Positions 1 through 61,103 of a DNA stretch of 61,103 nt are shown here, in pieces (the stretch's first letter is position 1; the number at the start of each line of letters is the position of its first letter). Below the pieces are notes generated by a model. It saw only the letters and a program-made list of their open reading frames with translations, was not told the DNA's origin and made no database searches. The position numbers and the translations under genes were made by a program. The stretch spans positions 1 to 61,103 of the forward strand of contig SCEJ01000016.1 of the NCBI GenBank assembly GCA_004102785.1, read 5' to 3'. This DNA is from Muribaculaceae bacterium Isolate-013 (NCI). GTDB lineage: Bacteria > Bacteroidota > Bacteroidia > Bacteroidales > Muribaculaceae.

Positions 1-93
1 ATCCGAATTGATAAATTTTTTAATGGTTTCCGCTTTACCGTATTTAACAATTACATCGCTTACGCTGTTTAATATTGTACTTAGTTCGGACAT
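1..93 (-). CDS. Partial small ORF, 5' end only, unknown function
   Basis: An ATG at 93-91 opens a frame that runs off the left edge of the window after 31 codons (begins MSELSTILNSVSDVIVKYGK). The visible part is an amphipathic, lysine-rich N-terminus without a signal peptide. I do not recognise it. Its codons are AT-richer than those of the core genes, fitting the degenerate region it borders. The start codon lies inside an inverted repeat (87-96 with 141-150), so the leader could fold over its own start. A competing plus-strand frame ends with TAA at 70-72, so the strand assignment is not certain. Confidence 0.4.
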   Translation of the reverse strand, partial: MSELSTILNSVSDVIVKYGKAETIKKFINSD

Positions 94-157
94 GGCTCTG
101 TTGTTTATTACTGCTGATAAAATAATACAACAATCAAGCGGCCATGTCCGCTTTTTT
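87..157. terminator. Long-loop inverted repeat with T-tract
   Basis: CGGACATGGC at 87-96 is perfectly complementary to 141-150. An imperfect inner stem pairs about 100-110 with 121-132, and a T-rich tract follows at 152-160. Read on the plus strand it resembles a factor-independent terminator. Read on the minus strand the stem buries the start codon of the partial gene at 93-91. Confidence 0.45.
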
Positions 158-173
158 CTTAAGTAAACAGCAT

Positions 174-204
174 TGCGGAGCATCCCTACGGCGAGGCGGT
201 TTCC
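174..204 (-). repeat. Inverted half copy of dispersed palindromic repeat
   Basis: The arm GGAGCATCCCTACGGC reappears in the repeats at 652-738 and 22515-22599. Positions 184-204 are the perfect 21-bp reverse complement of 640-660, so the two copies face each other across about 435 bp. Confidence 0.7.
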
Positions 205-355
205 AGGAATGTTTTACGCATCCCCGCGCTGCGAAGTTGGAATCTGTCACCCGGCAAAATTTGGCAAATTTCTGTTAACAGCAATACGAATCATCGCACA
301 ATTAACCAAACATGTATATAATATCATTAAATTACAGAAATAGACGAACAATTTG

Positions 356-387
356 TTTGCAGCCATCAGATTTTATGAGTAATTTTG
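356..387 (+). promoter_or_regulatory. Orphan Bacteroidales promoter (-33/-7) without a gene
   Basis: TTTG at 356-359, a 20-bp spacer, then TAATTTTG at 380-387: an exact match to the Bacteroidetes primary sigma consensus. The expected start of transcription is near 392. A small hairpin (ATCCG...CGGAT, about 392-413) follows at once, but no reading frame of note does. It may drive a small RNA or be left over from a deleted gene. Confidence 0.55.
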
Positions 388-537
388 CAGCATCCGAAAG
401 CCCCCTCCGGATATCATACACTTCCCCGTTAAATAATAACCAGTCTTTAGTTTAACTTTCAATCAACCCCAAAAACACCCCGCACATATCGTCAGAAACA
501 ATATCCTGCACCACCGGCATAAAACACGAAAACCTCA

Positions 538-569
538 TCCCTCTCCCCCTCTCTCCCCCCTCTCTCCCC
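538..569 (+). repeat. Homopyrimidine tract
   Basis: Thirty-two consecutive C/T bases built from CTCTCCCC-like units lie in an intergenic region. A simple-sequence tract with mirror symmetry could form unusual DNA structure; no function can be assigned. Confidence 0.7.
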
Positions 570-639
570 GCTTCTTACCACATCAAAACCGAAAAGAGAA
601 ACTGAACCCGGTCAGGGATGCCGGAGTGTCAGAGCAGCT

Positions 640-738
640 GGAAACCGCCTCGCCGTAGGGACACTCCGTGGAGCGTCCGAAAATAGACGCTGAATTTCAG
701 CGATTTGCACGAACGCTCCACGGAGCGTCACCTACGGC
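640..738 (+). repeat. Dispersed palindromic repeat, full copy
   Basis: The left arm (652-679) is CCGTAGGGACACTCCGTGGA followed by GCGTCCG. The right arm (711-738) carries the complementary ACGCTCCACGGAGCGT and CCTACGGC. Each arm contains its own internal palindrome (CTCCGTGGAG). The same arrangement with a different core is found at 22515-22599, and a half copy at 174-204. MITE-like or REP-like; no coding capacity. Confidence 0.75.
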
Positions 739-875
739 AAAACGGACTCAACGGCTATGAACCGCCGACGTGCGGCAAAACGCCCTCCGGCAGTTCCGGC
801 ACTCCGGCCCCTCCTCAGGGGTGGAAATTAGTATGTTGAGAAGATTATTGTTTCCAAATGCAGGCGGCAACGTGA

Positions 876-1067
876 TTGCCGCGCGTCAGGGCAAGTCGCG
901 ACGACCTTCCCGAGAATTTGAATAATGCTTATGCTCATTATGACAAATTAAAAACGATGATGTGTAATGAGGAATTGACAGTTGAATCCTTGAGCGTACA
1001 ACTTGCAGGTTCAACACGTTTCCGCGAGGAAACATATGCAATGACCATCATTAAGCTTTCTCTCCCC
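876..1067 (+). pseudogene. Possible decayed coding fragment
   Basis: From about 876 a frame reads through AT-rich codons with protein-like composition (for example NLNNAYAHYDKLKTMMCNEE and LTVESLSVQLAGSTRFREE) and then runs straight through the terminator hairpin at 1068 instead of ending. Only TTG is available as a start, and in-frame stops lie just upstream. I do not recognise the family. The best reading is the remnant of a gene that lost both ends, with its old terminator still present. Chance openness cannot be excluded. Confidence 0.25.
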
Positions 1068-1104
1068 GGAATCCGCGGCCTGAGGCCGCGGATTCCTTTC
1101 TTTT
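1068..1104 (+). terminator. Rho-independent terminator
   Basis: A 13-bp perfect stem (GGAATCCGCGGCC with its complement, 1068-1080 and 1084-1096) has a 3-nt loop and is followed by TTTCTTTT. It insulates menA from the upstream degenerate region. Confidence 0.85.
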
Positions 1105-1117
1105 GGGGAAATTTTCG

Positions 1118-1125
1118 TAATTTTG
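1118..1125 (+). promoter_or_regulatory. menA promoter -7 box (TAATTTTG)
   Basis: A TAnnTTTG match lies 18 nt before the ATG at 1144. An in-frame ATG at 1123 overlaps this box and would lie upstream of the transcription start, which argues for 1144 as the menA start. Confidence 0.65.
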
Positions 1126-1143
1126 CAGAAAAGAAAGTCACTC

Positions 1144-2037
1144 ATGAGCAAAACCCGAATATGGATCGAAGCCATGCGCCTGCGCACACTCCCGGTGGGA
1201 GCGTCGGCCGTGCTGGCCGGCACGGCCCTGGCCTGTCTTGACGGCACGGTGCGCCTGCTGCCGGCAGCCATCTGCCTGCTGTTCGCGCTGCTGGCGCAGA
1301 TTGCCTCCAATTTCGCCAACGAATATTTTGACTACCGCGCCGGAATCGACGCCCCCGGGCGCCAGGGGCCGCGCCGTGGCGTGACCGAGGGCGACATCAC
1401 CCCCGCAGCCATGCGCCGCGCCACTTTCCTCACCCTCGGCCTCGCCTGCCTGACCGGGCTGACCCTCGTCAACTGGGGGGGCTGGTGGCTCATCGGCGCC
1501 GGCGCCATAATCGCCTTAGGGGCACTGGCCTACTCGGCCGGCCCCTGCCCGCTGTCGCGCAACGCGCTGGGGGAGACGGCCGTGCTGCTCTTCTTCGGCA
1601 TCGTGCCCGTATGCCTTACATACTACATCCAGGCCGGCTGCTTCACCCTCCCGGCGCTCCTCACGGGTATAGCCGTGGGGCTGCTCGCCTCCAACATACT
1701 GGTGGTCAACAACTACCGCGACCGCCACGATGATGCCGCCGTGGGCAAGCGCACCGAAGTGACCCTCTGGGGGCGCCGCTACGCCCTGTGGGGCTACGCC
1801 CTGCGCGGAGTGCTCGCCACAGCCCTCACCATCCCCCTGTGGACCGCCGCCGGATGGTGGGCGCTACTCTTCCCGGCAATCTACCTGCTGATGGCGGCCG
1901 CCCTGCTGCGCCGCATGGCCACAAACGAGGGCGCCGCCCTCAATCCGGTGCTGGGGCTTACGGCCATGAGCGAGCTTTACTTCACCCTTTCCCTACTCAT
2001 CGTGGCCGCAGCCACGAAAACACCCACCGTAATCTGA
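1144..2037 (+). CDS. menA: 1,4-dihydroxy-2-naphthoate polyprenyltransferase
   Basis: Integral membrane UbiA-family prenyltransferase of menaquinone synthesis; it attaches the polyprenyl chain to 1,4-dihydroxy-2-naphthoate. The 297-residue product has the usual family length and about eight or nine hydrophobic segments. The first aspartate-rich motif is visible as FANEYFDYRAGID, followed by the basic stretch GRQGPRRGVTEG. The second reads NNYRDRHDDAAVGKRT. The start at 1144 was chosen because the upstream ATG (1123) lies in the promoter. recF follows after 7 nt, so the two are probably co-transcribed at the head of a metabolic and replication operon running to folK. Confidence 0.93.
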   Translation: MSKTRIWIEAMRLRTLPVGASAVLAGTALACLDGTVRLLPAAICLLFALLAQIASNFANEYFDYRAGIDAPGRQGPRRGVTEGDITPAAMRRATFLTLGLACLTGLTLVNWGGWWLIGAGAIIALGALAYSAGPCPLSRNALGETAVLLFFGIVPVCLTYYIQAGCFTLPALLTGIAVGLLASNILVVNNYRDRHDDAAVGKRTEVTLWGRRYALWGYALRGVLATALTIPLWTAAGWWALLFPAIYLLMAAALLRRMATNEGAALNPVLGLTAMSELYFTLSLLIVAAATKTPTVI

Positions 2038-2044
2038 CCGCCCC

Positions 2045-3151
2045 ATGCAGCTCGACTCACTCGCAATCACAAATTTCAAGAACATAGCCGAGGCCCGGCT
2101 GGAGTTCAGCGGCAAGATAAACTGCCTGCTGGGCAACAACGGCATGGGCAAAAGCAACCTTCTCGACGCCATCTACTGCCTGAGCTTCACAAAAAGCTTC
2201 TCGGGGCTCACCGACCTCCAGCTAATACGCCGCGGCGAAGCCTTCGCCACCCTGCGCGGCCTATACACCCGCCGCGGCGCCGACGAGGAACTCACCATGG
2301 GGCTCCAGCCCGGACGCCGCAAAAGCTTCAGGCGCAAGGGGAAGGAGTATGACCGCCTCTCGGCCCACATCGGCGCGTTCCCGCTGGTGCTCGTGTCACC
2401 GGCCGACGGCGAACTCATCACCGGCACCAGCGACGGCCGCCGACGCCTGATGGACCAGGTGATAGCCCAGACCGACCCGGTATATCTCGACGCACTCATA
2501 CGCTACGGCCACGCCCTTCAGCAACGCAACCGCCTGCTGCGCGACCGCTGCGTGGACCACTCCCTCTATCAGGCCGTGGAAATATCGATGGAGGCCGCCG
2601 CGGCCGTAATCACACGCCGCCGCACTCAATGGGTGGAGCGCCTCACCGCGATATTCACCCCCCACTACCGCGCCATAGCCCACGCACCCGAAGTGCCGGC
2701 AGTGGCCCTGCGCTCACACACCGCCGAAGCCCCCGGCGCAACCCTGGCGCAGCTCCTCGACGCCGCCCGGCGCCACGACGAAGCCGTGGGGCACACCACA
2801 GTGGGACCCCACCGCGACGACCTGACACTCACCCTCGACGGCATGGACGTGCGGCGCACAGCCTCGCAGGGGCAACAGAAAACCTACGTGATAGCCCTGC
2901 GCCTGGCCCAATACGAATTCATGGCCAAGGCCGCCGGCATGAAGCCCCTGCTGCTCCTCGACGACATCTTCGACAAGCTCGACGCCCGCCGCGTGGAGAG
3001 CCTGGTGGAGATTGTGTCGTCCGACCTCTTCGGCCAGATTTTCATCACCGACACCAACCGCTCGCACCTCGACTCCATCATGGAACGCTCCGGCGGCGAC
3101 CACCGCTCATGGCTGGTGACCGACGGCACCTTCACCGAATCAACCCTCTGA
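2045..3151 (+). CDS. recF: DNA replication and repair protein RecF
   Basis: SMC-like ATPase that loads RecA at single-strand gaps together with RecO and RecR. The 368-residue protein begins with the RecF-type MQLDSLAITNFKNI. Walker A is GNNGMGKS at residues 30-37. The ABC-type signature SQGQQKTYVIAL is near residue 275 and Walker B with the D-loop (LLLLDDIFDKLD) is near residue 300. It lies 7 nt after menA and 4 nt before the DUF721 gene. A RecF-DUF721 pair is a recurring Bacteroidetes arrangement. Confidence 0.96.
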   Translation: MQLDSLAITNFKNIAEARLEFSGKINCLLGNNGMGKSNLLDAIYCLSFTKSFSGLTDLQLIRRGEAFATLRGLYTRRGADEELTMGLQPGRRKSFRRKGKEYDRLSAHIGAFPLVLVSPADGELITGTSDGRRRLMDQVIAQTDPVYLDALIRYGHALQQRNRLLRDRCVDHSLYQAVEISMEAAAAVITRRRTQWVERLTAIFTPHYRAIAHAPEVPAVALRSHTAEAPGATLAQLLDAARRHDEAVGHTTVGPHRDDLTLTLDGMDVRRTASQGQQKTYVIALRLAQYEFMAKAAGMKPLLLLDDIFDKLDARRVESLVEIVSSDLFGQIFITDTNRSHLDSIMERSGGDHRSWLVTDGTFTESTL

Positions 3152-3155
3152 CCCT

Positions 3156-3446
3156 ATGGAAAGAACCGACCCGATGAGCATCCGGCAGATTATCGACCGG
3201 GTGATGGACCGCTCCTCCTCGCGCGAGGAGTTCATGGGGCACCGCGCCTCGGCGCTGTGGCCCGACATCGTAGGCCCGGGGGTGAACCGCGCCACATCGC
3301 GCCGCTACTTCCGCAACGGCGAGCTGCACGTATACCTCACCTCCGGAGCGCTCAAGAACGAGCTGTCGTTCCGCCGCGAGGAGATAGCCCGCGCCATCAA
3401 CGACGCCCTCGGCCGCGAAGTGGTGGAGCGGATAATACTTCACTGA
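3156..3446 (+). CDS. DUF721 (DciA-related) protein
   Basis: A 96-residue protein with the DUF721 pattern: an N-terminal helix (IRQIIDRVMDR), the ALWPDIVGP core corresponding to the family W-x-x-I/V-V-G motif, and a short beta region (LHVYLTSGALKNEL). DUF721 includes DciA, the ancestral helicase operator that loads DnaB at the replication origin, and the position behind recF fits a replication role. Whether this short Bacteroidetes form loads helicase is inference. A second ATG at 3174 (MSIRQI) is an alternative start. Confidence 0.85.
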   Translation: MERTDPMSIRQIIDRVMDRSSSREEFMGHRASALWPDIVGPGVNRATSRRYFRNGELHVYLTSGALKNELSFRREEIARAINDALGREVVERIILH

Positions 3447-3470
3447 AAACCAACGTCAAAAAAAATCATC

Positions 3471-3959
3471 ATGACACCCGAAATAATCCTTCCTCCCTGC
3501 CCCAACGAGAAAGTGCCCGCAGCACAGGTGAGATTCCACCACCGCGTCGACTGCCAGACCCGCTTCAACGACTTCGACATATTCGGCCATCTCAACAACA
3601 CCATCTACATGGCCTTCCTCGACCTGGGCAAGGCCCGCTACTACACCGATGTGCTCGGCAATGTGTTCAACCTCAAAGGCACATCGGCCGTAATCGTCAA
3701 CACCAACATATCATTCTGCTCCCCGACATACATGGAAGAGCCGCTGTGTGTGCTCACCGCCTGCTCGCGCGTGTCGCGCCACAGCTTCACCCTCGATCAG
3801 CGCGTGGTAAACCCCGCCACCGGCGACGTGAAATGCTACGCCTCGACAGTGCTCGCGGCATTCGACGCCCGCACCGCCACCGGCGCCGACCTGCCACAGG
3901 ATTGGATAAACTCGGCCGCCGATTTTGAAAATTGGGAGCAAACACCTACCTTTGCATAG
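3471..3959 (+). CDS. Acyl-CoA thioesterase, hotdog fold (4HBT/YbgC-like)
   Basis: A 162-residue cytoplasmic hotdog thioesterase that hydrolyses acyl-CoA or acyl-ACP thioesters; the substrate cannot be told from sequence. The N-terminal catalytic loop is DCQTRFNDFDIFGHLNNTIY, with the acidic residue and the HLNN signature of the 4HBT family, followed by the long central helix (YMAFLDLGKARYYTDV). The C-terminal strands read VVNPATGDVKCYASTVLAAF. It sits 24 nt after DUF721 in the same run. The promoter of the next gene is embedded at its 3' end. Confidence 0.88.
   Translation: MTPEIILPPCPNEKVPAAQVRFHHRVDCQTRFNDFDIFGHLNNTIYMAFLDLGKARYYTDVLGNVFNLKGTSAVIVNTNISFCSPTYMEEPLCVLTACSRVSRHSFTLDQRVVNPATGDVKCYASTVLAAFDARTATGADLPQDWINSAADFENWEQTPTFA
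3947..3954 (+). promoter_or_regulatory. Internal -7 box (TACCTTTG) for the isomerase gene
   Basis: A TAnnTTTG match inside the last codons of the thioesterase gene, 23 nt before the ATG at 3978. It suggests that the isomerase-ribH-folK part of the run can be transcribed on its own. Confidence 0.5.
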
Positions 3960-3977
3960 AATCATAGAAAAAGCATC

Positions 3978-4658
3978 ATGACCCGTAACGACAAATCAGC
4001 CACCATACCACCCGTATCACCCGACGGCATAGCCACGACAATGCGGCAGATTCTCGACGCCGAGGCCCGCGCCATAGCGTCGATACCAGTCTCCGACGAC
4101 TATGCCCGGGCTGTGGAGCTGATAGTGGAGCATGTGCACCGCCGCGGAGGCAAACTCGTGACCTCCGGCATGGGCAAATGCGGCCAGATCGCCATGAACA
4201 TCGCCACCACTTTCTGCTCCACCGGCACCCCGGCGGTGAACCTCCATCCGGCAGAAGCACAGCACGGCGACCTCGGCATACTCCAGCCCGACGACGTGAT
4301 GCTACTCCTCTCAAACTCCGGCAAGACCCGTGAGATTGTAGAGCTTGTAGACCTGGCGCGAAACCTCTATGCCGGGCTGCCCGTGATAGTGATTACCGGC
4401 AAAGCCGACTCGCCGCTGGCCTCAATCGCCTCGGTGACACTCTTCACCGGAGGAGCGCCCGAGGTATGCCCCCTGGGGCTTACCCCCACCACCTCCACCA
4501 CAATGATGACGGTGATAGGCGATGTGCTCGTGGTGAGCTGCATGAACGCCATAGCGTTTACGGCCGCCGACTACGCCCTGCGCCACCACGGCGGCTATCT
4601 CGGCTCTGCCGCACGCCGCAAGACCGGCTCCGAAACTCCCTCAGAGAATCATAACTGA
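3978..4658 (+). CDS. SIS-domain sugar-phosphate isomerase, KdsD/GutQ-like, no CBS domains
   Basis: A 226-residue protein consisting of a single SIS domain. The nucleotide-fold loop reads LVTSGMGKCGQIAMNIATTF, followed by TGTPAVNLHPAEAQHGDLG and LLLSNSGKTREIVELV, with LTPTTSTTMMTVIGD near the C-terminus. These are signatures of arabinose-5-phosphate isomerases (KdsD/KpsF/GutQ), which make D-arabinose 5-phosphate for the LPS sugar Kdo. E. coli-type KdsD carries two extra CBS domains (about 320 residues in all); here they are missing, as in short SIS-only relatives. A Kdo role is likely but not proven; lpxB in this window shows that lipid A is made. Confidence 0.82.
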   Translation: MTRNDKSATIPPVSPDGIATTMRQILDAEARAIASIPVSDDYARAVELIVEHVHRRGGKLVTSGMGKCGQIAMNIATTFCSTGTPAVNLHPAEAQHGDLGILQPDDVMLLLSNSGKTREIVELVDLARNLYAGLPVIVITGKADSPLASIASVTLFTGGAPEVCPLGLTPTTSTTMMTVIGDVLVVSCMNAIAFTAADYALRHHGGYLGSAARRKTGSETPSENHN

Positions 4659-4678
4659 ACTTTTCAAACAGCAATATC

Positions 4679-5224
4679 ATGTCAACGCAGATTCAAGGCG
4701 CCGCGCCTCAGCGGCCCCTCCCCAGGATAGAAGATCTCGATGTAGCGATAGTAGTGGCCGAATGGAACGGCCATATCACCCAACGCCTCCTCCAGGGCGC
4801 CCTCCAGGGCTTCCAGTATGAGGGTTACGACGTTGAGGAGGATGTTGACATCTACTACGTGCCCGGCGCCGTGGAGCTCACTTTCGCAGCGCAGCGCCTG
4901 GCCGAAACGGGCAACTACGACGCCATAATAGTGTTCGGCTGCGTGGTGCGCGGCGGCACACCGCACTTCGACTACGTGTGCCGGAGCGTGACCGACGGCG
5001 TGACACGCCTCAACGCCGAAGGCGACACACCGGTGATTTTCGGCGTGCTCACCGTTGACAACGAGCAGGACGCCCTTGACCGCGCCGGCGGCTCGCTGGG
5101 CAACAAAGGTCTTGAAGCCGCCCACGCCGCAATCAAGATGATCGACTTCAACCGCGAAGTCGAAGCCTACATCGACGAGGAGGAGGACGACGACGAGGAC
5201 GACTCCCATTACCACGAGGATTGA
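4679..5224 (+). CDS. ribH: 6,7-dimethyl-8-ribityllumazine synthase
   Basis: Penultimate enzyme of riboflavin synthesis; condenses 5-amino-6-ribitylamino-uracil with 3,4-dihydroxy-2-butanone 4-phosphate. Family motifs are clear: VVAEWN for substrate binding, VPGAVELTFAA, FGCVVRGGTPHFDYVCRSV and PVIFGVLTVDNEQDALDRAG. At 181 residues it is longer than the usual 155 or so because of a strongly acidic tail (from about residue 163, mostly Asp and Glu, ending SHYHED). The stop codon overlaps the TTG start of folK, implying translational coupling. Confidence 0.95.
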   Translation: MSTQIQGAAPQRPLPRIEDLDVAIVVAEWNGHITQRLLQGALQGFQYEGYDVEEDVDIYYVPGAVELTFAAQRLAETGNYDAIIVFGCVVRGGTPHFDYVCRSVTDGVTRLNAEGDTPVIFGVLTVDNEQDALDRAGGSLGNKGLEAAHAAIKMIDFNREVEAYIDEEEDDDEDDSHYHED

Positions 5225-5685
5225 CCGCACACATCAACATAGGCTCTAATCTCGGCGACAGCCGCGCGATAATCGAAGCGGCTGTCGCCGGGCTTTTCGC
5301 GCTGTCGGCCGGGGAATGCCGCCGCTCCTCATTTGTGGAGAGCGAGCCCTGGGGCTTCGATTCCCCCAATCCGTTCCTCAACATCGGCATTGACATAGAG
5401 AGCGACCTCACCCCGACGGAACTACTCCATGCCATACAGGAGGTGGAGCGCTGCGTGGCGGCACAGTTCGGAGCCGACAACACCCACCGCAATACCGACG
5501 GCACATACCGCGACCGCGCCATCGACATAGACCTGATACTCTACGGCGACGTGGCCGTAAACACCCCGGAGCTCACACTGCCCCACCCGCGTATGCACCT
5601 GCGCCCCTTCGTGCTTGCCCCCCTGCGCGAGCTGGGCCATGACATCAGGCCGGAGGGGGGCGGAGGCGTCAGCGTATCGGAGTAA
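5221..5685 (+). CDS. folK: 2-amino-4-hydroxy-6-hydroxymethyldihydropteridine pyrophosphokinase
   Basis: Folate-pathway enzyme that transfers pyrophosphate from ATP to 6-hydroxymethyl-7,8-dihydropterin. The 154-residue product opens with INIGSNLGDSRA, contains EPWGFDSPNPFLNIGIDIES, has the ATP/Mg motif YRDRAIDIDLILYGD and ends with LPHPRMHLRPFVLAPL. The start is taken as TTG at 5221, overlapping the ribH stop by 4 nt, because the first family motif lies 5 residues in and there is no ATG in range. Its last 17 bases overlap the 3' end of the convergent TPR gene. Confidence 0.93.
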   Translation: MTAHINIGSNLGDSRAIIEAAVAGLFALSAGECRRSSFVESEPWGFDSPNPFLNIGIDIESDLTPTELLHAIQEVERCVAAQFGADNTHRNTDGTYRDRAIDIDLILYGDVAVNTPELTLPHPRMHLRPFVLAPLRELGHDIRPEGGGGVSVSE

Positions 5686-7789
5686 TCATGATGCGGCGGG
5701 CGGCATTGTCGATGTTCACAGTGCCCAGGCGCCCCAGCACCGACTGCCCCAGCAGAAGCGGAGCGCGCTGATTGGCAACCACGGTGGCGCGCACATTGTC
5801 GAGCACCAGGCCGCCGAAGTTCACCCGGCGCAGATTGAGCAGAGTGCCTGTCGACACATTGCCGTTGGCATCCATATACGACTGCGAGCCGACCACATCC
5901 TTCGGCGACAGAAAATTGTTTTTCATCATGAACGAGGCTTCGGTCTGCGATATGGTCACATCAGAGGCACCGGTGTCGAACACGAAATAGAGCGGCAGGT
6001 CGTTGATGACGCACTGCACCTCGGTCACGCCGTTCTTGCGTGTGAACGGAATCTCATAGCAGGTCACGGCCGAATCCGCGGCCACCACAATCTCCTCCAC
6101 AACTTCAGCCGCGGAGTCGGATTCAGCGGCAAAATCATCGGGGAAACGCTCGCGCAGCTCGCGGCGGTTGGCATCGCGGCGGGCGCGCACCCGCTCAAGC
6201 ATGGCATTGAAAGGCTCCGTGCCGTGCAAGGGGCCGAAATCATGGTCGGTGGCGAAATGCACCGGGTCGGCATAGCCGTTGTCAACGGCACGCCCCACAT
6301 AATCGAGGGCCTCCCCGGCGCGTCCCAGGCGCGAATAGATGCACGCCACGTTATAGAGCGCGCCCTGGTCCAGGGAGTCCTTCTCCACATCGGTCATCAC
6401 ATGGCGCAGCGCCTCGTCGGCCATACCCAGCGACGAAGCCGCATAGGCATAGCTTGTGGAATCGTCGGGCGAGGCCATCTCCACCACCTTACGGTAAAGC
6501 GCGCGGGCCTCGTCGTCGCGTCCGGCCAGTCTCAGCCAGTCCCCTTTCCACAGCATGGCGTGGCGGTCGTCGGGATTAAGTGTAAGCCCCATGTCGATAT
6601 CAGCCAGGGCATCGCCGTGGAGTGAATCGCACTCGAATTTTAAGAAAGCGCGGCCGAAATATGAGTCGGCGTCATCGGGAGCGGCGTCAATTATGGAGTC
6701 GCACCACCGGAGGGCATCCTCCACATCTCCGCGCCCCTTGGCGCAACGCATCATGTAGCCGTACAGCCCGGCACGGTCATCAGGATTCAGGGCGGCGGCA
6801 CGGCGGGCATACACCTCGCCACGGTCAAAGATGCCGGCGCGCATGTAGCAGTCGGCCACAGCCTGAAGCAGCGAGGGGTTGGAATCAATGGCATTCGCCT
6901 CTTTCAGCCACTTTATCGATTCGCCGTAATTGCTGCGGTTGAACTCAATTACCCCAGCCAGGAAAGGCCACATCACATTCGAGCCATCCTTTCGTGCGGC
7001 CACACCGAGCTTGGTGAGCATCACCGGCTGCATCTCGGCGGGGAGGTCGCGGGCAATCTGCCCGGCGGCGAACTCATCCTGATATTCCACGGCCGTGACT
7101 AGGTCGTCGGCAGCCTTGGCCCACTCCTTTTTTCCAATATAGGAATCGGCGCGGAAAGAATATGGCCGGGGGTTCTTTGAGGCAAGGGTGGCGGCGCGGT
7201 CGAAGCAGGCAATCGCCTCATCGTACTGCTTCTTGTCGTTGTGCACACGTCCCAGCCCTATCAGGCCCGAAATCTCGAACTCGTCAATGGCCAGGATGCG
7301 GTTGAAATCGTCGACTGCCTTGCCATACTGTTTCATTATACGGTAGAGATTGCCGCGCGCCGACAGGGTGCCTACATCCTCCTTGTTCTCCTTGATGGCC
7401 ATGGAGAGGTCATCGATGCCACGCAGTGTATCTTTCAGCTCCAGGTATATCGACGCTCGGTTGTTGTAGGCCTGGCGCCGCATGGAGTTGGCACTCTTCG
7501 GGATATACTTCAGCGCGTTGGTGTAGAATTTCAGGGCGTCGGCCACATTTCCGTTACCCTCTGAAATCGACGCGGCATAAATCCATGCATATCCGTTTTT
7601 GGGATTGTCGGAAAGCTCCTTGTTGAAATACTGGGTGGCAAGCTCGCGCTCGCCTTCATCGTAGGCTTCCACGCCACGGCGGTAGTTGTAGGAATCGGGC
7701 TGGGCGGGTTCTTTCCGGCCCGCGCCGAAAAGCACGGGAGCCATAGAGGCTGCGACCGCAAGCGGGAACAATACACGTCGGATCTGCAT
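5669..7789 (-). CDS. Secreted TPR protein with C-terminal retropepsin-like aspartic protease domain
   Basis: A 706-residue protein with a signal peptide (MQIRRVLFPLAVAASMAPVL), then about twelve TPR-type helical repeats from residue 30 to about 540 (for example ATQYFNKELSDNPKNGYAWI and GIDDLSMAIKENKEDVGTLS). The C-terminal domain of about 120 residues carries the aspartic protease signature VFDTGASDVTIS, catalytic Asp near residue 605, and a final LLLGQSVLGRLGTVNID that matches the hydrophobic-G pair of single-domain retropepsins. Predicted periplasmic or surface protease with a protein-binding scaffold; the substrate is unknown. It is third in a minus-strand run after metG and ansA, 109 nt behind ansA, separated by simple repeats. 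Confidence 0.85.
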   Translation of the reverse strand: MQIRRVLFPLAVAASMAPVLFGAGRKEPAQPDSYNYRRGVEAYDEGERELATQYFNKELSDNPKNGYAWIYAASISEGNGNVADALKFYTNALKYIPKSANSMRRQAYNNRASIYLELKDTLRGIDDLSMAIKENKEDVGTLSARGNLYRIMKQYGKAVDDFNRILAIDEFEISGLIGLGRVHNDKKQYDEAIACFDRAATLASKNPRPYSFRADSYIGKKEWAKAADDLVTAVEYQDEFAAGQIARDLPAEMQPVMLTKLGVAARKDGSNVMWPFLAGVIEFNRSNYGESIKWLKEANAIDSNPSLLQAVADCYMRAGIFDRGEVYARRAAALNPDDRAGLYGYMMRCAKGRGDVEDALRWCDSIIDAAPDDADSYFGRAFLKFECDSLHGDALADIDMGLTLNPDDRHAMLWKGDWLRLAGRDDEARALYRKVVEMASPDDSTSYAYAASSLGMADEALRHVMTDVEKDSLDQGALYNVACIYSRLGRAGEALDYVGRAVDNGYADPVHFATDHDFGPLHGTEPFNAMLERVRARRDANRRELRERFPDDFAAESDSAAEVVEEIVVAADSAVTCYEIPFTRKNGVTEVQCVINDLPLYFVFDTGASDVTISQTEASFMMKNNFLSPKDVVGSQSYMDANGNVSTGTLLNLRRVNFGGLVLDNVRATVVANQRAPLLLGQSVLGRLGTVNIDNAARRIMITPIR

Positions 7790-7799
7790 AGGTGAGAGG

Positions 7800-7827
7800 T
7801 TAGGGGTTAGGGGTTAGAGGTTAGGGG
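7800..7827 (+). repeat. Four TTAGGGG units (7-bp tandem repeat)
   Basis: Units at 7800, 7807, 7814 (TTAGAGG variant) and 7821. The G-rich plus strand resembles ciliate-type telomere repeats and has four G-runs with quadruplex potential. It lies in the leader of the minus-strand TPR gene, so the transcript would carry the C-rich complement. Confidence 0.8.
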
Positions 7828-7831
7828 CCTT

Positions 7832-7876
7832 AAGGACTTTAAGGACTTTAAGGACTTTAAGGACTTTAAGGACTTT
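7832..7876 (+). repeat. Five AAGGACTTT units (9-bp tandem repeat)
   Basis: Five perfect head-to-tail copies of AAGGACTTT, followed by AAGG and TCCTT, between ansA and the TPR gene. The 9-bp period matches the arrays at 12322-12456, 17265-17393 and 59607-59642. The unit is nearly self-complementary, so hairpins are possible. Confidence 0.85.
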
Positions 7877-7898
7877 AAGGTCCTTGAAGGGCAGGAGG

Positions 7899-8930
7899 TC
7901 AGAGCGACATTTCTCCGCAGATGGGGTGTACGATCCGGTGGGCAACCTGCTTGCCGGAAAGCCCCATGCCGAAAAGGAACATCATCTTGGTGAGGGCGGC
8001 CTCCGTGGTGATGTCGTGACCGGAGAGCACTCCGGCCCGGGCCAGCATGTCGCCGGTGAAATAACGTTTCTGATGCACACCGCCGTTGGAGCACTGGGTG
8101 ACGTTGACTATCACAATGCCGCGGTCAACGGCACGGCGTATGGCATCGCAGAACCACGGGAATGTCGGGCCGTTGCCGGCGCCGTAGGTCTTGAGCACCA
8201 CACCTTTTACGCCGGGTGTCTCCAGTTGCTGACGCAGCGACGCCTCGGTGAGCCCCGGATGCACATAAATAATCAGCACATTGGTGTCCATCCCGGTGTG
8301 CACGCGCAGCGGCATGCGGTCATGCACCCTCCAAAGCGATTCGTTGTGAAACTGTATCGAAAGGCCGATTTTGGCCAGCGACGGATAATTGTTGCTTTTG
8401 AAGGCGTTGAAATTGTCGGCGCTCATCTTCGTGGCCCTGTTTCCGCGCCACAGATAGTTCTCGAAGAGTATGGCAACCTCCTGCACCATCGGCTCGCCGT
8501 TGACGGGGTCGCGCTCGGCGGCAATCTGAAGGGCTGTGATAAGATTCTCCTCGCCGTCGGTGCGCACCTCGCCTATGGGGAGCTGGGAGCCGGTGATAAT
8601 CACCGGCTTGTTGAGATGCTCGAGCATGAATGACAGCGCCGAGGCGGTGTAGGCCATCGTGTCGGTGCCGTGCAGCACCACGAAGCCGTCGTATTTGTCG
8701 AAGTTGCGCCCTATCTGCGATGCCAGCCACTGCCAGTGCTGCGGACTGACATTGGAGGAATCAATCGGCGGATTGAACTGGATATGGTCTATATCATAGT
8801 CCAGCATCTTGATTTTCGGCACATTGTCAATGAGATGAGAGAAATCGAACGGGCGCAGCGTATGCGTCGAGGGATCCTGGATCATCCCGATTGTACCTCC
8901 GGTATAGATAATCAGTATACGTGGCTTCAT
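7899..8930 (-). CDS. ansA: L-asparaginase, type I (cytoplasmic)
   Basis: Hydrolyses L-asparagine to aspartate and ammonia. The 343-residue protein has no signal peptide. The first active-site threonine is in ILIIYTGGTIGMI at the N-terminus and the second catalytic motif is VVLHGTDTMAYTASAL near residue 86. The KPVIITGSQLP strand and the C-terminal NVTQCSNGGV segment are typical of type I enzymes. It lies 61 nt downstream of metG on the same strand and is likely co-transcribed with it. Confidence 0.93.
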   Translation of the reverse strand: MKPRILIIYTGGTIGMIQDPSTHTLRPFDFSHLIDNVPKIKMLDYDIDHIQFNPPIDSSNVSPQHWQWLASQIGRNFDKYDGFVVLHGTDTMAYTASALSFMLEHLNKPVIITGSQLPIGEVRTDGEENLITALQIAAERDPVNGEPMVQEVAILFENYLWRGNRATKMSADNFNAFKSNNYPSLAKIGLSIQFHNESLWRVHDRMPLRVHTGMDTNVLIIYVHPGLTEASLRQQLETPGVKGVVLKTYGAGNGPTFPWFCDAIRRAVDRGIVIVNVTQCSNGGVHQKRYFTGDMLARAGVLSGHDITTEAALTKMMFLFGMGLSGKQVAHRIVHPICGEMSL

Positions 8931-8991
8931 GATAGGTCGATTGGTTTGGGAGGCGCAGCCTCATTTATAATGTGGAACGGGGGCTGCCGGG

Positions 8992-11034
8992 TCAGCCTAC
9001 TTTCGCGCCCGGGGTGCAGGGGGCCGAGGGGGAGATGACCTTCAGCGAGCCGTCGGCATTGACGGCCGAGAGAATCATGCCCTGGCTCTCCTGTCCCATC
9101 ATCTTGCGGGGAGGGAAGTTGGAGATGAAGCATACCTGCTTGCCTACGAGTTCTTCCGGCTCATAGTACTGGGCGATGCCCGAAAGGATGGTGCGTCCGC
9201 CCATGCCGTCGTCGATGCGGAAGCGCAGCAGTTTGTTCGACTTCTTCACCTTCTCGCACTCAAGCACGGTGCCCACACGGATATCCATCTTCATGAAATC
9301 GTCGAAAGTGGTTTCGGCGGCCACCGGCTCGGGCTTCCAGTTCTTTAGCTGGTTTTCTTTCTTGATGCGCTCCAGTCGGTCAAGCTGCGCCTGTATGGCG
9401 TCGTCCTCGATTTTCTCGAAGAGAAGTTCGGGCTGGCTCAGCACAGTGCCGTCGGCAACGAGGGTGTCGCGTCCGAGCATATCCCACGAGAGGGTGCCCA
9501 TGGAGAGCATAGCGCGGAGCTTCTCCGACATGAATGGGAGGAACGGCTCGAAAGCCACTGCGAGGTTGGCGCACATCTGCACTGCCACATTGAGCACCGT
9601 GGCGGTGCGCTCCATATCGGTTTTGGCCGTTTTCCACGGCTCGGTCTCCTGGAGGTAGCGGTTGCCTGTGCGTGCGATCTCCATGGCGGCCTTCAGGGCG
9701 TCGCGGAAGTGGAAATCCTCCAGGCAGGCCGTCTCTTCGGCCACAGCCTTGCGGATATCCTCCAGGGCGCGGATGTCGACCTCCCGGAGTTCGGCGCGGG
9801 CGGGCACGGCGCCGTTGAAATATTTGTGTGTGAGCACCACGGCGCGGTTCACGAAGTTGCCGAGTATGGCCACCAGCTCCGAGTTGTTGCGGGCCTGGAA
9901 GTCGCGCCATGTGAAATCGTTATCCTTTGTCTCCGGAGCGTTGGCGGTGAGCACGTAGCGGAGCACATCCTGCTTGCCGGGGAAGTCGGCCAGATATTCG
10001 TGGAGCCAGATGGCCCAGTTGCGCGAGGTGGAGATTTTGTCGCCCTCGAGGTTGAGGAACTCGTTGGAGGGCACATTGTCGGGGAGCTGGTAACCGTCGC
10101 CGTAGGCCATCAGCATCGAAGGGAATATGATGCAGTGGAACACGATGTTATCCTTCCCGATGAAATTGATTACGCGGCTTTCGGGGTCCTTCCAGTATTT
10201 CTGCCATGTGTCGGGGAGGAGCTCGCGGGTGTTGGAGATGTAGCCGATGGGGGCGTCGAACCACACATAGAGCACCTTGCCGTCGGCCCCCTCAACAGGC
10301 ACGGGGATACCCCAGTCGAGGTCGCGGGTCACGGCCCTGGGCTGCAGCCCCAGGTCAAGCCACGATTTACACTGGCCGTAGACGTTCGGACGCCACTCCT
10401 TGTGCTCCTCCAGAATCCACTTCTCCAGCGCGGGCTGCCAGCGGTCGAGGGGGAGATACCAGTGTGAGGTCTCGCGCAGCACGGGGGTGGCGCCGGTCTC
10501 GGCGCTGCGGGGATTGATCAGCTCAGTGGGCGAAAGCGACGAGCCGCACTTCTCGCACTGGTCGCCATAGGCGCCCTGGGCGTGGCACACGGGGCATTCC
10601 CCCACTATGTCGCGGTCGGTGAGGAAGCGTCCCCCCTCCTCGTCGTAGAACTGCATTGATGTTTTCTCCACAAACTGGCCGTTGTCGTAAAGGCGGCGGA
10701 AGAATTCCGATGCCGTTTCGGCATGGATGTCGGAGGTGGTGCGCGAATATACGTCGAATGAAATTCCGAGCCCCTCGAACGATTCCTTGATCAGGTTGTG
10801 GTAGCGGTCCACAACATCCTGCGGGGTGATTCCCTCGCGGCGGGCGCGGATGGTGATAGGCACACCATGCTCGTCGGAGCCTCCGACCATCACCACGTCG
10901 CGCCCCTGGAGGCGCAGATAGCGGGTGTAGATGTCGGCCGGCACATACACGCCGGCAAGATGGCCGATGTGCACCGGGCCGTTGGCATAGGGTAAGGCAG
11001 TGGTTACAAGAGTTCGTTTGAATTTCTTCTCCAT
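8992..11034 (-). CDS. metG: Methionyl-tRNA synthetase
   Basis: Charges tRNA-Met. The 680-residue protein has the class I signatures HIGH (residues 22-25, in [12 protein letters not shown]) and KISTS (in [12 protein letters not shown]), and a zinc knuckle ([18 protein letters not shown]). The C-terminal EMAP/Trbp111-like tRNA-binding domain ([20 protein letters not shown]) also gives dimerisation. An in-frame ATG at 11127 lies upstream of the -7 box at 11115-11122, so the ATG at 11034 is preferred; it places HIGH at the expected distance. Divergent from lpxB, and probably heads metG-ansA-TPR. Confidence 0.96.
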
Positions 11035-11114
11035 ATCTGATATTCGCGTTTTGGTTCTTTCAAAAAATTCCAGAGCAAGAAGCCACATATGTGTGGACGC
11101 CGGATAGATAAATG

Positions 11115-11122
11115 CAAATTTA
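11115..11122 (-). promoter_or_regulatory. metG promoter -7 box (TAAATTTG)
   Basis: TAnnTTTG on the minus strand, about 80 nt upstream of the preferred metG start. It is back to back with the lpxB promoter; no clear -33 TTTG is visible. Confidence 0.6.
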
Positions 11123-11157
11123 CACATTATTTACATAGTTAAGCCGATTTTTTAGAC

Positions 11158-11165
11158 TAATTTTG
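11158..11165 (+). promoter_or_regulatory. lpxB promoter -7 box (TAATTTTG), leaderless geometry
   Basis: Only 5 nt (CATTA) separate this box from the lpxB ATG at 11171. Bacteroidetes transcription starts roughly 5 nt after this box, so the mRNA should begin at or within a base of the start codon. Confidence 0.6.
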
Positions 11166-11170
11166 CATTA

Positions 11171-12316
11171 ATGGAAAAAATCAAGCTGTTTTTCTCGGCC
11201 GGAGAGGCCTCTGGCGACCTCCACGCCGGGGCGCTGATGGCCGCGCTTGTGCGTGAAAGCGCCTCACGTGGCGCCGCTGTGGAGTTCACATACCTCGGGG
11301 GCGACGAAATGGAGCGAGCCGCAGGCTGCCCGCCGGTGGTGCATTACCGCGAGATGGCCTTCATGGGATTCGCCGACGTGCTGCGCAATCTCGGCAAAGT
11401 GCGCCGCAACCTCGGCGCGGCAATCCGGGCCATGGAGCGCACGCGCCCCGACGCCGTGGTGCTCGTTGACTACCCCAGCTTCAACCTCCGCCTGGCCCGC
11501 CACGCCTTCAGCATGGGCATCCCCGTGTATTATTTCATCGCGCCGAAAGTGTGGGCCTGGAAAAAATGGCGTGTGCGGCAGTTGCGCCGCTACTGCCGCA
11601 AAGTGCTTTCGATACTCCCGTTCGAGACCGACTTCTTCCGCAACCACGGCGTAGAGGTGGAATATGTTGGCAACCCCTCGGTGGCGGAGGTCGACGAACG
11701 TCTGCGCCACACCCCCGAACGGAGCGGGCTGTGCCTCCGCGCCGGCCTGGCGGCCGACACCCCCTATCTGCTCCTTGCCCCCGGCTCGCGCCGCAGCGAG
11801 ATAGCAAAGAATCTCCCCGTGATGCTCGCGGCGGCCGCCGGCGCGCCGCAGTATCCGGTCATAATCGCGGCGGCTCCCGGCATAGAGCCGGAATATTACC
11901 GCGCATTCACGCAGGCGCCGATGCTCGCCGGCGAGACTTTCGCCCTGATGGCGCGTGCCGAGGCGGCGCTTGTGACCTCGGGCACGGCCACACTCGAATG
12001 CGCCCTCTGCGGCACACCGCAGGTGGTATGCTACCGCGGAGGGGGCTCGCGCCTGGTCTACAACATCATGAAACGGATTCTGACCATCCCCTACGTATCC
12101 CTCCCAAACCTCATAGTCTCAGAGGAGATAGTGCCGGAGATGCTCATGCACCTCTGCACCCCCGATGCCGTGCGCCGGCGCCTGCTCGACATACTCCCCG
12201 GCGCTCCCGGACGCGACGCCCAGCTACGCGGCTACGCCGACCTGCGCCGGCGCCTCACCGGCTCCGACGCCCCCGCCCGCGCCGCCCGCGCCATCATCGA
12301 CGGCCTACCGGAGTAG
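11171..12316 (+). CDS. lpxB: Lipid-A-disaccharide synthase
   Basis: GT19 glycosyltransferase of the inner-membrane face. It joins UDP-2,3-diacylglucosamine and lipid X to form the lipid A disaccharide. The 381 residues match the family length. Signatures are FFSAGEASGDLHAGALM at the N-terminus, VLVDYPSFNLRLAR, YFIAPKVWAWKKWRVRQL, LLLAPGSRRSEIAKNLP and LVTSGTATLECAL. The conserved first motif begins at residue 7, so no later start is possible, although the promoter leaves no room for a leader. The gene ends at a face-to-face 9-bp repeat array shared with convergent xseB. Confidence 0.96.
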   Translation: MEKIKLFFSAGEASGDLHAGALMAALVRESASRGAAVEFTYLGGDEMERAAGCPPVVHYREMAFMGFADVLRNLGKVRRNLGAAIRAMERTRPDAVVLVDYPSFNLRLARHAFSMGIPVYYFIAPKVWAWKKWRVRQLRRYCRKVLSILPFETDFFRNHGVEVEYVGNPSVAEVDERLRHTPERSGLCLRAGLAADTPYLLLAPGSRRSEIAKNLPVMLAAAAGAPQYPVIIAAAPGIEPEYYRAFTQAPMLAGETFALMARAEAALVTSGTATLECALCGTPQVVCYRGGGSRLVYNIMKRILTIPYVSLPNLIVSEEIVPEMLMHLCTPDAVRRRLLDILPGAPGRDAQLRGYADLRRRLTGSDAPARAARAIIDGLPE

Positions 12317-12321
12317 GAGCG

Positions 12322-12456
12322 GTGAGACTTGTGGGACCAGTAGGACCAGTAGGACTTGTGGGAGAGCCATGATTGCCGGGATTATCCCCGGATGGCTCCT
12401 ACAAGTCCTACTGGTCCTACAAGTCCTACCGGTCCCACAGCTCCTGCAAGCCCTAC
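12322..12456. repeat. Face-to-face 9-bp repeat arrays between lpxB and xseB
   Basis: Left array 12322-12366: five 9-bp units such as GTAGGACCA, GTAGGACTT and GTGGGACCA. Right array 12394-12456: seven units of the exact complementary type, such as TGGTCCTAC and AAGTCCTAC. The arms can pair into a long hairpin around a 27-nt centre. The right array runs into the xseB stop codon (12453-12455). Probably a bidirectional transcript end; the 9-bp unit recurs at three other sites in the window. Confidence 0.85.
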
Positions 12457-12656
12457 TCCTGCATTCCGGCAAGGATTGTGCGGAGCTCCTCGTCGGTGGC
12501 GGTGAGTCGGGCGCGGCATTCGGCGATAAGTTCCGTGGCGCGGCGCGTAAGTGTGGCCAGGCGGTCGATGTCGCACTGGTCGCCCTGCATGGTGCGCAGA
12601 ATCTGCTCCAGCTCGGCCACGGCCTCGTTATAGCTCATTTCCTTTATCTCTTTCAT
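12453..12656 (-). CDS. xseB: Exodeoxyribonuclease VII small subunit
   Basis: A 67-residue helical protein that associates in several copies with XseA to form exonuclease VII, which degrades single-stranded DNA. The family pattern is YNEAVAELEQILRTMQ followed by DIDRLATLTRRATELIAECR. It lies 57 nt downstream of xseA in the DUF3256-xseA-xseB run. Its last codons are part of the right 9-bp array, so the repeat may have shaped the C-terminus (ILAGMQE). Confidence 0.93.
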   Translation of the reverse strand: MKEIKEMSYNEAVAELEQILRTMQGDQCDIDRLATLTRRATELIAECRARLTATDEELRTILAGMQE

Positions 12657-12713
12657 AACAGGTTACTATTCAAATTTATACTACGTTGCATGGTCGCGGC
12701 CCCGCCCCTGAAT

Positions 12714-14006
12714 CTATTTCTTGACGGAGAGGAGGGTGCCCGAGGCGAGGGTGGTTTCGAGGATGGTGCCGGCAGGGATGTCGTCGGGCGATGTAATCGC
12801 CTTGCCTCCGACGCGCGTTATCGAATATCCGCGCAGCAGTGTGGCCTGCGGGGAGAGGGCAGCAAGGAGGCGTTCGGCGGCGTCAATGGAGTCGCGGCGG
12901 CGCTGCAACTGTGTGGCCGTGGCCGTGGCAAGAGCGCGCCCCGTCATGCCGAGTCGCTCCAGTTGCGGATGGATAAGGCGCCCTGACACCCCCGACAGCA
13001 GCCCCGTGGCATTGCCCAGACGTGCGCGGGCACGCTCCACGGCGCCTCGGGCCAGCGCCGGCAGCAGTCCGGTGGCCTGGGCGAGCTGCTGGCGGTTGCC
13101 GCTGATGCGGTCGGTTGCCGCCTGCAATATCCTTGCCCCGAGATTATTGACCGCGCCCAGCACACTCTCGCCGCAGCCTATAAGCCACTCGGCCACGGCA
13201 GTAGGGGTTTTCAGGCGGGCATTGGCCACATAGTCGAGCACCGTCACATCGCGCTCATGGCCGATGCCGATAGCCACCGGCAGAGGGAACTGCGCCACCG
13301 TGGCCGCCAGTTCATAATCCTCAAAAGCCTGGAGGTCGGAGGTGGCTCCGCCACCGCGTATAATCACCACGCCGTCCCAGAGGGGGGCGTCGTCGGCCAC
13401 CGCCATAAGCGCGGCGATAACCGACTGCGGCGCCGAGGCGCCCTGCATCACAGCCGGATACAGACGTGTGGTGAAACGCAGATGCGACGGGTTGGTGTAC
13501 AACTGGTTGATGAAGTCGCCATAGCCGGCGGCGCCGGGAGCCGACACCACGGCGATGCGCTGCGGCACCAGAGGCCACCGCAACTGCCTGTTCATCTCCA
13601 GCACCCCTTCGGCCTGGAGCCGACGCAGAATCTCGTTGCGCCTCCGCAGCAGGTCGCCCATCGTAAACTCAGGATTCACCTCGTTGATTACCAACGAAAT
13701 GCCGAACACCGGATGAAACGACGCCGAAACCCTCACCATCACCTTCAGCCCCGAGGCGAACTGCTGCCCGGTGGCATTGTAGAAGCTGCGGGCTATCCGC
13801 GCATAGTTGCTGGCCCATATGCAGCCGCGCACACGCGCCTGTTGCCGCCCGGCATCGTCCTTCTGGAGCATCTCCATATAGCAGTGGCCTCCGCGCACCT
13901 GCACATCCTGCACCTCGGCGGTGACCCACACATTCTGCGTGGCCGGCTGCTGCACGAACGTGCGCACCACGTCGAGCATCTCCAGCAGAGTCATCGCCTT
14001 TGTCAT
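12714..14006 (-). CDS. xseA: Exodeoxyribonuclease VII large subunit
   Basis: Catalytic subunit of exonuclease VII. The 430-residue protein begins with an OB-fold (VWVTAEVQDVQVRGGHCYME), followed by the catalytic region with RIAVVSAPGAAGYGDFINQL, VIIRGGGATSDLQAFEDYEL and GIGHERDVTVLDYVANARLK, and then a long helical region for XseB binding. The C-terminal LLRGYSITRVGGKAI segment is typical. Its ATG overlaps the DUF3256 stop by 4 nt (ATGA), implying coupled translation. Confidence 0.96.
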   Translation of the reverse strand: MTKAMTLLEMLDVVRTFVQQPATQNVWVTAEVQDVQVRGGHCYMEMLQKDDAGRQQARVRGCIWASNYARIARSFYNATGQQFASGLKVMVRVSASFHPVFGISLVINEVNPEFTMGDLLRRRNEILRRLQAEGVLEMNRQLRWPLVPQRIAVVSAPGAAGYGDFINQLYTNPSHLRFTTRLYPAVMQGASAPQSVIAALMAVADDAPLWDGVVIIRGGGATSDLQAFEDYELAATVAQFPLPVAIGIGHERDVTVLDYVANARLKTPTAVAEWLIGCGESVLGAVNNLGARILQAATDRISGNRQQLAQATGLLPALARGAVERARARLGNATGLLSGVSGRLIHPQLERLGMTGRALATATATQLQRRRDSIDAAERLLAALSPQATLLRGYSITRVGGKAITSPDDIPAGTILETTLASGTLLSVKK

Positions 14007-14746
14007 AGCCTGGTGAAGCGTTTGCCGTTCCAGTGATATGTCAGCGAGCCGTGGAGCGACGAGCCGGCGAGGTCCTTCACCTCCTCGGGCAGATATTCGC
14101 CCACATTGTTGGTGAGGGTGAGATTCGCGGCCGCGGGGTCGTAGCTCATCTTCACCAGCATGAAAGGCACGGCGTTCTCCAGGTCGGCGCGGCGGTGGCG
14201 GGCCTCGGGGCGCGTCCAGTCATCGAGCGACGGCACCATGAACACACCCTTCCTCACCGGATTCCATGCAGCGTCGTAGAAGCGCACCTGCGAGTCCTCG
14301 CCCGGAGTCTTCACCGTGGTGATGAGCATCACCAGCGGTTTGCCGCCATGGTCGAGCAGCGAGATAGTGGTCTCGCCCACCGCCGATGTGGTGAACAAAA
14401 GCTGCGAGGGGGTCATCGACGTTATGACGCAGTCGCCGCCGAACTGGTTTTTCGAGGCTTTCGGGCTTCCGGCCCTGAAATAGTCGATCATATCCAGGCG
14501 CGTGGAGCGGTCAATCGAAGGAATCACCTCCGTAGGGGCCGACACAAAGAGGTCGGCGGCCGTCAGCTCACCGGGCCGCACGGTGTCGGCGGCAGCCTTG
14601 GCGGCGCCGTGACGCGCCGGCTCGAACTTCGGAGCGGCCATTGCCGGAATCTCCGACTGGGCCACAGCCGCGGGCAGGAGCGCCACCGCGGCCGCCAAAG
14701 CAGCAATTATTCCGAAAAACTTTCTCATCATTACGTAACTGTTCAT
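14003..14746 (-). CDS. DUF3256 family secreted protein
   Basis: A 247-residue protein with a signal peptide (RKFFGIIAALAAAVALLPAA, cleavage near AVAQ). It resembles the Bacteroidales DUF3256 family, including the LTAADLFVSAPTEVIPSIDR region and a C-terminal SLTYHWNGKRF. Members usually stand directly before xseA, as here. The function is unknown; it is periplasmic or surface-exposed. A second in-frame ATG at 14731 (MRKFFG is one codon further) is an alternative start. The 4-nt overlap with xseA means a nuclease subunit is translationally coupled to an exported protein. Confidence 0.8.
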   Translation of the reverse strand: MNSYVMMRKFFGIIAALAAAVALLPAAVAQSEIPAMAAPKFEPARHGAAKAAADTVRPGELTAADLFVSAPTEVIPSIDRSTRLDMIDYFRAGSPKASKNQFGGDCVITSMTPSQLLFTTSAVGETTISLLDHGGKPLVMLITTVKTPGEDSQVRFYDAAWNPVRKGVFMVPSLDDWTRPEARHRRADLENAVPFMLVKMSYDPAAANLTLTNNVGEYLPEEVKDLAGSSLHGSLTYHWNGKRFTRL

Positions 14747-14767
14747 AGTTTCAAACTACCTGTGTTC

Positions 14768-14787
14768 GGTCGCGGCAGGCCGCGACC
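14768..14787. terminator. GC-rich hairpin after the helicase gene
   Basis: A 9-bp perfect stem (GGTCGCGGC with GCCGCGACC) and a 2-nt loop lie between the helicase stop and DUF3256. No T-tract follows on the minus strand, so it is only a candidate terminator or pause site. Confidence 0.4.
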
Positions 14788-14816
14788 CTGCAATCCGGCT
14801 CACCGGCGCAAAGAGG

Positions 14817-16595
14817 TTATTTGCGGCGCGGCGACCTCCCTTTCTTGCGGAAGGGAGCCGCCGTGTCGTTGGCGGCGTACTGCTTCTCGCGCGAGCGGCG
14901 CGTGGCGGCATGGGCGTAATCCTTCTCGGCCTCGGCTATTTCGGAGTAGAGGCGCTTCCCCAGGAAGTCCATCCCCTTCAGGGCAGCCACCACGCGGCGG
15001 GCGTCGGCCTTCTTGACATCGAAGAGCGAGTAGGCCGGCATCAGGTCGATGCGCCCCACATCCACACGCGGGCCGCTGACAGCCTTGTTGAGCGTCTCGA
15101 TAAGGTTTCCGGCAAAAAATCCGTCGCGCTTGCCGGCATTGACGTAGATGCGTTCCATCCCTTTCGAGGCAGTGCGGCGGTCCTTGTCGAACTTGTCGGG
15201 GAAATCCTCCGGCGCCTCGCGGCCCTCGCCCCTCTTGCCCCTTGCCTCGCGCTTCTTTGCGGGCTTCTCGTCGATAAAATCGATTTTCGGGGCATCCTTG
15301 TAGTAGTCGAGCAGGCGGGTGAACTCCATGGTGAGCATCCGCTTAATCAGGTCCTCCGACGAAAGCCATCCCAGCTTCTTTATCACCGCCGGGGTGTAGC
15401 GCGCCATGGCCTCGTCGTCGACCTCCACGCGCTCCAGCCGGTCGGCCAGGGCGAAGAGCTGCTTCTCGATGATATGCTCCGGCGTGGGCACCTCGCGCCG
15501 CTCGAAAGTCTTGCCGATTATGCGCTCTATCTCGCGCAGGCGCCCTTTCTCGCGCGAATGTATTATCGCCACCGACACCCCGGTCTTGCCGGCGCGGCCG
15601 GTGCGCCCCGAGCGGTGGGTGTAGACGGCCGTATCGTCGGGCAGGCCGTAGTTTATCACATGAGTGAGATTATCCACGTCAAGACCGCGGGCGGCCACAT
15701 CGGTGGCCACGAGAATACGCGTCACCCTGTCGCGGAACTTTTTCATCACGATGTCGCGCTGCTGCTGCGAGAGGTCGCCGTGGAGCGCCTCGGCGTTGTA
15801 GCCGTCGCGTATGAGATTCTCGGCAATCTCCTGGGTGTCGCGGCGCGTGCGGCAGAACACTATGGCGTAGATGTCGGGCGAGTTGTCGACCACACGTTTC
15901 AGCGCCAGGTATTTGTCGCGCGCGTTCACCATATAATATATGTGACGCACATTCTCGGCGCCCTCGTTGCGCGAGCCGATCACAATCTCCACCGGGTCGT
16001 GCATGTAGCGCTTGGATATTTTCGAGATTTCGGGGGGCATTGTGGCCGAGAACATCAGCATCTTGCGGTTGTCGGGCACATGCTCCAGAATGGCGTTGAG
16101 CGAGTCGAGGAAGCCCATGTTGAGCATCTCGTCGGCCTCGTCGAGCACCACGGTGTGCACATCGGCCAGGCTCACAACCCCGCGGTTGATAAGGTCGATG
16201 AGACGCCCGGGGGTGGCCACCACAATCTGCACCCCCTTGCGCACGGCGCGTATCTGGCTTTCGATCGACGAACCGCCGTAGACCGGAATCACCTTCAGCT
16301 CGGGGATATATTTCGAGAAATCGGCCAGGTCAGATGCTATCTGCAGGCAGAGTTCGCGTGTGGGGGAGAGCACCAGAGCCTGCGGCACATCGCGGCTGAG
16401 GTCAACGCGCTGTATAACCGGCAGCCCGAAAGCCGCCGTCTTGCCTGTTCCGGTCTGGGCCAGTGCCACTACATCACCCTCGTTTTCAAGCAGGTGCGGT
16501 ATCACCTTTTCCTGCACGGGCATCGGCGAGTCAAAGCCCAGTTCCTCTACGGCGCGGCACAGCGGAGCGCTCACACCCAATTCTTCAAATGTCAT
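14817..16595 (-). CDS. DEAD-box RNA helicase (DeaD/CsdA-like) with DbpA-type RNA-binding domain
   Basis: A 592-residue ATP-dependent RNA helicase, probably for ribosome assembly or RNA turnover in the cold. All motifs are present: Q motif (MPVQEKVIP), ALAQTGTGKTAAFGLP, PTRELCLQIA, VLDEADEMLNMG, MFSATMPPE, VATDVAARGLDVD and HRSGRTGRAGKTG. The C-terminal part has a basic linker (KKREARGKRGEGRE), a DbpA-like domain (RIYVNAGKRDGFFAGNLIE to near residue 560) and a short Lys/Arg tail. The start MTFEELG at 16595 matches the family; an ATG at 16628 would add 11 residues. Monocistronic by appearance. Confidence 0.94.
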   Translation of the reverse strand: MTFEELGVSAPLCRAVEELGFDSPMPVQEKVIPHLLENEGDVVALAQTGTGKTAAFGLPVIQRVDLSRDVPQALVLSPTRELCLQIASDLADFSKYIPELKVIPVYGGSSIESQIRAVRKGVQIVVATPGRLIDLINRGVVSLADVHTVVLDEADEMLNMGFLDSLNAILEHVPDNRKMLMFSATMPPEISKISKRYMHDPVEIVIGSRNEGAENVRHIYYMVNARDKYLALKRVVDNSPDIYAIVFCRTRRDTQEIAENLIRDGYNAEALHGDLSQQQRDIVMKKFRDRVTRILVATDVAARGLDVDNLTHVINYGLPDDTAVYTHRSGRTGRAGKTGVSVAIIHSREKGRLREIERIIGKTFERREVPTPEHIIEKQLFALADRLERVEVDDEAMARYTPAVIKKLGWLSSEDLIKRMLTMEFTRLLDYYKDAPKIDFIDEKPAKKREARGKRGEGREAPEDFPDKFDKDRRTASKGMERIYVNAGKRDGFFAGNLIETLNKAVSGPRVDVGRIDLMPAYSLFDVKKADARRVVAALKGMDFLGKRLYSEIAEAEKDYAHAATRRSREKQYAANDTAAPFRKKGRSPRRK

Positions 16596-16656
16596 ATAAT
16601 TTTCTTTTTTACATATTTCCGTTTTCACGGATTATCCGCAAATGGCGGATATCCTG

Positions 16657-16664
16657 CAAAGATA
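16657..16664 (-). promoter_or_regulatory. Helicase promoter -7 box (TATCTTTG)
   Basis: Minus-strand TAnnTTTG about 60 nt upstream of the helicase start, leaving a leader of roughly 55 nt. Confidence 0.6.
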
Positions 16665-16791
16665 CAACAACTAATCGGACTTCCGGCTATACGTAACCTT
16701 TTATTTTTCACTTTTTTAATCAGCGGTGTGACAATATTAACACACCTCCGGCGGTTATATCTCCGATATGATGTACAGATACAGCTCTTTT

Positions 16792-17247
16792 ATGAAAACC
16801 TTTGCGGTGACGCTCATAATGATTCTCGCCGCCGCCGGCGCCGCTCACGCCGGCCTCTTCGACAAGTATTCAATCAACCGCGAAGACCTCCCCGAGCAGG
16901 CACGCGAGATGCTCGACGAGCATTTCCCCAAGAAAAAAGTGTCGATGGTCAAGACCGACAAACATCTGCTGAAAAAAGCGGACTACGATGTGAAACTCAC
17001 CGACGGCACCAAAATCGAATTCAACAGCAAGGGGGCCTGGACCTCGGTTGACTGCGGCAAGAAAGCCGTGCCCGAAACGCTGCTGAAAAGCTCCATGAAG
17101 CGCTACGTGACCAAGAACCACCCCGACGCCACGATTGTGGGCATCCGCAAAAGCACCCTCGCCTACGAGCTCACCCTTGACTCGGGCCACCTGCTGAAAT
17201 TCACCCTCCCGGGCACCCACTCCTCCACCACCCAACCCTCGGAATAG
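16792..17247 (+). CDS. Secreted PepSY-like (BLIP-like fold) protein
   Basis: A 151-residue exported protein with signal peptide MKTFAVTLIMILAAAGAAHA. The mature part has two weakly repeated halves of the PepSY-like type common in Bacteroidales: LPEQAREMLDEHFPKKKVSM with DYDVKLTDGTKIEFNSKGAW, then VPETLLKSSMKRYVTKNHPD with STLAYELTLDSGHLLKF. Periplasmic; may inhibit or chaperone proteases, but the function is not established. An upstream ATG at 16768 would add eight residues. The gene ends at a paired 9-bp array and a strong terminator. Confidence 0.8.
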   Translation: MKTFAVTLIMILAAAGAAHAGLFDKYSINREDLPEQAREMLDEHFPKKKVSMVKTDKHLLKKADYDVKLTDGTKIEFNSKGAWTSVDCGKKAVPETLLKSSMKRYVTKNHPDATIVGIRKSTLAYELTLDSGHLLKFTLPGTHSSTTQPSE

Positions 17248-17264
17248 TCCGATTGACGGGAGCG

Positions 17265-17393
17265 GCGGGACAAGTAGGACCGGTGGGACTTGTGGGACTT
17301 GTAGGACTTGTGGGAGCCTCTTTGATAACTTACGCCCAAAGTCCCACCCCTCCTACTCGTCCCACCAGTCCTACTCGTCCCGCCGGCCGCTCC
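17265..17393. repeat. Face-to-face 9-bp repeat arrays after the PepSY-like gene
   Basis: Left array 17265-17318: six units including GTGGGACTT (twice), GTAGGACTT and GTAGGACCG. Right array 17340-17393: six roughly complementary units such as AGTCCTACT and CGTCCCACC. The arms pair imperfectly across a 21-nt centre. The palindromic terminator at 17394 follows directly. Same unit family as 12322-12456. Confidence 0.85.
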
Positions 17394-17434
17394 AAAAGTA
17401 AGCCCCGGCGCATGATGCGCCGGGGCTTACTTTT
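17394..17434. terminator. Perfect palindromic bidirectional terminator
   Basis: AAAAGTAAGCCCCGGCGCAT pairs with the mirrored arm up to 17434 (19-bp stem), with A-tract and T-tract at the ends so that it works on both strands. It lies between the convergent PepSY-like gene and the 936-residue secreted protein gene. Confidence 0.92.
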
Positions 17435-17454
17435 GGGGCGGGATAACCAGGTGA

Positions 17455-20265
17455 TTATTTCACATATTCCTTGGTGGCTTTGCCGTTGCGAACAACGATG
17501 TAGAGGCCCTGGGCGGGATTCTCCACGCGCACACCCTGGAGGTTGTAGTACTCGGCGGGAGCGTCAGCACCGGCGGCAACGCCGTCGATGCCGGTGGCAA
17601 CAGAGGCGGTGAAGGTGATGCCGGTTTCGGCGAACACTACGGTGAGCTTGTAGGTGCCGGCCTCGGCGAGCCTGATGGCACCGTCACCCTTGACGAGAGC
17701 TACGGGAGTGTCGAGAGCCACTTCTGCATTGCCAACAGCCTGGCCGTATCGGTTGGCGTTGAAAGTATCCCAGTCGCTGCTGTCGGCGCCAAGCACGGAG
17801 CCGAAGCCGAAGTTGCAGTCGCCTGTAACCTCACCGATGGCGGTGAAGGTGTTCTCCTCTTTGGTCATCTCCACGGCAGCGGCAGGATTCCAGCCGGCAC
17901 CGGCGAAGTTGCCGATAACATAGAGGTGCTCGGGCACAACGACGGGCACGGGAGTTTCGGATACTGTCACGGTGAGGGTCACGGTCTCCTCGCCGAACAC
18001 CACGGTGAAGTCATAGTTGCCGGGGAGCATCTTGAGCGAGCCTTCGGCTTTCTCGAGGGTCATGGGCACGTCAACGGTAACCTCAGTGCCGTCGGCGGCA
18101 CCCCAGCGGCTGGCGTTGAGAGTAGCCCAGTCATTGGCATCGGCGCCGAGAGCGGAGGTGAAGCCGAAGTAGCCGGCACCGGTCACTTCGCCGGAGAAGG
18201 TGAAGGTGTTGTCCTCTTTGGTCATCTCGATGCCGGCATCGGCTGCAAACTGGCCGCCGTCGATGTTACCGATCATGTAGAAATGGTCGGGGCATTCGAT
18301 GGGAGCGGGTTCGGTGGGCTCGGCATCGGTGGTGCCTGCGGGCACATAGCGCACGTTGGCGATTTCAAACACATCGCCACCCTGCAGGCCTGCGCCGGCA
18401 ACGAAAGCGAACACATAAGCGTTTTCAGTGGTCACGCCCGAGTTGGCGAAGTTGGGGAATTTCTCCTTCACGTTCATGCGCACGGTCTGCCATTCGCCGT
18501 TGTTTTCGGCGGCGAACTGCACCTCGTTGCCCTTGCTCTCCTGGCCGTCAACCACGAGCTTCACAGCCATTGTGGCCGACGATGTGGTCTTCACACTGAA
18601 GAGGAGGTCATAATCCTTGGCTACGATTTCGGAGAGGTCGACTCCGGAGCTGAGCCAGCCGCCCGAAGCAGCCTCAGGGCCGATATTGGCATCGGCGGTG
18701 AAGGTGTAGACGTTGGCCTTGCGGAGGTTGCCGAAAGGCTGTACGCTCACGGGAGCGCCTGCACACTGATACCAGGGGAAGAATGTGGTGGGGATGAAAG
18801 CTGACTCCTCGTTGTTGTCGGCCACATCCATATCCTTCAGCGGAAGCACATAGTAAACGGTGGTGGCGGGTTCAACCGGCTCCACATACTCCTCATAGGA
18901 GATGGGCTGGAGCTGCATTGTGGTGTTGTAGCAGCCCACGACGGCGAGCACGGTGTATTTGCCGGCCTCTACCGCAGCGATCTTGAACTGGTTGTAGAAA
19001 GCAAGCTCGGATTCGTCATCGCCCCATGTGCCGGTGAAGTTGCGGGCCTGGCCGGTGGCGTCGGTGCCGGGAGTAGCCTCAGCGAAGGTCACACCCTCCA
19101 CCTTCACAATGGAGTTGAGAGCCGCGCCGTCCATGCCGGTGAATGCCAGGGGTTCGGGCACATCGGCGGTACCGTTGGTGGTCATAGCCGATTCAGGCTC
19201 CAGCTCGGGCAGACCGTTGTAGTTTTTGAGGTGGCCGATCCATCCGGCTTTGATAACATCGCCGGGGGCATAGCCGGTGTCATATTTGAAGATGAGACCC
19301 GGGGTGCCGTTCTGCACGAAATAAACGTTGCCGCCGTTTACATAAGTCACGATGGCGTCGAAACCAACCACAAAAGCATCGGAAGTCTTGTTGTTGGCAG
19401 GCATCTCCACGCCCTCGAGCAGGGCGGCCATCGAAGTGTATTTAACGGGGAAAGTATATACAGCGGTGGCGACAGCGGAGCTGGCGTCACCCTTCAAGGC
19501 TATAGCCTTGAGCGTGGTTGTGGCGCTGACGGTGATTTCCGAGCCGGCGGTGTAGAGAGTTGAGGAGGCGTCGGGTTCGGTGCCGTCGGTGGTGTAGCGA
19601 ATCTCAGCGCCCTCGGTCTCGCATGAGATGGTAACGCCGAAAGCCTCGGTGAAGTCGCCCGAGTTCACGCTGAACACCGGCTTCTCAACCTCGGCTACGG
19701 CGGTAACCTCCTTGTAGAGGTATACGTCGGTCTGGCCGGAGGAGTAGCAGGAGAACATCATCGGGGAGTTGGAGCTATTGAAACGGAGCCAGTTGCGCAC
19801 ACCATTTCCGCTGGCATTTAGATTCTTGAATTTCACGGTAGCCACGCCGGTCGATGCAATCTCCACGGAAGCGAACGATCTCGTTTCTGTGGCGGTGGCG
19901 GTGGCGCCCATCTGGTTGGAATTTGTGCTCTTGGCATAGAGATAGACCTTCTCAGTAGCGCTCTTGGCATACTCGAACTGATATGCGTAGGTGGCATCGG
20001 AGGTAGCCCTGAGGGTCAGCGGCTGAACGCCTTCAGTGCCGTCAAGGGTGATTTTCGTGCCGGAGAGGGTCACTTCCTTTGCCGAGAAATTGTTACCCTT
20101 GGAGTTGACAGGCCCCATGCCGTAGGTATTGGCGTCTTTCTTGCCCACAACGATGTAGTTGTCGCCGGGGATAAGCTCGCCGGCGGAGGTCACCAGCTCA
20201 TAGTCGGTAGCCGAAGCCGTAAGGCAGGCGGCAGCCCCTAAGAGCGAGAGTAGAAATTTTTTCAT
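17455..20265 (-). CDS. Large secreted multidomain protein with CHB_HEX_C-like and SusE/F-like repeats
   Basis: A 936-residue exported protein (signal peptide MKKFLLSLLGAAACLTASA). Residues about 195-270 form a chitobiase/hexosaminidase C-terminal-like domain (EIRYTTDGTEPDASSTLY). About 280-470 is an OB-fold-like segment (NGTPGLIFKYDTGYAPGDVI). About 480-660 is a jelly-roll-like region. About 670-890 holds two homologous 110-residue modules, each starting with F/LYxIGN and containing AxxEMTKEDNTFTFxGEVTG, as in SusE/SusF-type starch-binding repeats. The C-terminus (YYNLQGVRVENPAQGLYIVV) is a sorting-type tail. Probably binds glycans at the surface; the ligand is unknown. No catalytic motif seen. 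Confidence 0.8.
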   Translation of the reverse strand: MKKFLLSLLGAAACLTASATDYELVTSAGELIPGDNYIVVGKKDANTYGMGPVNSKGNNFSAKEVTLSGTKITLDGTEGVQPLTLRATSDATYAYQFEYAKSATEKVYLYAKSTNSNQMGATATATETRSFASVEIASTGVATVKFKNLNASGNGVRNWLRFNSSNSPMMFSCYSSGQTDVYLYKEVTAVAEVEKPVFSVNSGDFTEAFGVTISCETEGAEIRYTTDGTEPDASSTLYTAGSEITVSATTTLKAIALKGDASSAVATAVYTFPVKYTSMAALLEGVEMPANNKTSDAFVVGFDAIVTYVNGGNVYFVQNGTPGLIFKYDTGYAPGDVIKAGWIGHLKNYNGLPELEPESAMTTNGTADVPEPLAFTGMDGAALNSIVKVEGVTFAEATPGTDATGQARNFTGTWGDDESELAFYNQFKIAAVEAGKYTVLAVVGCYNTTMQLQPISYEEYVEPVEPATTVYYVLPLKDMDVADNNEESAFIPTTFFPWYQCAGAPVSVQPFGNLRKANVYTFTADANIGPEAASGGWLSSGVDLSEIVAKDYDLLFSVKTTSSATMAVKLVVDGQESKGNEVQFAAENNGEWQTVRMNVKEKFPNFANSGVTTENAYVFAFVAGAGLQGGDVFEIANVRYVPAGTTDAEPTEPAPIECPDHFYMIGNIDGGQFAADAGIEMTKEDNTFTFSGEVTGAGYFGFTSALGADANDWATLNASRWGAADGTEVTVDVPMTLEKAEGSLKMLPGNYDFTVVFGEETVTLTVTVSETPVPVVVPEHLYVIGNFAGAGWNPAAAVEMTKEENTFTAIGEVTGDCNFGFGSVLGADSSDWDTFNANRYGQAVGNAEVALDTPVALVKGDGAIRLAEAGTYKLTVVFAETGITFTASVATGIDGVAAGADAPAEYYNLQGVRVENPAQGLYIVVRNGKATKEYVK

Positions 20266-20323
20266 GTGAGTATTGATATTAGGTTAAAAATTATGTGCTT
20301 CCGTTAAAGGATGGTATCGGCCG

Positions 20324-20331
20324 CAAAATTA
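20324..20331 (-). promoter_or_regulatory. Promoter of the 936-residue secreted protein gene
   Basis: TAATTTTG on the minus strand with TTTG at 20351-20354 and a 19-bp spacer, a good -33/-7 match. The leader is about 55 nt. Confidence 0.7.
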
Positions 20332-20375
20332 CACATTTTTCATTCCACATCAAAACCTTTACACCGGAAATTTCG

Positions 20376-20383
20376 TAACTTTG
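20376..20383 (+). promoter_or_regulatory. HAD gene -7 box (TAACTTTG), leaderless geometry
   Basis: The box ends 4 nt before the ATG at 20388, so the predicted transcription start coincides with the start codon. Same arrangement as lpxB. Confidence 0.6.
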
Positions 20384-20387
20384 CACA

Positions 20388-21248
20388 ATGCGAAAAGACA
20401 CCCTATATGTGAGCGACCTTGACGGCACTCTGCTTGACACCACAGCCAACATCTCCGACAACTCCCGCGCAATGCTGGCCGAGGCAATTCACAGCGGGGC
20501 GATGTTCACCGTGGCCACCGCCCGCACCCCCGCCACAGTCCACCCGATAATGGCCGGGCTGCCGTCGCCTGCGTTCACCGACACCGCCACCGGCATACGC
20601 CAGGCCCTCCCGGCGATAGTGATGACCGGCGCCGCCACCTGGGACCGCACCCTGGAACGCTACGACACGGTGCGGCTCATCCCGGCGGAATATGTGGCGC
20701 CGATACTCGACGCCTTCGGCCGGGCCGGGCTGCGCCCATTCACCTACTGCCTCTCGGGCGAGCGGTTTCTCAACGTTTACCACACCCGCGCCATGGACCG
20801 CCGCGAGGAGACCTTCTACCGCGAGCGGCGCCATCTGCAGCTCAAACGGTTCCACCTCGACCAGCAGCCCGCCTCGCCGGCCAATGTGGTGCTCTTCTTC
20901 GCCACCGGGCCCGACACGCAGGTGGAACATGCCTGCCGCCTGCTCAACGAGGCCACGCCATGCGCCGCGGCATGGTACCGCGACATCGTCACCCCCTCCA
21001 CCGGCCTTGTCGACATCTACGCCCCCGGAGTGTCGAAAGCCCGGGCGGTGCAGGAGCTTGCGGCGCGCACCGGCGCCCGGCGCATCGTGGTGTTCGGCGA
21101 CAACCTCAACGACCTGCCGATGATGCGGGTGGCCGACGTGGCCGTGGCCGTGGGCAACGCCCTCCCCGCCGTGAAAGAGGAGGCCTCCATAGTGACCGGC
21201 CCCAACACGGCCGACTCCGTTGCACGATTCATCATTGACGACAAATGA
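20388..21248 (+). CDS. HAD-superfamily phosphatase, Cof-type (IIB)
   Basis: A 286-residue cytoplasmic phosphatase. Motif I is YVSDLDGTLLDTT with the nucleophile Asp at about residue 10, motif II is MFTVATARTPATV, and motif III/IV is RIVVFGDNLNDLPMMRVADV followed by VAVGNALPAVKEEA. The alpha/beta cap between residues about 85 and 200 puts it in the Cof/IIB group, which dephosphorylates sugar phosphates or cofactors. The motif starts at residue 7, so the start is firm. Its stop overlaps the histidine kinase start by 4 nt (ATGA). Confidence 0.9.
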   Translation: MRKDTLYVSDLDGTLLDTTANISDNSRAMLAEAIHSGAMFTVATARTPATVHPIMAGLPSPAFTDTATGIRQALPAIVMTGAATWDRTLERYDTVRLIPAEYVAPILDAFGRAGLRPFTYCLSGERFLNVYHTRAMDRREETFYRERRHLQLKRFHLDQQPASPANVVLFFATGPDTQVEHACRLLNEATPCAAAWYRDIVTPSTGLVDIYAPGVSKARAVQELAARTGARRIVVFGDNLNDLPMMRVADVAVAVGNALPAVKEEASIVTGPNTADSVARFIIDDK

Positions 21249-22450
21249 ACATCTATGACTGGCGCCGGGCCGGCACGGCCCTCTTCCTGATTGTAGCCGT
21301 GGTGCTCGTGGGCTCCTTCCTCTACATCTCCAACAACCTTGTGAGCGACCTCGCCCGCCAGGAGCGCGAACGTATGCAGATATGGGCCGACGCCACAAAG
21401 CAGATCGCCGACATCGGCCTCTACGGAGCCGACAACGACGCCTCTTCCGACAATCTCGACTTCCTTATCAGCATCATAGAGCAGAACCACACCATCCCCG
21501 TGGTGCTCACCGACGACGACGGCAACATTCTCGACCACCGCAACTTCGACCTCCCCGTGCCCCCCGACTCGCTCAACCCCTACTACCTGGCCCCGGAGAA
21601 CGAGGCGTTTCTGCGCGACAAGCTGGCCTCGCTCAGCCGGCGGGCAAATGTGATACACATCATCATATCGCCCGACAACCTCCAGCACCTCTACTGGGAC
21701 GACTCCAAGCTGCTGCGCCGGCTGAGCTTCTACCCCTACGTGCAGCTCGCGGTGATGCTCGCTTTCATCCTGGTGGTGTACTTCGCCGTCAACTCCACGC
21801 GCCGGGCCGAGCAGAACAAGGTGTGGGTGGGGCTCTCGAAGGAGACGGCCCACCAGCTCGGCACCCCGATCTCCTCACTTATGGCATGGATGGAGCTGCT
21901 CCCGGCCCTGGGGGTCGACCCGCAGACGGTGAGCGAGATGAACAAGGATGTGACACGCCTGAGCACCATAGCCTCGCGCTTCTCCAAGATAGGCTCGCGC
22001 CCGAAGATGGAGCCGGAGGATTTCAACACGCTCGTGTTCCAGGCCACCTCCTACATGTCGACCCGCATCTCCTCGCGCATCGCCCTGGAGGTGCATCTGT
22101 GCGACCGCCCGCTGCCGGTGAGCGCCTCGGCGCCGCTGATGGAGTGGGTGATGGAGAATCTGATCAAAAACGCCGTCGACGCCATGGAGGGCTCCGGCTC
22201 GATAACGGTGACCACCTTCGCCGAAAACTCCATGGCCTGCGTCACCGTGACCGACACCGGCAAAGGTATCCCCCGCAAAAACCACAAGACAGTGTTCAAC
22301 CCCGGCTACACCACCAAGAAACGCGGCTGGGGGCTGGGACTGGCTCTGGCCAAACGCATCATAGGGCAATACCACGGCGGACGCATCTTCGTGGAGCGCT
22401 CCGAACCGGGGCGCGGCACCACCTTCCGCATCAACCTCCCCCTGAAATAA
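21245..22450 (+). CDS. Membrane sensor histidine kinase, no adjacent cognate regulator
   Basis: A 401-residue kinase with TM helices at about 10-29 and 164-183 flanking a 130-residue sensor region. The phosphoacceptor His203 is in KETAHQLGTPISSLMAWMEL, the N box is ENLIKNAVDAMEG, G1 is VTDTGKGIP and G2 is GWGLGLALAKRIIGQYHGG. The AHQLGTPIS variant of the H box is common in Bacteroidetes kinases. It is translationally coupled to the HAD phosphatase rather than a response regulator. The regulator pair that follows is separated by a palindromic repeat and has its own kinase. Confidence 0.9.
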   Translation: MNIYDWRRAGTALFLIVAVVLVGSFLYISNNLVSDLARQERERMQIWADATKQIADIGLYGADNDASSDNLDFLISIIEQNHTIPVVLTDDDGNILDHRNFDLPVPPDSLNPYYLAPENEAFLRDKLASLSRRANVIHIIISPDNLQHLYWDDSKLLRRLSFYPYVQLAVMLAFILVVYFAVNSTRRAEQNKVWVGLSKETAHQLGTPISSLMAWMELLPALGVDPQTVSEMNKDVTRLSTIASRFSKIGSRPKMEPEDFNTLVFQATSYMSTRISSRIALEVHLCDRPLPVSASAPLMEWVMENLIKNAVDAMEGSGSITVTTFAENSMACVTVTDTGKGIPRKNHKTVFNPGYTTKKRGWGLGLALAKRIIGQYHGGRIFVERSEPGRGTTFRINLPLK

Positions 22451-22514
22451 CACCCGGCAACAGAATCACCCCTCTCCGTCAATCCACCCTATCTGATTTG
22501 CCGGATTCCGCCCC

Positions 22515-22599
22515 GCAGTAGGGACGCTCCGTGGAGCGTCCGCACAAAATATTTAAAATCAGCCGTTTACACGGACACTCCACGGAGCATCCCTACGGC
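22515..22599 (+). repeat. Dispersed palindromic repeat, second full copy
   Basis: The left arm 22515-22543 (GCAGTAGGGACGCTCCGTGG then AGCGTCCGC) is the near-perfect reverse complement of the right arm 22571-22599, around an AT-rich core. It is homologous to 652-738 and the half copy at 174-204. It sits between two signal-transduction units. Confidence 0.8.
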
Positions 22600-22675
22600 A
22601 TGACTGTTTTAGGCAATGCCGGCACGTCACTCCGGGACGCAACTCTGCCGGGCCGCCATCTGTTATTATACAACC

Positions 22676-23365
22676 ATGGAACAGCAACGAATTCTGGTGG
22701 TCGACGACGAGCCCACACTCCGCGACACCCTCCGCTTCAACCTCGAGATAGAAGGTTACCGGGCCGACACGGCTGCCGGCGCCGAAGAGGCCATGCGGCT
22801 CGACCTCACGCGCTACTCGCTGATTCTTCTTGATGTGATGATGGGACCCATGAGCGGATTCGCCATGGCCCGCGCGCTCAAGGAGAACCCGGCCACAGCA
22901 CGCATCCCGATAATATTCCTCACAGCACTCGGCTCTGACGACGACATGGTGGCCGGGCTGCACCTCGGCGCCGACGACTACATTGCCAAGCCGTTCTCGA
23001 TCCGCAACGTGCTCGCACGGGTGCGCACCGTGCTGCGGCGCGCCACACCACGGGCCGACGCCCCCGCCGGGCAGGAAAGCCTCTCATATGAGGGACTCAC
23101 GGCCGACCCGGCAAGCAAACGCTGCACCGTCGACGGAACGGAGGTGCGCCTCCCCCGCAAGGAGTTCGAGATTCTGTGCCTGATGCTGGCCAACCGGGGG
23201 CGCATCTTCTCGCGCGACGAGATACTGCGCCGCATATGGCCCGAGGAGATTGTGGTGGTGCCGCGGGTTGTTGATGTCAACATCACACGCCTGCGCTCCA
23301 AAATCGGGCGCTACGGCAAAATGATTGTCACCCGCTCTGGCTACGGATATGGATTCCAGGATTAG
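22676..23365 (+). CDS. OmpR-family response regulator, RprY-like
   Basis: A 229-residue regulator. The receiver has acidic pocket VVDDEP, phosphoacceptor Asp53 in LILLDVMMG, and the conserved lysine in DDYIAKPFS. The C-terminal winged helix reads LPRKEFEILCLMLANRGRIF then SRDEILRRIWPEE and VDVNITRLRSKIGRYGK. The sequence closely resembles what I recall of Bacteroides RprY, which works with RprX; this is from memory, not a search. The ATG at 22676 puts VVDDEP where the family has it; an upstream ATG at 22616 is unlikely. It overlaps the kinase gene by 17 nt. Confidence 0.9.
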   Translation: MEQQRILVVDDEPTLRDTLRFNLEIEGYRADTAAGAEEAMRLDLTRYSLILLDVMMGPMSGFAMARALKENPATARIPIIFLTALGSDDDMVAGLHLGADDYIAKPFSIRNVLARVRTVLRRATPRADAPAGQESLSYEGLTADPASKRCTVDGTEVRLPRKEFEILCLMLANRGRIFSRDEILRRIWPEEIVVVPRVVDVNITRLRSKIGRYGKMIVTRSGYGYGFQD

Positions 23366-24791
23366 ACTCTCATACCACTCGCGGCTGTTCATCATGCTGC
23401 TGGGGTTCTCCTGGGCGCTGGTGGCCTGCTTCGTGCTCTTCCAGTACCACCGCGAGAAGCAGTACAAGGCCGACAAACTTGACGCACAGCTCCAGCTTTT
23501 CAACACCCACCTGCTCGACGCGCTCGAGGCCGACACCGCCCCGGCCGCCGCCACCGTAGGCGCGCAGCACCTCCCGGTGCCCGGCCTCAGGATTTCCGTG
23601 ATATCGCGGAGCGGGGCGCTTCTCTACGACAATTCACTCGACACCCTCCCGGGCGAGAACCACCTCGGACGCCCCGAGATACGCCGCGCCCTCATCAACG
23701 GCAACGGCTACACCATACGCCGCCATTCGTCGAGCACCGACAACACCTATTTCTACTCCGCCACCCGGGGCGACTCGCTGGTGGTGCGCTCGGCTGTGCC
23801 CTACTCCGTGCCGCTGGCCGACCTGCTGGCCACCGACCGCACCTTTCTATGGTTCATGCTCGCCGCCACACTCGCCATAAGCGCCATCGGCTACTTCGCC
23901 ACACGACGCATCGGGCGCACTATAACGCGCCTGAACCGGTTCGCCGCAAAGGCCGAGAAGGGGGAGACCTCCGACGACAACGGCCCCTTCCCCCACGACG
24001 AGCTGGGGAGCATATCAGGCCATATCATACGCCTCTACGGACGCCTCCGCCAGACAATGGAGGAGCGCGACGCCGAACACCGCCGCGCCATGCACGAACA
24101 GCAGGAGAAAACCCGCATCAAAAAGCAGCTCACCAACAACATCAACCACGAACTGAAAACTCCGGTGGCGGCAATCATGGCCTGCCTGGAGACACTCCTG
24201 GCCCACCCGGGCATCGCGGCGGAGAAACGCACGGAATTCATTGAGCGGTGTTACGGCGAGGCGCAACGGCTGTCGAACCTGCTCAACGATGTGGCCGACA
24301 TCACCCGCATGGACGACGGCGCGCAGAACATAGCGAAAACCACCGTCGACATCGGCGCCATCGTGGCCGATGTGGCCGCCGGCGAGGAGCAGCGGCTCAG
24401 GCGCGCCGGCATCACTCTCCGCAACGGTATACCCGAAGGGGTGCGCGTCAACGGCAACCCGGCATTCATCAGCTCCATTTTCCGCAACCTGGCCGACAAC
24501 GCCATCGCTTACAGCGGCGCCTCCGAGCTGCGCATCACCCTCGACGACGCCACCCCGGCATTCTACACCTTCTCCGTAACCGACAACGGCTGCGGCATAC
24601 CCGCCGAACATCTCAGCCGCATTTTCGAGCGCTTCTACCGCATCGACAAAGGACGCTCGCGGCGCCTGGGGGGCACCGGTCTCGGCCTGGCCATCGTGCG
24701 CAACGCCGTGCAGCTCCACGGCGGAGCCATCCACGCCTCCACCCCTCCCGGCGGGGGCGCCCGCTTCACCTTCACACTTGCCGCGGACTGA
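23349..24791 (+). CDS. Sensor histidine kinase, RprX-like
   Basis: A 480-residue membrane kinase, the partner of the preceding regulator. TM1 is at about 13-33, a periplasmic sensor region follows, TM2 is at about 165-185, and then a short HAMP-like linker. Phosphoacceptor His267 is in NNINHELKTPVAAIMACLE. N box is FRNLADNAIAYSG, G1 is VTDNGCGIPAEHL, F box is IFERFYRIDKGRS, G2 is LGGTGLGLAIVRNAV. The ATG at 23349 lies inside the regulator's last codons (17-nt overlap), and MDSRIRLSYHSR places TM1 correctly. Confidence 0.9.
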   Translation: MDSRIRLSYHSRLFIMLLGFSWALVACFVLFQYHREKQYKADKLDAQLQLFNTHLLDALEADTAPAAATVGAQHLPVPGLRISVISRSGALLYDNSLDTLPGENHLGRPEIRRALINGNGYTIRRHSSSTDNTYFYSATRGDSLVVRSAVPYSVPLADLLATDRTFLWFMLAATLAISAIGYFATRRIGRTITRLNRFAAKAEKGETSDDNGPFPHDELGSISGHIIRLYGRLRQTMEERDAEHRRAMHEQQEKTRIKKQLTNNINHELKTPVAAIMACLETLLAHPGIAAEKRTEFIERCYGEAQRLSNLLNDVADITRMDDGAQNIAKTTVDIGAIVADVAAGEEQRLRRAGITLRNGIPEGVRVNGNPAFISSIFRNLADNAIAYSGASELRITLDDATPAFYTFSVTDNGCGIPAEHLSRIFERFYRIDKGRSRRLGGTGLGLAIVRNAVQLHGGAIHASTPPGGGARFTFTLAAD

Positions 24792-24826
24792 TTCCCGCAG
24801 TAAAGATAAAAGCAGTAAAGATAAAA

Positions 24827-24883
24827 AATGAGGGTGTATAAAAATTGCCTGACGGAATCTTGCAATTTTTATACACCCTCATT
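24827..24883. terminator. Bidirectional terminator, 22-bp perfect stem
   Basis: Arms 24827-24848 and 24862-24883 are perfectly complementary around a 13-nt loop, with A-rich sequence on the left. It separates the kinase from the convergent amylase gene. A direct repeat (GCAGTAAAGATAAA twice) precedes it at about 24798-24827. Confidence 0.9.
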
Positions 24884-24912
24884 GATTCTGATGCGGATGC
24901 ATCAGGGCATTA

Positions 24913-27900
24913 TCAATAGAGGAGCACCTTGCGGCCAGCTATGATGTAGAAGCCGGCGGGGAGGTCAAGGGTGGTGCGTCCGGCCGACACGCTGAAGAAG
25001 CGCACGCGGCCTTCAACGCCGGTGGCGGCCACGGTGGTGGCGCGGGGAGCGGTGACAACAGCCTTGCCGTTGACAACCTCTACCGAAATCTCATCGTCGG
25101 AGGCCACGGAGGATACGGAGGTTATCACCTTGTTCTGGCCGTCGGCGGTGTACATGCCGTGTTCTACCAGGGCCAGGTCAGCGGTCTGGGAGCTGTTGGA
25201 GCCATTGTTGAAGATTACTTTCAGGTCAACGGGGTCCTTGGGGGTGAAGTCGTAGCGGTAAACCACATCGGAGGCCGAAAGGGGAGCACCGTTGTATTTG
25301 AGGCCGCTGTTGTCGGTGACGAGGGTCATCGCGGTGCCGGGCCATTCACCGGCATACTTCGTGGAGCCGTCCCAGATATATACGTGGGGGGTGTTCCAGC
25401 CCGAGTTGCCCACGAGGAAGAACACAGAGTATTCGCCCGGAGCGGGAGCGGGAGGAGTGGGAGGAGTGGGAGGAGTCACAATCTCGCCTGCGCCTTCGAT
25501 GGTCTTCACATAGCCGCCGGCATTGTAGTAACCGCCGTTGATCCATGCGAAGTCGCCGGTCTGGGAGCCGCTGTTGTTGTTGAAAATCAGGCCGGCGGTT
25601 GTGGGTATCACCTCAGAGCCGGTGTAGGTGATTTTCCAGATTTTGTTGCCGAGATAGGTCATTGCCGTTCCGGGCCATGCGCCGAAATAGTTCGTGCCGT
25701 TGCTCCAGGAGAAGGCGCAGATGGTGCCGCTCCAGTTGTTGGAGTTCTCGAAGAACACAGCCTGCTCGCCCTCGCTCATGGAGGGGGCCACGGGAACCTC
25801 AGGCTCGGTGACATCACCGCCGCCTACATTGCCGCCGCCGCCGGCCACATCCTTGACGGTAGTGGTTTCGGGAGCCTCTTCGGCGCCGTCATAGCCGGTC
25901 TGGGTATGACTTACGGGAGCCGAGCCATAGGTATACATGTTATCCTCGCCGACTTTGCCGGGAGCAGGGGTTTTCTTGGTGTCAAGCACATAAATGCGGA
26001 GATTGGCGGTGCCGGAGCATGTGGCGGAGAGTGTGCCGTTGGTCACAGTCTTGACATCGCCGGTGATGGCATCCTTGTATGTGCCGTTCTCCACACCGGT
26101 GAATGTGGCGTTGCCGCCGAGAGTCACCAGCACGTACGAATCAGTGGTGGCGTCGGTATAGCGGCGCTTGAACGAGATGCCGTCGTGGCCACCGCCCGAG
26201 CACCCTTCGGTGGAGTACTGTCCCTTGCGGAGCGCTGGGATTGCGGCACGGATTTTGTTGAGGCGCTGTATGTGAAGAGCAAGCGGGTGGCTCAGAGTCG
26301 CGGCGATATTGCCGGTGGCGCCGGTATATGTGGCGAAGTCGGTCACATTGACATCACCGGTGATATAACCGCCGAAGTAGGCGCGGCCGGAATCTTTCAG
26401 TGCCATGTCGGGGCCCTTGTCGATAACGCACCCTTTCTTGAACTCGACCTCCGAACCATAATAGATACAGGGGATGCCACGGAAAGTGAACATCAGCGAA
26501 AGGTTGGAGGCCCACACATCCTGCCCCTTGGCAAAACGCTGGTTTTCAGGAGCGCCGTCGGGAGCATAGTCATGCGAGTCAACGTAGACAACGTTGTAAG
26601 TGGCGTCGTTGTACATATTGTCGCCATATTTCACTGACCATGCCTCGCGGGTGGAACCGAAATTCCAGTGCATCGGGAAGTCGATTACAGAGAATCCGGA
26701 GTATTTGGAATAGTCGGGAGTGTGGTAGGTGTTGCCGTTGAGGAACGCGTTGTTGGAGTCATACTGTGCGACGTTATCCTTGCCGGCATCATCCTCGGCC
26801 TGCTGGAGCACACTCTGGGCGTTGGTGTGGCCGCCGTGGTCGCCTTCCATCACAACGAAGTCGTTCCATGATGTCTCGGATGTGTCCCAGGGATAGTTCT
26901 TGGTCTCCTTCCATGTATAATAGAAAGGCGAGCAGTTGATGTTGCCGTCGCGGTAGATTACCTGGCGCGCACGGGCGCACACCTCGCCGAACATGAAGAA
27001 GTCGCCACCGTTGCGTTTGGCCTTGTGCTTCTCGGCCAGCGCCTCGAACTGCGGGATGAAAGACTTGTTGAAGGTAAGGCGTGCGATATGGCCTGAAGTA
27101 TCGATACGGAAGCCGTCGACACCCATCTCGATGAATTTGCCATAGCAGTTCACGAGATAGTTCGACACTTTTGGATTCTCGGTGTTGAGGTCAACGCAGT
27201 CGCCTGCGATCTGCCCCCATACGCGCGAATAGTCGTCCCAGTCCCAGTTCTGCCCAACGTGATGCCACAGGTTCTGGCTGTCGTGGTTCACGCCGTCGAG
27301 ATTCTTCATCAGATTGATACGGGCGGCATACTGCAGACCCGGCTGAAGAGAATAATAGTTGGCGGGGAGCTTCGTGTCGGGGTGGAGCTTGAGCGACTTG
27401 TCGATATTCGACAAAGGCTGGGTATAATCCTTTGTGAACATCGGGCAAAGGTTCTCCTCGCCGAAGTTGCCGGTGTGGTTGAGCACGATGTCAAGAATGA
27501 TTTTCATGCCGCGGGCATGGGCGGCATCAATGAGATCCTGGAACTTGCAGTCGGTCGATTCGTAGCGGGGATCTACCTTGCTGAAGTTGATGGCGTGGTA
27601 GCCGTGGTAGTCCAGACCGGAACCGTTCTCCACCACCGGGGTGATCCACACTGCGGTAAAACCGAGGGCCTTGATGTAGTCGAGTTTCTCGATAAGCCCT
27701 TTGAAGTCGCCGCGCCATTCGGGATCGTTGACGTTGAGCTTACCGTCCCAGCAGTAGGTGTTGTTGCTGATGTCGCCGTCGTAGAAACGGGTGGTCATGG
27801 CAAAGTAGATAGTCTCGTCGCGGAAGTCCGTGCGGTCTCCCACAAATGTGGCTGCAGATGCTGCCGAAGCGACCCATAGCCCTAAGCCGGCAAGCACTGT

Positions 27901-27930
27901 GCGGGCTGCCGCTCTTGAAAATTTACTCAT
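24913..27930 (-). CDS. Secreted alpha-amylase (GH13) with two CBM26-like starch-binding modules
   Basis: A 1005-residue exported amylase; signal peptide SKFSRAAARTVLAGLGLWVA with cleavage near SAASAA. GH13 catalytic domain about 35-640: KIILDIVLNHTGN, nucleophile Asp277 in GVDGFRIDTSGH, acid/base Glu316 in FFMFGEVCARA, and His453-Asp454 in VVYVDSHDYAPDG. A Gly/Pro-rich linker leads to two modules (about 730-830 and 845-960) that both contain a W-PGTAMT motif (AWPGTAMTYLG and EWPGTAMTLVT), typical of CBM26. The C-terminus GFYIIAGRKVLLY resembles other sorting tails here. Degrades starch or glycogen outside the cytoplasm. The ATG at 27930 gives a clean signal peptide. Confidence 0.93.
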   Translation of the reverse strand: MSKFSRAAARTVLAGLGLWVASAASAATFVGDRTDFRDETIYFAMTTRFYDGDISNNTYCWDGKLNVNDPEWRGDFKGLIEKLDYIKALGFTAVWITPVVENGSGLDYHGYHAINFSKVDPRYESTDCKFQDLIDAAHARGMKIILDIVLNHTGNFGEENLCPMFTKDYTQPLSNIDKSLKLHPDTKLPANYYSLQPGLQYAARINLMKNLDGVNHDSQNLWHHVGQNWDWDDYSRVWGQIAGDCVDLNTENPKVSNYLVNCYGKFIEMGVDGFRIDTSGHIARLTFNKSFIPQFEALAEKHKAKRNGGDFFMFGEVCARARQVIYRDGNINCSPFYYTWKETKNYPWDTSETSWNDFVVMEGDHGGHTNAQSVLQQAEDDAGKDNVAQYDSNNAFLNGNTYHTPDYSKYSGFSVIDFPMHWNFGSTREAWSVKYGDNMYNDATYNVVYVDSHDYAPDGAPENQRFAKGQDVWASNLSLMFTFRGIPCIYYGSEVEFKKGCVIDKGPDMALKDSGRAYFGGYITGDVNVTDFATYTGATGNIAATLSHPLALHIQRLNKIRAAIPALRKGQYSTEGCSGGGHDGISFKRRYTDATTDSYVLVTLGGNATFTGVENGTYKDAITGDVKTVTNGTLSATCSGTANLRIYVLDTKKTPAPGKVGEDNMYTYGSAPVSHTQTGYDGAEEAPETTTVKDVAGGGGNVGGGDVTEPEVPVAPSMSEGEQAVFFENSNNWSGTICAFSWSNGTNYFGAWPGTAMTYLGNKIWKITYTGSEVIPTTAGLIFNNNSGSQTGDFAWINGGYYNAGGYVKTIEGAGEIVTPPTPPTPPAPAPGEYSVFFLVGNSGWNTPHVYIWDGSTKYAGEWPGTAMTLVTDNSGLKYNGAPLSASDVVYRYDFTPKDPVDLKVIFNNGSNSSQTADLALVEHGMYTADGQNKVITSVSSVASDDEISVEVVNGKAVVTAPRATTVAATGVEGRVRFFSVSAGRTTLDLPAGFYIIAGRKVLLY

Positions 27931-28004
27931 GAAAGGGTAATGATTGTAAGGTAAGATAAAAAATTTGCGGCCGAAAAGACGACCCAAATAGTATTACACG
28001 GCCG

Positions 28005-28012
28005 CAAAGTTA
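28005..28012 (-). promoter_or_regulatory. Amylase promoter -7 box (TAACTTTG)
   Basis: Minus-strand TAnnTTTG, about 75 nt upstream of the amylase ATG at 27930. Confidence 0.6.
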
Positions 28013-28164
28013 ACACATTTTTTATTAAAAAACACGCATATCTGTCCTTAAATACTAAAAAAATAGCATTCCAAACAGGGAGGAAAAGAGTGTGAGGAAA
28101 TTTTTTTTGGTAAAAAAAATGTGAAATTACGTAGCAATATGCCATAGTTCTGAAAAATAATTAC

Positions 28165-28172
28165 TAAATTTG
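28165..28172 (+). promoter_or_regulatory. AsnC-family gene -7 box (TAAATTTG)
   Basis: TAnnTTTG about 82 nt before the ATG at 28255, leaving a leader of about 77 nt. Lrp/AsnC proteins often control their own promoters, but no operator is evident. Confidence 0.55.
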
Positions 28173-28254
28173 CGGCAAATTGTCAATGGCGCACAATATA
28201 GGGTACAATATCATTGCGCCGCCCAAGTAACTTATCACAACATTCTGCTGCTAC

Positions 28255-28728
28255 ATGAACAAACAACCATCAATCGACAACCTTGACCGTAAAATCCTTT
28301 CGATTGTGATGCACAACGCCCGCATCCCCTCGAAGGATGTGGCTCTGGTATGCGGCGTATCGCGTGCGGCAGTGCACCAGCGCATTCAGCGCATGATCGA
28401 GGACGGTATAATCACCGGCTCGGGCTACACTGTCAATCCCAAGACCCTGGGTTACTTCACCTGCACATATATAGGTGTGAACCTGGAGCGCGGTGCCATA
28501 TACTCCCAGGTAGTGCCGGAAATCGAAAAGATTCCCGAAGTGACCGAATGCCACTTCACCACCGGCCCCTACACTATGCTCATCAAGCTTTTCGTGCGCG
28601 ACAACGACCACCTCATGGAGGTGCTCAACAAGAAAATCCAGCAGATTCCCGGCGTGACAGGCACCGAGACTCTGATTTCGCTCGACAACTCGATTCAGCG
28701 CACCATACCGATGAACGTAGGCCTGTAA
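28255..28728 (+). CDS. Lrp/AsnC-family transcriptional regulator
   Basis: A 157-residue regulator with an N-terminal winged HTH (LDRKILSIVMHNARIPSKDV then VCGVSRAAVHQRIQRMIEDG) and a C-terminal RAM/AsnC ligand domain (GRNDHL-like core VRDNDHLMEVLNKKIQQIPG). Members bind amino acids or other small ligands and form octamers. The divergent position from the secreted amylase raises the possibility that it regulates that gene; this is inference. Two GC-rich hairpins follow before the glycosyltransferase gene. Confidence 0.92.
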   Translation: MNKQPSIDNLDRKILSIVMHNARIPSKDVALVCGVSRAAVHQRIQRMIEDGIITGSGYTVNPKTLGYFTCTYIGVNLERGAIYSQVVPEIEKIPEVTECHFTTGPYTMLIKLFVRDNDHLMEVLNKKIQQIPGVTGTETLISLDNSIQRTIPMNVGL

Positions 28729-28739
28729 AACAAACATTC

Positions 28740-28805
28740 AACGCCCGCCGGGCGTTAGAACAGAGCGACGTACGCCCGGGAGAGGTCGGAGCCTCGGCCC
28801 GGGCG
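28740..28805. terminator. Two GC-rich hairpins after the AsnC gene
   Basis: Stem 1: AACGCCC/GGGCGTT (28740-28756). Stem 2: CGCCCGGG/CCCGGGCG (28773-28780 and 28798-28805) with an inner GAGG/CCTC pairing. No T-tract follows, so they may attenuate rather than terminate. Confidence 0.45.
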
Positions 28806-28837
28806 CTCGTTGTTGAACAACCTTTTCCCGCTGAACC

Positions 28838-29992
28838 ATGCACATAGGCTACGACGGCAAACGCGCCGTACAGAACAACACCGGGCTGGGCAACTACTCG
28901 CGCCTGCTGGCGGCGGTAATGGCTCGCCGGTTCGGCAGCGACCGCTTCACCCTCTACGCACCCCGCCCGCGGACCACACCGCGCCTGGCGCCGGTGCTGG
29001 AGGCCGCCAACGTGGAGCTGCGCGGCCCGGAGGGGGCGCTGTGGCGCCTTGTCCCGGCGCTGTGGCGCTCGGCGGCAATGGGGCGGCAGATGCGCGCCGA
29101 AGGGGTTGACCTCATACACGGCCTATCAGGTGAGCTCCCCCTGGGGGTGGAGCGGCTCGGTGTGCCGTCGGTGGTCACGGTGCACGATGTGATATTCCGC
29201 CGCTTCCCGCAGCTCTACAAGCCCCTCGACCGCAGGATTTACGACGCCAAGTTCGGCCATGCCACCCGGCTGGCCACCCGCGTGCTGGCCATATCGGAGT
29301 GCACCGCACGCGATATAGTGGAATTCTACGGCATACCGCGCGAAAAAATCGACGTGGTCTACCAGGGGTGCGACCGGCAGTTCCACCTCCCTGTCACACC
29401 CGGACGCATTGAGGCCCTACGCCGCAAATACGGCCTCACACGCCCCTACATAATATCGGTAGGCACCATCGAGGAGCGCAAGAACCAGATGCAGGCCGTA
29501 AAGGGGTTGAGCGGCATCGGCCAGGGATACGACCTGGTGCTGGCCGGGCGGCAGACCCCCTACGCCGACGCCATACGCGCCTGCGCGGCAGCCGCCGGAG
29601 TAGCCGACCGCGTGAAAATAATCGAGGGCGCCCCGTTCGACGAGCTTCCGGCGCTCTATGCCGGCGCCGTATGCTCGTCGTACACCTCGCGCTTCGAGGG
29701 GTTCGGCATCCCGGTGATAGAGAGCATAGCCGCCGGCACACCGGTGGTGGTGGCCTCCGGCTCATGCCTGGAGGAGGCTGCCGGCCCGGGAGCGCTCTGC
29801 GTCGGCCCCGACGACACGGAGGGATGGACCGCCGCCGTCAGGCGTCTTCTCGACTCCGCCGAAGAGCGTGACACCCTCGTGAGCCGGGGCAGGGAATATA
29901 TCAGACGTTTTTCCGACGAAGCTATGGCCGAGGGCACAATGGCCTGCTACCGCCGGGCTATCGAAGATTTCAAAAATGGCAAAAAATACTGA
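28838..29992 (+). CDS. GT4-family glycosyltransferase
   Basis: A 384-residue GT-B glycosyltransferase. The N-terminal half has MHIGYDGKRAVQNNTGLGNY for the acceptor loop and DLIHGLSGELPLG. The C-terminal nucleotide-sugar domain has RPYIISVGTIEERKNQ and the GT4 E-x7-E motif in SRFEGFGIPVIESIAAGTPV. A mannosyl- or rhamnosyl-transferase acting in surface glycan synthesis is plausible; donor and acceptor cannot be read. It overlaps the following epimerase gene by 17 nt. Confidence 0.9.
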   Translation: MHIGYDGKRAVQNNTGLGNYSRLLAAVMARRFGSDRFTLYAPRPRTTPRLAPVLEAANVELRGPEGALWRLVPALWRSAAMGRQMRAEGVDLIHGLSGELPLGVERLGVPSVVTVHDVIFRRFPQLYKPLDRRIYDAKFGHATRLATRVLAISECTARDIVEFYGIPREKIDVVYQGCDRQFHLPVTPGRIEALRRKYGLTRPYIISVGTIEERKNQMQAVKGLSGIGQGYDLVLAGRQTPYADAIRACAAAAGVADRVKIIEGAPFDELPALYAGAVCSSYTSRFEGFGIPVIESIAAGTPVVVASGSCLEEAAGPGALCVGPDDTEGWTAAVRRLLDSAEERDTLVSRGREYIRRFSDEAMAEGTMACYRRAIEDFKNGKKY

Positions 29993-31025
29993 CAATACAC
30001 TTGCCGGACGACGCCTGCTGGTGGTAGGCGCCGGCGGTTTTATCGGAGGCTTCATCGCCGCCCGCGGGCTGCGGCTGGGGATGGATGTGACGGTGGCCGT
30101 AAGGGAGTCGACCTCGCGCCGCCACCTCGGTGACCCGGCCCTGCGGTTCCTGACCCTCGACTACGACGACCCGGCGGCGATGAAGAACGCCGTGGCCGAT
30201 TTCGTGTCGGCCGACGGCAACCCCGCCCGCTGGGACTATATAATCTACAACCTCGGAGCCACGAAAGCGCTGAACTATATCGACTTCAAGCGCGTAAACT
30301 ACGACTACCTGCGCTCCTTCACCGAAACACTCAAGGAGCTGCAGCTTTATCCCGACCGGTTTCTCTACATGAGCTCCCTCTCGGCAACAGGACCGGGCGA
30401 CGAGAAAAACTACACGCCGCTGACGGCCGGAATGAATCCGCAGCCCAACACCCGCTACGGCCGCTCAAAAATAATGGCTGAGCAGTTTCTCGAGCATTTC
30501 TCAGGGCTGAACTGGACCATATTCCGCCCCACAGGTGTGTACGGCCCCCACGAAAAGGATTACCTGATGATGATACAGAGCATCGACAGGCATTTCGACT
30601 TCTCGGTAGGATTCCGCCGCCAGATGCTCACGTTCATCTATGTGGACGACCTGGTAGAGGCGATGTTCGACGCCCTGGCCTCGCCCGACACCATCCACAA
30701 AAAATATATCATCGCCGAAGACCGCGCCTATACGCAGAAGGAGTTCCGCGCCATCGTGGCCCGCGCCCTCGGCAAGGGGTGGGTGCTCCCGGTGAAACTC
30801 CCCCTCTGGGCCGTGCGGCTCACATCGGTCATCGCCGGCAAAATAGGCAAGATGCGTATGAAGCCCTCTACCCTCAACCCCGACAAATACCTCATCATGG
30901 CACAGCGCAACTGGTGTGCCGACACCTCCGAGGCCCGGCGCGACTTCGGCTTCAAGGCCCGCGTCGACCTTGCCGAGGGGATTCGCCGCACCGTGGAGGC
31001 TTACCGTAAACCAGGCAGCAAATGA
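29976..31025 (+). CDS. NAD-dependent epimerase/dehydratase (extended SDR)
   Basis: A 349-residue SDR enzyme. The NAD-binding glycine motif is LLVVGAGGFIGGFIAARGL. The catalytic Tyr-Lys pair appears as NTRYGRSKIMAEQFL, preceded by the serine strand FLYMSSLSATGPGD. FRPTGVYGPHEKDYLMM and FIYVDDLVEAMFDAL are typical of nucleotide-sugar epimerases and dehydratases. The substrate is unknown; the overlap with the glycosyltransferase suggests a nucleotide sugar for a surface glycan. Overlaps the next gene by 4 nt (ATGA). Confidence 0.88.
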   Translation: MAKNTDNTLAGRRLLVVGAGGFIGGFIAARGLRLGMDVTVAVRESTSRRHLGDPALRFLTLDYDDPAAMKNAVADFVSADGNPARWDYIIYNLGATKALNYIDFKRVNYDYLRSFTETLKELQLYPDRFLYMSSLSATGPGDEKNYTPLTAGMNPQPNTRYGRSKIMAEQFLEHFSGLNWTIFRPTGVYGPHEKDYLMMIQSIDRHFDFSVGFRRQMLTFIYVDDLVEAMFDALASPDTIHKKYIIAEDRAYTQKEFRAIVARALGKGWVLPVKLPLWAVRLTSVIAGKIGKMRMKPSTLNPDKYLIMAQRNWCADTSEARRDFGFKARVDLAEGIRRTVEAYRKPGSK

Positions 31026-31309
31026 GCACGCTTCCCCCGGCAAGGCCCACCCCCTGGTGGATGTGGCTTGTAATAACAGTATGCGCCCTGCCCGGGCTCT
31101 CGTTCCCGTGGGTGGCACACCTCATCGCCGACTCCAACCCAGTGGTGCGCGGCCTGGCGTGGCTCTACCCGGCCTATGTGGTATGCTCGGCTCTGCTGGC
31201 CTGGCTGTCGTGGCGGCGGTCGATGACTGCCGTGTGCTGGATTATCCTGGCGCTGCTGGCCGTATCGCACCTCTGTTTCTACTATCTGGCAGTAATAGCC
31301 CTGGCCTGA
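31022..31309 (+). CDS. Small membrane protein with three TM helices, unknown
   Basis: A 95-residue protein with hydrophobic segments at about 12-31, 43-62 and 68-93 and a short cytoplasmic RRS loop. I do not recognise the family. Coupled by ATGA overlap to the upstream epimerase and 30 nt before the sirtuin gene, so it is probably an operon member. It may be a membrane partner of the glycan enzymes, but nothing in its sequence shows that. Confidence 0.7.
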   Translation: MSTLPPARPTPWWMWLVITVCALPGLSFPWVAHLIADSNPVVRGLAWLYPAYVVCSALLAWLSWRRSMTAVCWIILALLAVSHLCFYYLAVIALA

Positions 31310-31339
31310 TTTCAAGGCCGGCAAAACAATACTCCTCTC

Positions 31340-32029
31340 ATGAAAAAGAAACTCGTAATCTCCACCGGCGCCGGAATCTCCGCCGAGTCGGGAATCTCCA
31401 CCTTCCGCGATGCCGGAGGGCTCTGGGAAAACAACAATGTGATGGACGTGGCCTCGGCCGACGGATTCCGCCGCGACCCGGAGCTGGTGCACCGTTTCTA
31501 CAATGCCCGCCGCCGCGACCTGCTCGGCGCGCGGCCCAACGCCGCGCACACCGGCCTGCGCGACCTGGAAAAGGATTTCGAGGTGTACATCATCACGCAG
31601 AACGTCGACGACCTGCATGAACGCGCCGGCTCGTCGAACGTGCTGCACCTCCACGGCGAGCTGATGAAAGTACGGGCCATCGATGATGAAAGCCGCGTCT
31701 ACACCCTCCGCCCCGATGCCATCGAAACCACCCCCGACACCGTTATCGACGGCCACCGGGTGCGCCCCCACATCGTATTCTTCCAGGAAGCGGTGCCCAA
31801 CATCACCCCCGCCACCGAGCTGGTGGCCGAAGCCGACATCTTTGTGGTAATCGGCACCTCGCTCAACGTGTATCCCGCCGCCGGCCTCCTCCACTGCGTG
31901 CGCCCCGGCACCCCGGTCCATTACATCGACCCCAGACCGGCCGACGTGCCCTCCTGGGTCAACGTAATCCCCCTCCCCGCCACCAAAGGGGTGGAACGCC
32001 TGGCCTCCCTCCTCCGCCACAACCTCTGA
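31340..32029 (+). CDS. Sir2-family NAD-dependent deacylase lacking the zinc cysteines
   Basis: A 229-residue sirtuin. NAD-binding motifs are VISTGAGISAESGISTFRDA and ITQNVDDLHERAGS; the catalytic His105 is in VLHLHGELMK; IGTSLNVYPAAGL is also present. Tyr54 and Arg57 in HRFYNARRRD match the pair that defines class III (CobB/SIRT5-type) desuccinylases, so succinyl- or malonyl-lysine removal is likely. The two Cys-x2-Cys pairs that bind structural zinc are absent: the segment from residue 106 to 142 contains no cysteine. Often labelled cobB. Confidence 0.9.
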   Translation: MKKKLVISTGAGISAESGISTFRDAGGLWENNNVMDVASADGFRRDPELVHRFYNARRRDLLGARPNAAHTGLRDLEKDFEVYIITQNVDDLHERAGSSNVLHLHGELMKVRAIDDESRVYTLRPDAIETTPDTVIDGHRVRPHIVFFQEAVPNITPATELVAEADIFVVIGTSLNVYPAAGLLHCVRPGTPVHYIDPRPADVPSWVNVIPLPATKGVERLASLLRHNL

Positions 32030-32041
32030 CACAACACAATA

Positions 32042-32620
32042 TCACACCGCGGAATCTGACTCGCGGAAGAGCATAAGGGGCGGCACCAGAGGTGGCACCC
32101 CTTTGTTGTGGACGGGGCCGAGCGAGAGGGCGATGCCGGCGCGCACCAACTGGGCCGCCTGCGGCGGCTTGCCGCGGAAGCCGTGCCATATCCAGGGTTG
32201 CCGAGGAGCCATCTCGCGTCGAATCCGTAGAAGCGGCTCCATGGCCCGCACCACATGCAGGATGAGCGGCTTGCCCAGGCGCTCCGAAAGCTCGATGTGG
32301 CGCCGCAGCACCTCCTCCTGCCTCCCGATGCCGGGGCCGCGCAGCGCATCAAGGCCGCACTCCCCCACCGCCACCGCCGCCGGATGGCGCAGCAACGCCT
32401 CCAGGGCATCCCAGTCGGCCGGAGCCCCGGAATCCCACGGATGTATCCCCACGGAATACTCGCCGGCAACCCCGGGGCGCCCGAGCACCCTCACGGCCTC
32501 TGCCGGCGTAAGCGACACGAGTACCCCCGCCGGAGCCTCGCACGACTCCGGCGCCAGATGCGCGTGAATGTCAGTGAAACGGTGGAGGTCAGAAAGAAGA
32601 TGGTTCCTTCCGGTATCCAT
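32042..32620 (-). CDS. TatD-family metallohydrolase, short C-terminus
   Basis: About 192 residues from the ATG at 32620; an ATG at 32632 is an alternative. Metal-binding residues follow the TatD pattern: His19-x-His21 in FTDIHAHL, Glu in AVGECGLDAL, His in LILHVVRAM and His in WIWHGFRGKP. The family's final metal Asp (usually ETD) would correspond to RESDS, only four residues from the end, so the usual C-terminal 40 residues are missing. Probably a DNase or metal-dependent hydrolase; activity is uncertain. It overlaps the 3' end of the upstream nuclease gene by about 30 nt, a nuclease-TatD pair. Confidence 0.78.
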   Translation of the reverse strand: MDTGRNHLLSDLHRFTDIHAHLAPESCEAPAGVLVSLTPAEAVRVLGRPGVAGEYSVGIHPWDSGAPADWDALEALLRHPAAVAVGECGLDALRGPGIGRQEEVLRRHIELSERLGKPLILHVVRAMEPLLRIRREMAPRQPWIWHGFRGKPPQAAQLVRAGIALSLGPVHNKGVPPLVPPLMLFRESDSAV

Positions 32621-33395
32621 ATCCGGGGTCATAGATGCTGTTGAGTATATGCGCCAGGCGGTTGCCGGCGAGCACAAGCTGCCGCTCGATAACCGGCGCC
32701 CAGTGTGCCACCTGGTTGTAGCTCAGCGAAGAGCCGTCGGGAGTTTTGTCGTATATGTCGGAGGCAATCTCCACGCAACGCTGCGCCCAGTCGTCGAGAT
32801 TACCCGACACAGCCACCACGCGCTCCCCCTCGTCAAGCCGGTCGAGCTGGTCGCGCCATTCGGAGTAGCTCCACCGGTGGGAGGATTCGAGCAGGTCCGT
32901 ATCCCATACGGAGTGCAGGTTCTTCTCCCGGCCGAAATACTTCACCTTTATCCGGTTGCCGCCATAGTCGGTGGCATGCCCCATGTGCATGGGCTGGTGC
33001 ATGTCGCCAACCAGGTGCACAAGCATCTTCATCGCCAGGGCATGCTCATCGTGCCCGCGGGTGGAATCGGCCAGAATCCCGATATTGTATCTGATAGCCG
33101 TCACCACATCGCCGTCGGGAGCCGCAGGCTGTGTGAAATAGGTTTTTCCGGCATCCACATTCTTGTAATGCCACGTCTTGGAGTAGGCATATTCGGGGGT
33201 ATGGCTGGCATTGTCGAGCCAGTTGGCCCAATACACGGGACTCATGCCGTCGAGCACCTCGGCCACAGCTTTCTGTGTGGACGGAGTAAGATGCGCCTCG
33301 GCGATGGCCGCCGTCACGTCGTGCCCCTTCTGCCCCCAGGCAAAAGCCGCCACACCCACGGCCATAGCGGCCAGCGATGCAAAAAATCTATTCAT
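32589..33395 (-). CDS. S1/P1-family nuclease (secreted)
   Basis: A 268-residue exported zinc nuclease. The signal peptide (MNRFFASLAAMAVGVAAFA) is followed directly by WGQKGHDV; the mature N-terminal Trp is itself a zinc ligand in this family. Further zinc ligands lie in WLDNASHTPEY, KTWHYKNVD, MLVHLVGDMHQPMHMG and LHSVWDTDLLE. Cleaves single-stranded nucleic acids, probably for nucleotide scavenging in the periplasm or outside. Expressed from a -7 box at 33446 and followed by TatD. Confidence 0.92.
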   Translation of the reverse strand: MNRFFASLAAMAVGVAAFAWGQKGHDVTAAIAEAHLTPSTQKAVAEVLDGMSPVYWANWLDNASHTPEYAYSKTWHYKNVDAGKTYFTQPAAPDGDVVTAIRYNIGILADSTRGHDEHALAMKMLVHLVGDMHQPMHMGHATDYGGNRIKVKYFGREKNLHSVWDTDLLESSHRWSYSEWRDQLDRLDEGERVVAVSGNLDDWAQRCVEIASDIYDKTPDGSSLSYNQVAHWAPVIERQLVLAGNRLAHILNSIYDPGYGYRKEPSSF

Positions 33396-33445
33396 TTCAA
33401 TCGTATTTTTAACAGGTTAATTTTCAAAAACACACAAGGCTACGG

Positions 33446-33453
33446 CAAAATTA
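33446..33453 (-). promoter_or_regulatory. S1/P1 nuclease promoter -7 box (TAATTTTG)
   Basis: Minus-strand TAnnTTTG about 50 nt upstream of the nuclease ATG. Confidence 0.55.
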
Positions 33454-33497
33454 CGAAAAAAAAGGGCATACATAAGGCTTGTTTCAAAAAAAATGCT

Positions 33498-33505
33498 TAC
33501 CTTTG
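33498..33505 (+). promoter_or_regulatory. tRNA-Pro promoter -7 box (TACCTTTG)
   Basis: TAnnTTTG about 63 nt before the mature tRNA 5' end; a short precursor leader is implied. Confidence 0.55.
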
Positions 33506-33568
33506 TGCGCTCAATTCAGGCAACACACCGCTCGTGCCGGGAAGCTGCCTGACAACCAAAGAGCCTTT

Positions 33569-33642
33569 CGGGGTGTAGCACAGTTGGTTAGCGCGCCACG
33601 TTCGGGACGTGGAGGTCGGAAGTTCGAGTCTTCTCACCCCGA
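33569..33642 (+). tRNA. tRNA-Pro (anticodon CGG)
   Basis: A 74-nt cloverleaf: acceptor CGGGGTG/CACCCCG, D arm GCAC...GCGC, anticodon arm CCACG-TTCGGGA-CGTGG giving CGG for the codon CCG, and T arm with GTTCGAGTC. CCA is not encoded (CCC follows the discriminator A). It stands alone with its own promoter and terminator. Confidence 0.96.
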
Positions 33643-33656
33643 CCCACAAAGGGTCA

Positions 33657-33690
33657 AATGCCTGCAAGTCATCAGCTTGCAGGCATTTTT
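33657..33690 (+). terminator. tRNA-Pro terminator
   Basis: A 12-bp perfect stem AATGCCTGCAAG/CTTGCAGGCATT with a 7-nt loop and a T-run, starting 15 nt after the tRNA. Confidence 0.92.
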
Positions 33691-33814
33691 ATATACTTTC
33701 CAGATATTTCGATAAAACTGCTGCATTTCCGGCACGCACAACAAGCCATTGGCATTTTTTACCACAGATTCCGACAAACCAGCACAAAAAGTTGCACACA
33801 ACCCAATATTTACA

Positions 33815-33822
33815 TATTTTTG
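33815..33822 (+). promoter_or_regulatory. Promoter of the 634-residue secreted protein gene
   Basis: TATTTTTG preceded 20 bp upstream by TTG (33792-33794); leader about 30 nt. Confidence 0.55.
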
Positions 33823-33857
33823 CAATCGGACACTAATCTAATCTTTCAGATGCGCTT

Positions 33858-35762
33858 ATGAAACTACGCAATTCACTCACTCTGCTGTGCGCAGCGATGG
33901 CCGTCGTGCAGGCCTCAGCCTCAATCCCGTCAAAGTTCCAGATAACGCCCGGCGACGGAGCCGAGGTGACGGAAATAACGGCCATTGAGGTTTACATGCC
34001 CTCCGACGAGAATGTGTTTTCGTATCCGTCGCCGGATATCACAATCAACGGGCAGCCCGTGGCGGTGACCCACTCCACTTCCGGAGCTTCCAGCGACCGC
34101 CTTCTGTACACTCTGGCACAGCCCGTGACCGAGGCCGGCGAGTATGCCATAACCATCGGCGCCGAGTCGTTCTATTACGGATGGTATGAGACTGACAACC
34201 CGGAGATTTCCTGGACCGTGACCGTCAAGAGCCAGGGTGGAGGCCCGGTGACGGTGCCTGACACGCCGTACGACAACCCCGGAGTGCTCATGTCGCCTGC
34301 CCAGGGTGAAGTCACCCTCCTAGACCAGTTCAACATCGACTTCCAGAATGTATTCATGGTTGACTTCAATCCGTCAAAGAAATCCACACTCGTCGACAAC
34401 GCCACCGGCCAGACCGTGGCCACCGGCACCGGAAGCGACGGAGCCGGCACCTCGGGGATGCTCATAACGCTTGACCGCACCGTGACCGTACCCGGCTCAT
34501 ACACACTGATTGTGCCCGAGGGCGCATTCTACGACTACATGACCGACGACGACCTGCCGGAATGCCGCTTCCTCTACACCATAAAAGAGGGAGAAGAGCC
34601 GCCGGTGGAAGAGCCGGAGAACGTTACGGCTGTACCAGCCGACGGCACAACCGTGACCGAGCTCGCAGAAGTCACCGTAACCTACGACGATTTCGACGTA
34701 ATCTATCTGCGCTCCAACCCGCAGATTGAGGTCACCGACGCATCAGGCGCTGTAATCACATCGGGCAGACTTGACCGCGCCACTCTCCAGGCCAACGCCG
34801 TAAGGGTGGTGTTTGACGCGCCTGTCACCGCCAGCGGCGAATACACCGTGACGATACCCAAGAATGTAGTGCTCCTGGGCGAGGAAGACCAGCGTTTCGC
34901 CCGCACCGTCACTTTGAACTACACGGTCGAAGGGCTCGAAGTGCCGCCGCTGTTCGACAACAGAGGCATAACCGTTGACCCGGCCCAGGGCATCGTATCC
35001 TACCTCGAGTCGTTCACCCTGACATTCACCGAAATACAGCTTCCCGACATCAACTACACCAAGAAAATCGAACTCATCGACCAGGCCACCGACCAGGTGG
35101 TGGCCACCGGCAAGGCATCGACCGGCGCTGTAATCAACCAGCTTGTAATCGACCTCGACCACGCCGTAACCGAGGCCGGCACATATGTGCTCGTATGCCC
35201 CGAGGGCGCATTCTACAACGGCGGCTCATGGGAGGAAGAGGACATGCCGGAATACAAGTTCATCTACGTGGTTGACGGCAAGGGGAACAAACCCGTAGTG
35301 ACTCCCGACAACACAATAGTGACACCTCCGGCAGGAGAAATCTCCGGGCCTCTCTCGTCGGTATCAATCGTGTTTCCCGACTTCGACGCCGTATATAAAC
35401 ATTCCGACGAAAGTGTGCGCCTCACCGACGCCTCCGGCCAGGAAATCGCGAAAGGCACCCTCCTGTTAGGCGACTATGCCAATGAGATGACCGTCAAACT
35501 GTGGCCCAAAGTAAACCAGGCCGGTGAGTTCATACTCGAAGTGCCCGCGCGCGCCATGATTCTCGGCGACATGAAATTCGCCGTATTCTCCGCGCCGCTC
35601 GAAATCCACTACACCATGACCCCCACCGGCATCGCCGTAACCGCCATCGACAGCGACGGCAGTCACACCATCTATGACCTCAACGGCATCCCCGCCGACA
35701 GCAACCGACTTACTCCCGGCGCCATCTACATCATCGACGGCAAGAAGATCATAGTCCGGTAA
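33858..35762 (+). CDS. Secreted repeat protein with five Ig-like modules and sorting tail
   Basis: A 634-residue exported protein (signal peptide KLRNSLTLLCAAMAVVQASA). Five homologous beta-sandwich-like modules of about 110 residues lie at about 24-120, 130-250, 255-360, 365-475 and 480-590. Each opens with a P-x-x-G-x-V/I phrase (ITPGDGAEVT, MSPAQGEVTLL, VPADGTTVTEL, VDPAQGIVSYL, VTPPAGEIS) and contains a late V-x-x-A/P-G-x-Y/F strand. The C-terminus (YDLNGIPADSNRL, then PGAIYIIDGKKIIVR) is a sorting-type tail. No enzyme motif seen; probably a surface adhesin or binding protein. Modules 2 and 4 are the most alike, so they may derive from an internal duplication. Confidence 0.78.
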   Translation: MKLRNSLTLLCAAMAVVQASASIPSKFQITPGDGAEVTEITAIEVYMPSDENVFSYPSPDITINGQPVAVTHSTSGASSDRLLYTLAQPVTEAGEYAITIGAESFYYGWYETDNPEISWTVTVKSQGGGPVTVPDTPYDNPGVLMSPAQGEVTLLDQFNIDFQNVFMVDFNPSKKSTLVDNATGQTVATGTGSDGAGTSGMLITLDRTVTVPGSYTLIVPEGAFYDYMTDDDLPECRFLYTIKEGEEPPVEEPENVTAVPADGTTVTELAEVTVTYDDFDVIYLRSNPQIEVTDASGAVITSGRLDRATLQANAVRVVFDAPVTASGEYTVTIPKNVVLLGEEDQRFARTVTLNYTVEGLEVPPLFDNRGITVDPAQGIVSYLESFTLTFTEIQLPDINYTKKIELIDQATDQVVATGKASTGAVINQLVIDLDHAVTEAGTYVLVCPEGAFYNGGSWEEEDMPEYKFIYVVDGKGNKPVVTPDNTIVTPPAGEISGPLSSVSIVFPDFDAVYKHSDESVRLTDASGQEIAKGTLLLGDYANEMTVKLWPKVNQAGEFILEVPARAMILGDMKFAVFSAPLEIHYTMTPTGIAVTAIDSDGSHTIYDLNGIPADSNRLTPGAIYIIDGKKIIVR

Positions 35763-35807
35763 CCCCTCCGCCTCACGCCGAGGCCCCCCCCGTATTCCCC
35801 GTATTCT

Positions 35808-35857
35808 CCGGGGCGCTCCGACGGCAACACAACCGCCGGAGCGCCCCGGCTGCTTTT
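35808..35857 (+). terminator. Rho-independent terminator
   Basis: Stem CCGGGGCGCTCCG/CGGAGCGCCCCGG (35808-35820 and 35837-35849), extended by an inner CGG/CCG, then CTGCTTTT. Ends the secreted repeat protein gene. Confidence 0.88.
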
Positions 35858-35899
35858 GATGTTGTTTAACAGCCGGATGATGTTGTTTAACAGCCGGAA
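35858..35899 (+). repeat. 21-bp tandem duplication
   Basis: Two nearly identical copies of GATGTTGTTTAACAGCCGGA plus one base lie between the terminator and the next promoter; a possible operator-like duplication or a slippage product. Confidence 0.75.
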
Positions 35900-35960
35900 C
35901 AACAGGAAGTGACTGAGTAAAACAACATTTGTAGCATTATCTATAAATTTTGGTTAATTA

Positions 35961-35992
35961 TTTGTTTTGAAAGAAAATTTGTTGTATTTTCG
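35961..35992 (+). promoter_or_regulatory. Alpha-glucan operon promoter
   Basis: TTTG (35961-35964), a 20-bp spacer, then TATTTTCG (35985-35992), one mismatch from TAnnTTTG. The leader to the ATG at 36090 is about 90 nt, long for this genome and able to host regulation. Confidence 0.6.
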
Positions 35993-36089
35993 TTGTCTGA
36001 AACGAATAACCATCCCCCACTCTCCGCGGCGGCCCCCTGAACCGCCGGTCAAAAATGAAAAACTAATTCCTTAACAACACAATCAGTCA

Positions 36090-38033
36090 ATGAGTTACCT
36101 TAAGTTCGACAAGAGCTTGCTGATTAACCTGGAGCAGTCACTTCCGAAAGAGATGCTCCGCACCAATCAGGCGGGCGCATATCACTGCACTACGGTGGTG
36201 GGATGCAACACCCGCAAGCAACACGGTCTGCTGGTGGTGCCCATAGGCGACGAGGAGTATAACCCCCACGTGCTCCTTTCGTCGCTCGACGAGACCGTCA
36301 TCCAGCATGGCGCCTCGTTCAACCTCGGCATACACCGCTACCAGGGAGGCGTCTACAGCCCCAACGGCCACAAGTATATCCGCGAATTCGACTGCGAGTC
36401 GGTGCCCCGCATCACCTACCGCGTTGGGGGAGTGATTCTCACAAAAGAGAAGATATTCATCCAGCATGAGAACCGCATACTGATACGCTACACCCTGGTC
36501 GACGCCCATTCGCCGACAACCCTGCGGTTCCGCCCATTCCTGGCCTTCCGCCAGGTCAACGCCCTCTGCATGGCCAACGACCGCATCAACACAGAGTGCA
36601 CGCCCGTGAGCAACGGCCAGTCATGCTGCCTTTACGAAGGCTACCCCACCCTCTACATGCAGTTCACCAAAAAGCCGGAATTCATCTACGAGCCGCACTG
36701 GTACAACAACATCGAGTACGTCAAGGACATGGACCGCGGCGTGCCCTACTGCGAGGACCTCTGGGTGCCCGGCTACTTCGAGCTCAAAATCAAGAAAGGG
36801 GAGTCGATAATATTCTCCGCAGGTCTCAGCGAGGCCTCGCCGCGCTCGCTGGCAAAAATGTATGAAGCGGAGATAGCACAGCGCACCGCCCGCACATCGT
36901 TCTACAACTGCCTCAAGAACGCCGCCAAGCAGATGTACCTCAAAAAAGGTGACAACGAATATATGCTTTCGGGCTACCCCTGGGGCAAGGTGCTGGCACG
37001 CAACACCTTCATGTCGCTCCCCGGCAACACCATAGCCATAGGGCACCGCGAGGATTTCGAGCATATCATGGCCACAGCCATAGCATCGCTCGAGCGCTTC
37101 ATGCTCACCCGCCACGACTCCCGCTCGATACACGGCATCGACGACCCCGACATCCCCTTCTGGGCTATATGGGCCATACAGCAGTATGCCAAAAACTACT
37201 CCATGGCCGAAGCCGCCGAGAAATACGGCGAAATCACCGCTGGGCTCCTTGACTTCGTGCTGCGCGGCGACCATCCCCGCGCCACCGTGCTCGAGAACGG
37301 CCTCATCGCCGTCGACGGCTCCAACACCCCCGCCTCGTGGATGAACTCCGTGTGGGATGGGAAGCCCGTGGTGTTCCGCTCGGGGATGCTTGTTGAAATC
37401 AACGCCCTGTGGTACAACGCCCTGATGTTCGCCGCCGACCTCCTCGCCGGCAACGAGTCGCTCGCCGGGCGCCGCCAGGCATGGCTTGACGCCGCCGCCC
37501 GCGCCGGTGAATCTTTCGTGCCGGTGTTCCTCAACGAGTCGGGCTACCTCTACGACTACGTCGACGGCAACTACTCCGATCCCTCGGTGCGCCCCAACAT
37601 GGCCATCGCCATAGGGATGGACTACTCGCCCCTTGACCGCCGCCAGCGCAAGAGCGTGCTCGATGTAGTGACCCGCGAGCTCCTCACCCCCAAAGGGCTG
37701 CGCACACTGTCGCCCAAAAGCTACGGCTACCGCCCCTTCTACGTAGGCTCGCCGCAGGAACGCGAATACGCCCAGCACAACGGCCCGGCACGCCCCTGGC
37801 TGATGGGATTCTACGCCGACGCCTACCTGAAGGTGTTCGGTTACAGCGGTGTAAGCTATATCGACCGTATGCTCATCGGCTTCGAGGAGGAGATGACCGT
37901 GGGCTGCATCGGCTCCCTGTCGCAGATCTACGACGGCAACCCGCCCTTCTCCGGACGCGGCGCCATATCCCACGCCACCAACGTGGCCGGAGTGCTCCGC
38001 ACCATCCGCACACTGAAAAAATATGATTCCTGA
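36090..38033 (+). CDS. Glycogen debranching enzyme family protein (amylo-alpha-1,6-glucosidase)
   Basis: A 647-residue cytoplasmic protein with the bacterial-type debranching N-terminal domain (LRTNQAGAYHCTTVVGCNTR then KQHGLLVVP) and an (alpha/alpha)6-barrel C-terminal catalytic domain (YPWGKVLARNTFMSLPG, SRSIHGIDDPDIPFWAIWAI, NTPASWMNSVWDGKPVVFRS, LRTLSPKSYGYRPFYVG). It hydrolyses alpha-1,6 branch stubs in glycogen or maltodextrin. First gene of a three-gene run with a glycosyltransferase (27 nt gap) and GH57 (11 nt gap), a set conserved in Bacteroides. Confidence 0.9.
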   Translation: MSYLKFDKSLLINLEQSLPKEMLRTNQAGAYHCTTVVGCNTRKQHGLLVVPIGDEEYNPHVLLSSLDETVIQHGASFNLGIHRYQGGVYSPNGHKYIREFDCESVPRITYRVGGVILTKEKIFIQHENRILIRYTLVDAHSPTTLRFRPFLAFRQVNALCMANDRINTECTPVSNGQSCCLYEGYPTLYMQFTKKPEFIYEPHWYNNIEYVKDMDRGVPYCEDLWVPGYFELKIKKGESIIFSAGLSEASPRSLAKMYEAEIAQRTARTSFYNCLKNAAKQMYLKKGDNEYMLSGYPWGKVLARNTFMSLPGNTIAIGHREDFEHIMATAIASLERFMLTRHDSRSIHGIDDPDIPFWAIWAIQQYAKNYSMAEAAEKYGEITAGLLDFVLRGDHPRATVLENGLIAVDGSNTPASWMNSVWDGKPVVFRSGMLVEINALWYNALMFAADLLAGNESLAGRRQAWLDAAARAGESFVPVFLNESGYLYDYVDGNYSDPSVRPNMAIAIGMDYSPLDRRQRKSVLDVVTRELLTPKGLRTLSPKSYGYRPFYVGSPQEREYAQHNGPARPWLMGFYADAYLKVFGYSGVSYIDRMLIGFEEEMTVGCIGSLSQIYDGNPPFSGRGAISHATNVAGVLRTIRTLKKYDS

Positions 38034-38060
38034 CCCTCGTACCTGACATAAACCACAGAA

Positions 38061-39320
38061 ATGAAAGCATTAATGTTCGGGTGGGAGTTCCCGCCCCATA
38101 TCCTCGGCGGTCTCGGCACGGCATCCTACGGCCTAACCCGTGGTATGTGGCAGTGCGGCGACATGGACATCACCTTTGTAATACCGCGCCCGTATGGCGA
38201 CGAAGACAAGGAGTTCGCCCACATCATCGGTGCCTCGCAGACCCCCATAGCCTGGCGCGACGTATCGCGCGACTACGTGGAGAGCCGCATCGGCAAAGTA
38301 ATGGACCCCGACCTCTACTTCCGTCTGCGCGACCACATCTACGCCGACTTCAACTATATGCGCACCAACGACCTGGGATGCATCGAATTCTCAGGCCGAT
38401 ACCCCGACAACCTGCTGGAGGAAATCAACAACTACTCCATCGTGGCCGGTGTGATAGCGCGCACCATTGACTTCGACATCATCCACTCGCACGACTGGCT
38501 CACCTACCCCGCCGGCATCCATGCCAAGCAGGTCACCGGCAAGCCCCTGGTAATCCACGTGCACGCCACCGACTACGACCGCTCGCGCGGCAACGTGAAC
38601 CCCACGGTGTTCGCCATAGAGAAGGACGGCATGAACCACGCCGACCATATAATCACCGTTTCTGACCTCACACGCCGCACGGTGATAGAGAAATACGGCA
38701 TCGACCCGGCCAAAGTGACAACGGTGCACAACGCCGTCACGCCGCTGTCGGATGAATACCTAAACGTAGAGGTGCAGAAACCCAAGGATAAGATTGTGAC
38801 CTTCCTGGGGCGCATCACCATGCAGAAAGGTCCGGAATACTTTGTGGAGACCGCCGCGAAAGTGCTGAAAAACAACCACAACGTGCGCTTCGTTATGGCC
38901 GGCTCCGGCGACATGATGAACAAGATGATCGACCTCGCCGCCGAGCGCGGCATAGCCGACCGCTTCCACTTCCCCGGCTTCCAGAAAGGGAAACAGGTCT
39001 ACGAGATGCTAAAGGCGTCAGACGTGTATGTGATGCCCTCCGTATCGGAGCCGTTCGGCATCTCCCCCCTCGAGGCCATGCAGATGGGAGTGCCATCTAT
39101 AATCTCGCACCAGAGCGGCTGCGCCGAAATCCTCACCAACGTAATCAAGACCGACTACTGGGATGTCGACGCCATGGCCGACGCAATCTACTCGATAATC
39201 ACCTACCCCGCGATGTACGCCCAGCTACGCGAGGACGGCCTGCACGAAGTGAACCAGATCACCTGGGACAAAGCCGGCCGGAAAGTAATCGACATCTACC
39301 ACAAAGTTCTCAACAACTAA
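38061..39320 (+). CDS. GT4/GT5-type glycosyltransferase, probable glycogen synthase
   Basis: A 419-residue GT-B enzyme. The start KALMFGWEFPPHILGGLGTA is characteristic of the bacterial glucan-synthase-like glycosyltransferases, with the donor-site G-G-L. HSHDWLTYPAGIHAKQVTGK and VIHVHATDYDRSRGN follow. The donor domain has TFLGRITMQKGPEYFVE, MAGSGDMMNKMI and the E-x7-E motif in SVSEPFGISPLEAMQMGVPS. Its place between debranching enzyme and GH57 points to alpha-glucan elongation; the nucleotide donor cannot be read from sequence. Confidence 0.88.
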   Translation: MKALMFGWEFPPHILGGLGTASYGLTRGMWQCGDMDITFVIPRPYGDEDKEFAHIIGASQTPIAWRDVSRDYVESRIGKVMDPDLYFRLRDHIYADFNYMRTNDLGCIEFSGRYPDNLLEEINNYSIVAGVIARTIDFDIIHSHDWLTYPAGIHAKQVTGKPLVIHVHATDYDRSRGNVNPTVFAIEKDGMNHADHIITVSDLTRRTVIEKYGIDPAKVTTVHNAVTPLSDEYLNVEVQKPKDKIVTFLGRITMQKGPEYFVETAAKVLKNNHNVRFVMAGSGDMMNKMIDLAAERGIADRFHFPGFQKGKQVYEMLKASDVYVMPSVSEPFGISPLEAMQMGVPSIISHQSGCAEILTNVIKTDYWDVDAMADAIYSIITYPAMYAQLREDGLHEVNQITWDKAGRKVIDIYHKVLNN

Positions 39321-39331
39321 AACCGACAACC

Positions 39332-40783
39332 ATGAAAGCAATCTGCTTCTATTTCCAGATACACCAGCCGTTCCGCCTCAAACGCTACCGTTTCTTCGAC
39401 ATCGGCAACTCTCATTATTATTATGACGACTTTGCCAACGACGACATAATAACCCGCATCGCACACCGCTCCTATATACCCGCCGCAGAATCGCTGCTGC
39501 GCATGATCGAGGATACCCGCGGCGCTTTCCGCTGCGCCATCTCCATCTCGGGCGTGGCTCTGGAGCAGTGCGAGCAGTATGTGCCCGAATTCGTCGACCT
39601 CCTGCGCAAACTCGCCAAAACAGGCAAATGCGAATTCCTGGCCGAGACCTACGACCACTCGCTGGCCTCGCTGGCCGACCCCGAGGAATTCCGCATACAG
39701 GTCGACCTCCACAAGGAGAAAATCAAGTCGCTGCTCGGTGTGACACCCAAGGTGTTCCGCAACACGGAGCTTATCTACTCCGACGAGCTCGCCCCGCAGA
39801 TCTATGCCATGGGCTTCAAGGGGTGCATCACCGAAGGCGCCAAGCACATCCTCGGCTGGAAATCGCCCAACTACGTCTACGCCGCCGCCTCGCAGCCCAA
39901 ACTCAAGCTCCTGCTCAAGAACGACAAGCTCTCGGAGGATATCACCAACCGCTTCTCCGACACCTCCTGGAACGAATATCCCCTCACCGCCGACAAATAC
40001 ATCTCCTGGATTGCCGACACCACCAAGGAGGAGCAGATATTCAATCTGTTCATGAACCTCGAGACCTTCGGCGAATTCCAGCAGCGCGAATCGGGCATAT
40101 TCCAGTTCCTCGAGGCGCTGCCCCGCTTCGCCGCCGAACGCGGCGTGGAATTCACCACCCCCACCGAGGCCGTGAAGCTCCTCAAGCCGGTGGCCGAACT
40201 CGAAGTGCCTTTCCCGATGTCGTGGGCCGATGAAGCCCGCGACACCTCGGCATGGCTGGGCAACAAACTCCAGAACGAGGCCTTCGCCAAGCTCTACTCC
40301 GTGGCCGAGCGCGTGCGTCTGTGCGACAACCGCCAGCTTAAACAGGACTGGGGACGCCTCCAGGCCTCCGACCACTTCTTCTACATGTCGACAAAGCACT
40401 TCACCGACGGCGCCACACACGCCAACTTCTCACCCTACGACACCCCCTACGATGCCTTCACCAACTACATGAACGCCCTCTCCGACTTCATCGTGAGGGT
40501 GGAGGACCAGTACCCCATGTCGGTCGACAATGAAGAACTCAACGGCCTGCTCACAACCATCCGCAACCAGGCCACCGAAATAGAGACCCTCCAGAAGGAA
40601 GTGGCATCCTACCGCACCGACCTGGAGCACCTCAACGAAGAGCACCTGCTGCGCAAACCCGCCGAGGCTGAGAAGCCGGCAGAAAAACCAGCCAGGAAAT
40701 CCCCGGCCAAAAAGGCTGCAGCCAAGAAACCCGCCGCCCGGAAGGGTGCCGCAAAAAAAGAGGCTGAGAAACCCGCGGAATAA
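39332..40783 (+). CDS. GH57 alpha-glucan-acting enzyme with histone-H1-like C-terminal tail
   Basis: A 483-residue cytoplasmic GH57 protein, amylase or glucanotransferase type. The N-terminal IHQPFRLKRYRFFDIG is the family's first region; nucleophile Glu146 is in VFRNTELIYSDELAPQ; further conserved segments are SISGVALEQCEQY and NLFMNLETFGEFQQRE. After the catalytic part comes a predicted coiled coil (about 400-440, NEELNGLLTTIRNQATEIET). Residues 441-483 form a Lys/Ala/Pro/Glu-rich tail with KPAxK and AAKK units, like bacterial histone-H1 tails. The tail is basic overall. The last gene of the operon, closed by a strong terminator. Confidence 0.9.
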   Translation: MKAICFYFQIHQPFRLKRYRFFDIGNSHYYYDDFANDDIITRIAHRSYIPAAESLLRMIEDTRGAFRCAISISGVALEQCEQYVPEFVDLLRKLAKTGKCEFLAETYDHSLASLADPEEFRIQVDLHKEKIKSLLGVTPKVFRNTELIYSDELAPQIYAMGFKGCITEGAKHILGWKSPNYVYAAASQPKLKLLLKNDKLSEDITNRFSDTSWNEYPLTADKYISWIADTTKEEQIFNLFMNLETFGEFQQRESGIFQFLEALPRFAAERGVEFTTPTEAVKLLKPVAELEVPFPMSWADEARDTSAWLGNKLQNEAFAKLYSVAERVRLCDNRQLKQDWGRLQASDHFFYMSTKHFTDGATHANFSPYDTPYDAFTNYMNALSDFIVRVEDQYPMSVDNEELNGLLTTIRNQATEIETLQKEVASYRTDLEHLNEEHLLRKPAEAEKPAEKPARKSPAKKAAAKKPAARKGAAKKEAEKPAE

Positions 40784-40806
40784 TCCGAGCCGCCCGTCAC
40801 CACATA

Positions 40807-40853
40807 AGCGGGAGTGCCAGAACCGGCGGTTCTGGCACTCCCGCTTTCTGTTT
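40807..40853 (+). terminator. Alpha-glucan operon terminator
   Basis: An 18-bp perfect stem (AGCGGGAGTGCCAGAACC and its complement, 40807-40824 and 40828-40845), a GGC loop and TTCTGTTT. Confidence 0.93.
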
Positions 40854-40910
40854 GCGGCCGCCACCGGAAACAATGCCGACCAATCCCTTTGATATATCGC
40901 CCAAAATATG

Positions 40911-40918
40911 TAACTTCG
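40911..40918 (+). promoter_or_regulatory. PH-domain gene -7 box (TAACTTCG)
   Basis: One mismatch from TAnnTTTG, 15 nt before the ATG at 40934. Confidence 0.45.
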
Positions 40919-40933
40919 CATAAATCAACACCT

Positions 40934-41416
40934 ATGCCCATGAAATCAAAAGTTGCATTGAGCCGGTTCTCGACCATTCTGACAGTTGTAGTGTTTGGAG
41001 TGCTGTTCATCGGGTGCATCGCCACGGTTCGCGAGAAACCGGCATTCTTCTGCCTGCTGGCCATTTACCTCATTCTCCTCATATCAGCCATGCTCTACGG
41101 CGCGGCATACATCAAAGTTGATGCCGACCACATCACATTAGGCAGCATACTCAGATGTAAACGCATCTCCATGCGCAAGGTGGAAAGCGCAGAGCGATTC
41201 CAGCCGACAATGGGAGCGATAAGAATATTCGCCTCAGGTGGATTCATGGGCTACTGGGGGATATTCCGCGAGGGAGACATCGGCAGATACTACGGCTTTT
41301 ACGGAAAAGCGTCCGACTGCTTCCTTGTGCGTATGAAAAACGGCGACAAATATGTGTTAGGCTGCAAAAACCCAGACGAGGTTGTCAGCTACATCAGGTC
41401 ACAGACCGGTGGATAA
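40934..41416 (+). CDS. Membrane protein with bacterial PH domain
   Basis: A 160-residue protein with two TM helices (about 14-33 and 40-60) and a cytoplasmic PH-like domain: YIKVDADHITLGSILRCKRI, SMRKVESAERFQPTMGAIRI, then FFGY-type core GGFMGYWGIFREGDIGRYYG and CFLVRMKNGDKYVLGCKNPD. Bacterial PH proteins of this size occur across Bacteroidales; their role, perhaps in stress or membrane homeostasis, is not settled. The ATG at 40934 (or 40940) follows the -7 box; longer upstream frames run through the terminator and are not credible. Confidence 0.8.
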   Translation: MPMKSKVALSRFSTILTVVVFGVLFIGCIATVREKPAFFCLLAIYLILLISAMLYGAAYIKVDADHITLGSILRCKRISMRKVESAERFQPTMGAIRIFASGGFMGYWGIFREGDIGRYYGFYGKASDCFLVRMKNGDKYVLGCKNPDEVVSYIRSQTGG

Positions 41417-41492
41417 GCCGCATGTGCCGTACGATTTACTGCGGCGGCACGAATAAAATTGACAAATTGTTGTGTATTTACGAAATTAATTG

Positions 41493-41500
41493 TAATTTTG
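41493..41500 (+). promoter_or_regulatory. gdhA promoter -7 box (TAATTTTG)
   Basis: TTG at 41470-41472, a 20-bp spacer and TAATTTTG; the leader to the GTG start is about 57 nt. Confidence 0.65.
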
Positions 41501-41561
41501 CCGCCGAAAGCCGCGAACGGCTTGCGCAAAATTGTTTTAGGTTTAATTTAACATACACACT

Positions 41562-42899
41562 GTGAAAGCAAAAGAACTGATGGACGACCTCCGGCTCCGT
41601 TTTCCCAATGAACCGGAATATCTCCAGGCCGTAGAAGAAGTGGTGACCTCGATAGAGGAGGTCTACAACGAATATCCCGCCTTCGAGCGGATGAACCTCA
41701 TGGAGCGCCTCTGCATGCCCGACCGCATCATATCGTTCCGCGTGTCGTGGGTCGACGACCATGGCCGGGTGCGCAACAACATGGGCTACCGCGTGCAGCA
41801 CAACAACGCCATCGGCCCCTACAAGGGGGGCATCCGCTTCCACTCTTCGGTCAACCTCTCCATCCTCAAGTTCCTCGCTTTCGAGCAGACCTTCAAGAAC
41901 GCTCTCACCACCCTGGCCATGGGCGGCGCAAAGGGGGGCTCCGACTTCTCGCCCCGCGGCAAGAGCGACATGGAAGTGATGCGCTTCTGCCAGGCGTTCG
42001 TCAATGAGCTGTGGCGCAACATCGGCCCCGACATGGACGTGCCCGCCGGCGACATCGGCGTGGGCGGCCGCGAAGTAGGCTACATGTTCGGCTGGTACAA
42101 GAAGATGACCCGCGAATTCTCCGGCACCTTCACCGGCAAAGGCCTCGACTTCGGCGGCTCGCTGATGCGCCCCGAAGCCACAGGCTACGGCAACGTCTAC
42201 TTCCTCCTCAACATGCTCGCCACCAAGGGGATTGACCTCGCCGGCAAACGCGTGGCCGTTTCCGGCGCCGGCAACGTGGCCCTCTACACCGCCGAGAAAC
42301 TCATCCGTCTCGGAGCAAAAGTGGTGTCGCTCAGCGACTCCGACGGCTCGCTCATCATCCCCGACGGACTTACCGCCGAACAGTTCGGCCAAGTGTTCGA
42401 GCTGAAAACCTCCTACCGCGGACGCCTCAGCGAGCTCGCCGACGAGGACTGGTGCGAATACCACCCCGGCAAACGCCCCTGGCAGCTCGTCAAAGCCGAT
42501 ATCGCCATGCCCTCGGCCACCCAGAACGAGCTCGACGGCGACGACGCCCGCGCTCTCCTGGCCCAGGGATGCATCGCCGTGAGCGAAGGCGCCAACATGC
42601 CCTCCACCCCCGAGGCCGTGCACGAATTCCTCAATGCCAAAATCCTATATGCCCCCGGCAAAGCCTCCAACGCCGGCGGGGTGAGCGTCAGTGGCCTGGA
42701 GATGGCCCAGAACTCGCAGCGCCTGAGCTGGACCGCCGAGGAGGTCGACGAAAAACTCAAAGGCATCATGGCCGACATCCACGCCCAGTGTATGCGCTAC
42801 GGCAAAGAGGCCGACGGCTTCTGCAACTACGTGCGCGGCGCCAACACAGCCGGTTTCATGAAAGTGGCCCGCGCCATGATGGCCCAGGGCATCGTCTGA
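41562..42899 (+). CDS. gdhA: Glutamate dehydrogenase, hexameric (NADP type)
   Basis: Reductive amination of 2-oxoglutarate, the main ammonia-assimilation route in Bacteroidales. The 445 residues fit the hexameric small-subunit family. Substrate motifs are GYRVQHNNAIGPYKGGIRFH, MGGAKGGSDFSPRGKSD with the catalytic lysine, and PAGDIGVGGREVGYMFG. The dinucleotide fold is KRVAVSGAGNVALYTAEKL. The start codon is GTG at 41562, giving MKAKELMDDL; an ATG at 41580 is an alternative. It stands alone with its own promoter. Confidence 0.95.
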   Translation: MKAKELMDDLRLRFPNEPEYLQAVEEVVTSIEEVYNEYPAFERMNLMERLCMPDRIISFRVSWVDDHGRVRNNMGYRVQHNNAIGPYKGGIRFHSSVNLSILKFLAFEQTFKNALTTLAMGGAKGGSDFSPRGKSDMEVMRFCQAFVNELWRNIGPDMDVPAGDIGVGGREVGYMFGWYKKMTREFSGTFTGKGLDFGGSLMRPEATGYGNVYFLLNMLATKGIDLAGKRVAVSGAGNVALYTAEKLIRLGAKVVSLSDSDGSLIIPDGLTAEQFGQVFELKTSYRGRLSELADEDWCEYHPGKRPWQLVKADIAMPSATQNELDGDDARALLAQGCIAVSEGANMPSTPEAVHEFLNAKILYAPGKASNAGGVSVSGLEMAQNSQRLSWTAEEVDEKLKGIMADIHAQCMRYGKEADGFCNYVRGANTAGFMKVARAMMAQGIV

Positions 42900-43052
42900 A
42901 GCCTCCCTCCCCGAATTCTCCCCTATAGTATCCTTTAATCCCCCCATTATAGCCACGGCTCCACGGCTGCTGCGAACGTCATAGCTCTCGACGGCAGCCT
43001 TGTGGCCGCGGCTTTTCACATCGATATGTTTCGGAGGGAGCACGGAAAATAG

Positions 43053-43060
43053 TATCTTTG
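43053..43060 (+). promoter_or_regulatory. GT4 gene -7 box (TATCTTTG), leaderless geometry
   Basis: Five nt (CACCT) separate the box from the GTG start at 43066; the third case in this window where the predicted transcription start coincides with the start codon. Confidence 0.6.
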
Positions 43061-43065
43061 CACCT

Positions 43066-44181
43066 GTGAAAGCAGAAAAAGAAACCGACCGACACCCGGC
43101 CCTGACCGACAGGCAACTGTTCGGCCGGGTAGTCTACATTGGCCCCACACTCCGGGCCGACGGCGGCATCGCCACGGTGCTCCGCTCCTACCGCGACATG
43201 CTGCCGGCATTCCGCCACATCGCCACCAACTCGCGCTTCGGCCCCCTGGGCAGCGCCGTGAAGATGGCGGCGCTGATGGTACGCCTGCCGCTGATGAAGC
43301 TCGCCGGAGGCACGGACATACTGCATATCCACGGCGCCACAGGCAAATCATGGATGCGCAAATCGTTGATAATACGCTGGGGGGCGTTCCTTGGATTCAA
43401 AACCGTGTATCACTCGCACGGCGGCTCGATGGCCGAATACTCGCAACGGTACGGACGTGAGAAAATGGGGCGGACACTCCGACGCTGTGCCGCCATAGCC
43501 ACACTTTCACATTACTGGCGCCACTTCTTCTCTGAGACATTCGGCCATCCGAATGTGGCTGTAATCAACAATGTTGTGGAGCGTCCGGCCGACGAGGAGC
43601 TGCACACCGCCGCTCCACGGCGCATGCTGCCCAGTGAAAACGCGCCGCTGCGCCTCCTATTCTTAGGAGCGATAAATGAGAAAAAAGGGATTTTCGACCT
43701 GGTGGAGACCATCGCCGCACATGCCGGCGACTGGCGCGGCAGGGTGATTCTCGAAGTAGGAGGCGACGGCCCGATGATGACGCAGTTGCGCGAAATGCTG
43801 AAACAAAGGGGCATCGACGAGATGATAAGGCTCCACGGCTGGATTTCCGGCTCCGACAAGGAAAATCTTTTTAAGCAGTGCGACGCCATCGTACTCCCCT
43901 CCTATATCGAGGGGATGCCGATAAGCATCCTCGAGGGTATGGCCCGAGCGATGCCCGTGATAGCATCAAATGTAGGTGGAATACCTGAAATAGTGACAGA
44001 TGGTGTCAACGGATTTATCTTCGCACCCGGCGACACCCATGCCCTCGCCTCTGCTATCAACGCCTACCTCTCCACCGACGGACTCCTTGCCCGCCACGGC
44101 GCCGAAAGCCTGCTTCGGGCCGAGCCTTTCCTGCCCGAAGCCGTCATCGCCTCGCTTGCCTCGCTATACCGCTCGCTATGA
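43066..44181 (+). CDS. GT4-family glycosyltransferase
   Basis: A 371-residue GT-B enzyme: VVYIGPTLRADGGIATVLRS in the acceptor half, ILHIHGATGKSWMRKSLIIR, then LLFLGAINEKKGIFDLVE and the E-x7-E motif SYIEGMPISILEGMARAMPV in the donor half. Likely builds a surface polysaccharide. GTG at 43066 was chosen because no ATG, GTG or TTG in frame lies between it and the conserved VVYIG strand, and upstream ATGs precede the -7 box. It converges on the acyltransferase-like gene, with only a small GAGGC/GCCTC hairpin between. Confidence 0.87.
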   Translation: MKAEKETDRHPALTDRQLFGRVVYIGPTLRADGGIATVLRSYRDMLPAFRHIATNSRFGPLGSAVKMAALMVRLPLMKLAGGTDILHIHGATGKSWMRKSLIIRWGAFLGFKTVYHSHGGSMAEYSQRYGREKMGRTLRRCAAIATLSHYWRHFFSETFGHPNVAVINNVVERPADEELHTAAPRRMLPSENAPLRLLFLGAINEKKGIFDLVETIAAHAGDWRGRVILEVGGDGPMMTQLREMLKQRGIDEMIRLHGWISGSDKENLFKQCDAIVLPSYIEGMPISILEGMARAMPVIASNVGGIPEIVTDGVNGFIFAPGDTHALASAINAYLSTDGLLARHGAESLLRAEPFLPEAVIASLASLYRSL

Positions 44182-44213
44182 CACGCGGCACAATCAGAGG
44201 CTGTCGCCTCCGA

Positions 44214-45164
44214 TCAAATCTCCCGCCGCAGGTTTACGGTGAAAGTAGGTTTAGGGGTGGCCCGGCAGCCTACCGACTCCTTGTAGTCGCAGAGGCCGCG
44301 GTTAATTATGCCTCCGTCGGTGGAATGGCCGATGTCGAGGATGCGCACCGGGGTATGGGCAAGATAGTATTTATATATTTCGAGCGGGAGGAGATTCATA
44401 GGGCGGGCATACTGCGCCTCGGGGAGGTCGCCCCAGTAGACTACCTGGGCCATTTCGTGATTCAGCCGGTGCACCTGGGCGGCGGCGGCCGGGGTGCCGT
44501 CGACAGTGAGCATGAAGAGGTCCATCGGCACTACGGCCGACGTCGCCACAATCTGCTCCAGGGCCATGTTGTGCGGGAATCCGCGGTGGAGGCGGTTGCG
44601 GTGAATCACGTCGTAGACGCGGGCAATGGCCTCGGGGGTTGTTTCAAGCCGTTCGAAACGGCAGTCGTGGCTCCGGGCCTGGCGCAGTTTCTCGCGCGCC
44701 GAGCGTGAATAAAGCTCCACGGGGTCGGTCACCCCGCGCAAATCCACATGGTAGTTTATTTCGACCGTAGCGCATCCGCCACTGAGGCGCTGGAGCACGT
44801 TGACCGACTTGGCGTAGAGCCCCGGGGAGATAAAGGGCGGGGGGAGGGTTACGCGCAGCGCCATGCCGCGGCTGGCGGCGAACTGTGCCGCCAGGAGATA
44901 CATATCCTCCACGGCGCCGGCAGTCTGCTCCCTGGTCAGCAGCAGCCCCCCGAAGGGAGCTGAGAACGGTGAGCGGGCCATCGCGCCGCACATGCCGAGA
45001 ATCAGGCCGCCGCGCAGGCGCGTGTCGCGGAAGGTGAGGAATTCCACGCTGTCGGCCTTCGGAGCGTTGAGCAGCGCGAAACCGACTGAGTTATATATAT
45101 GAGATGGCCGCGTGAAAAGCGCGGCCATCTCATTATGTGATACCTGGATAAGCTCCATGTTCAA
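44214..45164 (-). CDS. GNAT/FemAB-type acyltransferase-like protein
   Basis: A 316-residue protein of the BioF2/FemAB-like GNAT group. Recognisable parts are YNSVGFALLNAPKADSVEFL, the linker SRSAREKLRQARSHDCRFER typical of the second GNAT half, then MALEQIVATS and a C-terminal RILDIGHSTDGGIINRGLCD that matches the late GNAT strand and acceptor loop. FemAB relatives add amino acids or acyl groups to lipid-linked or peptidoglycan precursors; here the acceptor is unknown. It lies 19 nt after pgi on the same strand with no promoter of its own. Confidence 0.78.
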   Translation of the reverse strand: MNMELIQVSHNEMAALFTRPSHIYNSVGFALLNAPKADSVEFLTFRDTRLRGGLILGMCGAMARSPFSAPFGGLLLTREQTAGAVEDMYLLAAQFAASRGMALRVTLPPPFISPGLYAKSVNVLQRLSGGCATVEINYHVDLRGVTDPVELYSRSAREKLRQARSHDCRFERLETTPEAIARVYDVIHRNRLHRGFPHNMALEQIVATSAVVPMDLFMLTVDGTPAAAAQVHRLNHEMAQVVYWGDLPEAQYARPMNLLPLEIYKYYLAHTPVRILDIGHSTDGGIINRGLCDYKESVGCRATPKPTFTVNLRREI

Positions 45165-45183
45165 GGTTTACGGTTCAATGGGC

Positions 45184-46527
45184 TCAGATGCGCGACTTGA
45201 TGGCGGCGGTAGCCTCCTCGTAGCCGGGCTTCTCGAGGAGCGCGAACATGTTGCGCTTGTAGTCCTCCACGCCGGGCTGGTTGAAGGGGTTCACCTCCAG
45301 GAGGTAGCCGGAGATGCCGCAGGCTTTCTCGAAGAAGTAGATGAGCTCGCCGAGGTATTTCTCCTTGAGGGCGGGGATGGTGACGCGGATCACGGGCACG
45401 CCGCCGTCAACGTGGGCGATGCGGGTGCCGAGCTCGGCCATCTTGTTCACCTCGTCAACGCGCTTGCCGGCGAGATAGTTGAGGCCGTCGAGGTTGGCGT
45501 CGTCGGAGGGGATTACGGTGTTGTGAGCCACCTCTTCAACAGAGAGCACGGTCTCGAAGATGGTGCGCTCTCCGTCCTGAATCCACTGGCCCATGGAGTG
45601 GAGGTCGGTAGAGAAGTCGACCGATGCGGGGAAGATGCCCTTGTGGTCCTTGCCCTCCGATTCGCCGTAGAGCTGCTTCCACCATTCGCCGAAGAAATGG
45701 AGTTTGGGATTGTAGTTGACCATAATCTCGATTTTCTTGCCGGCGCGGTAGAGGGCGTTGCGGGTTGTGGCGTAGAGCCACGAGAGGTTGCCGTCGCCTT
45801 CGGCCACAGTGGCGGCCTGCATTGCGCGGGCGCCTTCCACGAGGGCACGGATGTCATAGCCTGCGGCGGCGATGGGGAGAAGCCCTACGGGAGTGAGCAC
45901 CGAGAAGCGGCCGCCGACATTGTCGGGGATGATGAAGGTCTTGTAGCCCTCTTCGGTGGCGAGCTGGCGGAGAGCGCCTTTCTTCTCGTCGGTGATGGCC
46001 ACGATGCGGCGTGCGGCGGTTTCCTTGCCCACCTGCTTTTCAAGCTGCTCCTTGAGGAGGCGGAAAGCGATTGCAGGCTCGGTGGTGGTGCCCGACTTGG
46101 AGATTACGATGATGCCGAATTTCTTGTCGGCGAGGAAGTCCTGGAGCTCGTTGAGGTAGTCCTCGCCGATATTCTGGCCGGCGAAGAGCACGCGGCAGCG
46201 GCGGGGGTCATCCATGGGGCGGAGCTGTGCGAACTGGTCGGCGAGCGCCTCGATCACGGCTTTCGCGCCGAGGTATGAGCCGCCGATACCTACTGCCACG
46301 ATATAGTCGCACTCATCGTTGAGCGCCTTGGCAGTGGCCTCGATATCGGCCAGGTGAGCGTCGGTGATTTCAGAGGGGAGATTCACCCAGCCGAGGAAGT
46401 CGTTGCCCAGGCCGGTGCCTTTATGAAGTTTTTCGAGAGCTGAGGCAGCCTCGGGGTCGAGGGCCTGGATCTGCTCGGCGGTAACGGTGCCGAGCACGTT
46501 TTTAACGTCTACGTTGATAGTTGCCAT
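45184..46527 (-). CDS. pgi: Glucose-6-phosphate isomerase
   Basis: Interconverts glucose 6-phosphate and fructose 6-phosphate. The 447-residue protein is the short bacterial form. Signatures are [40 protein letters not shown], the [19 protein letters not shown] motif, and [18 protein letters not shown]. The ATG at 46527 ([12 protein letters not shown]) follows the -7 box at 46555-46562; an in-frame ATG at 46587 lies upstream of that box. It heads a two-gene unit with the acyltransferase-like gene. Confidence 0.96.
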
Positions 46528-46554
46528 GATGTTGAGATATTGTTTTTCCGGCTG

Positions 46555-46562
46555 CAAAGATA
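46555..46562 (-). promoter_or_regulatory. pgi promoter -7 box (TATCTTTG)
   Basis: Minus-strand TAnnTTTG 27 nt upstream of the pgi ATG. Confidence 0.65.
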
Positions 46563-46662
46563 CGCAAAAAACGCGATTAACGCACATCTTTGCAGTTAAA
46601 TGAGTATAACGTGTGTTTTATGAGCTTAACCGAGTGCGTTCCGGCTGAGGCGGACGGTGGCG

Positions 46663-46923
46663 TCAGGGCACCGGGTCGTAGCCAGAACCGCCCCAGGGGT
46701 GGCATCGCAGAATGCGGCGCAGGGCGAGCCATGAGCCGCGCAGAGGGCCATGGCGGCGCAATGCCTCGAGGGCATATTGCGAGCATGTGGGGGTGAAGCG
46801 GCATGCCGGGGGGAACATGGGCGAAATGGCACCCCGGTAAAATTTCACCATCCCTATCAGCAGCATGTTGAGGGCTGCCGTCGGGATGGCGGTCAATTTC
46901 TTTACTGAGGGGCGGAGAGACAT
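46663..46923 (-). CDS. yidD: Membrane protein insertion efficiency factor YidD
   Basis: An 86-residue inner-membrane-associated protein that aids YidC-dependent insertion. The family signature is continuous: [20 protein letters not shown], then [15 protein letters not shown] and [19 protein letters not shown], with the three conserved cysteines. It overlaps rnpA by 22 nt, the classical rnpA-yidD order, although here dnaA/rpmH are not nearby and hemD takes the upstream position. Confidence 0.95.
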
Positions 46924-47351
46924 GGCGCGGGGGGATATATTTTTTTGAGGATGCGGCGCACGGCGGCGTTGACACGCTGATAGTCCTCGGGCTTGTCGGC
47001 GACGTAAATGAATGCCACGTCGTAGCGCGGAGTTTCGGCGGTGTCGGCGATTTTCATCGGCCGGGCCAGGCGGTAGGCCTCGCGCACCCGGCGACGCATC
47101 AGCACCCGATCAACGGCATGTCGCAGCCTTTTCTTCGGTATGGAGATGAGGAATTTAACCGGCGGCCGGGCCGTCGGGGCGGCATCGCGCGGAGGCATTG
47201 CCGGCGCCCACACCGCACGCAGCGGATAGGCCAGTGCCGAGCCGCCCCCCTGCGGGGCGCAGCGGGCGGCGAAGAGCCGGTCGATGGCGGTCTTTGAACA
47301 GAGGCGGTGGGCCTTGGGGAGCCGGTTTGTCGACATCGGCGTTTGCGTCAT
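46902..47351 (-). CDS. rnpA: Ribonuclease P protein component
   Basis: Basic protein subunit of RNase P for tRNA 5' maturation. The 149 residues include an early helix ([17 protein letters not shown]), the strand [15 protein letters not shown] and the RNR-type signature [18 protein letters not shown]. An Ala/Pro-rich insertion ([15 protein letters not shown]) lies in the usual loop. One nucleotide separates it from hemD; the last 22 bases overlap yidD. Confidence 0.93.
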
Positions 47352-47352
47352 G

Positions 47353-48159
47353 TTATTCTTCGGGCACGCCCTGGTTCTCTTTCAGGAAGAGGTCGACGGC
47401 GGCGGTGATTGACGGAGCCTTGGGCGATGGAGCCTCGATGTCGAGACGCAGACCTGCTGCCTCCACGGCCTTGGCGGTGGAGGCGCCGAGGCATCCGATG
47501 CATATTTCCCCCTGGTTGAAGCTGGGGAAGTTCTTCATCAGCGAGTCTATTCCGGCCGGGGAGAAGAACAGGATCATATCGTAGTCGAACGGCTCGCCGG
47601 GGGCGAAGTCGTTTGACACTGTGCGGTACATCACGGCCTTGGTGTAGGCAATCCTGTGCATGTCAAGGGCATTTGTGCCGGCGTTATGCACATCGGAGAT
47701 TGCATAAAGATATTTCTCCTTGTTGTGCTTTGTGAGGGCGGGAATCAGGTCGTCGAGCTTGCCGGTCTGGCCATGGAAAATCTTGCGCTTGCGGTAAACG
47801 ATGTATTTCTGCAGATAGAGGGCGATTGTCTCGGTGGTGCAGAAATATTTCATTGTGTCGGGCACAGTGACGCGCATCTCCTCGCAAAGGCGGAAGAAAT
47901 GGTCAACGGCCTGACGTGCCGTGAAAATCACGGCAGTGAAATCGTTGATATTGATTTTCTGCTGACGGAACTCGCGGGCAGAAAGGCCTTCTACTTTGAT
48001 AAAGGGACGGAACACTACTTCCACGCCGTATTTACGCGCTATATCGTAATACGGCGACTTATCGGAAGCGGGCTTGGGCTGCGATACAAGAATTTTATTT
48101 ACTTTCACGATGCGGTAACAAGGTAAATCACTGCCTGTCAGACTCTTCATGCGAGCCAT
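47353..48159 (-). CDS. hemD: Uroporphyrinogen-III synthase
   Basis: Cyclises hydroxymethylbilane to uroporphyrinogen III. The 268-residue protein carries the Bacteroidales HemD pattern: VNKILVSQPKPASDKSPYYD, VVFRPFIKVEGLSAREFRQQ, AVIFTARQAVDHFF, FDYDMILFFSPAGIDSLMKN and IGCLGASTAKAVEAAGL. HemD is poorly conserved, but position and motifs agree. The true start may be the GTG at 48108 (VKVNKILVSQ), since relatives usually begin there; the ATG at 48159 gives 17 extra residues. Part of the DUF4271-hemD-rnpA-yidD run. Confidence 0.88.
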   Translation of the reverse strand: MARMKSLTGSDLPCYRIVKVNKILVSQPKPASDKSPYYDIARKYGVEVVFRPFIKVEGLSAREFRQQKININDFTAVIFTARQAVDHFFRLCEEMRVTVPDTMKYFCTTETIALYLQKYIVYRKRKIFHGQTGKLDDLIPALTKHNKEKYLYAISDVHNAGTNALDMHRIAYTKAVMYRTVSNDFAPGEPFDYDMILFFSPAGIDSLMKNFPSFNQGEICIGCLGASTAKAVEAAGLRLDIEAPSPKAPSITAAVDLFLKENQGVPEE

Positions 48160-48163
48160 AAGA

Positions 48164-49060
48164 TCAGAGGGTTTTACAGATTTCCGTGGCGGAGACGTAC
48201 AGTACGATGACTGGTATTATTTCCAGGGTGCAAAGGTACAAAATAAAATAGAGGAGGGAGAGAAAATTATTGTAAAAAATTCTAAAACCTTTCACAATTA
48301 ATACAATTCTGACCGATATATAAGCCACGGCGGCCACCATGAGCATTGCCCCGCAGAGCCCCGGATAGAAAAGCGCCACAACCGCCGGGAGCATGAGCGC
48401 CACGCCAAGGAGGGCGGCGGCGGCATTGAGCCCGCGCATCCAGGAGGAGGCGCCCCCGCGGTCGGCGAACACATAGCCCACCAGGGCGCCGGCGCATATC
48501 TGGAAGATGTAGTATCCGGCAGTGAGGGCAGCCAGAGCGCATACGGTAGCCGATACACCGGCCGCCGAGGAGTAGCCGAGCCATTTATATAGGAGAATCC
48601 CTCCTGACACGCAGAGCATCAGCAACAGCAGCAGGAATGTGGGGGTTTCGTTAGAGGCGGTGTCGTCGAAAGCGTTGCCGCGGCGGCGCACCGACCACAG
48701 GCGCTGCGGCAGCGAGCGGAAAAGGCGGCGCACATGCCCCATCCCCAGCCCGGCGAGCACAAATATCCCCACCAGCAGCGACAGCACCACAGGGTTGTCG
48801 GCCACGCTGCCGTGGCGCAAGGGGGCGTCGACCCCCTGGAGCCACCCGGGCGCGGAGGTGTGGTAAAGAGCCTTGTCGGCGGCGGAGAACGGCGCCATAG
48901 CCTCGCTGCACGATGCGAACGGCACCGGAGCCCATGAGGGGCGCGCCGCCGCAGAGTCGGCGACGGCGGGTGTCGCGGCGGCATGGGCAGCCGGGGCCGG
49001 GGCTGCCGCCGCCGGGGTGTCGGCAGCCTGCTGTGGCATATCGCTGGAGGTCTGTGGCAT
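48164..49060 (-). CDS. DUF4271 membrane protein
   Basis: A 298-residue protein. The first 80 residues are Ala/Pro-rich and disordered (many PAAAA-type runs); then about six or seven TM helices with LLSLLVGIFVLAGLGMGHVR, FLLLLLMLCVSGGILLYKWL and the conserved FRIFYNNFLSLLYFILYLC before the end. DUF4271 proteins regularly precede hemD in Bacteroidales; their function is unknown. The gene lies 4 nt upstream of the longest hemD start and 23 nt after the Na/Pi cotransporter. Confidence 0.85.
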   Translation of the reverse strand: MPQTSSDMPQQAADTPAAAAPAPAAHAAATPAVADSAAARPSWAPVPFASCSEAMAPFSAADKALYHTSAPGWLQGVDAPLRHGSVADNPVVLSLLVGIFVLAGLGMGHVRRLFRSLPQRLWSVRRRGNAFDDTASNETPTFLLLLLMLCVSGGILLYKWLGYSSAAGVSATVCALAALTAGYYIFQICAGALVGYVFADRGGASSWMRGLNAAAALLGVALMLPAVVALFYPGLCGAMLMVAAVAYISVRIVLIVKGFRIFYNNFLSLLYFILYLCTLEIIPVIVLYVSATEICKTL

Positions 49061-49083
49061 ATAGGATTATGCGTGGGGAGGGG

Positions 49084-50922
49084 TCAGACGGCCGGGTGCA
49101 GTTTCCGGTATTCGTCGCGGATAGTGTCGACTACATTGATAATATAGTCGCCGGTCTTTTCGAGCGTGGCCACTATATCCATGTAATATATACCCGACTG
49201 GTATTCGTAATGGCGGTCGTTGATGCTCTCCACGTTGCCGGTGCGCAACTGGTTGCGCAGGTTGTTTATCTCGCGCTCGCGGTTGTAGGAGGTGATGATG
49301 TCGTGCTCGTTCTGGGTCTCGGGGGTCTCAAGCAGACGCAGCATGTTGTGCATTGCCTTCTCCACATAGTCGAACATCAGGTCGATGTTCTTGTAGATTT
49401 CATCGTTGAACACGGCGTTGCCCTGCTGTTTGCGCAGCAGTATCTTCCCTACTCCGAGGAAGCAGTCGGCAATCGACTCAATCTCGGAGTCAATCGAGAG
49501 CATCGACGCTATGCGGCGCTTCGACTCGTTGGAGAGGCGCCCCTCGGCACAGCGGTTGAGGTAGTTGGCGATTTCAAGCTCCATGCGGTCGGAAATCTCC
49601 TCGTATTTCTCCAGCCGCGAATACCGCTGGTTGAAATCGTCGGAGCCGTCGCGGGCATGTACCAGCTCACGCGCCATGGGGAGCATCCGCGCCACACGCT
49701 CGGCGAAGACGAACATCTCCTTCTCGGCCTGGGCGATGTTGAGCTCGGAGGCCGAAAGGATACCGGAGGATATGAACTTGAGCTGGAACTCGTCGTCGCC
49801 GTGATGGCGGGCAGGCACAAGGAATTCCACCACTTTTACGTAGACTCCGGTGAGCCATATCATTATGGCGAGGTTGATGAGGTTGAAAACGGTGTGGAAT
49901 ATCGACAGGCCGAACGACACGCTCACCTGCATCCGGGCTATCATGGAGCGGTGGGAGAGCACCACGCCGTCGTCGGTGGGGAGCGATGAGGAATAGAGGC
50001 GGTTGTACATATCGGGATCGTTGGCCTTCAGGTCGTTGACATACTGGTAAAGCGCCGCAGGGTCGCCCTGGCCGATTTCCTCCGTAATCCAGGTGTTGAG
50101 GCCGACAAAGGGGAAGAACACCGCCAGCACCCACACCGTGCCGAGCACGTTGAAGAGGAGGTGGCCCATGGCGGTGCGCTTGGCCGCCACGTTTCCGCTC
50201 ATAGAGGCGAGCAGCGGCGTAATGGTGGTGCCGATATTGGAGCCGAGTATCAGGGCACATGCGAGGTCGAAGGTGATCCACCCTTTCGAGCACATAATCA
50301 GGGTGATGGCGAACATCGCCGCCGACGACTGGATAATCGTGGTGACCAGCATACCCACAAAAAGGAAAATCAGTACCGAGCCGAATCCCATCGAGGCATA
50401 ATGCTGGAGGAACTCGAACATCTCCGGATTGCTCTGAAGGTCGGGCACATATTTTGAAATCATGTCCAGACCCATGAAGAGGAAGGCGAAGCCGATGGTG
50501 AATTCGCCTATCGACTTTGTGCGGCTCTTCTTGGCGAAAAGCAGCGGCACGGCGATACCGATCAGCGGCAGGGCGAATGCCGAGATGTCGACTTTGAAGC
50601 CGAACAGTGCTATGATCCATGCCGTAAAGGTGGTGCCCACGTTGGCGCCGAATATCACCGCCATCGACTGCGCCAGGGTCATCAGACCGGCGTTCACGAA
50701 ACTCACCACCATCACAGTCGATGCCGATGAGCTCTGAATCAGTGCGGTAATGAAAAAGCCGGTGATTGTGCCGGTGAAGCGGTTGCGTGTCATGGCCGAC
50801 AGGATGTTGCGCAGCCTGTCGCCGGCCGCCTTCTGAAGGCCCTCACTCATCACCTTCATTCCGTAGAGGAAGAGGCCTACGGCTCCAAGGAGCCCGAGAA
50901 AGTCAAGTATGCTGTAATTCAT
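49084..50922 (-). CDS. Na/Pi cotransporter family protein with PhoU-like C-terminal domain
   Basis: A 612-residue inner-membrane phosphate cotransporter. Two inverted NptA repeats, each with the QSSSA motif (GFFITALIQSSSASTVMVVS and TTIIQSSAAMFAITLIM), in about ten TM helices up to residue 360; then a cytoplasmic helical PhoU-like region (about 400-600) with EELVHARDGSDDFN and YNREREINNLRNQLRTGNVE. It probably imports or exports phosphate and senses it through the PhoU part. The ATG at 50922 (MNYSILDFLGLLGAVGLF) is placed just before TM1 and follows the -7 box; an ATG at 51015 lies upstream of it. Confidence 0.92.
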   Translation of the reverse strand: MNYSILDFLGLLGAVGLFLYGMKVMSEGLQKAAGDRLRNILSAMTRNRFTGTITGFFITALIQSSSASTVMVVSFVNAGLMTLAQSMAVIFGANVGTTFTAWIIALFGFKVDISAFALPLIGIAVPLLFAKKSRTKSIGEFTIGFAFLFMGLDMISKYVPDLQSNPEMFEFLQHYASMGFGSVLIFLFVGMLVTTIIQSSAAMFAITLIMCSKGWITFDLACALILGSNIGTTITPLLASMSGNVAAKRTAMGHLLFNVLGTVWVLAVFFPFVGLNTWITEEIGQGDPAALYQYVNDLKANDPDMYNRLYSSSLPTDDGVVLSHRSMIARMQVSVSFGLSIFHTVFNLINLAIMIWLTGVYVKVVEFLVPARHHGDDEFQLKFISSGILSASELNIAQAEKEMFVFAERVARMLPMARELVHARDGSDDFNQRYSRLEKYEEISDRMELEIANYLNRCAEGRLSNESKRRIASMLSIDSEIESIADCFLGVGKILLRKQQGNAVFNDEIYKNIDLMFDYVEKAMHNMLRLLETPETQNEHDIITSYNREREINNLRNQLRTGNVESINDRHYEYQSGIYYMDIVATLEKTGDYIINVVDTIRDEYRKLHPAV

Positions 50923-50966
50923 CAGTGGGGAGGGAGGGGGACGTTTTCCGGCTCCCGGTCCGGCTG

Positions 50967-50974
50967 CAAAGTTA
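50967..50974 (-). promoter_or_regulatory. Na/Pi cotransporter operon promoter -7 box (TAACTTTG)
   Basis: Minus-strand TAnnTTTG with TTTG 22 bp further upstream (50997-51000); the leader to the ATG is about 40 nt. It may drive the whole run to yidD. Confidence 0.6.
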
Positions 50975-51111
50975 CGAAAACATTTCCTAAATTTCCCAAA
51001 AATAAAGCGATACACATGCTAAAATCGTGCCCGGCGCTGCCAAAACCGCCATGGGCGCCATATTTTCTCGGCGGCGCGGCGCGGCAGCGTCGCCATTCCG
51101 ATTATTTTAGC

Positions 51112-51119
51112 TAATTTTG
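51112..51119 (+). promoter_or_regulatory. Promoter -7 box (TAATTTTG) of the GT-C-like gene
   Basis: TAnnTTTG 25 nt before the ATG at 51145. Confidence 0.55.
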
Positions 51120-51144
51120 CAACCGAAAAATTTCCATCCGATTC

Positions 51145-52785
51145 ATGCTTCACAACCACGCGGACATAACGGCAGCGGGCCGCGCCGGCCGAATTGCGCG
51201 CGTCGCACTTGCCGTGGCGATTATCTTGGCGGCGGCTTTGCCCGGCTTCTGCCTGGCGCATTATGGCATAAACCCTACCGACGAGCCTTACCAGATGCTC
51301 AATGCGATGGACTACCGCAACAGCCCCCTGTCGGCCCTCACAAGCTATCTTTGCGGGCTCTTCGGCGAGGCCGTCGGATTCAGGTGGCTGTGGTTCCGCT
51401 ATCTTGCCGTAGCCCTGACCGACATCTCCATATTCGCCGCCGGCCTCTATGCCGCCCGCCGGAGCAACAGCCCCCGGGCCGTAATCGCAGCAACAGCCGC
51501 GGCGATGCTTTTCTCTGGACTGGTGCGGCCGCAGTTCAACGTTTTCGGCTGGGACTGCACCTCCACCCCGCTTGTGGTACTTACCCTGATATTACTGTGT
51601 GAATATATACGTCGGCCATCAGCCCTGCTGATGGCCGCCACGGCCGTGGCGGCAGCTCTCACCGTGATGATGCGCCTGCCCAATATCGTGATAATACCGA
51701 TGGCGGCAGGACTGATTGGAGCTGCCCGCCAACGCGACGGCGCGCGCCACGCCGCGGCATTCACCATCCTGGCGCTACTGCTGTGCCTGCTCACGGCCAC
51801 ACTCCTTTACGGCTCGCCGCAGGCGTTTGCCGTGAGCCTGGCCGCCAACATCACCACCCAGCACACCATAAAGAGCCTCATGGTGCTATATGCCGTTGAC
51901 GGCTCGCGCGAGCTGATTCTCATACTGGCGTTCATAAGCATCGTCCGGATTACAGAATATATCGCCGGCACCACGCCCGGACGCGCCACAGCCATAGCCG
52001 TCGGCCTGTCGGCATCGCTTTTCATCGCGCTGCATTTCACTTCCGACTTTGTCAACACGATCTACTACGCCTCATCGGCCCTGATGGCCGGGCTTCTGTA
52101 TGCCCTGGCCACCTTCCGCCGCCGGCACATGCGTCGGAGCTTCCTTGTGGCCACCGCGGTGATTCTGCTGAGTTTCACCATAGTGGCCGGCAGCAACCTC
52201 GGTGTGCGCAAAATCATATGCTGGCCCGTGGTGCCTTTCGCCGCGGCGATGCTGCTGCGCCTGGCGCCCGGCCGTAAAATCCTGACATACTGCCTCATGG
52301 CCGGCATACCACTGTTGTTTCAGATGACCATCGTCACCTTCAGGGATGGTTTTCTCGACGCCGGGGTCAGCGACGCGGTGTGCCGGGTGGAGAACGGCCC
52401 CGCCCGCGGGCTGCATACCACCCCGGAACGGCGGACGCTCATCAACGATATAATGCGGATAAAGGAGACAGCCCCGGCCGGAGGGGAGATTATGACACTG
52501 TGCGAGGGGCCCGAGCGCTTCCTCTATGAATATCTCACCGGGCAACGCAACCCTCTGACCGCCCATGAATGGACGGCCACCACACTGTTTGACGACGAGC
52601 GGTTCATCCGTCAGGTCGACGCCCGCATCGCCGACGCCGAAGCTCCGGTCACCGTGGTATATGTGCACCGCTACGGCGACACCGCCTCACGGCTCCGTCA
52701 ATACCTCGACAGCACCTGCCGTGAGGTGTGGCGCAACGCCTCATTCACAGTCTATGACTATTCTCCGCACGGGGGCAAGAACTGA
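51145..52785 (+). CDS. Polytopic membrane protein, GT-C glycosyltransferase-like
   Basis: A 546-residue protein with about eleven TM helices and a C-terminal soluble domain (about 415-546). The first extracytoplasmic loop has HYGINPTDEPYQMLNAMDY, with an acidic Asp-Glu pair in the position used by lipid-linked-sugar transferases of the GT-C fold (PMT/ArnT types). The C-terminal part carries EPGxE-like segments (AGGEIMTLCEGPERFLYEYL). I do not recognise a precise family; an extracytoplasmic glycosyltransferase using polyprenyl-phosphate sugars is the best guess. Monocistronic, separated from the LysM run by a G8 tract and a new promoter. Confidence 0.65.
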   Translation: MLHNHADITAAGRAGRIARVALAVAIILAAALPGFCLAHYGINPTDEPYQMLNAMDYRNSPLSALTSYLCGLFGEAVGFRWLWFRYLAVALTDISIFAAGLYAARRSNSPRAVIAATAAAMLFSGLVRPQFNVFGWDCTSTPLVVLTLILLCEYIRRPSALLMAATAVAAALTVMMRLPNIVIIPMAAGLIGAARQRDGARHAAAFTILALLLCLLTATLLYGSPQAFAVSLAANITTQHTIKSLMVLYAVDGSRELILILAFISIVRITEYIAGTTPGRATAIAVGLSASLFIALHFTSDFVNTIYYASSALMAGLLYALATFRRRHMRRSFLVATAVILLSFTIVAGSNLGVRKIICWPVVPFAAAMLLRLAPGRKILTYCLMAGIPLLFQMTIVTFRDGFLDAGVSDAVCRVENGPARGLHTTPERRTLINDIMRIKETAPAGGEIMTLCEGPERFLYEYLTGQRNPLTAHEWTATTLFDDERFIRQVDARIADAEAPVTVVYVHRYGDTASRLRQYLDSTCREVWRNASFTVYDYSPHGGKN

Positions 52786-52828
52786 AAGAGTAAAATATAG
52801 CACTTTTAATTAACATAATTTAACGATT

Positions 52829-52836
52829 GGGGGGGG
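52829..52836 (+). repeat. G8 homopolymer in promoter spacer
   Basis: Eight consecutive G occupy the place where a -33 element would sit relative to TAATTTTG at 52856-52863 (expected 52832-52835). Similar 8-base G/C tracts occur at 35784-35791 and 57271-57278. Confidence 0.8.
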
Positions 52837-52855
52837 TAAAAAGTTAAGTTTTGTG

Positions 52856-52863
52856 TAATTTTG
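52856..52863 (+). promoter_or_regulatory. LysM cluster promoter -7 box (TAATTTTG)
   Basis: TAnnTTTG 51 nt before the first LysM gene. No TTTG at -33; a G8 tract is there instead, so promoter strength could vary with tract length or depend on an activator. Confidence 0.55.
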
Positions 52864-52914
52864 CATGTTGATAAGGCTTATTTTCATAAAACCAGGCCTT
52901 TGTTAACCAACGCT

Positions 52915-53649
52915 ATGAAAAAAATCATTATCCTTTTCCTTTTATTGGCTGCCATCAGCTCGACAGCTTCAGCCCAGCTCTGGAACCGCGGCTCCAAAAA
53001 CGATATAATAATGCTGCGCGACGGCTCCTCGGTCGAGGCCAAGATACAGCAGATCAGCGGCAAGTCGGTGAAATTTAAAAACGAGACATCGGGTGTGAAA
53101 CTCGACGAGCTCCCGGTGACCGACATCTACATGATAAAATACGCCAAACGTGGCAACGTGTTCTTCACCAAGGAGGGGAACCGCAAGACAGGTGAGGTGA
53201 ACGAAGCCGACTCGCGCGCCACGCTGATCTACACCACCGACTACCGCGAGATTCCGGCCTATGACCTGGAGTTCGACGTAGACAAAATCATCTACCGCTC
53301 GCAGAAAGCCGACAAGAAGAACACGCAGCCGGCGCGGCACGTGCTGGGGCTCTTCCAGGTGTTCATGATTATCTACCCCGACGGCACCTCGGAGATTGTG
53401 ACCGAACTCGATAAAGTGCCCTCCTACACCGAGCCCGAGCAGCAGACGGCCGCCGCCCGGCAGGAAGAACTGCTGAAAGTGGTGTTTCACGCCGTGCGCC
53501 AGGGGGAGACACTTCAGGCCATAGCCGACCGCTACGATGTGACCCCCGAGCAGATTGTGGAGTGGAACGAACTGCCCGCAACCACCAAAGCCGCCTCGCG
53601 CCTCAAGCCGGGCCAGCAACTGATGATCTATGTGAAAAACATTGAATAA
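52915..53649 (+). CDS. Secreted protein with C-terminal LysM domain
   Basis: A 244-residue exported protein (signal peptide KKIIILFLLLAAISSTASAQ). Residues 25-150 form a beta-rich domain beginning NDIIMLRDGSSVEAKIQQIS, resembling secreted domains that occur in many Bacteroidales but without an assigned role. Residues about 195-243 are a LysM (HAVRQGETLQAIADRYDVTP then LKPGQQLMIYV), so it should bind peptidoglycan or another GlcNAc polymer. First gene of a four-gene envelope run; 9 nt before the lipoprotein gene. The ATG at 52915 gives a clean signal peptide. Confidence 0.83.
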   Translation: MKKIIILFLLLAAISSTASAQLWNRGSKNDIIMLRDGSSVEAKIQQISGKSVKFKNETSGVKLDELPVTDIYMIKYAKRGNVFFTKEGNRKTGEVNEADSRATLIYTTDYREIPAYDLEFDVDKIIYRSQKADKKNTQPARHVLGLFQVFMIIYPDGTSEIVTELDKVPSYTEPEQQTAAARQEELLKVVFHAVRQGETLQAIADRYDVTPEQIVEWNELPATTKAASRLKPGQQLMIYVKNIE

Positions 53650-53658
53650 ACCCCGTTC

Positions 53659-54540
53659 ATGAGACTCTCAGCACTCACAGCGCCGCTGCTCATGGCTGCA
53701 GCGGCCGCAATGACAGCATGCAGCGGAACGGGAAACTCCGAGGTGATACGCGTGGTGAGCGAACGCGACTCGCTGCGCCAGGTTACCGCCATGCAGGAAC
53801 GCCGCCTGGCTCAGATCAACGACGTGATGACTACCCTGGGGGAGGCCCTCGACTCTGTACAGCAGCAGGAACACCTCCTCTTCCTCAACCCCTCGGGCGA
53901 AGGCACAGCCTCGCGCGCCGACGCGCTCAACAACCTCAACCGCTTCGAGACGGTGCTCCGCGCACAGCAGCGCCACATCGACGACCTTGAGAAAAAACTC
54001 GCCGAAGCCAATACTGACACACCCGACAACGCCCCCTCGCCGCAGGCCGAGACTCTCATCGCCAACCTGCGTCAGCAGCTCAGCCAGAAGGACGAGATGA
54101 TAGCCCAACTGCGCACACAGCTCGAAGCAAAGGATGTTGACATCACGCGCCTGCGCTCCATGGTGGCCACACAGCAGAACCAGATAGCACAGCTCGGCGA
54201 AGCCAACAAACGCTACACCGAAGCGCTGACACGCTCGTCGGATATGGCCAACCGCGCCTTCGTGGCAATCGACACCAAAAAGAAACTTGAAGCCGACGGC
54301 ATCATCCGCAAAGGAAAGATACAGACACGCGACGCCCTGGACCGCAGCAAGTTCCGCCAGGTGGATATACGCAAGTTCACCGAAATAACCTTCGATGCCA
54401 AAAAGCCCAAAGTCCTCACAAGCGCCCCTCAGAGCACATATACACTCACCACCGACGGCAAAGGCAAATTCATCCTCCACATAACCAACCCGGCCGAATT
54501 CTGGTCAATCTCAAACTTCCTCGTAATCCAGACCCAATAA
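53659..54540 (+). CDS. Coiled-coil lipoprotein
   Basis: A 293-residue protein with a lipoprotein signal peptide (LLMAAAAAMTAC, lipidated Cys21, followed by SGTGN). Residues about 30-190 are long coiled coil (SERDSLRQVTAMQERRLAQI, RAQQRHIDDLEKKLAEAN, IAQLRTQLEAKDVDITRLRS). A conserved C-terminal domain (KKLEADGIIRKGKIQTRDAL, then FRQVDIRKFTEI and FILHITNPAEFWSISNF) resembles uncharacterised Bacteroidales lipoproteins. It is probably anchored in a membrane and spans periplasmic distance. Sandwiched between two LysM genes with 9 and 8 nt spacing, so it is likely a functional partner. Confidence 0.82.
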   Translation: MRLSALTAPLLMAAAAAMTACSGTGNSEVIRVVSERDSLRQVTAMQERRLAQINDVMTTLGEALDSVQQQEHLLFLNPSGEGTASRADALNNLNRFETVLRAQQRHIDDLEKKLAEANTDTPDNAPSPQAETLIANLRQQLSQKDEMIAQLRTQLEAKDVDITRLRSMVATQQNQIAQLGEANKRYTEALTRSSDMANRAFVAIDTKKKLEADGIIRKGKIQTRDALDRSKFRQVDIRKFTEITFDAKKPKVLTSAPQSTYTLTTDGKGKFILHITNPAEFWSISNFLVIQTQ

Positions 54541-54548
54541 ACCGCTCT

Positions 54549-56204
54549 ATGCCCATGAAAGCCATACGACATGCATCCGCGGCGCTTGCAGCACTCGCCA
54601 TATGCGCTCCTCTGCTCACCGCACGCACCTACATCGTGGAACGTGGAGACACCTGGGAACTGATTGCCCGCAAATGGGGAGTACACACCGACGCCCTCAA
54701 GGCTGCGAATCCCGCCATGCCCGAAGTTTTCATGGGGCTGGAAATCAATCTGCCGGACAACAGCGCCTCCACCCCGGAGCCAAACACCACAATCGCCTCC
54801 TACGAACGCTACGACCGACTGATAGAGTCTGCCGAGCACGCTCTTGCCCGCAAAGACTATGCCGCTGCACACTCCAATCTTTCTTTGGCCATGAACCGAC
54901 GCGGAAGCACTACATCGCGTCTCGCATACCTCTACGCGCAGAGCTGTGAAGGTACTGACCATTACGTTGAAGCCCTTGAAAATTACGGCCAGGCTGCACG
55001 CCTCTTTAACAACGGAGACCGCACCATGACCTCTGAGCAGCTAATGGCTGTGAATGATGACATGGAGCGGGTGCTCCCCATGGCGCAGAAACAAGCCGAA
55101 GAAGAGGAGATACGCCGCCGGCAGGAAGCGGTGCGGCTTGAGAACGAGCGCATACGGCGTGCAGCCGCTGAAGCAGAGAAAAAACGCCGCCGCTCAGAAT
55201 TCTGGGGCAATCTCGGCATGGGGCTGCTCCAGGGACTCGCCGCAGGGATGCAGGCCGCATCCGGGAACATGGGATACGGCAACACCTGGAGTGCTCCATC
55301 AATGAACACCGGCGGAATGACTGCATTCGCGCCTAACGCAACGTTGGCCTCGGCCGGAATAACAATCCCCGCCTCACTTGACATCTCGCAGTGGAATCCG
55401 TCAATGTTCCAGATGCAGATTACCTACGATGCCAACGGCAACCCCATGTATTCCAATCCCGGCATGGCTGCCATGATGCGGCAAATGAGCCAGGATGTAG
55501 GCAACTACGCAGCCGCAACCGGAGCAAGTATAGGTGGTGCACAAGGCAATTACCTCACCCAACTGGCTGCCGCAAACACAGGATGGACAGAATCACAGGC
55601 CAGGTGGGCAGAAACGCCTCACTACGCACCCACCCAAGAAGATATTGACGAGCAACGACGAATCTCCGCACAGGCATCAAAGGATTTCCGGGAATCACTG
55701 ACCGCCGGAAAGGACAACCTTGAAAACATAAAAAATTACAACAACATAAAATACAATACATCAGCGTCAACCGGCTCTACCACAACGACCTCTCCGTCAG
55801 CAGGCTCATCAAGCAGCCCGGCAACATCAGGAACATCCCGAACGACAACGACAAAGCCGACAGAACCGGCCACATACTCATCAGCAAGGAATACCGGCAA
55901 CGGCTCCGCCTCAGGCAATAACACAAAAAAATCGGAGGAAGAATTCGACGCACACCGCAACGACAAGAACGGGCGACTGAACGCAGACTCCGACTCCTTC
56001 ACTTACATAAAACGGGTAAACCTGGCGCGACGCGACGGCGATAAATTCCGGGTAGAACATACAAATATCGAACTTTACAAAAAAGGTGCCGGCTACTTCA
56101 TCAAGATGGGTGACATCTTCTACCGCGCAGAAAGCACCCATACCTCTGCCGGCTACAATATGCGTATCGTAAAAGGCCACACGGCATACTTCTTCAGAAA
56201 ATAA
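54549..56204 (+). CDS. Secreted LysM protein with TPR-like, coiled-coil and low-complexity regions
   Basis: A 551-residue exported protein; signal peptide IRHASAALAALAICAPLLTA. N-terminal LysM at about 28-70 (YIVERGDTWELIARKWGVHT), a TPR-like helical region at 85-175 (ERYDRLIESAEHALARKDYA), and a charged coiled coil at 175-215 (EEEEIRRRQEAVRLENERIR). A Gly/Met/Asn-rich segment follows at 218-330, a Ser/Thr-rich linker at 395-460, and a compact C-terminal domain (FTYIKRVNLARRDGDKFRVE, KKGAGYFIKMGDIFYRAEST). Codon use is less GC-biased than that of its neighbours. No enzymatic motif seen; a structural, peptidoglycan-bound scaffold is plausible. Confidence 0.8.
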   Translation: MPMKAIRHASAALAALAICAPLLTARTYIVERGDTWELIARKWGVHTDALKAANPAMPEVFMGLEINLPDNSASTPEPNTTIASYERYDRLIESAEHALARKDYAAAHSNLSLAMNRRGSTTSRLAYLYAQSCEGTDHYVEALENYGQAARLFNNGDRTMTSEQLMAVNDDMERVLPMAQKQAEEEEIRRRQEAVRLENERIRRAAAEAEKKRRRSEFWGNLGMGLLQGLAAGMQAASGNMGYGNTWSAPSMNTGGMTAFAPNATLASAGITIPASLDISQWNPSMFQMQITYDANGNPMYSNPGMAAMMRQMSQDVGNYAAATGASIGGAQGNYLTQLAAANTGWTESQARWAETPHYAPTQEDIDEQRRISAQASKDFRESLTAGKDNLENIKNYNNIKYNTSASTGSTTTTSPSAGSSSSPATSGTSRTTTTKPTEPATYSSARNTGNGSASGNNTKKSEEEFDAHRNDKNGRLNADSDSFTYIKRVNLARRDGDKFRVEHTNIELYKKGAGYFIKMGDIFYRAESTHTSAGYNMRIVKGHTAYFFRK

Positions 56205-56276
56205 AATCTTACAGACAGAGCCCCTCAGGCTTACCCCACTAACAACTTTAAACCACCACCTGCCAATCTTATCAAT

Positions 56277-57083
56277 ATGAAACTCCTGAAACAAATCAGA
56301 ACGGCGATATTCATAATTGTTGCGTTAACGGCCGCCTCATCGGCCGGCGCCGAGACACGCCATATTCTCGAGCGGGGCGAAACCCTCGAATCGGTAGCGA
56401 AAAAATATGGCATCACCACCGAACAGATAATAGCCCTCAACCCCGATGCCAAAAGCTTCACCTACGTGGGGATGGAACTGATAATACCCGAAACGGCAAC
56501 CACCCGTAGTGACAGCGCGGCAGCAGCATCGACAGGCACCGCTGCCACGCCGGCTCCCGTAGCCGTAAGCTCCGGCAACACCTATTCATACACGGCAACC
56601 CCGCAGACCTCAGCCTCTCAAACCATCTCCCAGAGCGCGCCCTATGCCCCCGAGCCCGAGCGCACCATATTCAACATGAACGCAAGTATCAACTACTATT
56701 ACGCATTTACCGGCAGCGGGGGCGACTTCAAGACCCGGAGCGCCTACGGCCTCAGTATTGAAGGTGCATCAAATCTCACCGAATATTTCGGCGCCGGCCT
56801 GTTTTTCGCCGGCAACGCCAACTACGGCCTGGTTGACAGCGGCGGCATAGGCTTCGCCATAGGGCCCACCGCCATGCTGGCGTTCAATTCCTCGCGCACC
56901 GTGGGTCTGAGCCTCCCCCTCTGCGTCGGCCTCGCTTACACTGACAAAACCTACTGGAGCTTTATAACCGTGCCCCATCTCACTGCCGTTTTCAACCGCG
57001 TAGTGGCATCGCTCGGCTGCAGCGTAAACGTAGCCTCGGTCACCTCCGCCTCCCTCTACATCGGCCTCGGCTACCAGTTCTGA
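56277..57083 (+). CDS. LysM protein with C-terminal outer-membrane beta-barrel
   Basis: A 268-residue exported protein; signal peptide KQIRTAIFIIVALTAASSAG. LysM at about 28-68 (HILERGETLESVAKKYGITT then YVGMELIIPE), a Ser/Thr/Ala-rich linker at 70-120, then an eight-strand OmpX/OmpA-like barrel at about 125-268 with alternating hydrophobic strands (SINYYYAFTGSGGDFKTRSA, GAGLFFAGNANYGLVDSGGI) and a terminal LGYQF, the aromatic C-terminus recognised by the Bam machinery. It would tie the outer membrane to peptidoglycan through LysM, replacing the OmpA-type arrangement. Last gene of the cluster, 72 nt after the preceding one. Confidence 0.82.
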   Translation: MKLLKQIRTAIFIIVALTAASSAGAETRHILERGETLESVAKKYGITTEQIIALNPDAKSFTYVGMELIIPETATTRSDSAAAASTGTAATPAPVAVSSGNTYSYTATPQTSASQTISQSAPYAPEPERTIFNMNASINYYYAFTGSGGDFKTRSAYGLSIEGASNLTEYFGAGLFFAGNANYGLVDSGGIGFAIGPTAMLAFNSSRTVGLSLPLCVGLAYTDKTYWSFITVPHLTAVFNRVVASLGCSVNVASVTSASLYIGLGYQF

Positions 57084-57189
57084 CCCATCCCACCATATAA
57101 CTGATAATTAACATAATGCATTATCAGATATACTGGGCCGACGCCAGATAGACCGATCACGGCATAGGAATAAACTACTGAAAAATTAC

Positions 57190-57242
57190 GCGGAGTATCA
57201 GAAAATCCATCTCGGATAATCTGATACTCCGCTGTATATTTT
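57190..57242. terminator. Terminator between the LysM cluster and M16 peptidase
   Basis: A 12-bp stem GCGGAGTATCAG/CTGATACTCCGC (57190-57201 and 57221-57232) followed by TGTATATTTT; on the other strand an A/T-rich flank suits convergent termination. Confidence 0.8.
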
Positions 57243-57278
57243 GAGAACCCGCTTGTGGCGATGTAGCAGAGGGGGGGG

Positions 57279-58568
57279 TCAGGAGCGGGGACGGTAGATG
57301 AGGGTGCGGGCGCGGCCGGGGGCGAAGAGGGCGGCCGCCGATGAGCGTACCTCTTCAGGGGTGAGGCTGCGGTAGCGGCACAAAGGCTCGGCGGGGTCGT
57401 GGCCGTGCATCTCGGCCAGGGCATAGGCTTCGGCTCGCGGCTGCAGGGGGAGCAGCGAGAAGGTGCGGTCGGACTCCACGGTGTTTTTCACGCGTTCGAG
57501 CTCACGTGGTGCCGGAGCGTGCGACGCTATCCCGGCAAGTTCCTCGCGTATGGCCTCCAGGGCACGCGCCTCGGCCTGCGGGCCGTTCTCGAGCAGGCGT
57601 GCGCTTACGAGGAAGAGCCCGGGGTGGTCGGAGCCGAGGATTGAGGCGTCGAGGTCGGAGAATACGTTGCCCGGCCGGAGCAGCCGGCGGTAAAAGCGCG
57701 AGGAGCGTCCGTTGGCAAGGATATCCGACACGGCATCGGCGGCGGCAAAGCCCGGCGCGCCGTAAGCCGCCATGGGGAATGCCATGGTGATTGCCGTCTG
57801 CGGCACGTTGCCGGACGCCTCGGTGAGGCGTTCGCCGTCAGGCTCCGGCTCGTCGGAATAGAGGCGCGGGGCAATCTGCCTGGCCGGAATCTGTCCGAAC
57901 CATTTCTGAACCAGCGCGTGAAGTCGCTCGGACGTGACGTTGCCGGCCACGGAGAGCACAGCGTTGTTGGGGGCATAGTGGGCGGCGAACCAGCGTCGCA
58001 CATCATCCTGTGTCACCTGCTCGATATGAGCGAACTCCTTGCCAATCACCGGAGTGCGGTAGGGATGGGTGGTGTAGCACATGGCTCTGAGCAGGTGCTC
58101 GCTGTCGCCGTAGGGACGGTTGAGGCACACCTGCTTGAACTCCTCCACCACCACCTGCCGCTGCACTTCGAGAGGCTTTTCGGCGAAAGCGAGCGAAAGC
58201 ATGCGGTCGCTCTCGAGCCACAGGGCAGTCTCGATGTTCGCTGCCGGGAGTATATCGAAGAAATTGGTGTAGTCGGTCGAGGTCCAGGCGTTCGACTGTC
58301 CTCCGGCACGGGTGAGCTCGCCGTCGAAGTCGGCAATATTGGCCGAACCGCCGAACATAAGGTGCTCGAAGAGGTGGGCCATTCCGGTGTGGCCGGGGTG
58401 TTCGTCGCGCGAGCCGACATTATACAGCACATCGACCACCGCCATGGCCTGCGTGGGGTCGTAGTCGAGGACTACACGGAGTCCGTTTTCAAGTGAGAAT
58501 CGATGAAGCAAGGTCCGGGAATTAAATATCAGATGATAATCAAGGTTGGATTGAGAGGATGGCGGCAT
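57279..58568 (-). CDS. M16-family zinc peptidase
   Basis: A 429-residue insulinase/PqqL-type peptidase. The inverted zinc motif HxxEH appears as GMAHLFEHLMFGGSANIADF near residue 63, with the downstream Glu in ALWLESDRMLSLAFAEKPLE. The second half is the inactive partner domain (APNNAVLSVAGNVTSERLHA). One M16 unit only, so it would work as a dimer or with another subunit. No signal peptide, so probably cytoplasmic. It begins 29 nt inside the manA gene, implying co-expression. A G8 tract lies just past its stop codon. Confidence 0.9.
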   Translation of the reverse strand: MPPSSQSNLDYHLIFNSRTLLHRFSLENGLRVVLDYDPTQAMAVVDVLYNVGSRDEHPGHTGMAHLFEHLMFGGSANIADFDGELTRAGGQSNAWTSTDYTNFFDILPAANIETALWLESDRMLSLAFAEKPLEVQRQVVVEEFKQVCLNRPYGDSEHLLRAMCYTTHPYRTPVIGKEFAHIEQVTQDDVRRWFAAHYAPNNAVLSVAGNVTSERLHALVQKWFGQIPARQIAPRLYSDEPEPDGERLTEASGNVPQTAITMAFPMAAYGAPGFAAADAVSDILANGRSSRFYRRLLRPGNVFSDLDASILGSDHPGLFLVSARLLENGPQAEARALEAIREELAGIASHAPAPRELERVKNTVESDRTFSLLPLQPRAEAYALAEMHGHDPAEPLCRYRSLTPEEVRSSAAALFAPGRARTLIYRPRS

Positions 58569-59526
58569 GCCCGGTTATGGTCATGGAGGGGGCACAAGCG
58601 GGGATGAGCACCGTCTGGCCGCGGTGCAGCGTCACCGGGGCGGAGCCGGGGCGCGAGGTGCCGTTGAAAGTGAAGGTGACTTCGCCGTCAAGGCACATGA
58701 AGATGCGGAAAGAGTCGGGGTCGGCCGGCATAGCCAATTCGCCGTCTACTTCCAGGCGGTCGACCCGGAAGTAATCGCAGTCAACGATTTCGTCATGGCC
58801 GGGCGCCACATGGCGCGATTTGTTGCGGTAGTCGGGGCTGACGGTATAGTCCACAGACTCCCGAGCCTGGTCGATATGCAGCTCGCGGAGGTTTCCGCCA
58901 GCGTCACGACGCCCATAGTCGTAGATGCGGTATGTGATGTCGCTTGACTGCTGCACCTCAACAAGGAGGTTGCCTGCACCGATTGAGTGTATTCTTCCGG
59001 CCGGGATAAAGAAAGTGTCGCCCGGGCGGGAGTCATACGAGGCCACATAGTCGCCAATCCGGCCTGCCGCGGCTATCTCGCCAAGACTTTCAGGCTTAAG
59101 CCTGCGGCTAAGTCCGATATGAATTTTTGCTCCCGGACGCGAGGAGAGCACATACCACATCTCAGTCTTTCCCCTGGCATTATGGCGACGCATCGCCACG
59201 GAATCACACGGATGCACCTGCATTGAGAGGTCCTGGTCGGCGTCGATAATCTTCACCAGCAGGGGGAAATGGGCGCCATATCGCCCATAGACTCTCGAGC
59301 CGAGCAAAGCCGCGCCATAGCGTGCGACAAGCTCGCCTAAAGTCAGCCCCTCCAGAGCTCCCGTTGCCACAACAGATTCCGCTCCGGGCAATGCCGAGAC
59401 CTCCCAGCTCTCGCCAATCCCGACGAGATCCGAATCAAGGCTCTTGTACTGCTTTATGGCAGAACCTCCCCATATCTTTGTATGGAGATTCGGGCGGAAT
59501 AATATGGCGCAATCGAGTTCGTTCAT
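58540..59526 (-). CDS. manA: Mannose-6-phosphate isomerase, class I
   Basis: Interconverts mannose 6-phosphate and fructose 6-phosphate. The 328-residue cupin enzyme has KIWGGSAIKQYKSLDSDLVG at the N-terminus. Metal ligands lie in LSMQVHPCDSVAMRRHNARG and KTEMWYVLSS. The catalytic strand is FFIPAGRIHSIGAGNLLVEV, followed by QQSSDITYRIYDYGRRDAGG. The short form of about 320 residues is typical of Bacteroidales and Firmicutes. It feeds GDP-mannose synthesis or mannose use. Overlaps the M16 gene. Confidence 0.94.
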   Translation of the reverse strand: MNELDCAILFRPNLHTKIWGGSAIKQYKSLDSDLVGIGESWEVSALPGAESVVATGALEGLTLGELVARYGAALLGSRVYGRYGAHFPLLVKIIDADQDLSMQVHPCDSVAMRRHNARGKTEMWYVLSSRPGAKIHIGLSRRLKPESLGEIAAAGRIGDYVASYDSRPGDTFFIPAGRIHSIGAGNLLVEVQQSSDITYRIYDYGRRDAGGNLRELHIDQARESVDYTVSPDYRNKSRHVAPGHDEIVDCDYFRVDRLEVDGELAMPADPDSFRIFMCLDGEVTFTFNGTSRPGSAPVTLHRGQTVLIPACAPSMTITGHAAILSIQP

Positions 59527-59606
59527 AATCTCATTCTGCTGAATGGTCTGTTGCCATAGGGTCGGCAGGCCGTTAATCCCGACGAACCGGAGTGTGGCGC
59601 AACAAA

Positions 59607-59642
59607 CTTATAAAACTTATATGAATTATAAAAATTATAAGC
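59607..59642. repeat. Four 9-bp units of CTTATAAAA type
   Basis: CTTATAAAA, CTTATATGA, ATTATAAAA and ATTATAAGC in a row downstream of the tRNA-Glu/rpsT unit. A different sequence from the GGAC-type arrays but with the same 9-bp period and the same kind of position at a gene end. Confidence 0.7.
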
Positions 59643-59728
59643 GGTGGTTATTCTCTGCCGCAGCCACAAAGCCGCTCAGTGTCACATCCGGACGGGTAAC
59701 CGCGGTGGCAGACAATACGGTGGCTCCG

Positions 59729-59770
59729 AAAAAATTTGCGTCCGCGAACCTTGGCAGTTCACGGACGCAA
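59729..59770 (-). terminator. Terminator of the rpsT/tRNA-Glu unit
   Basis: A 14-bp stem with one G-T pair (59736-59749 and 59757-59770) followed on the minus strand by AAATTTTTTCGG. Confidence 0.85.
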
Positions 59771-59783
59771 GCTCTTGTGCAGG

Positions 59784-59855
59784 TAGCCCATAGCAGAATC
59801 GAACTGCTCTTTCAAGAATGAAAATCTTGCGTCCTAACCGATAGACGAATGGGCC
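59784..59855 (-). tRNA. tRNA-Glu (anticodon TTC), copy 1
   Basis: A 72-nt cloverleaf with acceptor GGCCCAT/ATGGGCT, anticodon arm CAAGA-TTTTCAT-TCTTG giving TTC, and T arm GTTCGATTC. CCA is not encoded. It is identical to the copy at 60310-60381 and lies downstream of rpsT on the same strand, 159 nt after the rpsT stop. Confidence 0.96.
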
Positions 59856-60014
59856 GTTATCAACCCATCTGCTTTCGCAAGCCGGTGGGAGAAAAATTAC
59901 GAGAATATTATTTGGATAAGTATCGAAATTCTATTCTGGCTGCGTGCGGAGTGGTGAATCAGTGTGTGTGACTTTCACGCCGCGTGCGGTTTGCGGAGAG
60001 AACAGAGCGTAAAA

Positions 60015-60269
60015 TCAGCCCAGTTTGTTGATGTGCAGGGCGAGCTTGCTCTTGAGGTTCGAAGCTTTGTTCTTCGAGATGGATTTCTTTGAAGCGAGGC
60101 GGTCGAGCATAGCCACTACCTTCACGTAAGTTTCCTGAGCCTGAGCCTTATCGGTCATGGCGCGGAGGCGACGCACGGCGTTGCGTGCGGTCTTTGCGTA
60201 GTAGCGGTTGCGGAGACGACGGCTCTGTGTCTGGCGAATGCGTTTTAATGCGGATTTATGATTTGCCAT
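60015..60269 (-). CDS. rpsT: 30S ribosomal protein S20
   Basis: An 84-residue highly basic helical protein that binds 16S rRNA. Family signatures are [20 protein letters not shown] at the N-terminus and [20 protein letters not shown] near the end. In most bacteria rpsT autoregulates through its leader. Here the leader would include or follow a tRNA-Glu, so processing of the tRNA may set the mRNA 5' end. Confidence 0.97.
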
Positions 60270-60309
60270 TTCGTGTGAAATCTCTTTAATTTCTTAATTT
60301 TGTTATTTG

Positions 60310-60381
60310 TAGCCCATAGCAGAATCGAACTGCTCTTTCAAGAATGAAAATCTTGCGTCCTAACCGATAGACGAATGGGCC
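60310..60381 (-). tRNA. tRNA-Glu (anticodon TTC), copy 2
   Basis: Identical in all 72 positions to the copy at 59784-59855. It lies 40 nt upstream of rpsT and 66 nt downstream of a consensus promoter, so it is the first element of a tRNA-rpsT-tRNA transcript. Confidence 0.96.
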
Positions 60382-60698
60382 GGCCTGGTGCAACTGCGCC
60401 TTGGGCACTTCATATGGCAAAGTGGCGTCGGGCGTATTTTGCGACTGCAAAGTTAGACGTTTTTTTTAAACCCTGCAAATTTTTGCGATAATTTTTCGAT
60501 TTTTCGGCTTTTTAACGCACGGCTCTTTCATTTAAGATTTGGTCTCATTGTCGAGAAATGTGTTATTTTATAGCGAGAGCAGTGCGGACGGAGATGAGCT
60601 TTAGTCTCTGATTTTCAATGAAATAAGTGTGATAAAAATTTGGCCAAGTGGTAGATTTTTAGTAACTTTATAGGTGAATATCAAACAGTTACGTTAAA
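60382..60698. other. Intergenic region between tRNA-Glu and the ISAs1 remnant
   Basis: 317 bp, AT-rich on the right, containing the tRNA/rpsT promoter and presumably the left end of the insertion element. A partial inverted repeat, GGCCAAGTGG (60641-60650) with CCACTTGACC (60704-60713), brackets the transposase start. I cannot fix the outer terminal repeat or a target duplication. Confidence 0.6.
60448..60479 (-). promoter_or_regulatory. Consensus promoter of tRNA-Glu/rpsT unit
   Basis: Minus-strand TTTG (60479-60476), a 20-bp spacer and TAACTTTG (60455-60448), a perfect -33/-7 match as expected for a strongly expressed stable-RNA and ribosomal-protein unit. Confidence 0.8.
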
Positions 60699-61103
60699 AT
60701 GAAGCCACTTGACCAAAGCCTTTCGATTGACGCGCATAAGCTCAATCACACCGCAAAAGTAATAAATAAATTCGTTCCACAGGGCAGTATTCTGGAACGG
60801 CTGATGAATTTTGCCGCCTCAGTCCCTGATTTCCGCAGATGCGACAAAGGAAACATCCGGCATCGACTCAGCGACATCATCATTCTGATGATACTCGGAC
60901 GGACGTGCGGGCATGTCGGACGTTCCGATATAATAGCGTTCGGCAAATATAATCTTAATAACGCGAGTTCGGGATAAGAACTTAAAGCCAACCAGCCGTC
61001 ATTGCGATACGGCATTGAGGACAGGCTGGTGGAACACACACCGGTATATTCTTACACCGAAGGTCCCGAACTGGCCCACGGCAGGATAGAGACGAGAACC
61101 TGC
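60699..61103 (+). pseudogene. ISAs1-family transposase remnant with internal deletion
   Basis: The first 92 codons match the N-terminal domain of ISAs1 transposases (FAASVPDFRRCDKGNIRHRL then SDIIILMILGRTCGHVGRSD and IIAFGKYNLNN). They end in TAA at 60975-60977. In the same frame the next codons read ELKANQPSLRYGIEDRL and later GPELAHGRIETRTC, which belong to the C-terminal part of the same family. The intervening region with the first two DDE acidic residues, about 170 codons by comparison with remembered family members, is missing, so the element cannot move by itself. The right part runs off the window edge. Confidence 0.8.

Follow-up and report, generated by a model that had tools for sequence, protein, structure and literature searches.

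Between the convergent genes lpxB (11171-12316, plus strand; lipid-A-disaccharide synthase, Pfam LpxB, E 5.5e-74) and xseB (12453-12656, minus strand; exonuclease VII small subunit, Pfam Exonuc_VII_S, E 5.4e-12) lies a 144-bp stretch (12313-12456) that consists mostly of a 9-bp unit, GTRGGACNN, arranged in two tandem arrays facing each other. The G-arm (12313-12364, plus strand) holds six units in phase, the outermost of them degenerate; this unit, GTAGGAGCG, contains the lpxB stop (12314-12316), and the innermost one reads GTGGGAG. It is followed by 31 inter-arm bases (12365-12395, no strand assigned), which include CCGGATGG, and by the C-arm (12396-12456), whose seven in-phase units are read on the minus strand; five of these are strict (to 12438) and the two outer ones degenerate. 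The outermost C-arm unit contains the xseB stop (12453-12455), and both flanking stops, each a TAG, are inside the array. The first-pass annotation had described face-to-face 9-bp arrays at this place, five units on the left against seven on the right; the arrays are present and slightly longer than described, the seven right-hand units stand and do run into the xseB stop, and the five left-hand units become six, counting the degenerate one. It had also called the right-hand units exact reverse complements of the left-hand ones, which they are not: the GTRGGAC core matches, but NN and R often differ, and facing NN agree in only 2/5 positions.

The best ungapped inverted repeat across the element has 42 of 50 nt complementary (84%) with 31 nt between the arms, where a stem of about 45 bp around 27 nt had been proposed; the hairpin itself is upheld, with a predicted RNA minimum free energy (MFE) of -106 and -108 kcal/mol on the two strands (z -11.8 and -10.3) and none of 200 shuffles per strand folding as well. 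An ordinary terminator was rightly doubted from the start, as no run of five T occurs within 40 nt past the array on either strand, and so was a CRISPR, the units standing head to tail without unique spacers. A scan with Rfam at gathering scores of the window (the whole stretch of 61,103 nt that was analysed) returned only three tRNAs.

The element is not alone in the window. When up to 2 mismatches are allowed, a two-unit pattern matches 20 times against 1.1 expected, a number reached by 0/100 shuffles, and a second copy is formed by a G-arm of six units (17265-17316, plus strand) and a C-arm of five (17341-17383, minus strand). Adjoining it is a hairpin of 26/27 pairs with a 1-nt loop and an A-rich/T-rich outer stem (17387-17441, no strand assigned), which looks like a terminator by eye; it is missed by our strict terminator scan, which thus undercounts. 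Other short repeats occur as well. The window carries a single-arm nonamer array at 7829-7882 (5.7 perfect copies of TTTAAGGAC), preceded by a heptamer-like GGTTAGG array at 7790-7827, and units of the TTTAAGGAC type are also found in genomes G137 (L104, at 17924 and 18526) and G587 (L208). CTCTAAC heptamer arrays of 8 and 10.3 copies occur elsewhere in the same genome (L120, 7114-7169; L122, 3019-3091). A separate REP-like family of GTAGGGACGCTCC... inverted pairs is present in the window (22518-22596) and in two further regions (L113, 1422-1502; L114, 12045-12163), even though a search of the genome turned up no Y1 transposase.

In the 3.3-Mb assembly to which the window belongs, a draft of 385 contigs, a three-unit pattern allowing up to 3 mismatches matches 151 times and the reversed control pattern not once. 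Among the matches listed, supplemented by a second search, at least 18 places carry the GTRGGAC unit, any made up of poorer matches alone possibly being absent from this number; two are in the window, and the other sixteen are spread over 15 fetched regions. Both arms are built of this unit in 16 of the 18 listed, and in all 16 of these the arms converge (two-sided p 3e-5), in a listing that covered both strands and made no selection for order; opposed halves, first seen at a single locus, are thus the rule across the genome. The remaining two are a single arm of three units (L044) and a hybrid (L042, 2974-3079), in which a left arm of GTTTAAGGA units faces a right arm of GTCCYAC units; the two unit types share the GGA/TCC spacing but fold weakly (predicted MFE -27). 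In one region (L033, 3028-3898), a gene of 183 aa lies between two copies whose centres are almost identical. The gene has a weak match, under the Pfam cut-off, to 23S rRNA-intervening-sequence proteins; the pair and the gene stand behind a gyrB/parE gene.

The units follow a simple grammar. Both arms, when read in the G sense, fill NN from nearly the same few dinucleotides (TT, CA, CG, TG, GA), and position 3 is A in 97 and G in 101 of 199 units. The innermost unit is set apart by its position 7, which is G in 25/32 arms (GGAG in 24) against 12/167 of the other units; each full copy is two short arrays converging on a centre that is usually capped GGAG...CTCC. The centre can itself be shared: CCGGATGG or its complement is found in 5/16 inter-arm stretches, namely those of the lpxB-xseB copy, both L033 copies, L039 and L043, against a background of 26 occurrences per 458,603 bp of the own-genome sample. 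The two L033 copies, about 700 bp apart, were counted as one event, and the Poisson figure for the motif assumes about 400 bp of inter-arm sequence, which is our estimate. Because this centre recurs in several copies, at least some of them probably descend from one element that included it.

Copies stand directly behind stop codons, in gaps where two genes converge or, in co-directional pairs, after the first gene. Counting the hybrid with the 16 two-armed places, 15 of the 17 listed lie within 30 bp of a stop, whereas uniform placement in the same gaps gives a mean of 8.4 and reached 15 in 0/20,000 draws; the preference for gene ends that had been suspected is thereby supported. Six of the 17 neighbourhoods are convergent, ten co-directional and one divergent (L040), and each of the ten co-directional copies lies closer to the stop of the upstream gene than to the start of the following one (p 0.001). 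The enrichment in convergent gaps that had likewise been expected is there, though modest, at 6/17 against 21 of the 173 neighbouring gene pairs separated by 60 bp or more (one-sided p 0.019), but convergence of the genes is not required. The comparison draws on the window and 20 stretches from array-bearing contigs, away from the arrays (458,603 bp in all), in which adjacent pairs are co-directional in 258 cases, convergent in 29 and divergent in 30, or 123, 21 and 29 when the gap is at least 60 bp; genes were called by a simple codon-usage script rather than a standard gene finder, and for the right-hand neighbour at L032 this call differs from the longest-ORF reading. TAG stops, as at lpxB and xseB, terminate 8 of the 22 array-side genes against 28/326 in the sample (p 0.0007).

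Among 20 neighbour proteins scanned with Pfam are LpxB, XseB, an LpxA-like acyltransferase, GyrB/ParE, MetK and MlaD, and further an ammonium transporter, UvrA, MiaA and FtsZ, gene names finer than the Pfam family being our reading. One protein has no Pfam match, and none of the 20 is a transposase. On the sense strand of the gene, the predicted MFE ranges from -55 to -109 kcal/mol at 21/22 gene ends, the exception being the hybrid (-27).

Outside its own genome, the GTRGGAC unit is near control level in this phylum. Within the draw from the family, 0/9 other members of the genus contain the three-unit pattern when 1 mismatch at most is allowed; any match at all occurs in 5/149 genomes, the own one included, and a control match in 3/149. 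In the draw from the phylum, 8/395 genomes match, again counting the own one, and 8 give a control match; the other 7 matching genomes are all of genus g94. As far as the nine sister species searched can tell, the family thus appears to be confined to its own species within the genus. The orthologous site gives no second view of the locus, since in 12 other genus loci reached via lpxB (two fragments of a 13th genome, L059-L060, not included) no xseB or xseA was found within the fetched stretch of about 1.5 kb behind lpxB.

Arrays of the same design but of other units do occur in the genus. An unselected 400-kb sample of G137 contains two face-to-face 9-bp arrays with a TCGGARTTN-like unit, and GGA repeated five times every 9 bp is found in 7/14 genus genomes, chiefly the own (65 matches), G124 (54), G097 (33) and G137 (17), against 1 to 8 matches of the reversed control in 6/14. 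G124 has GTCGGACNN and TTGGGANNN-like units and G097 TGGGARTTW-like ones, so that each genome has mostly its own; GTCGGACNN is nevertheless common to G003, G031, G124, G135 and others from several genera, and some units are therefore not strictly bound to a species. In three regions of G124 (L165, L168, L169), GTCGGACNN arrays have near-symmetric outer ends, for example GCTCCGTC...GACGGAGC, which suggests defined element boundaries. Across the family, six GGA units match 400 times in 47/198 genomes and the reversed control 140 times in 32/198. This control is not independent, as units containing AGG (TAGGA, AAGGA) repeat AGG every 9 bp too, and GGA-N6 also catches apparent Gly-rich coding repeats (for example in G023 and G028, judged without translation), so that 47/198 is not a clean count of intergenic arrays.

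The placement of this wider class was followed in 32 regions from six genus relatives (L190 left out) and 20 from 14 other genomes of the family. Eleven of its 54 arrays are in predicted genes; 9/54 are two-armed, of which 8 converge and 1, in G097 (L189), has the opposite order. Outside predicted genes, 7/43 lie within 30 bp of a stop, and between co-directional genes 16/22 are nearer the stop. Given these weaker counts, the strict rules hold for the GTRGGAC family of the own genome, and amount to no more than a tendency in the wider class. Single-arm arrays in the relatives show no consistent strand by eye.

An exact convergent pattern of two plus two GTRGGAC units finds 27 stretches in the GTDB-220 collection, with titles including Hydrogenedentota, Planctomycetota, Acidobacteria, Verrucomicrobia and a Bacteroides sp., and 1 stretch in viral contigs. 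Ten of the 11 of these genomes that were searched contain the three-unit pattern, with 126 matches and 0 control matches in an Acidobacteria MAG and 19 against 8 in one Hydrogenedentota MAG; the search used the GTRGGAC unit only, in what are mostly metagenome assemblies, and its counts do not measure an excess over other units. In a Hydrogenedentota MAG (L062, L065, L066, L073, L084, L085), array and flanks resemble a longer repeated element, flanks and centre being common to several contigs by eye.

These observations are probably best accounted for, at moderate confidence, by a dispersed non-coding hairpin repeat that has settled at the 3' ends of genes and forms a structure at the end of their mRNAs. 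Copying and recombination within the genome would have spread the copies and kept them homogeneous. Upon transcription of the upstream gene, the element would fold into a very stable RNA hairpin, which would end or protect the mRNA 3' end, stopping 3' exonucleases after Rho-type or read-through transcription. Counted against this account are arms that do not mirror each other (discussed below), the hybrid L042, the divergent L040, the single arm of L044, the hairpin at 17387-17441 beside an array, and the looser placement of the wider GGA class in relatives.

The element may, on the other hand, be only tolerated rather than useful, and plain tolerance is the main rival to an effect on the mRNA 3' end. 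As neutral or selfish repeat DNA without a host function, which is a tenable but clearly lesser possibility, arrays would grow by slippage and template switching and be spread by ectopic recombination, and their removal from promoters, 5' regions and genes would leave the sites behind stops. The comparison of facing arms speaks for this. Selection for pairing, or recent copying from arm to arm, predicts that facing NN match; they do so at 22/68 positions, a fraction of 0.32 where arms taken from different loci give 0.28 (permutation p 0.19), and R agrees at 34/68. Behind co-directional genes, facing R positions read on the sense strand form 22 Watson-Crick pairs, 10 G-U and 15 A-C, and G-U not being above A-C, there is no sign of selection for RNA pairing. 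Facing arms are thus unmirrored at their variable positions and precise pairing is not visibly selected; the core still pairs, so that a strong hairpin forms, and it is the pairing itself that is not visibly refined. That the unit differs between most array-bearing members of the genus also fits this reading, and the degenerate outer units, like the units that supply flanking stops such as those of lpxB and xseB, resemble growth into gene ends. Plain slippage, however, would not lead one to expect 16/16 convergence and the inner GGAG cap, and the confinement of 15/17 copies to within 30 bp of a stop is tighter than avoidance of promoters alone requires.

Alternatively, each GGA nonamer could be a binding site of a protein that recognises DNA or RNA and whose specificity drifts from one species to the next. 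A conserved core of 7 bases with a variable spacer NN, the use of one unit alphabet in both arms, and the persistence of GGA every 9 bp in some relatives while the other bases change would all agree with such sites. We consider them unlikely, as a period of 9 bp is out of helical phase with B-DNA, many genomes also give matches to the reversed GGA control, and no candidate protein came to light, without a systematic search for one.

A transcription terminator, in which the array hairpin releases RNA polymerase whether or not a T-run follows at some distance, would be in keeping with the gene-end position and with the strong hairpin predicted on both strands. T-runs of five to nine T are found 9-30 nt past the array at L035, L036, L037, L039 and L042, so that a run of at least 5 T within 40 nt occurs at 5/22 gene ends, all of them among the 10 co-directional places, compared with 13 of 173 ends without an array, for which the 40 nt lying 20-60 nt past the stop were scanned; these runs could represent a T-tract at a distance or a downstream feature unrelated to the array. 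Other terminator-like sites are fewer at array gene ends in the stricter scan, at 2/22 against 40/170, which is not significant (p 0.17). Against termination, a T-run starting within 14 nt of the array is seen at only 1/22 ends (L035), none is found within 40 nt at the 12 ends of the 6 convergent places, that of lpxB and xseB included, and the second copy is adjoined by the terminator-like hairpin at 17387-17441. An intrinsic terminator in the strict form is rejected on these grounds, and termination as the general role seems improbable, while a looser role of this kind may exist behind co-directional genes.

A quadruplex element after the manner of the Xanthomonas heptamers is very improbable: the strand is G-rich and about half of the units have GGG, but position 3 is A in 97/199 units and the motif G3(N1-7)x4 occurs in just 3/34 strands of 17 copies. 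The C-rich arm, which offers YC every 9 nt, could conceivably bind Rho.

REP elements in general prefer gene ends. Those of the GTAG and CGTC superfamilies and their BIMEs are dispersed, extragenic and arranged in inverted pairs (PMC3733652), all of which is true here, and GTAG occurs in about half of the units. The RAYT-associated GTAG type is nevertheless rejected, since the unit here is a tandem 9-bp non-palindrome (with GTAG in 97/199 units) rather than a palindrome of 20-40 bp. The Y1 transposase (PF01797) has 0 matches in the own draft genome of 385 contigs, in a search that finds it in 5/14 genomes, and a RAYT of its own is rejected as the mover.

BrickBuilt of Porphyromonas gingivalis is a minisatellite MITE with a 23-nt unit and with leader and tail subunits, present in 19 copies in one genome at 49-591 nt from genes and endowed with promoter activity (PMC4596501). 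It shares with the present family a species-limited tandem repeat within a dispersed intergenic element and inverted ends, and differs in its 23-nt unit, leader and tail, distance from genes and promoter activity, being of another design.

The closest described system found is that of the GGGAATC heptamers of Xanthomonas, and it is to these, as well as to REP elements, that the family would be likened in its behaviour. The heptamers are short, G-rich units in tandem, in which some bases vary around a conserved core; two sites close together converge in 70 instances in Xcc and in 75 in Xac. They are mostly intergenic, with divergent gaps under-represented, and the ORF upstream, at a mean distance of 28 nt, is almost always closer than the following one, at 160 nt; long repeats are not at the same genes in two species, quadruplexes form in vitro, 186 and 183 sites exist per genome, and related repeats occur in Nostoc (PMC4692102). 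The family described here shares the close convergent arrays (16/16) and the position nearer the upstream stop (10/10 co-directional places); it differs in unit and period (GTRGGACNN and 9, against GGGANTN and 7), in phylum, in the number of places (at least 18) and in the scarcity of the quadruplex motif. A search of the literature that covered few subscription journals found no report of a nonamer version of such repeats.

It is tempting to see in the GTRGGAC family one member of a general class of 9-bp GGA arrays (GGA-N6, sometimes with a converging TCC) that runs through the family and recurs in other phyla, with the period, the GGA, the convergence and the position behind stops held constant and the remaining bases exchanged from species to species. 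We regard this as doubtful, its probability being lowered because the reversed control scores too; if true, it would point to a factor that builds or reads the arrays and coevolves with their unit.

For the narrower family, the pattern known from Xanthomonas, of convergent G-rich tandem repeats behind stops, acquires a counterpart of another period, phylum and sequence and with little quadruplex potential, which separates the traits that the two share, convergence and position behind stops, from the possibly incidental G-quadruplex. Since units differ between species of one genus, these arrays make it possible to test by what route such repeats originate, spread and become homogenised, and the GTRGGAC family whether the mRNA 3' ends of ftsZ, gyrB/parE, metK and other core genes are set by them.
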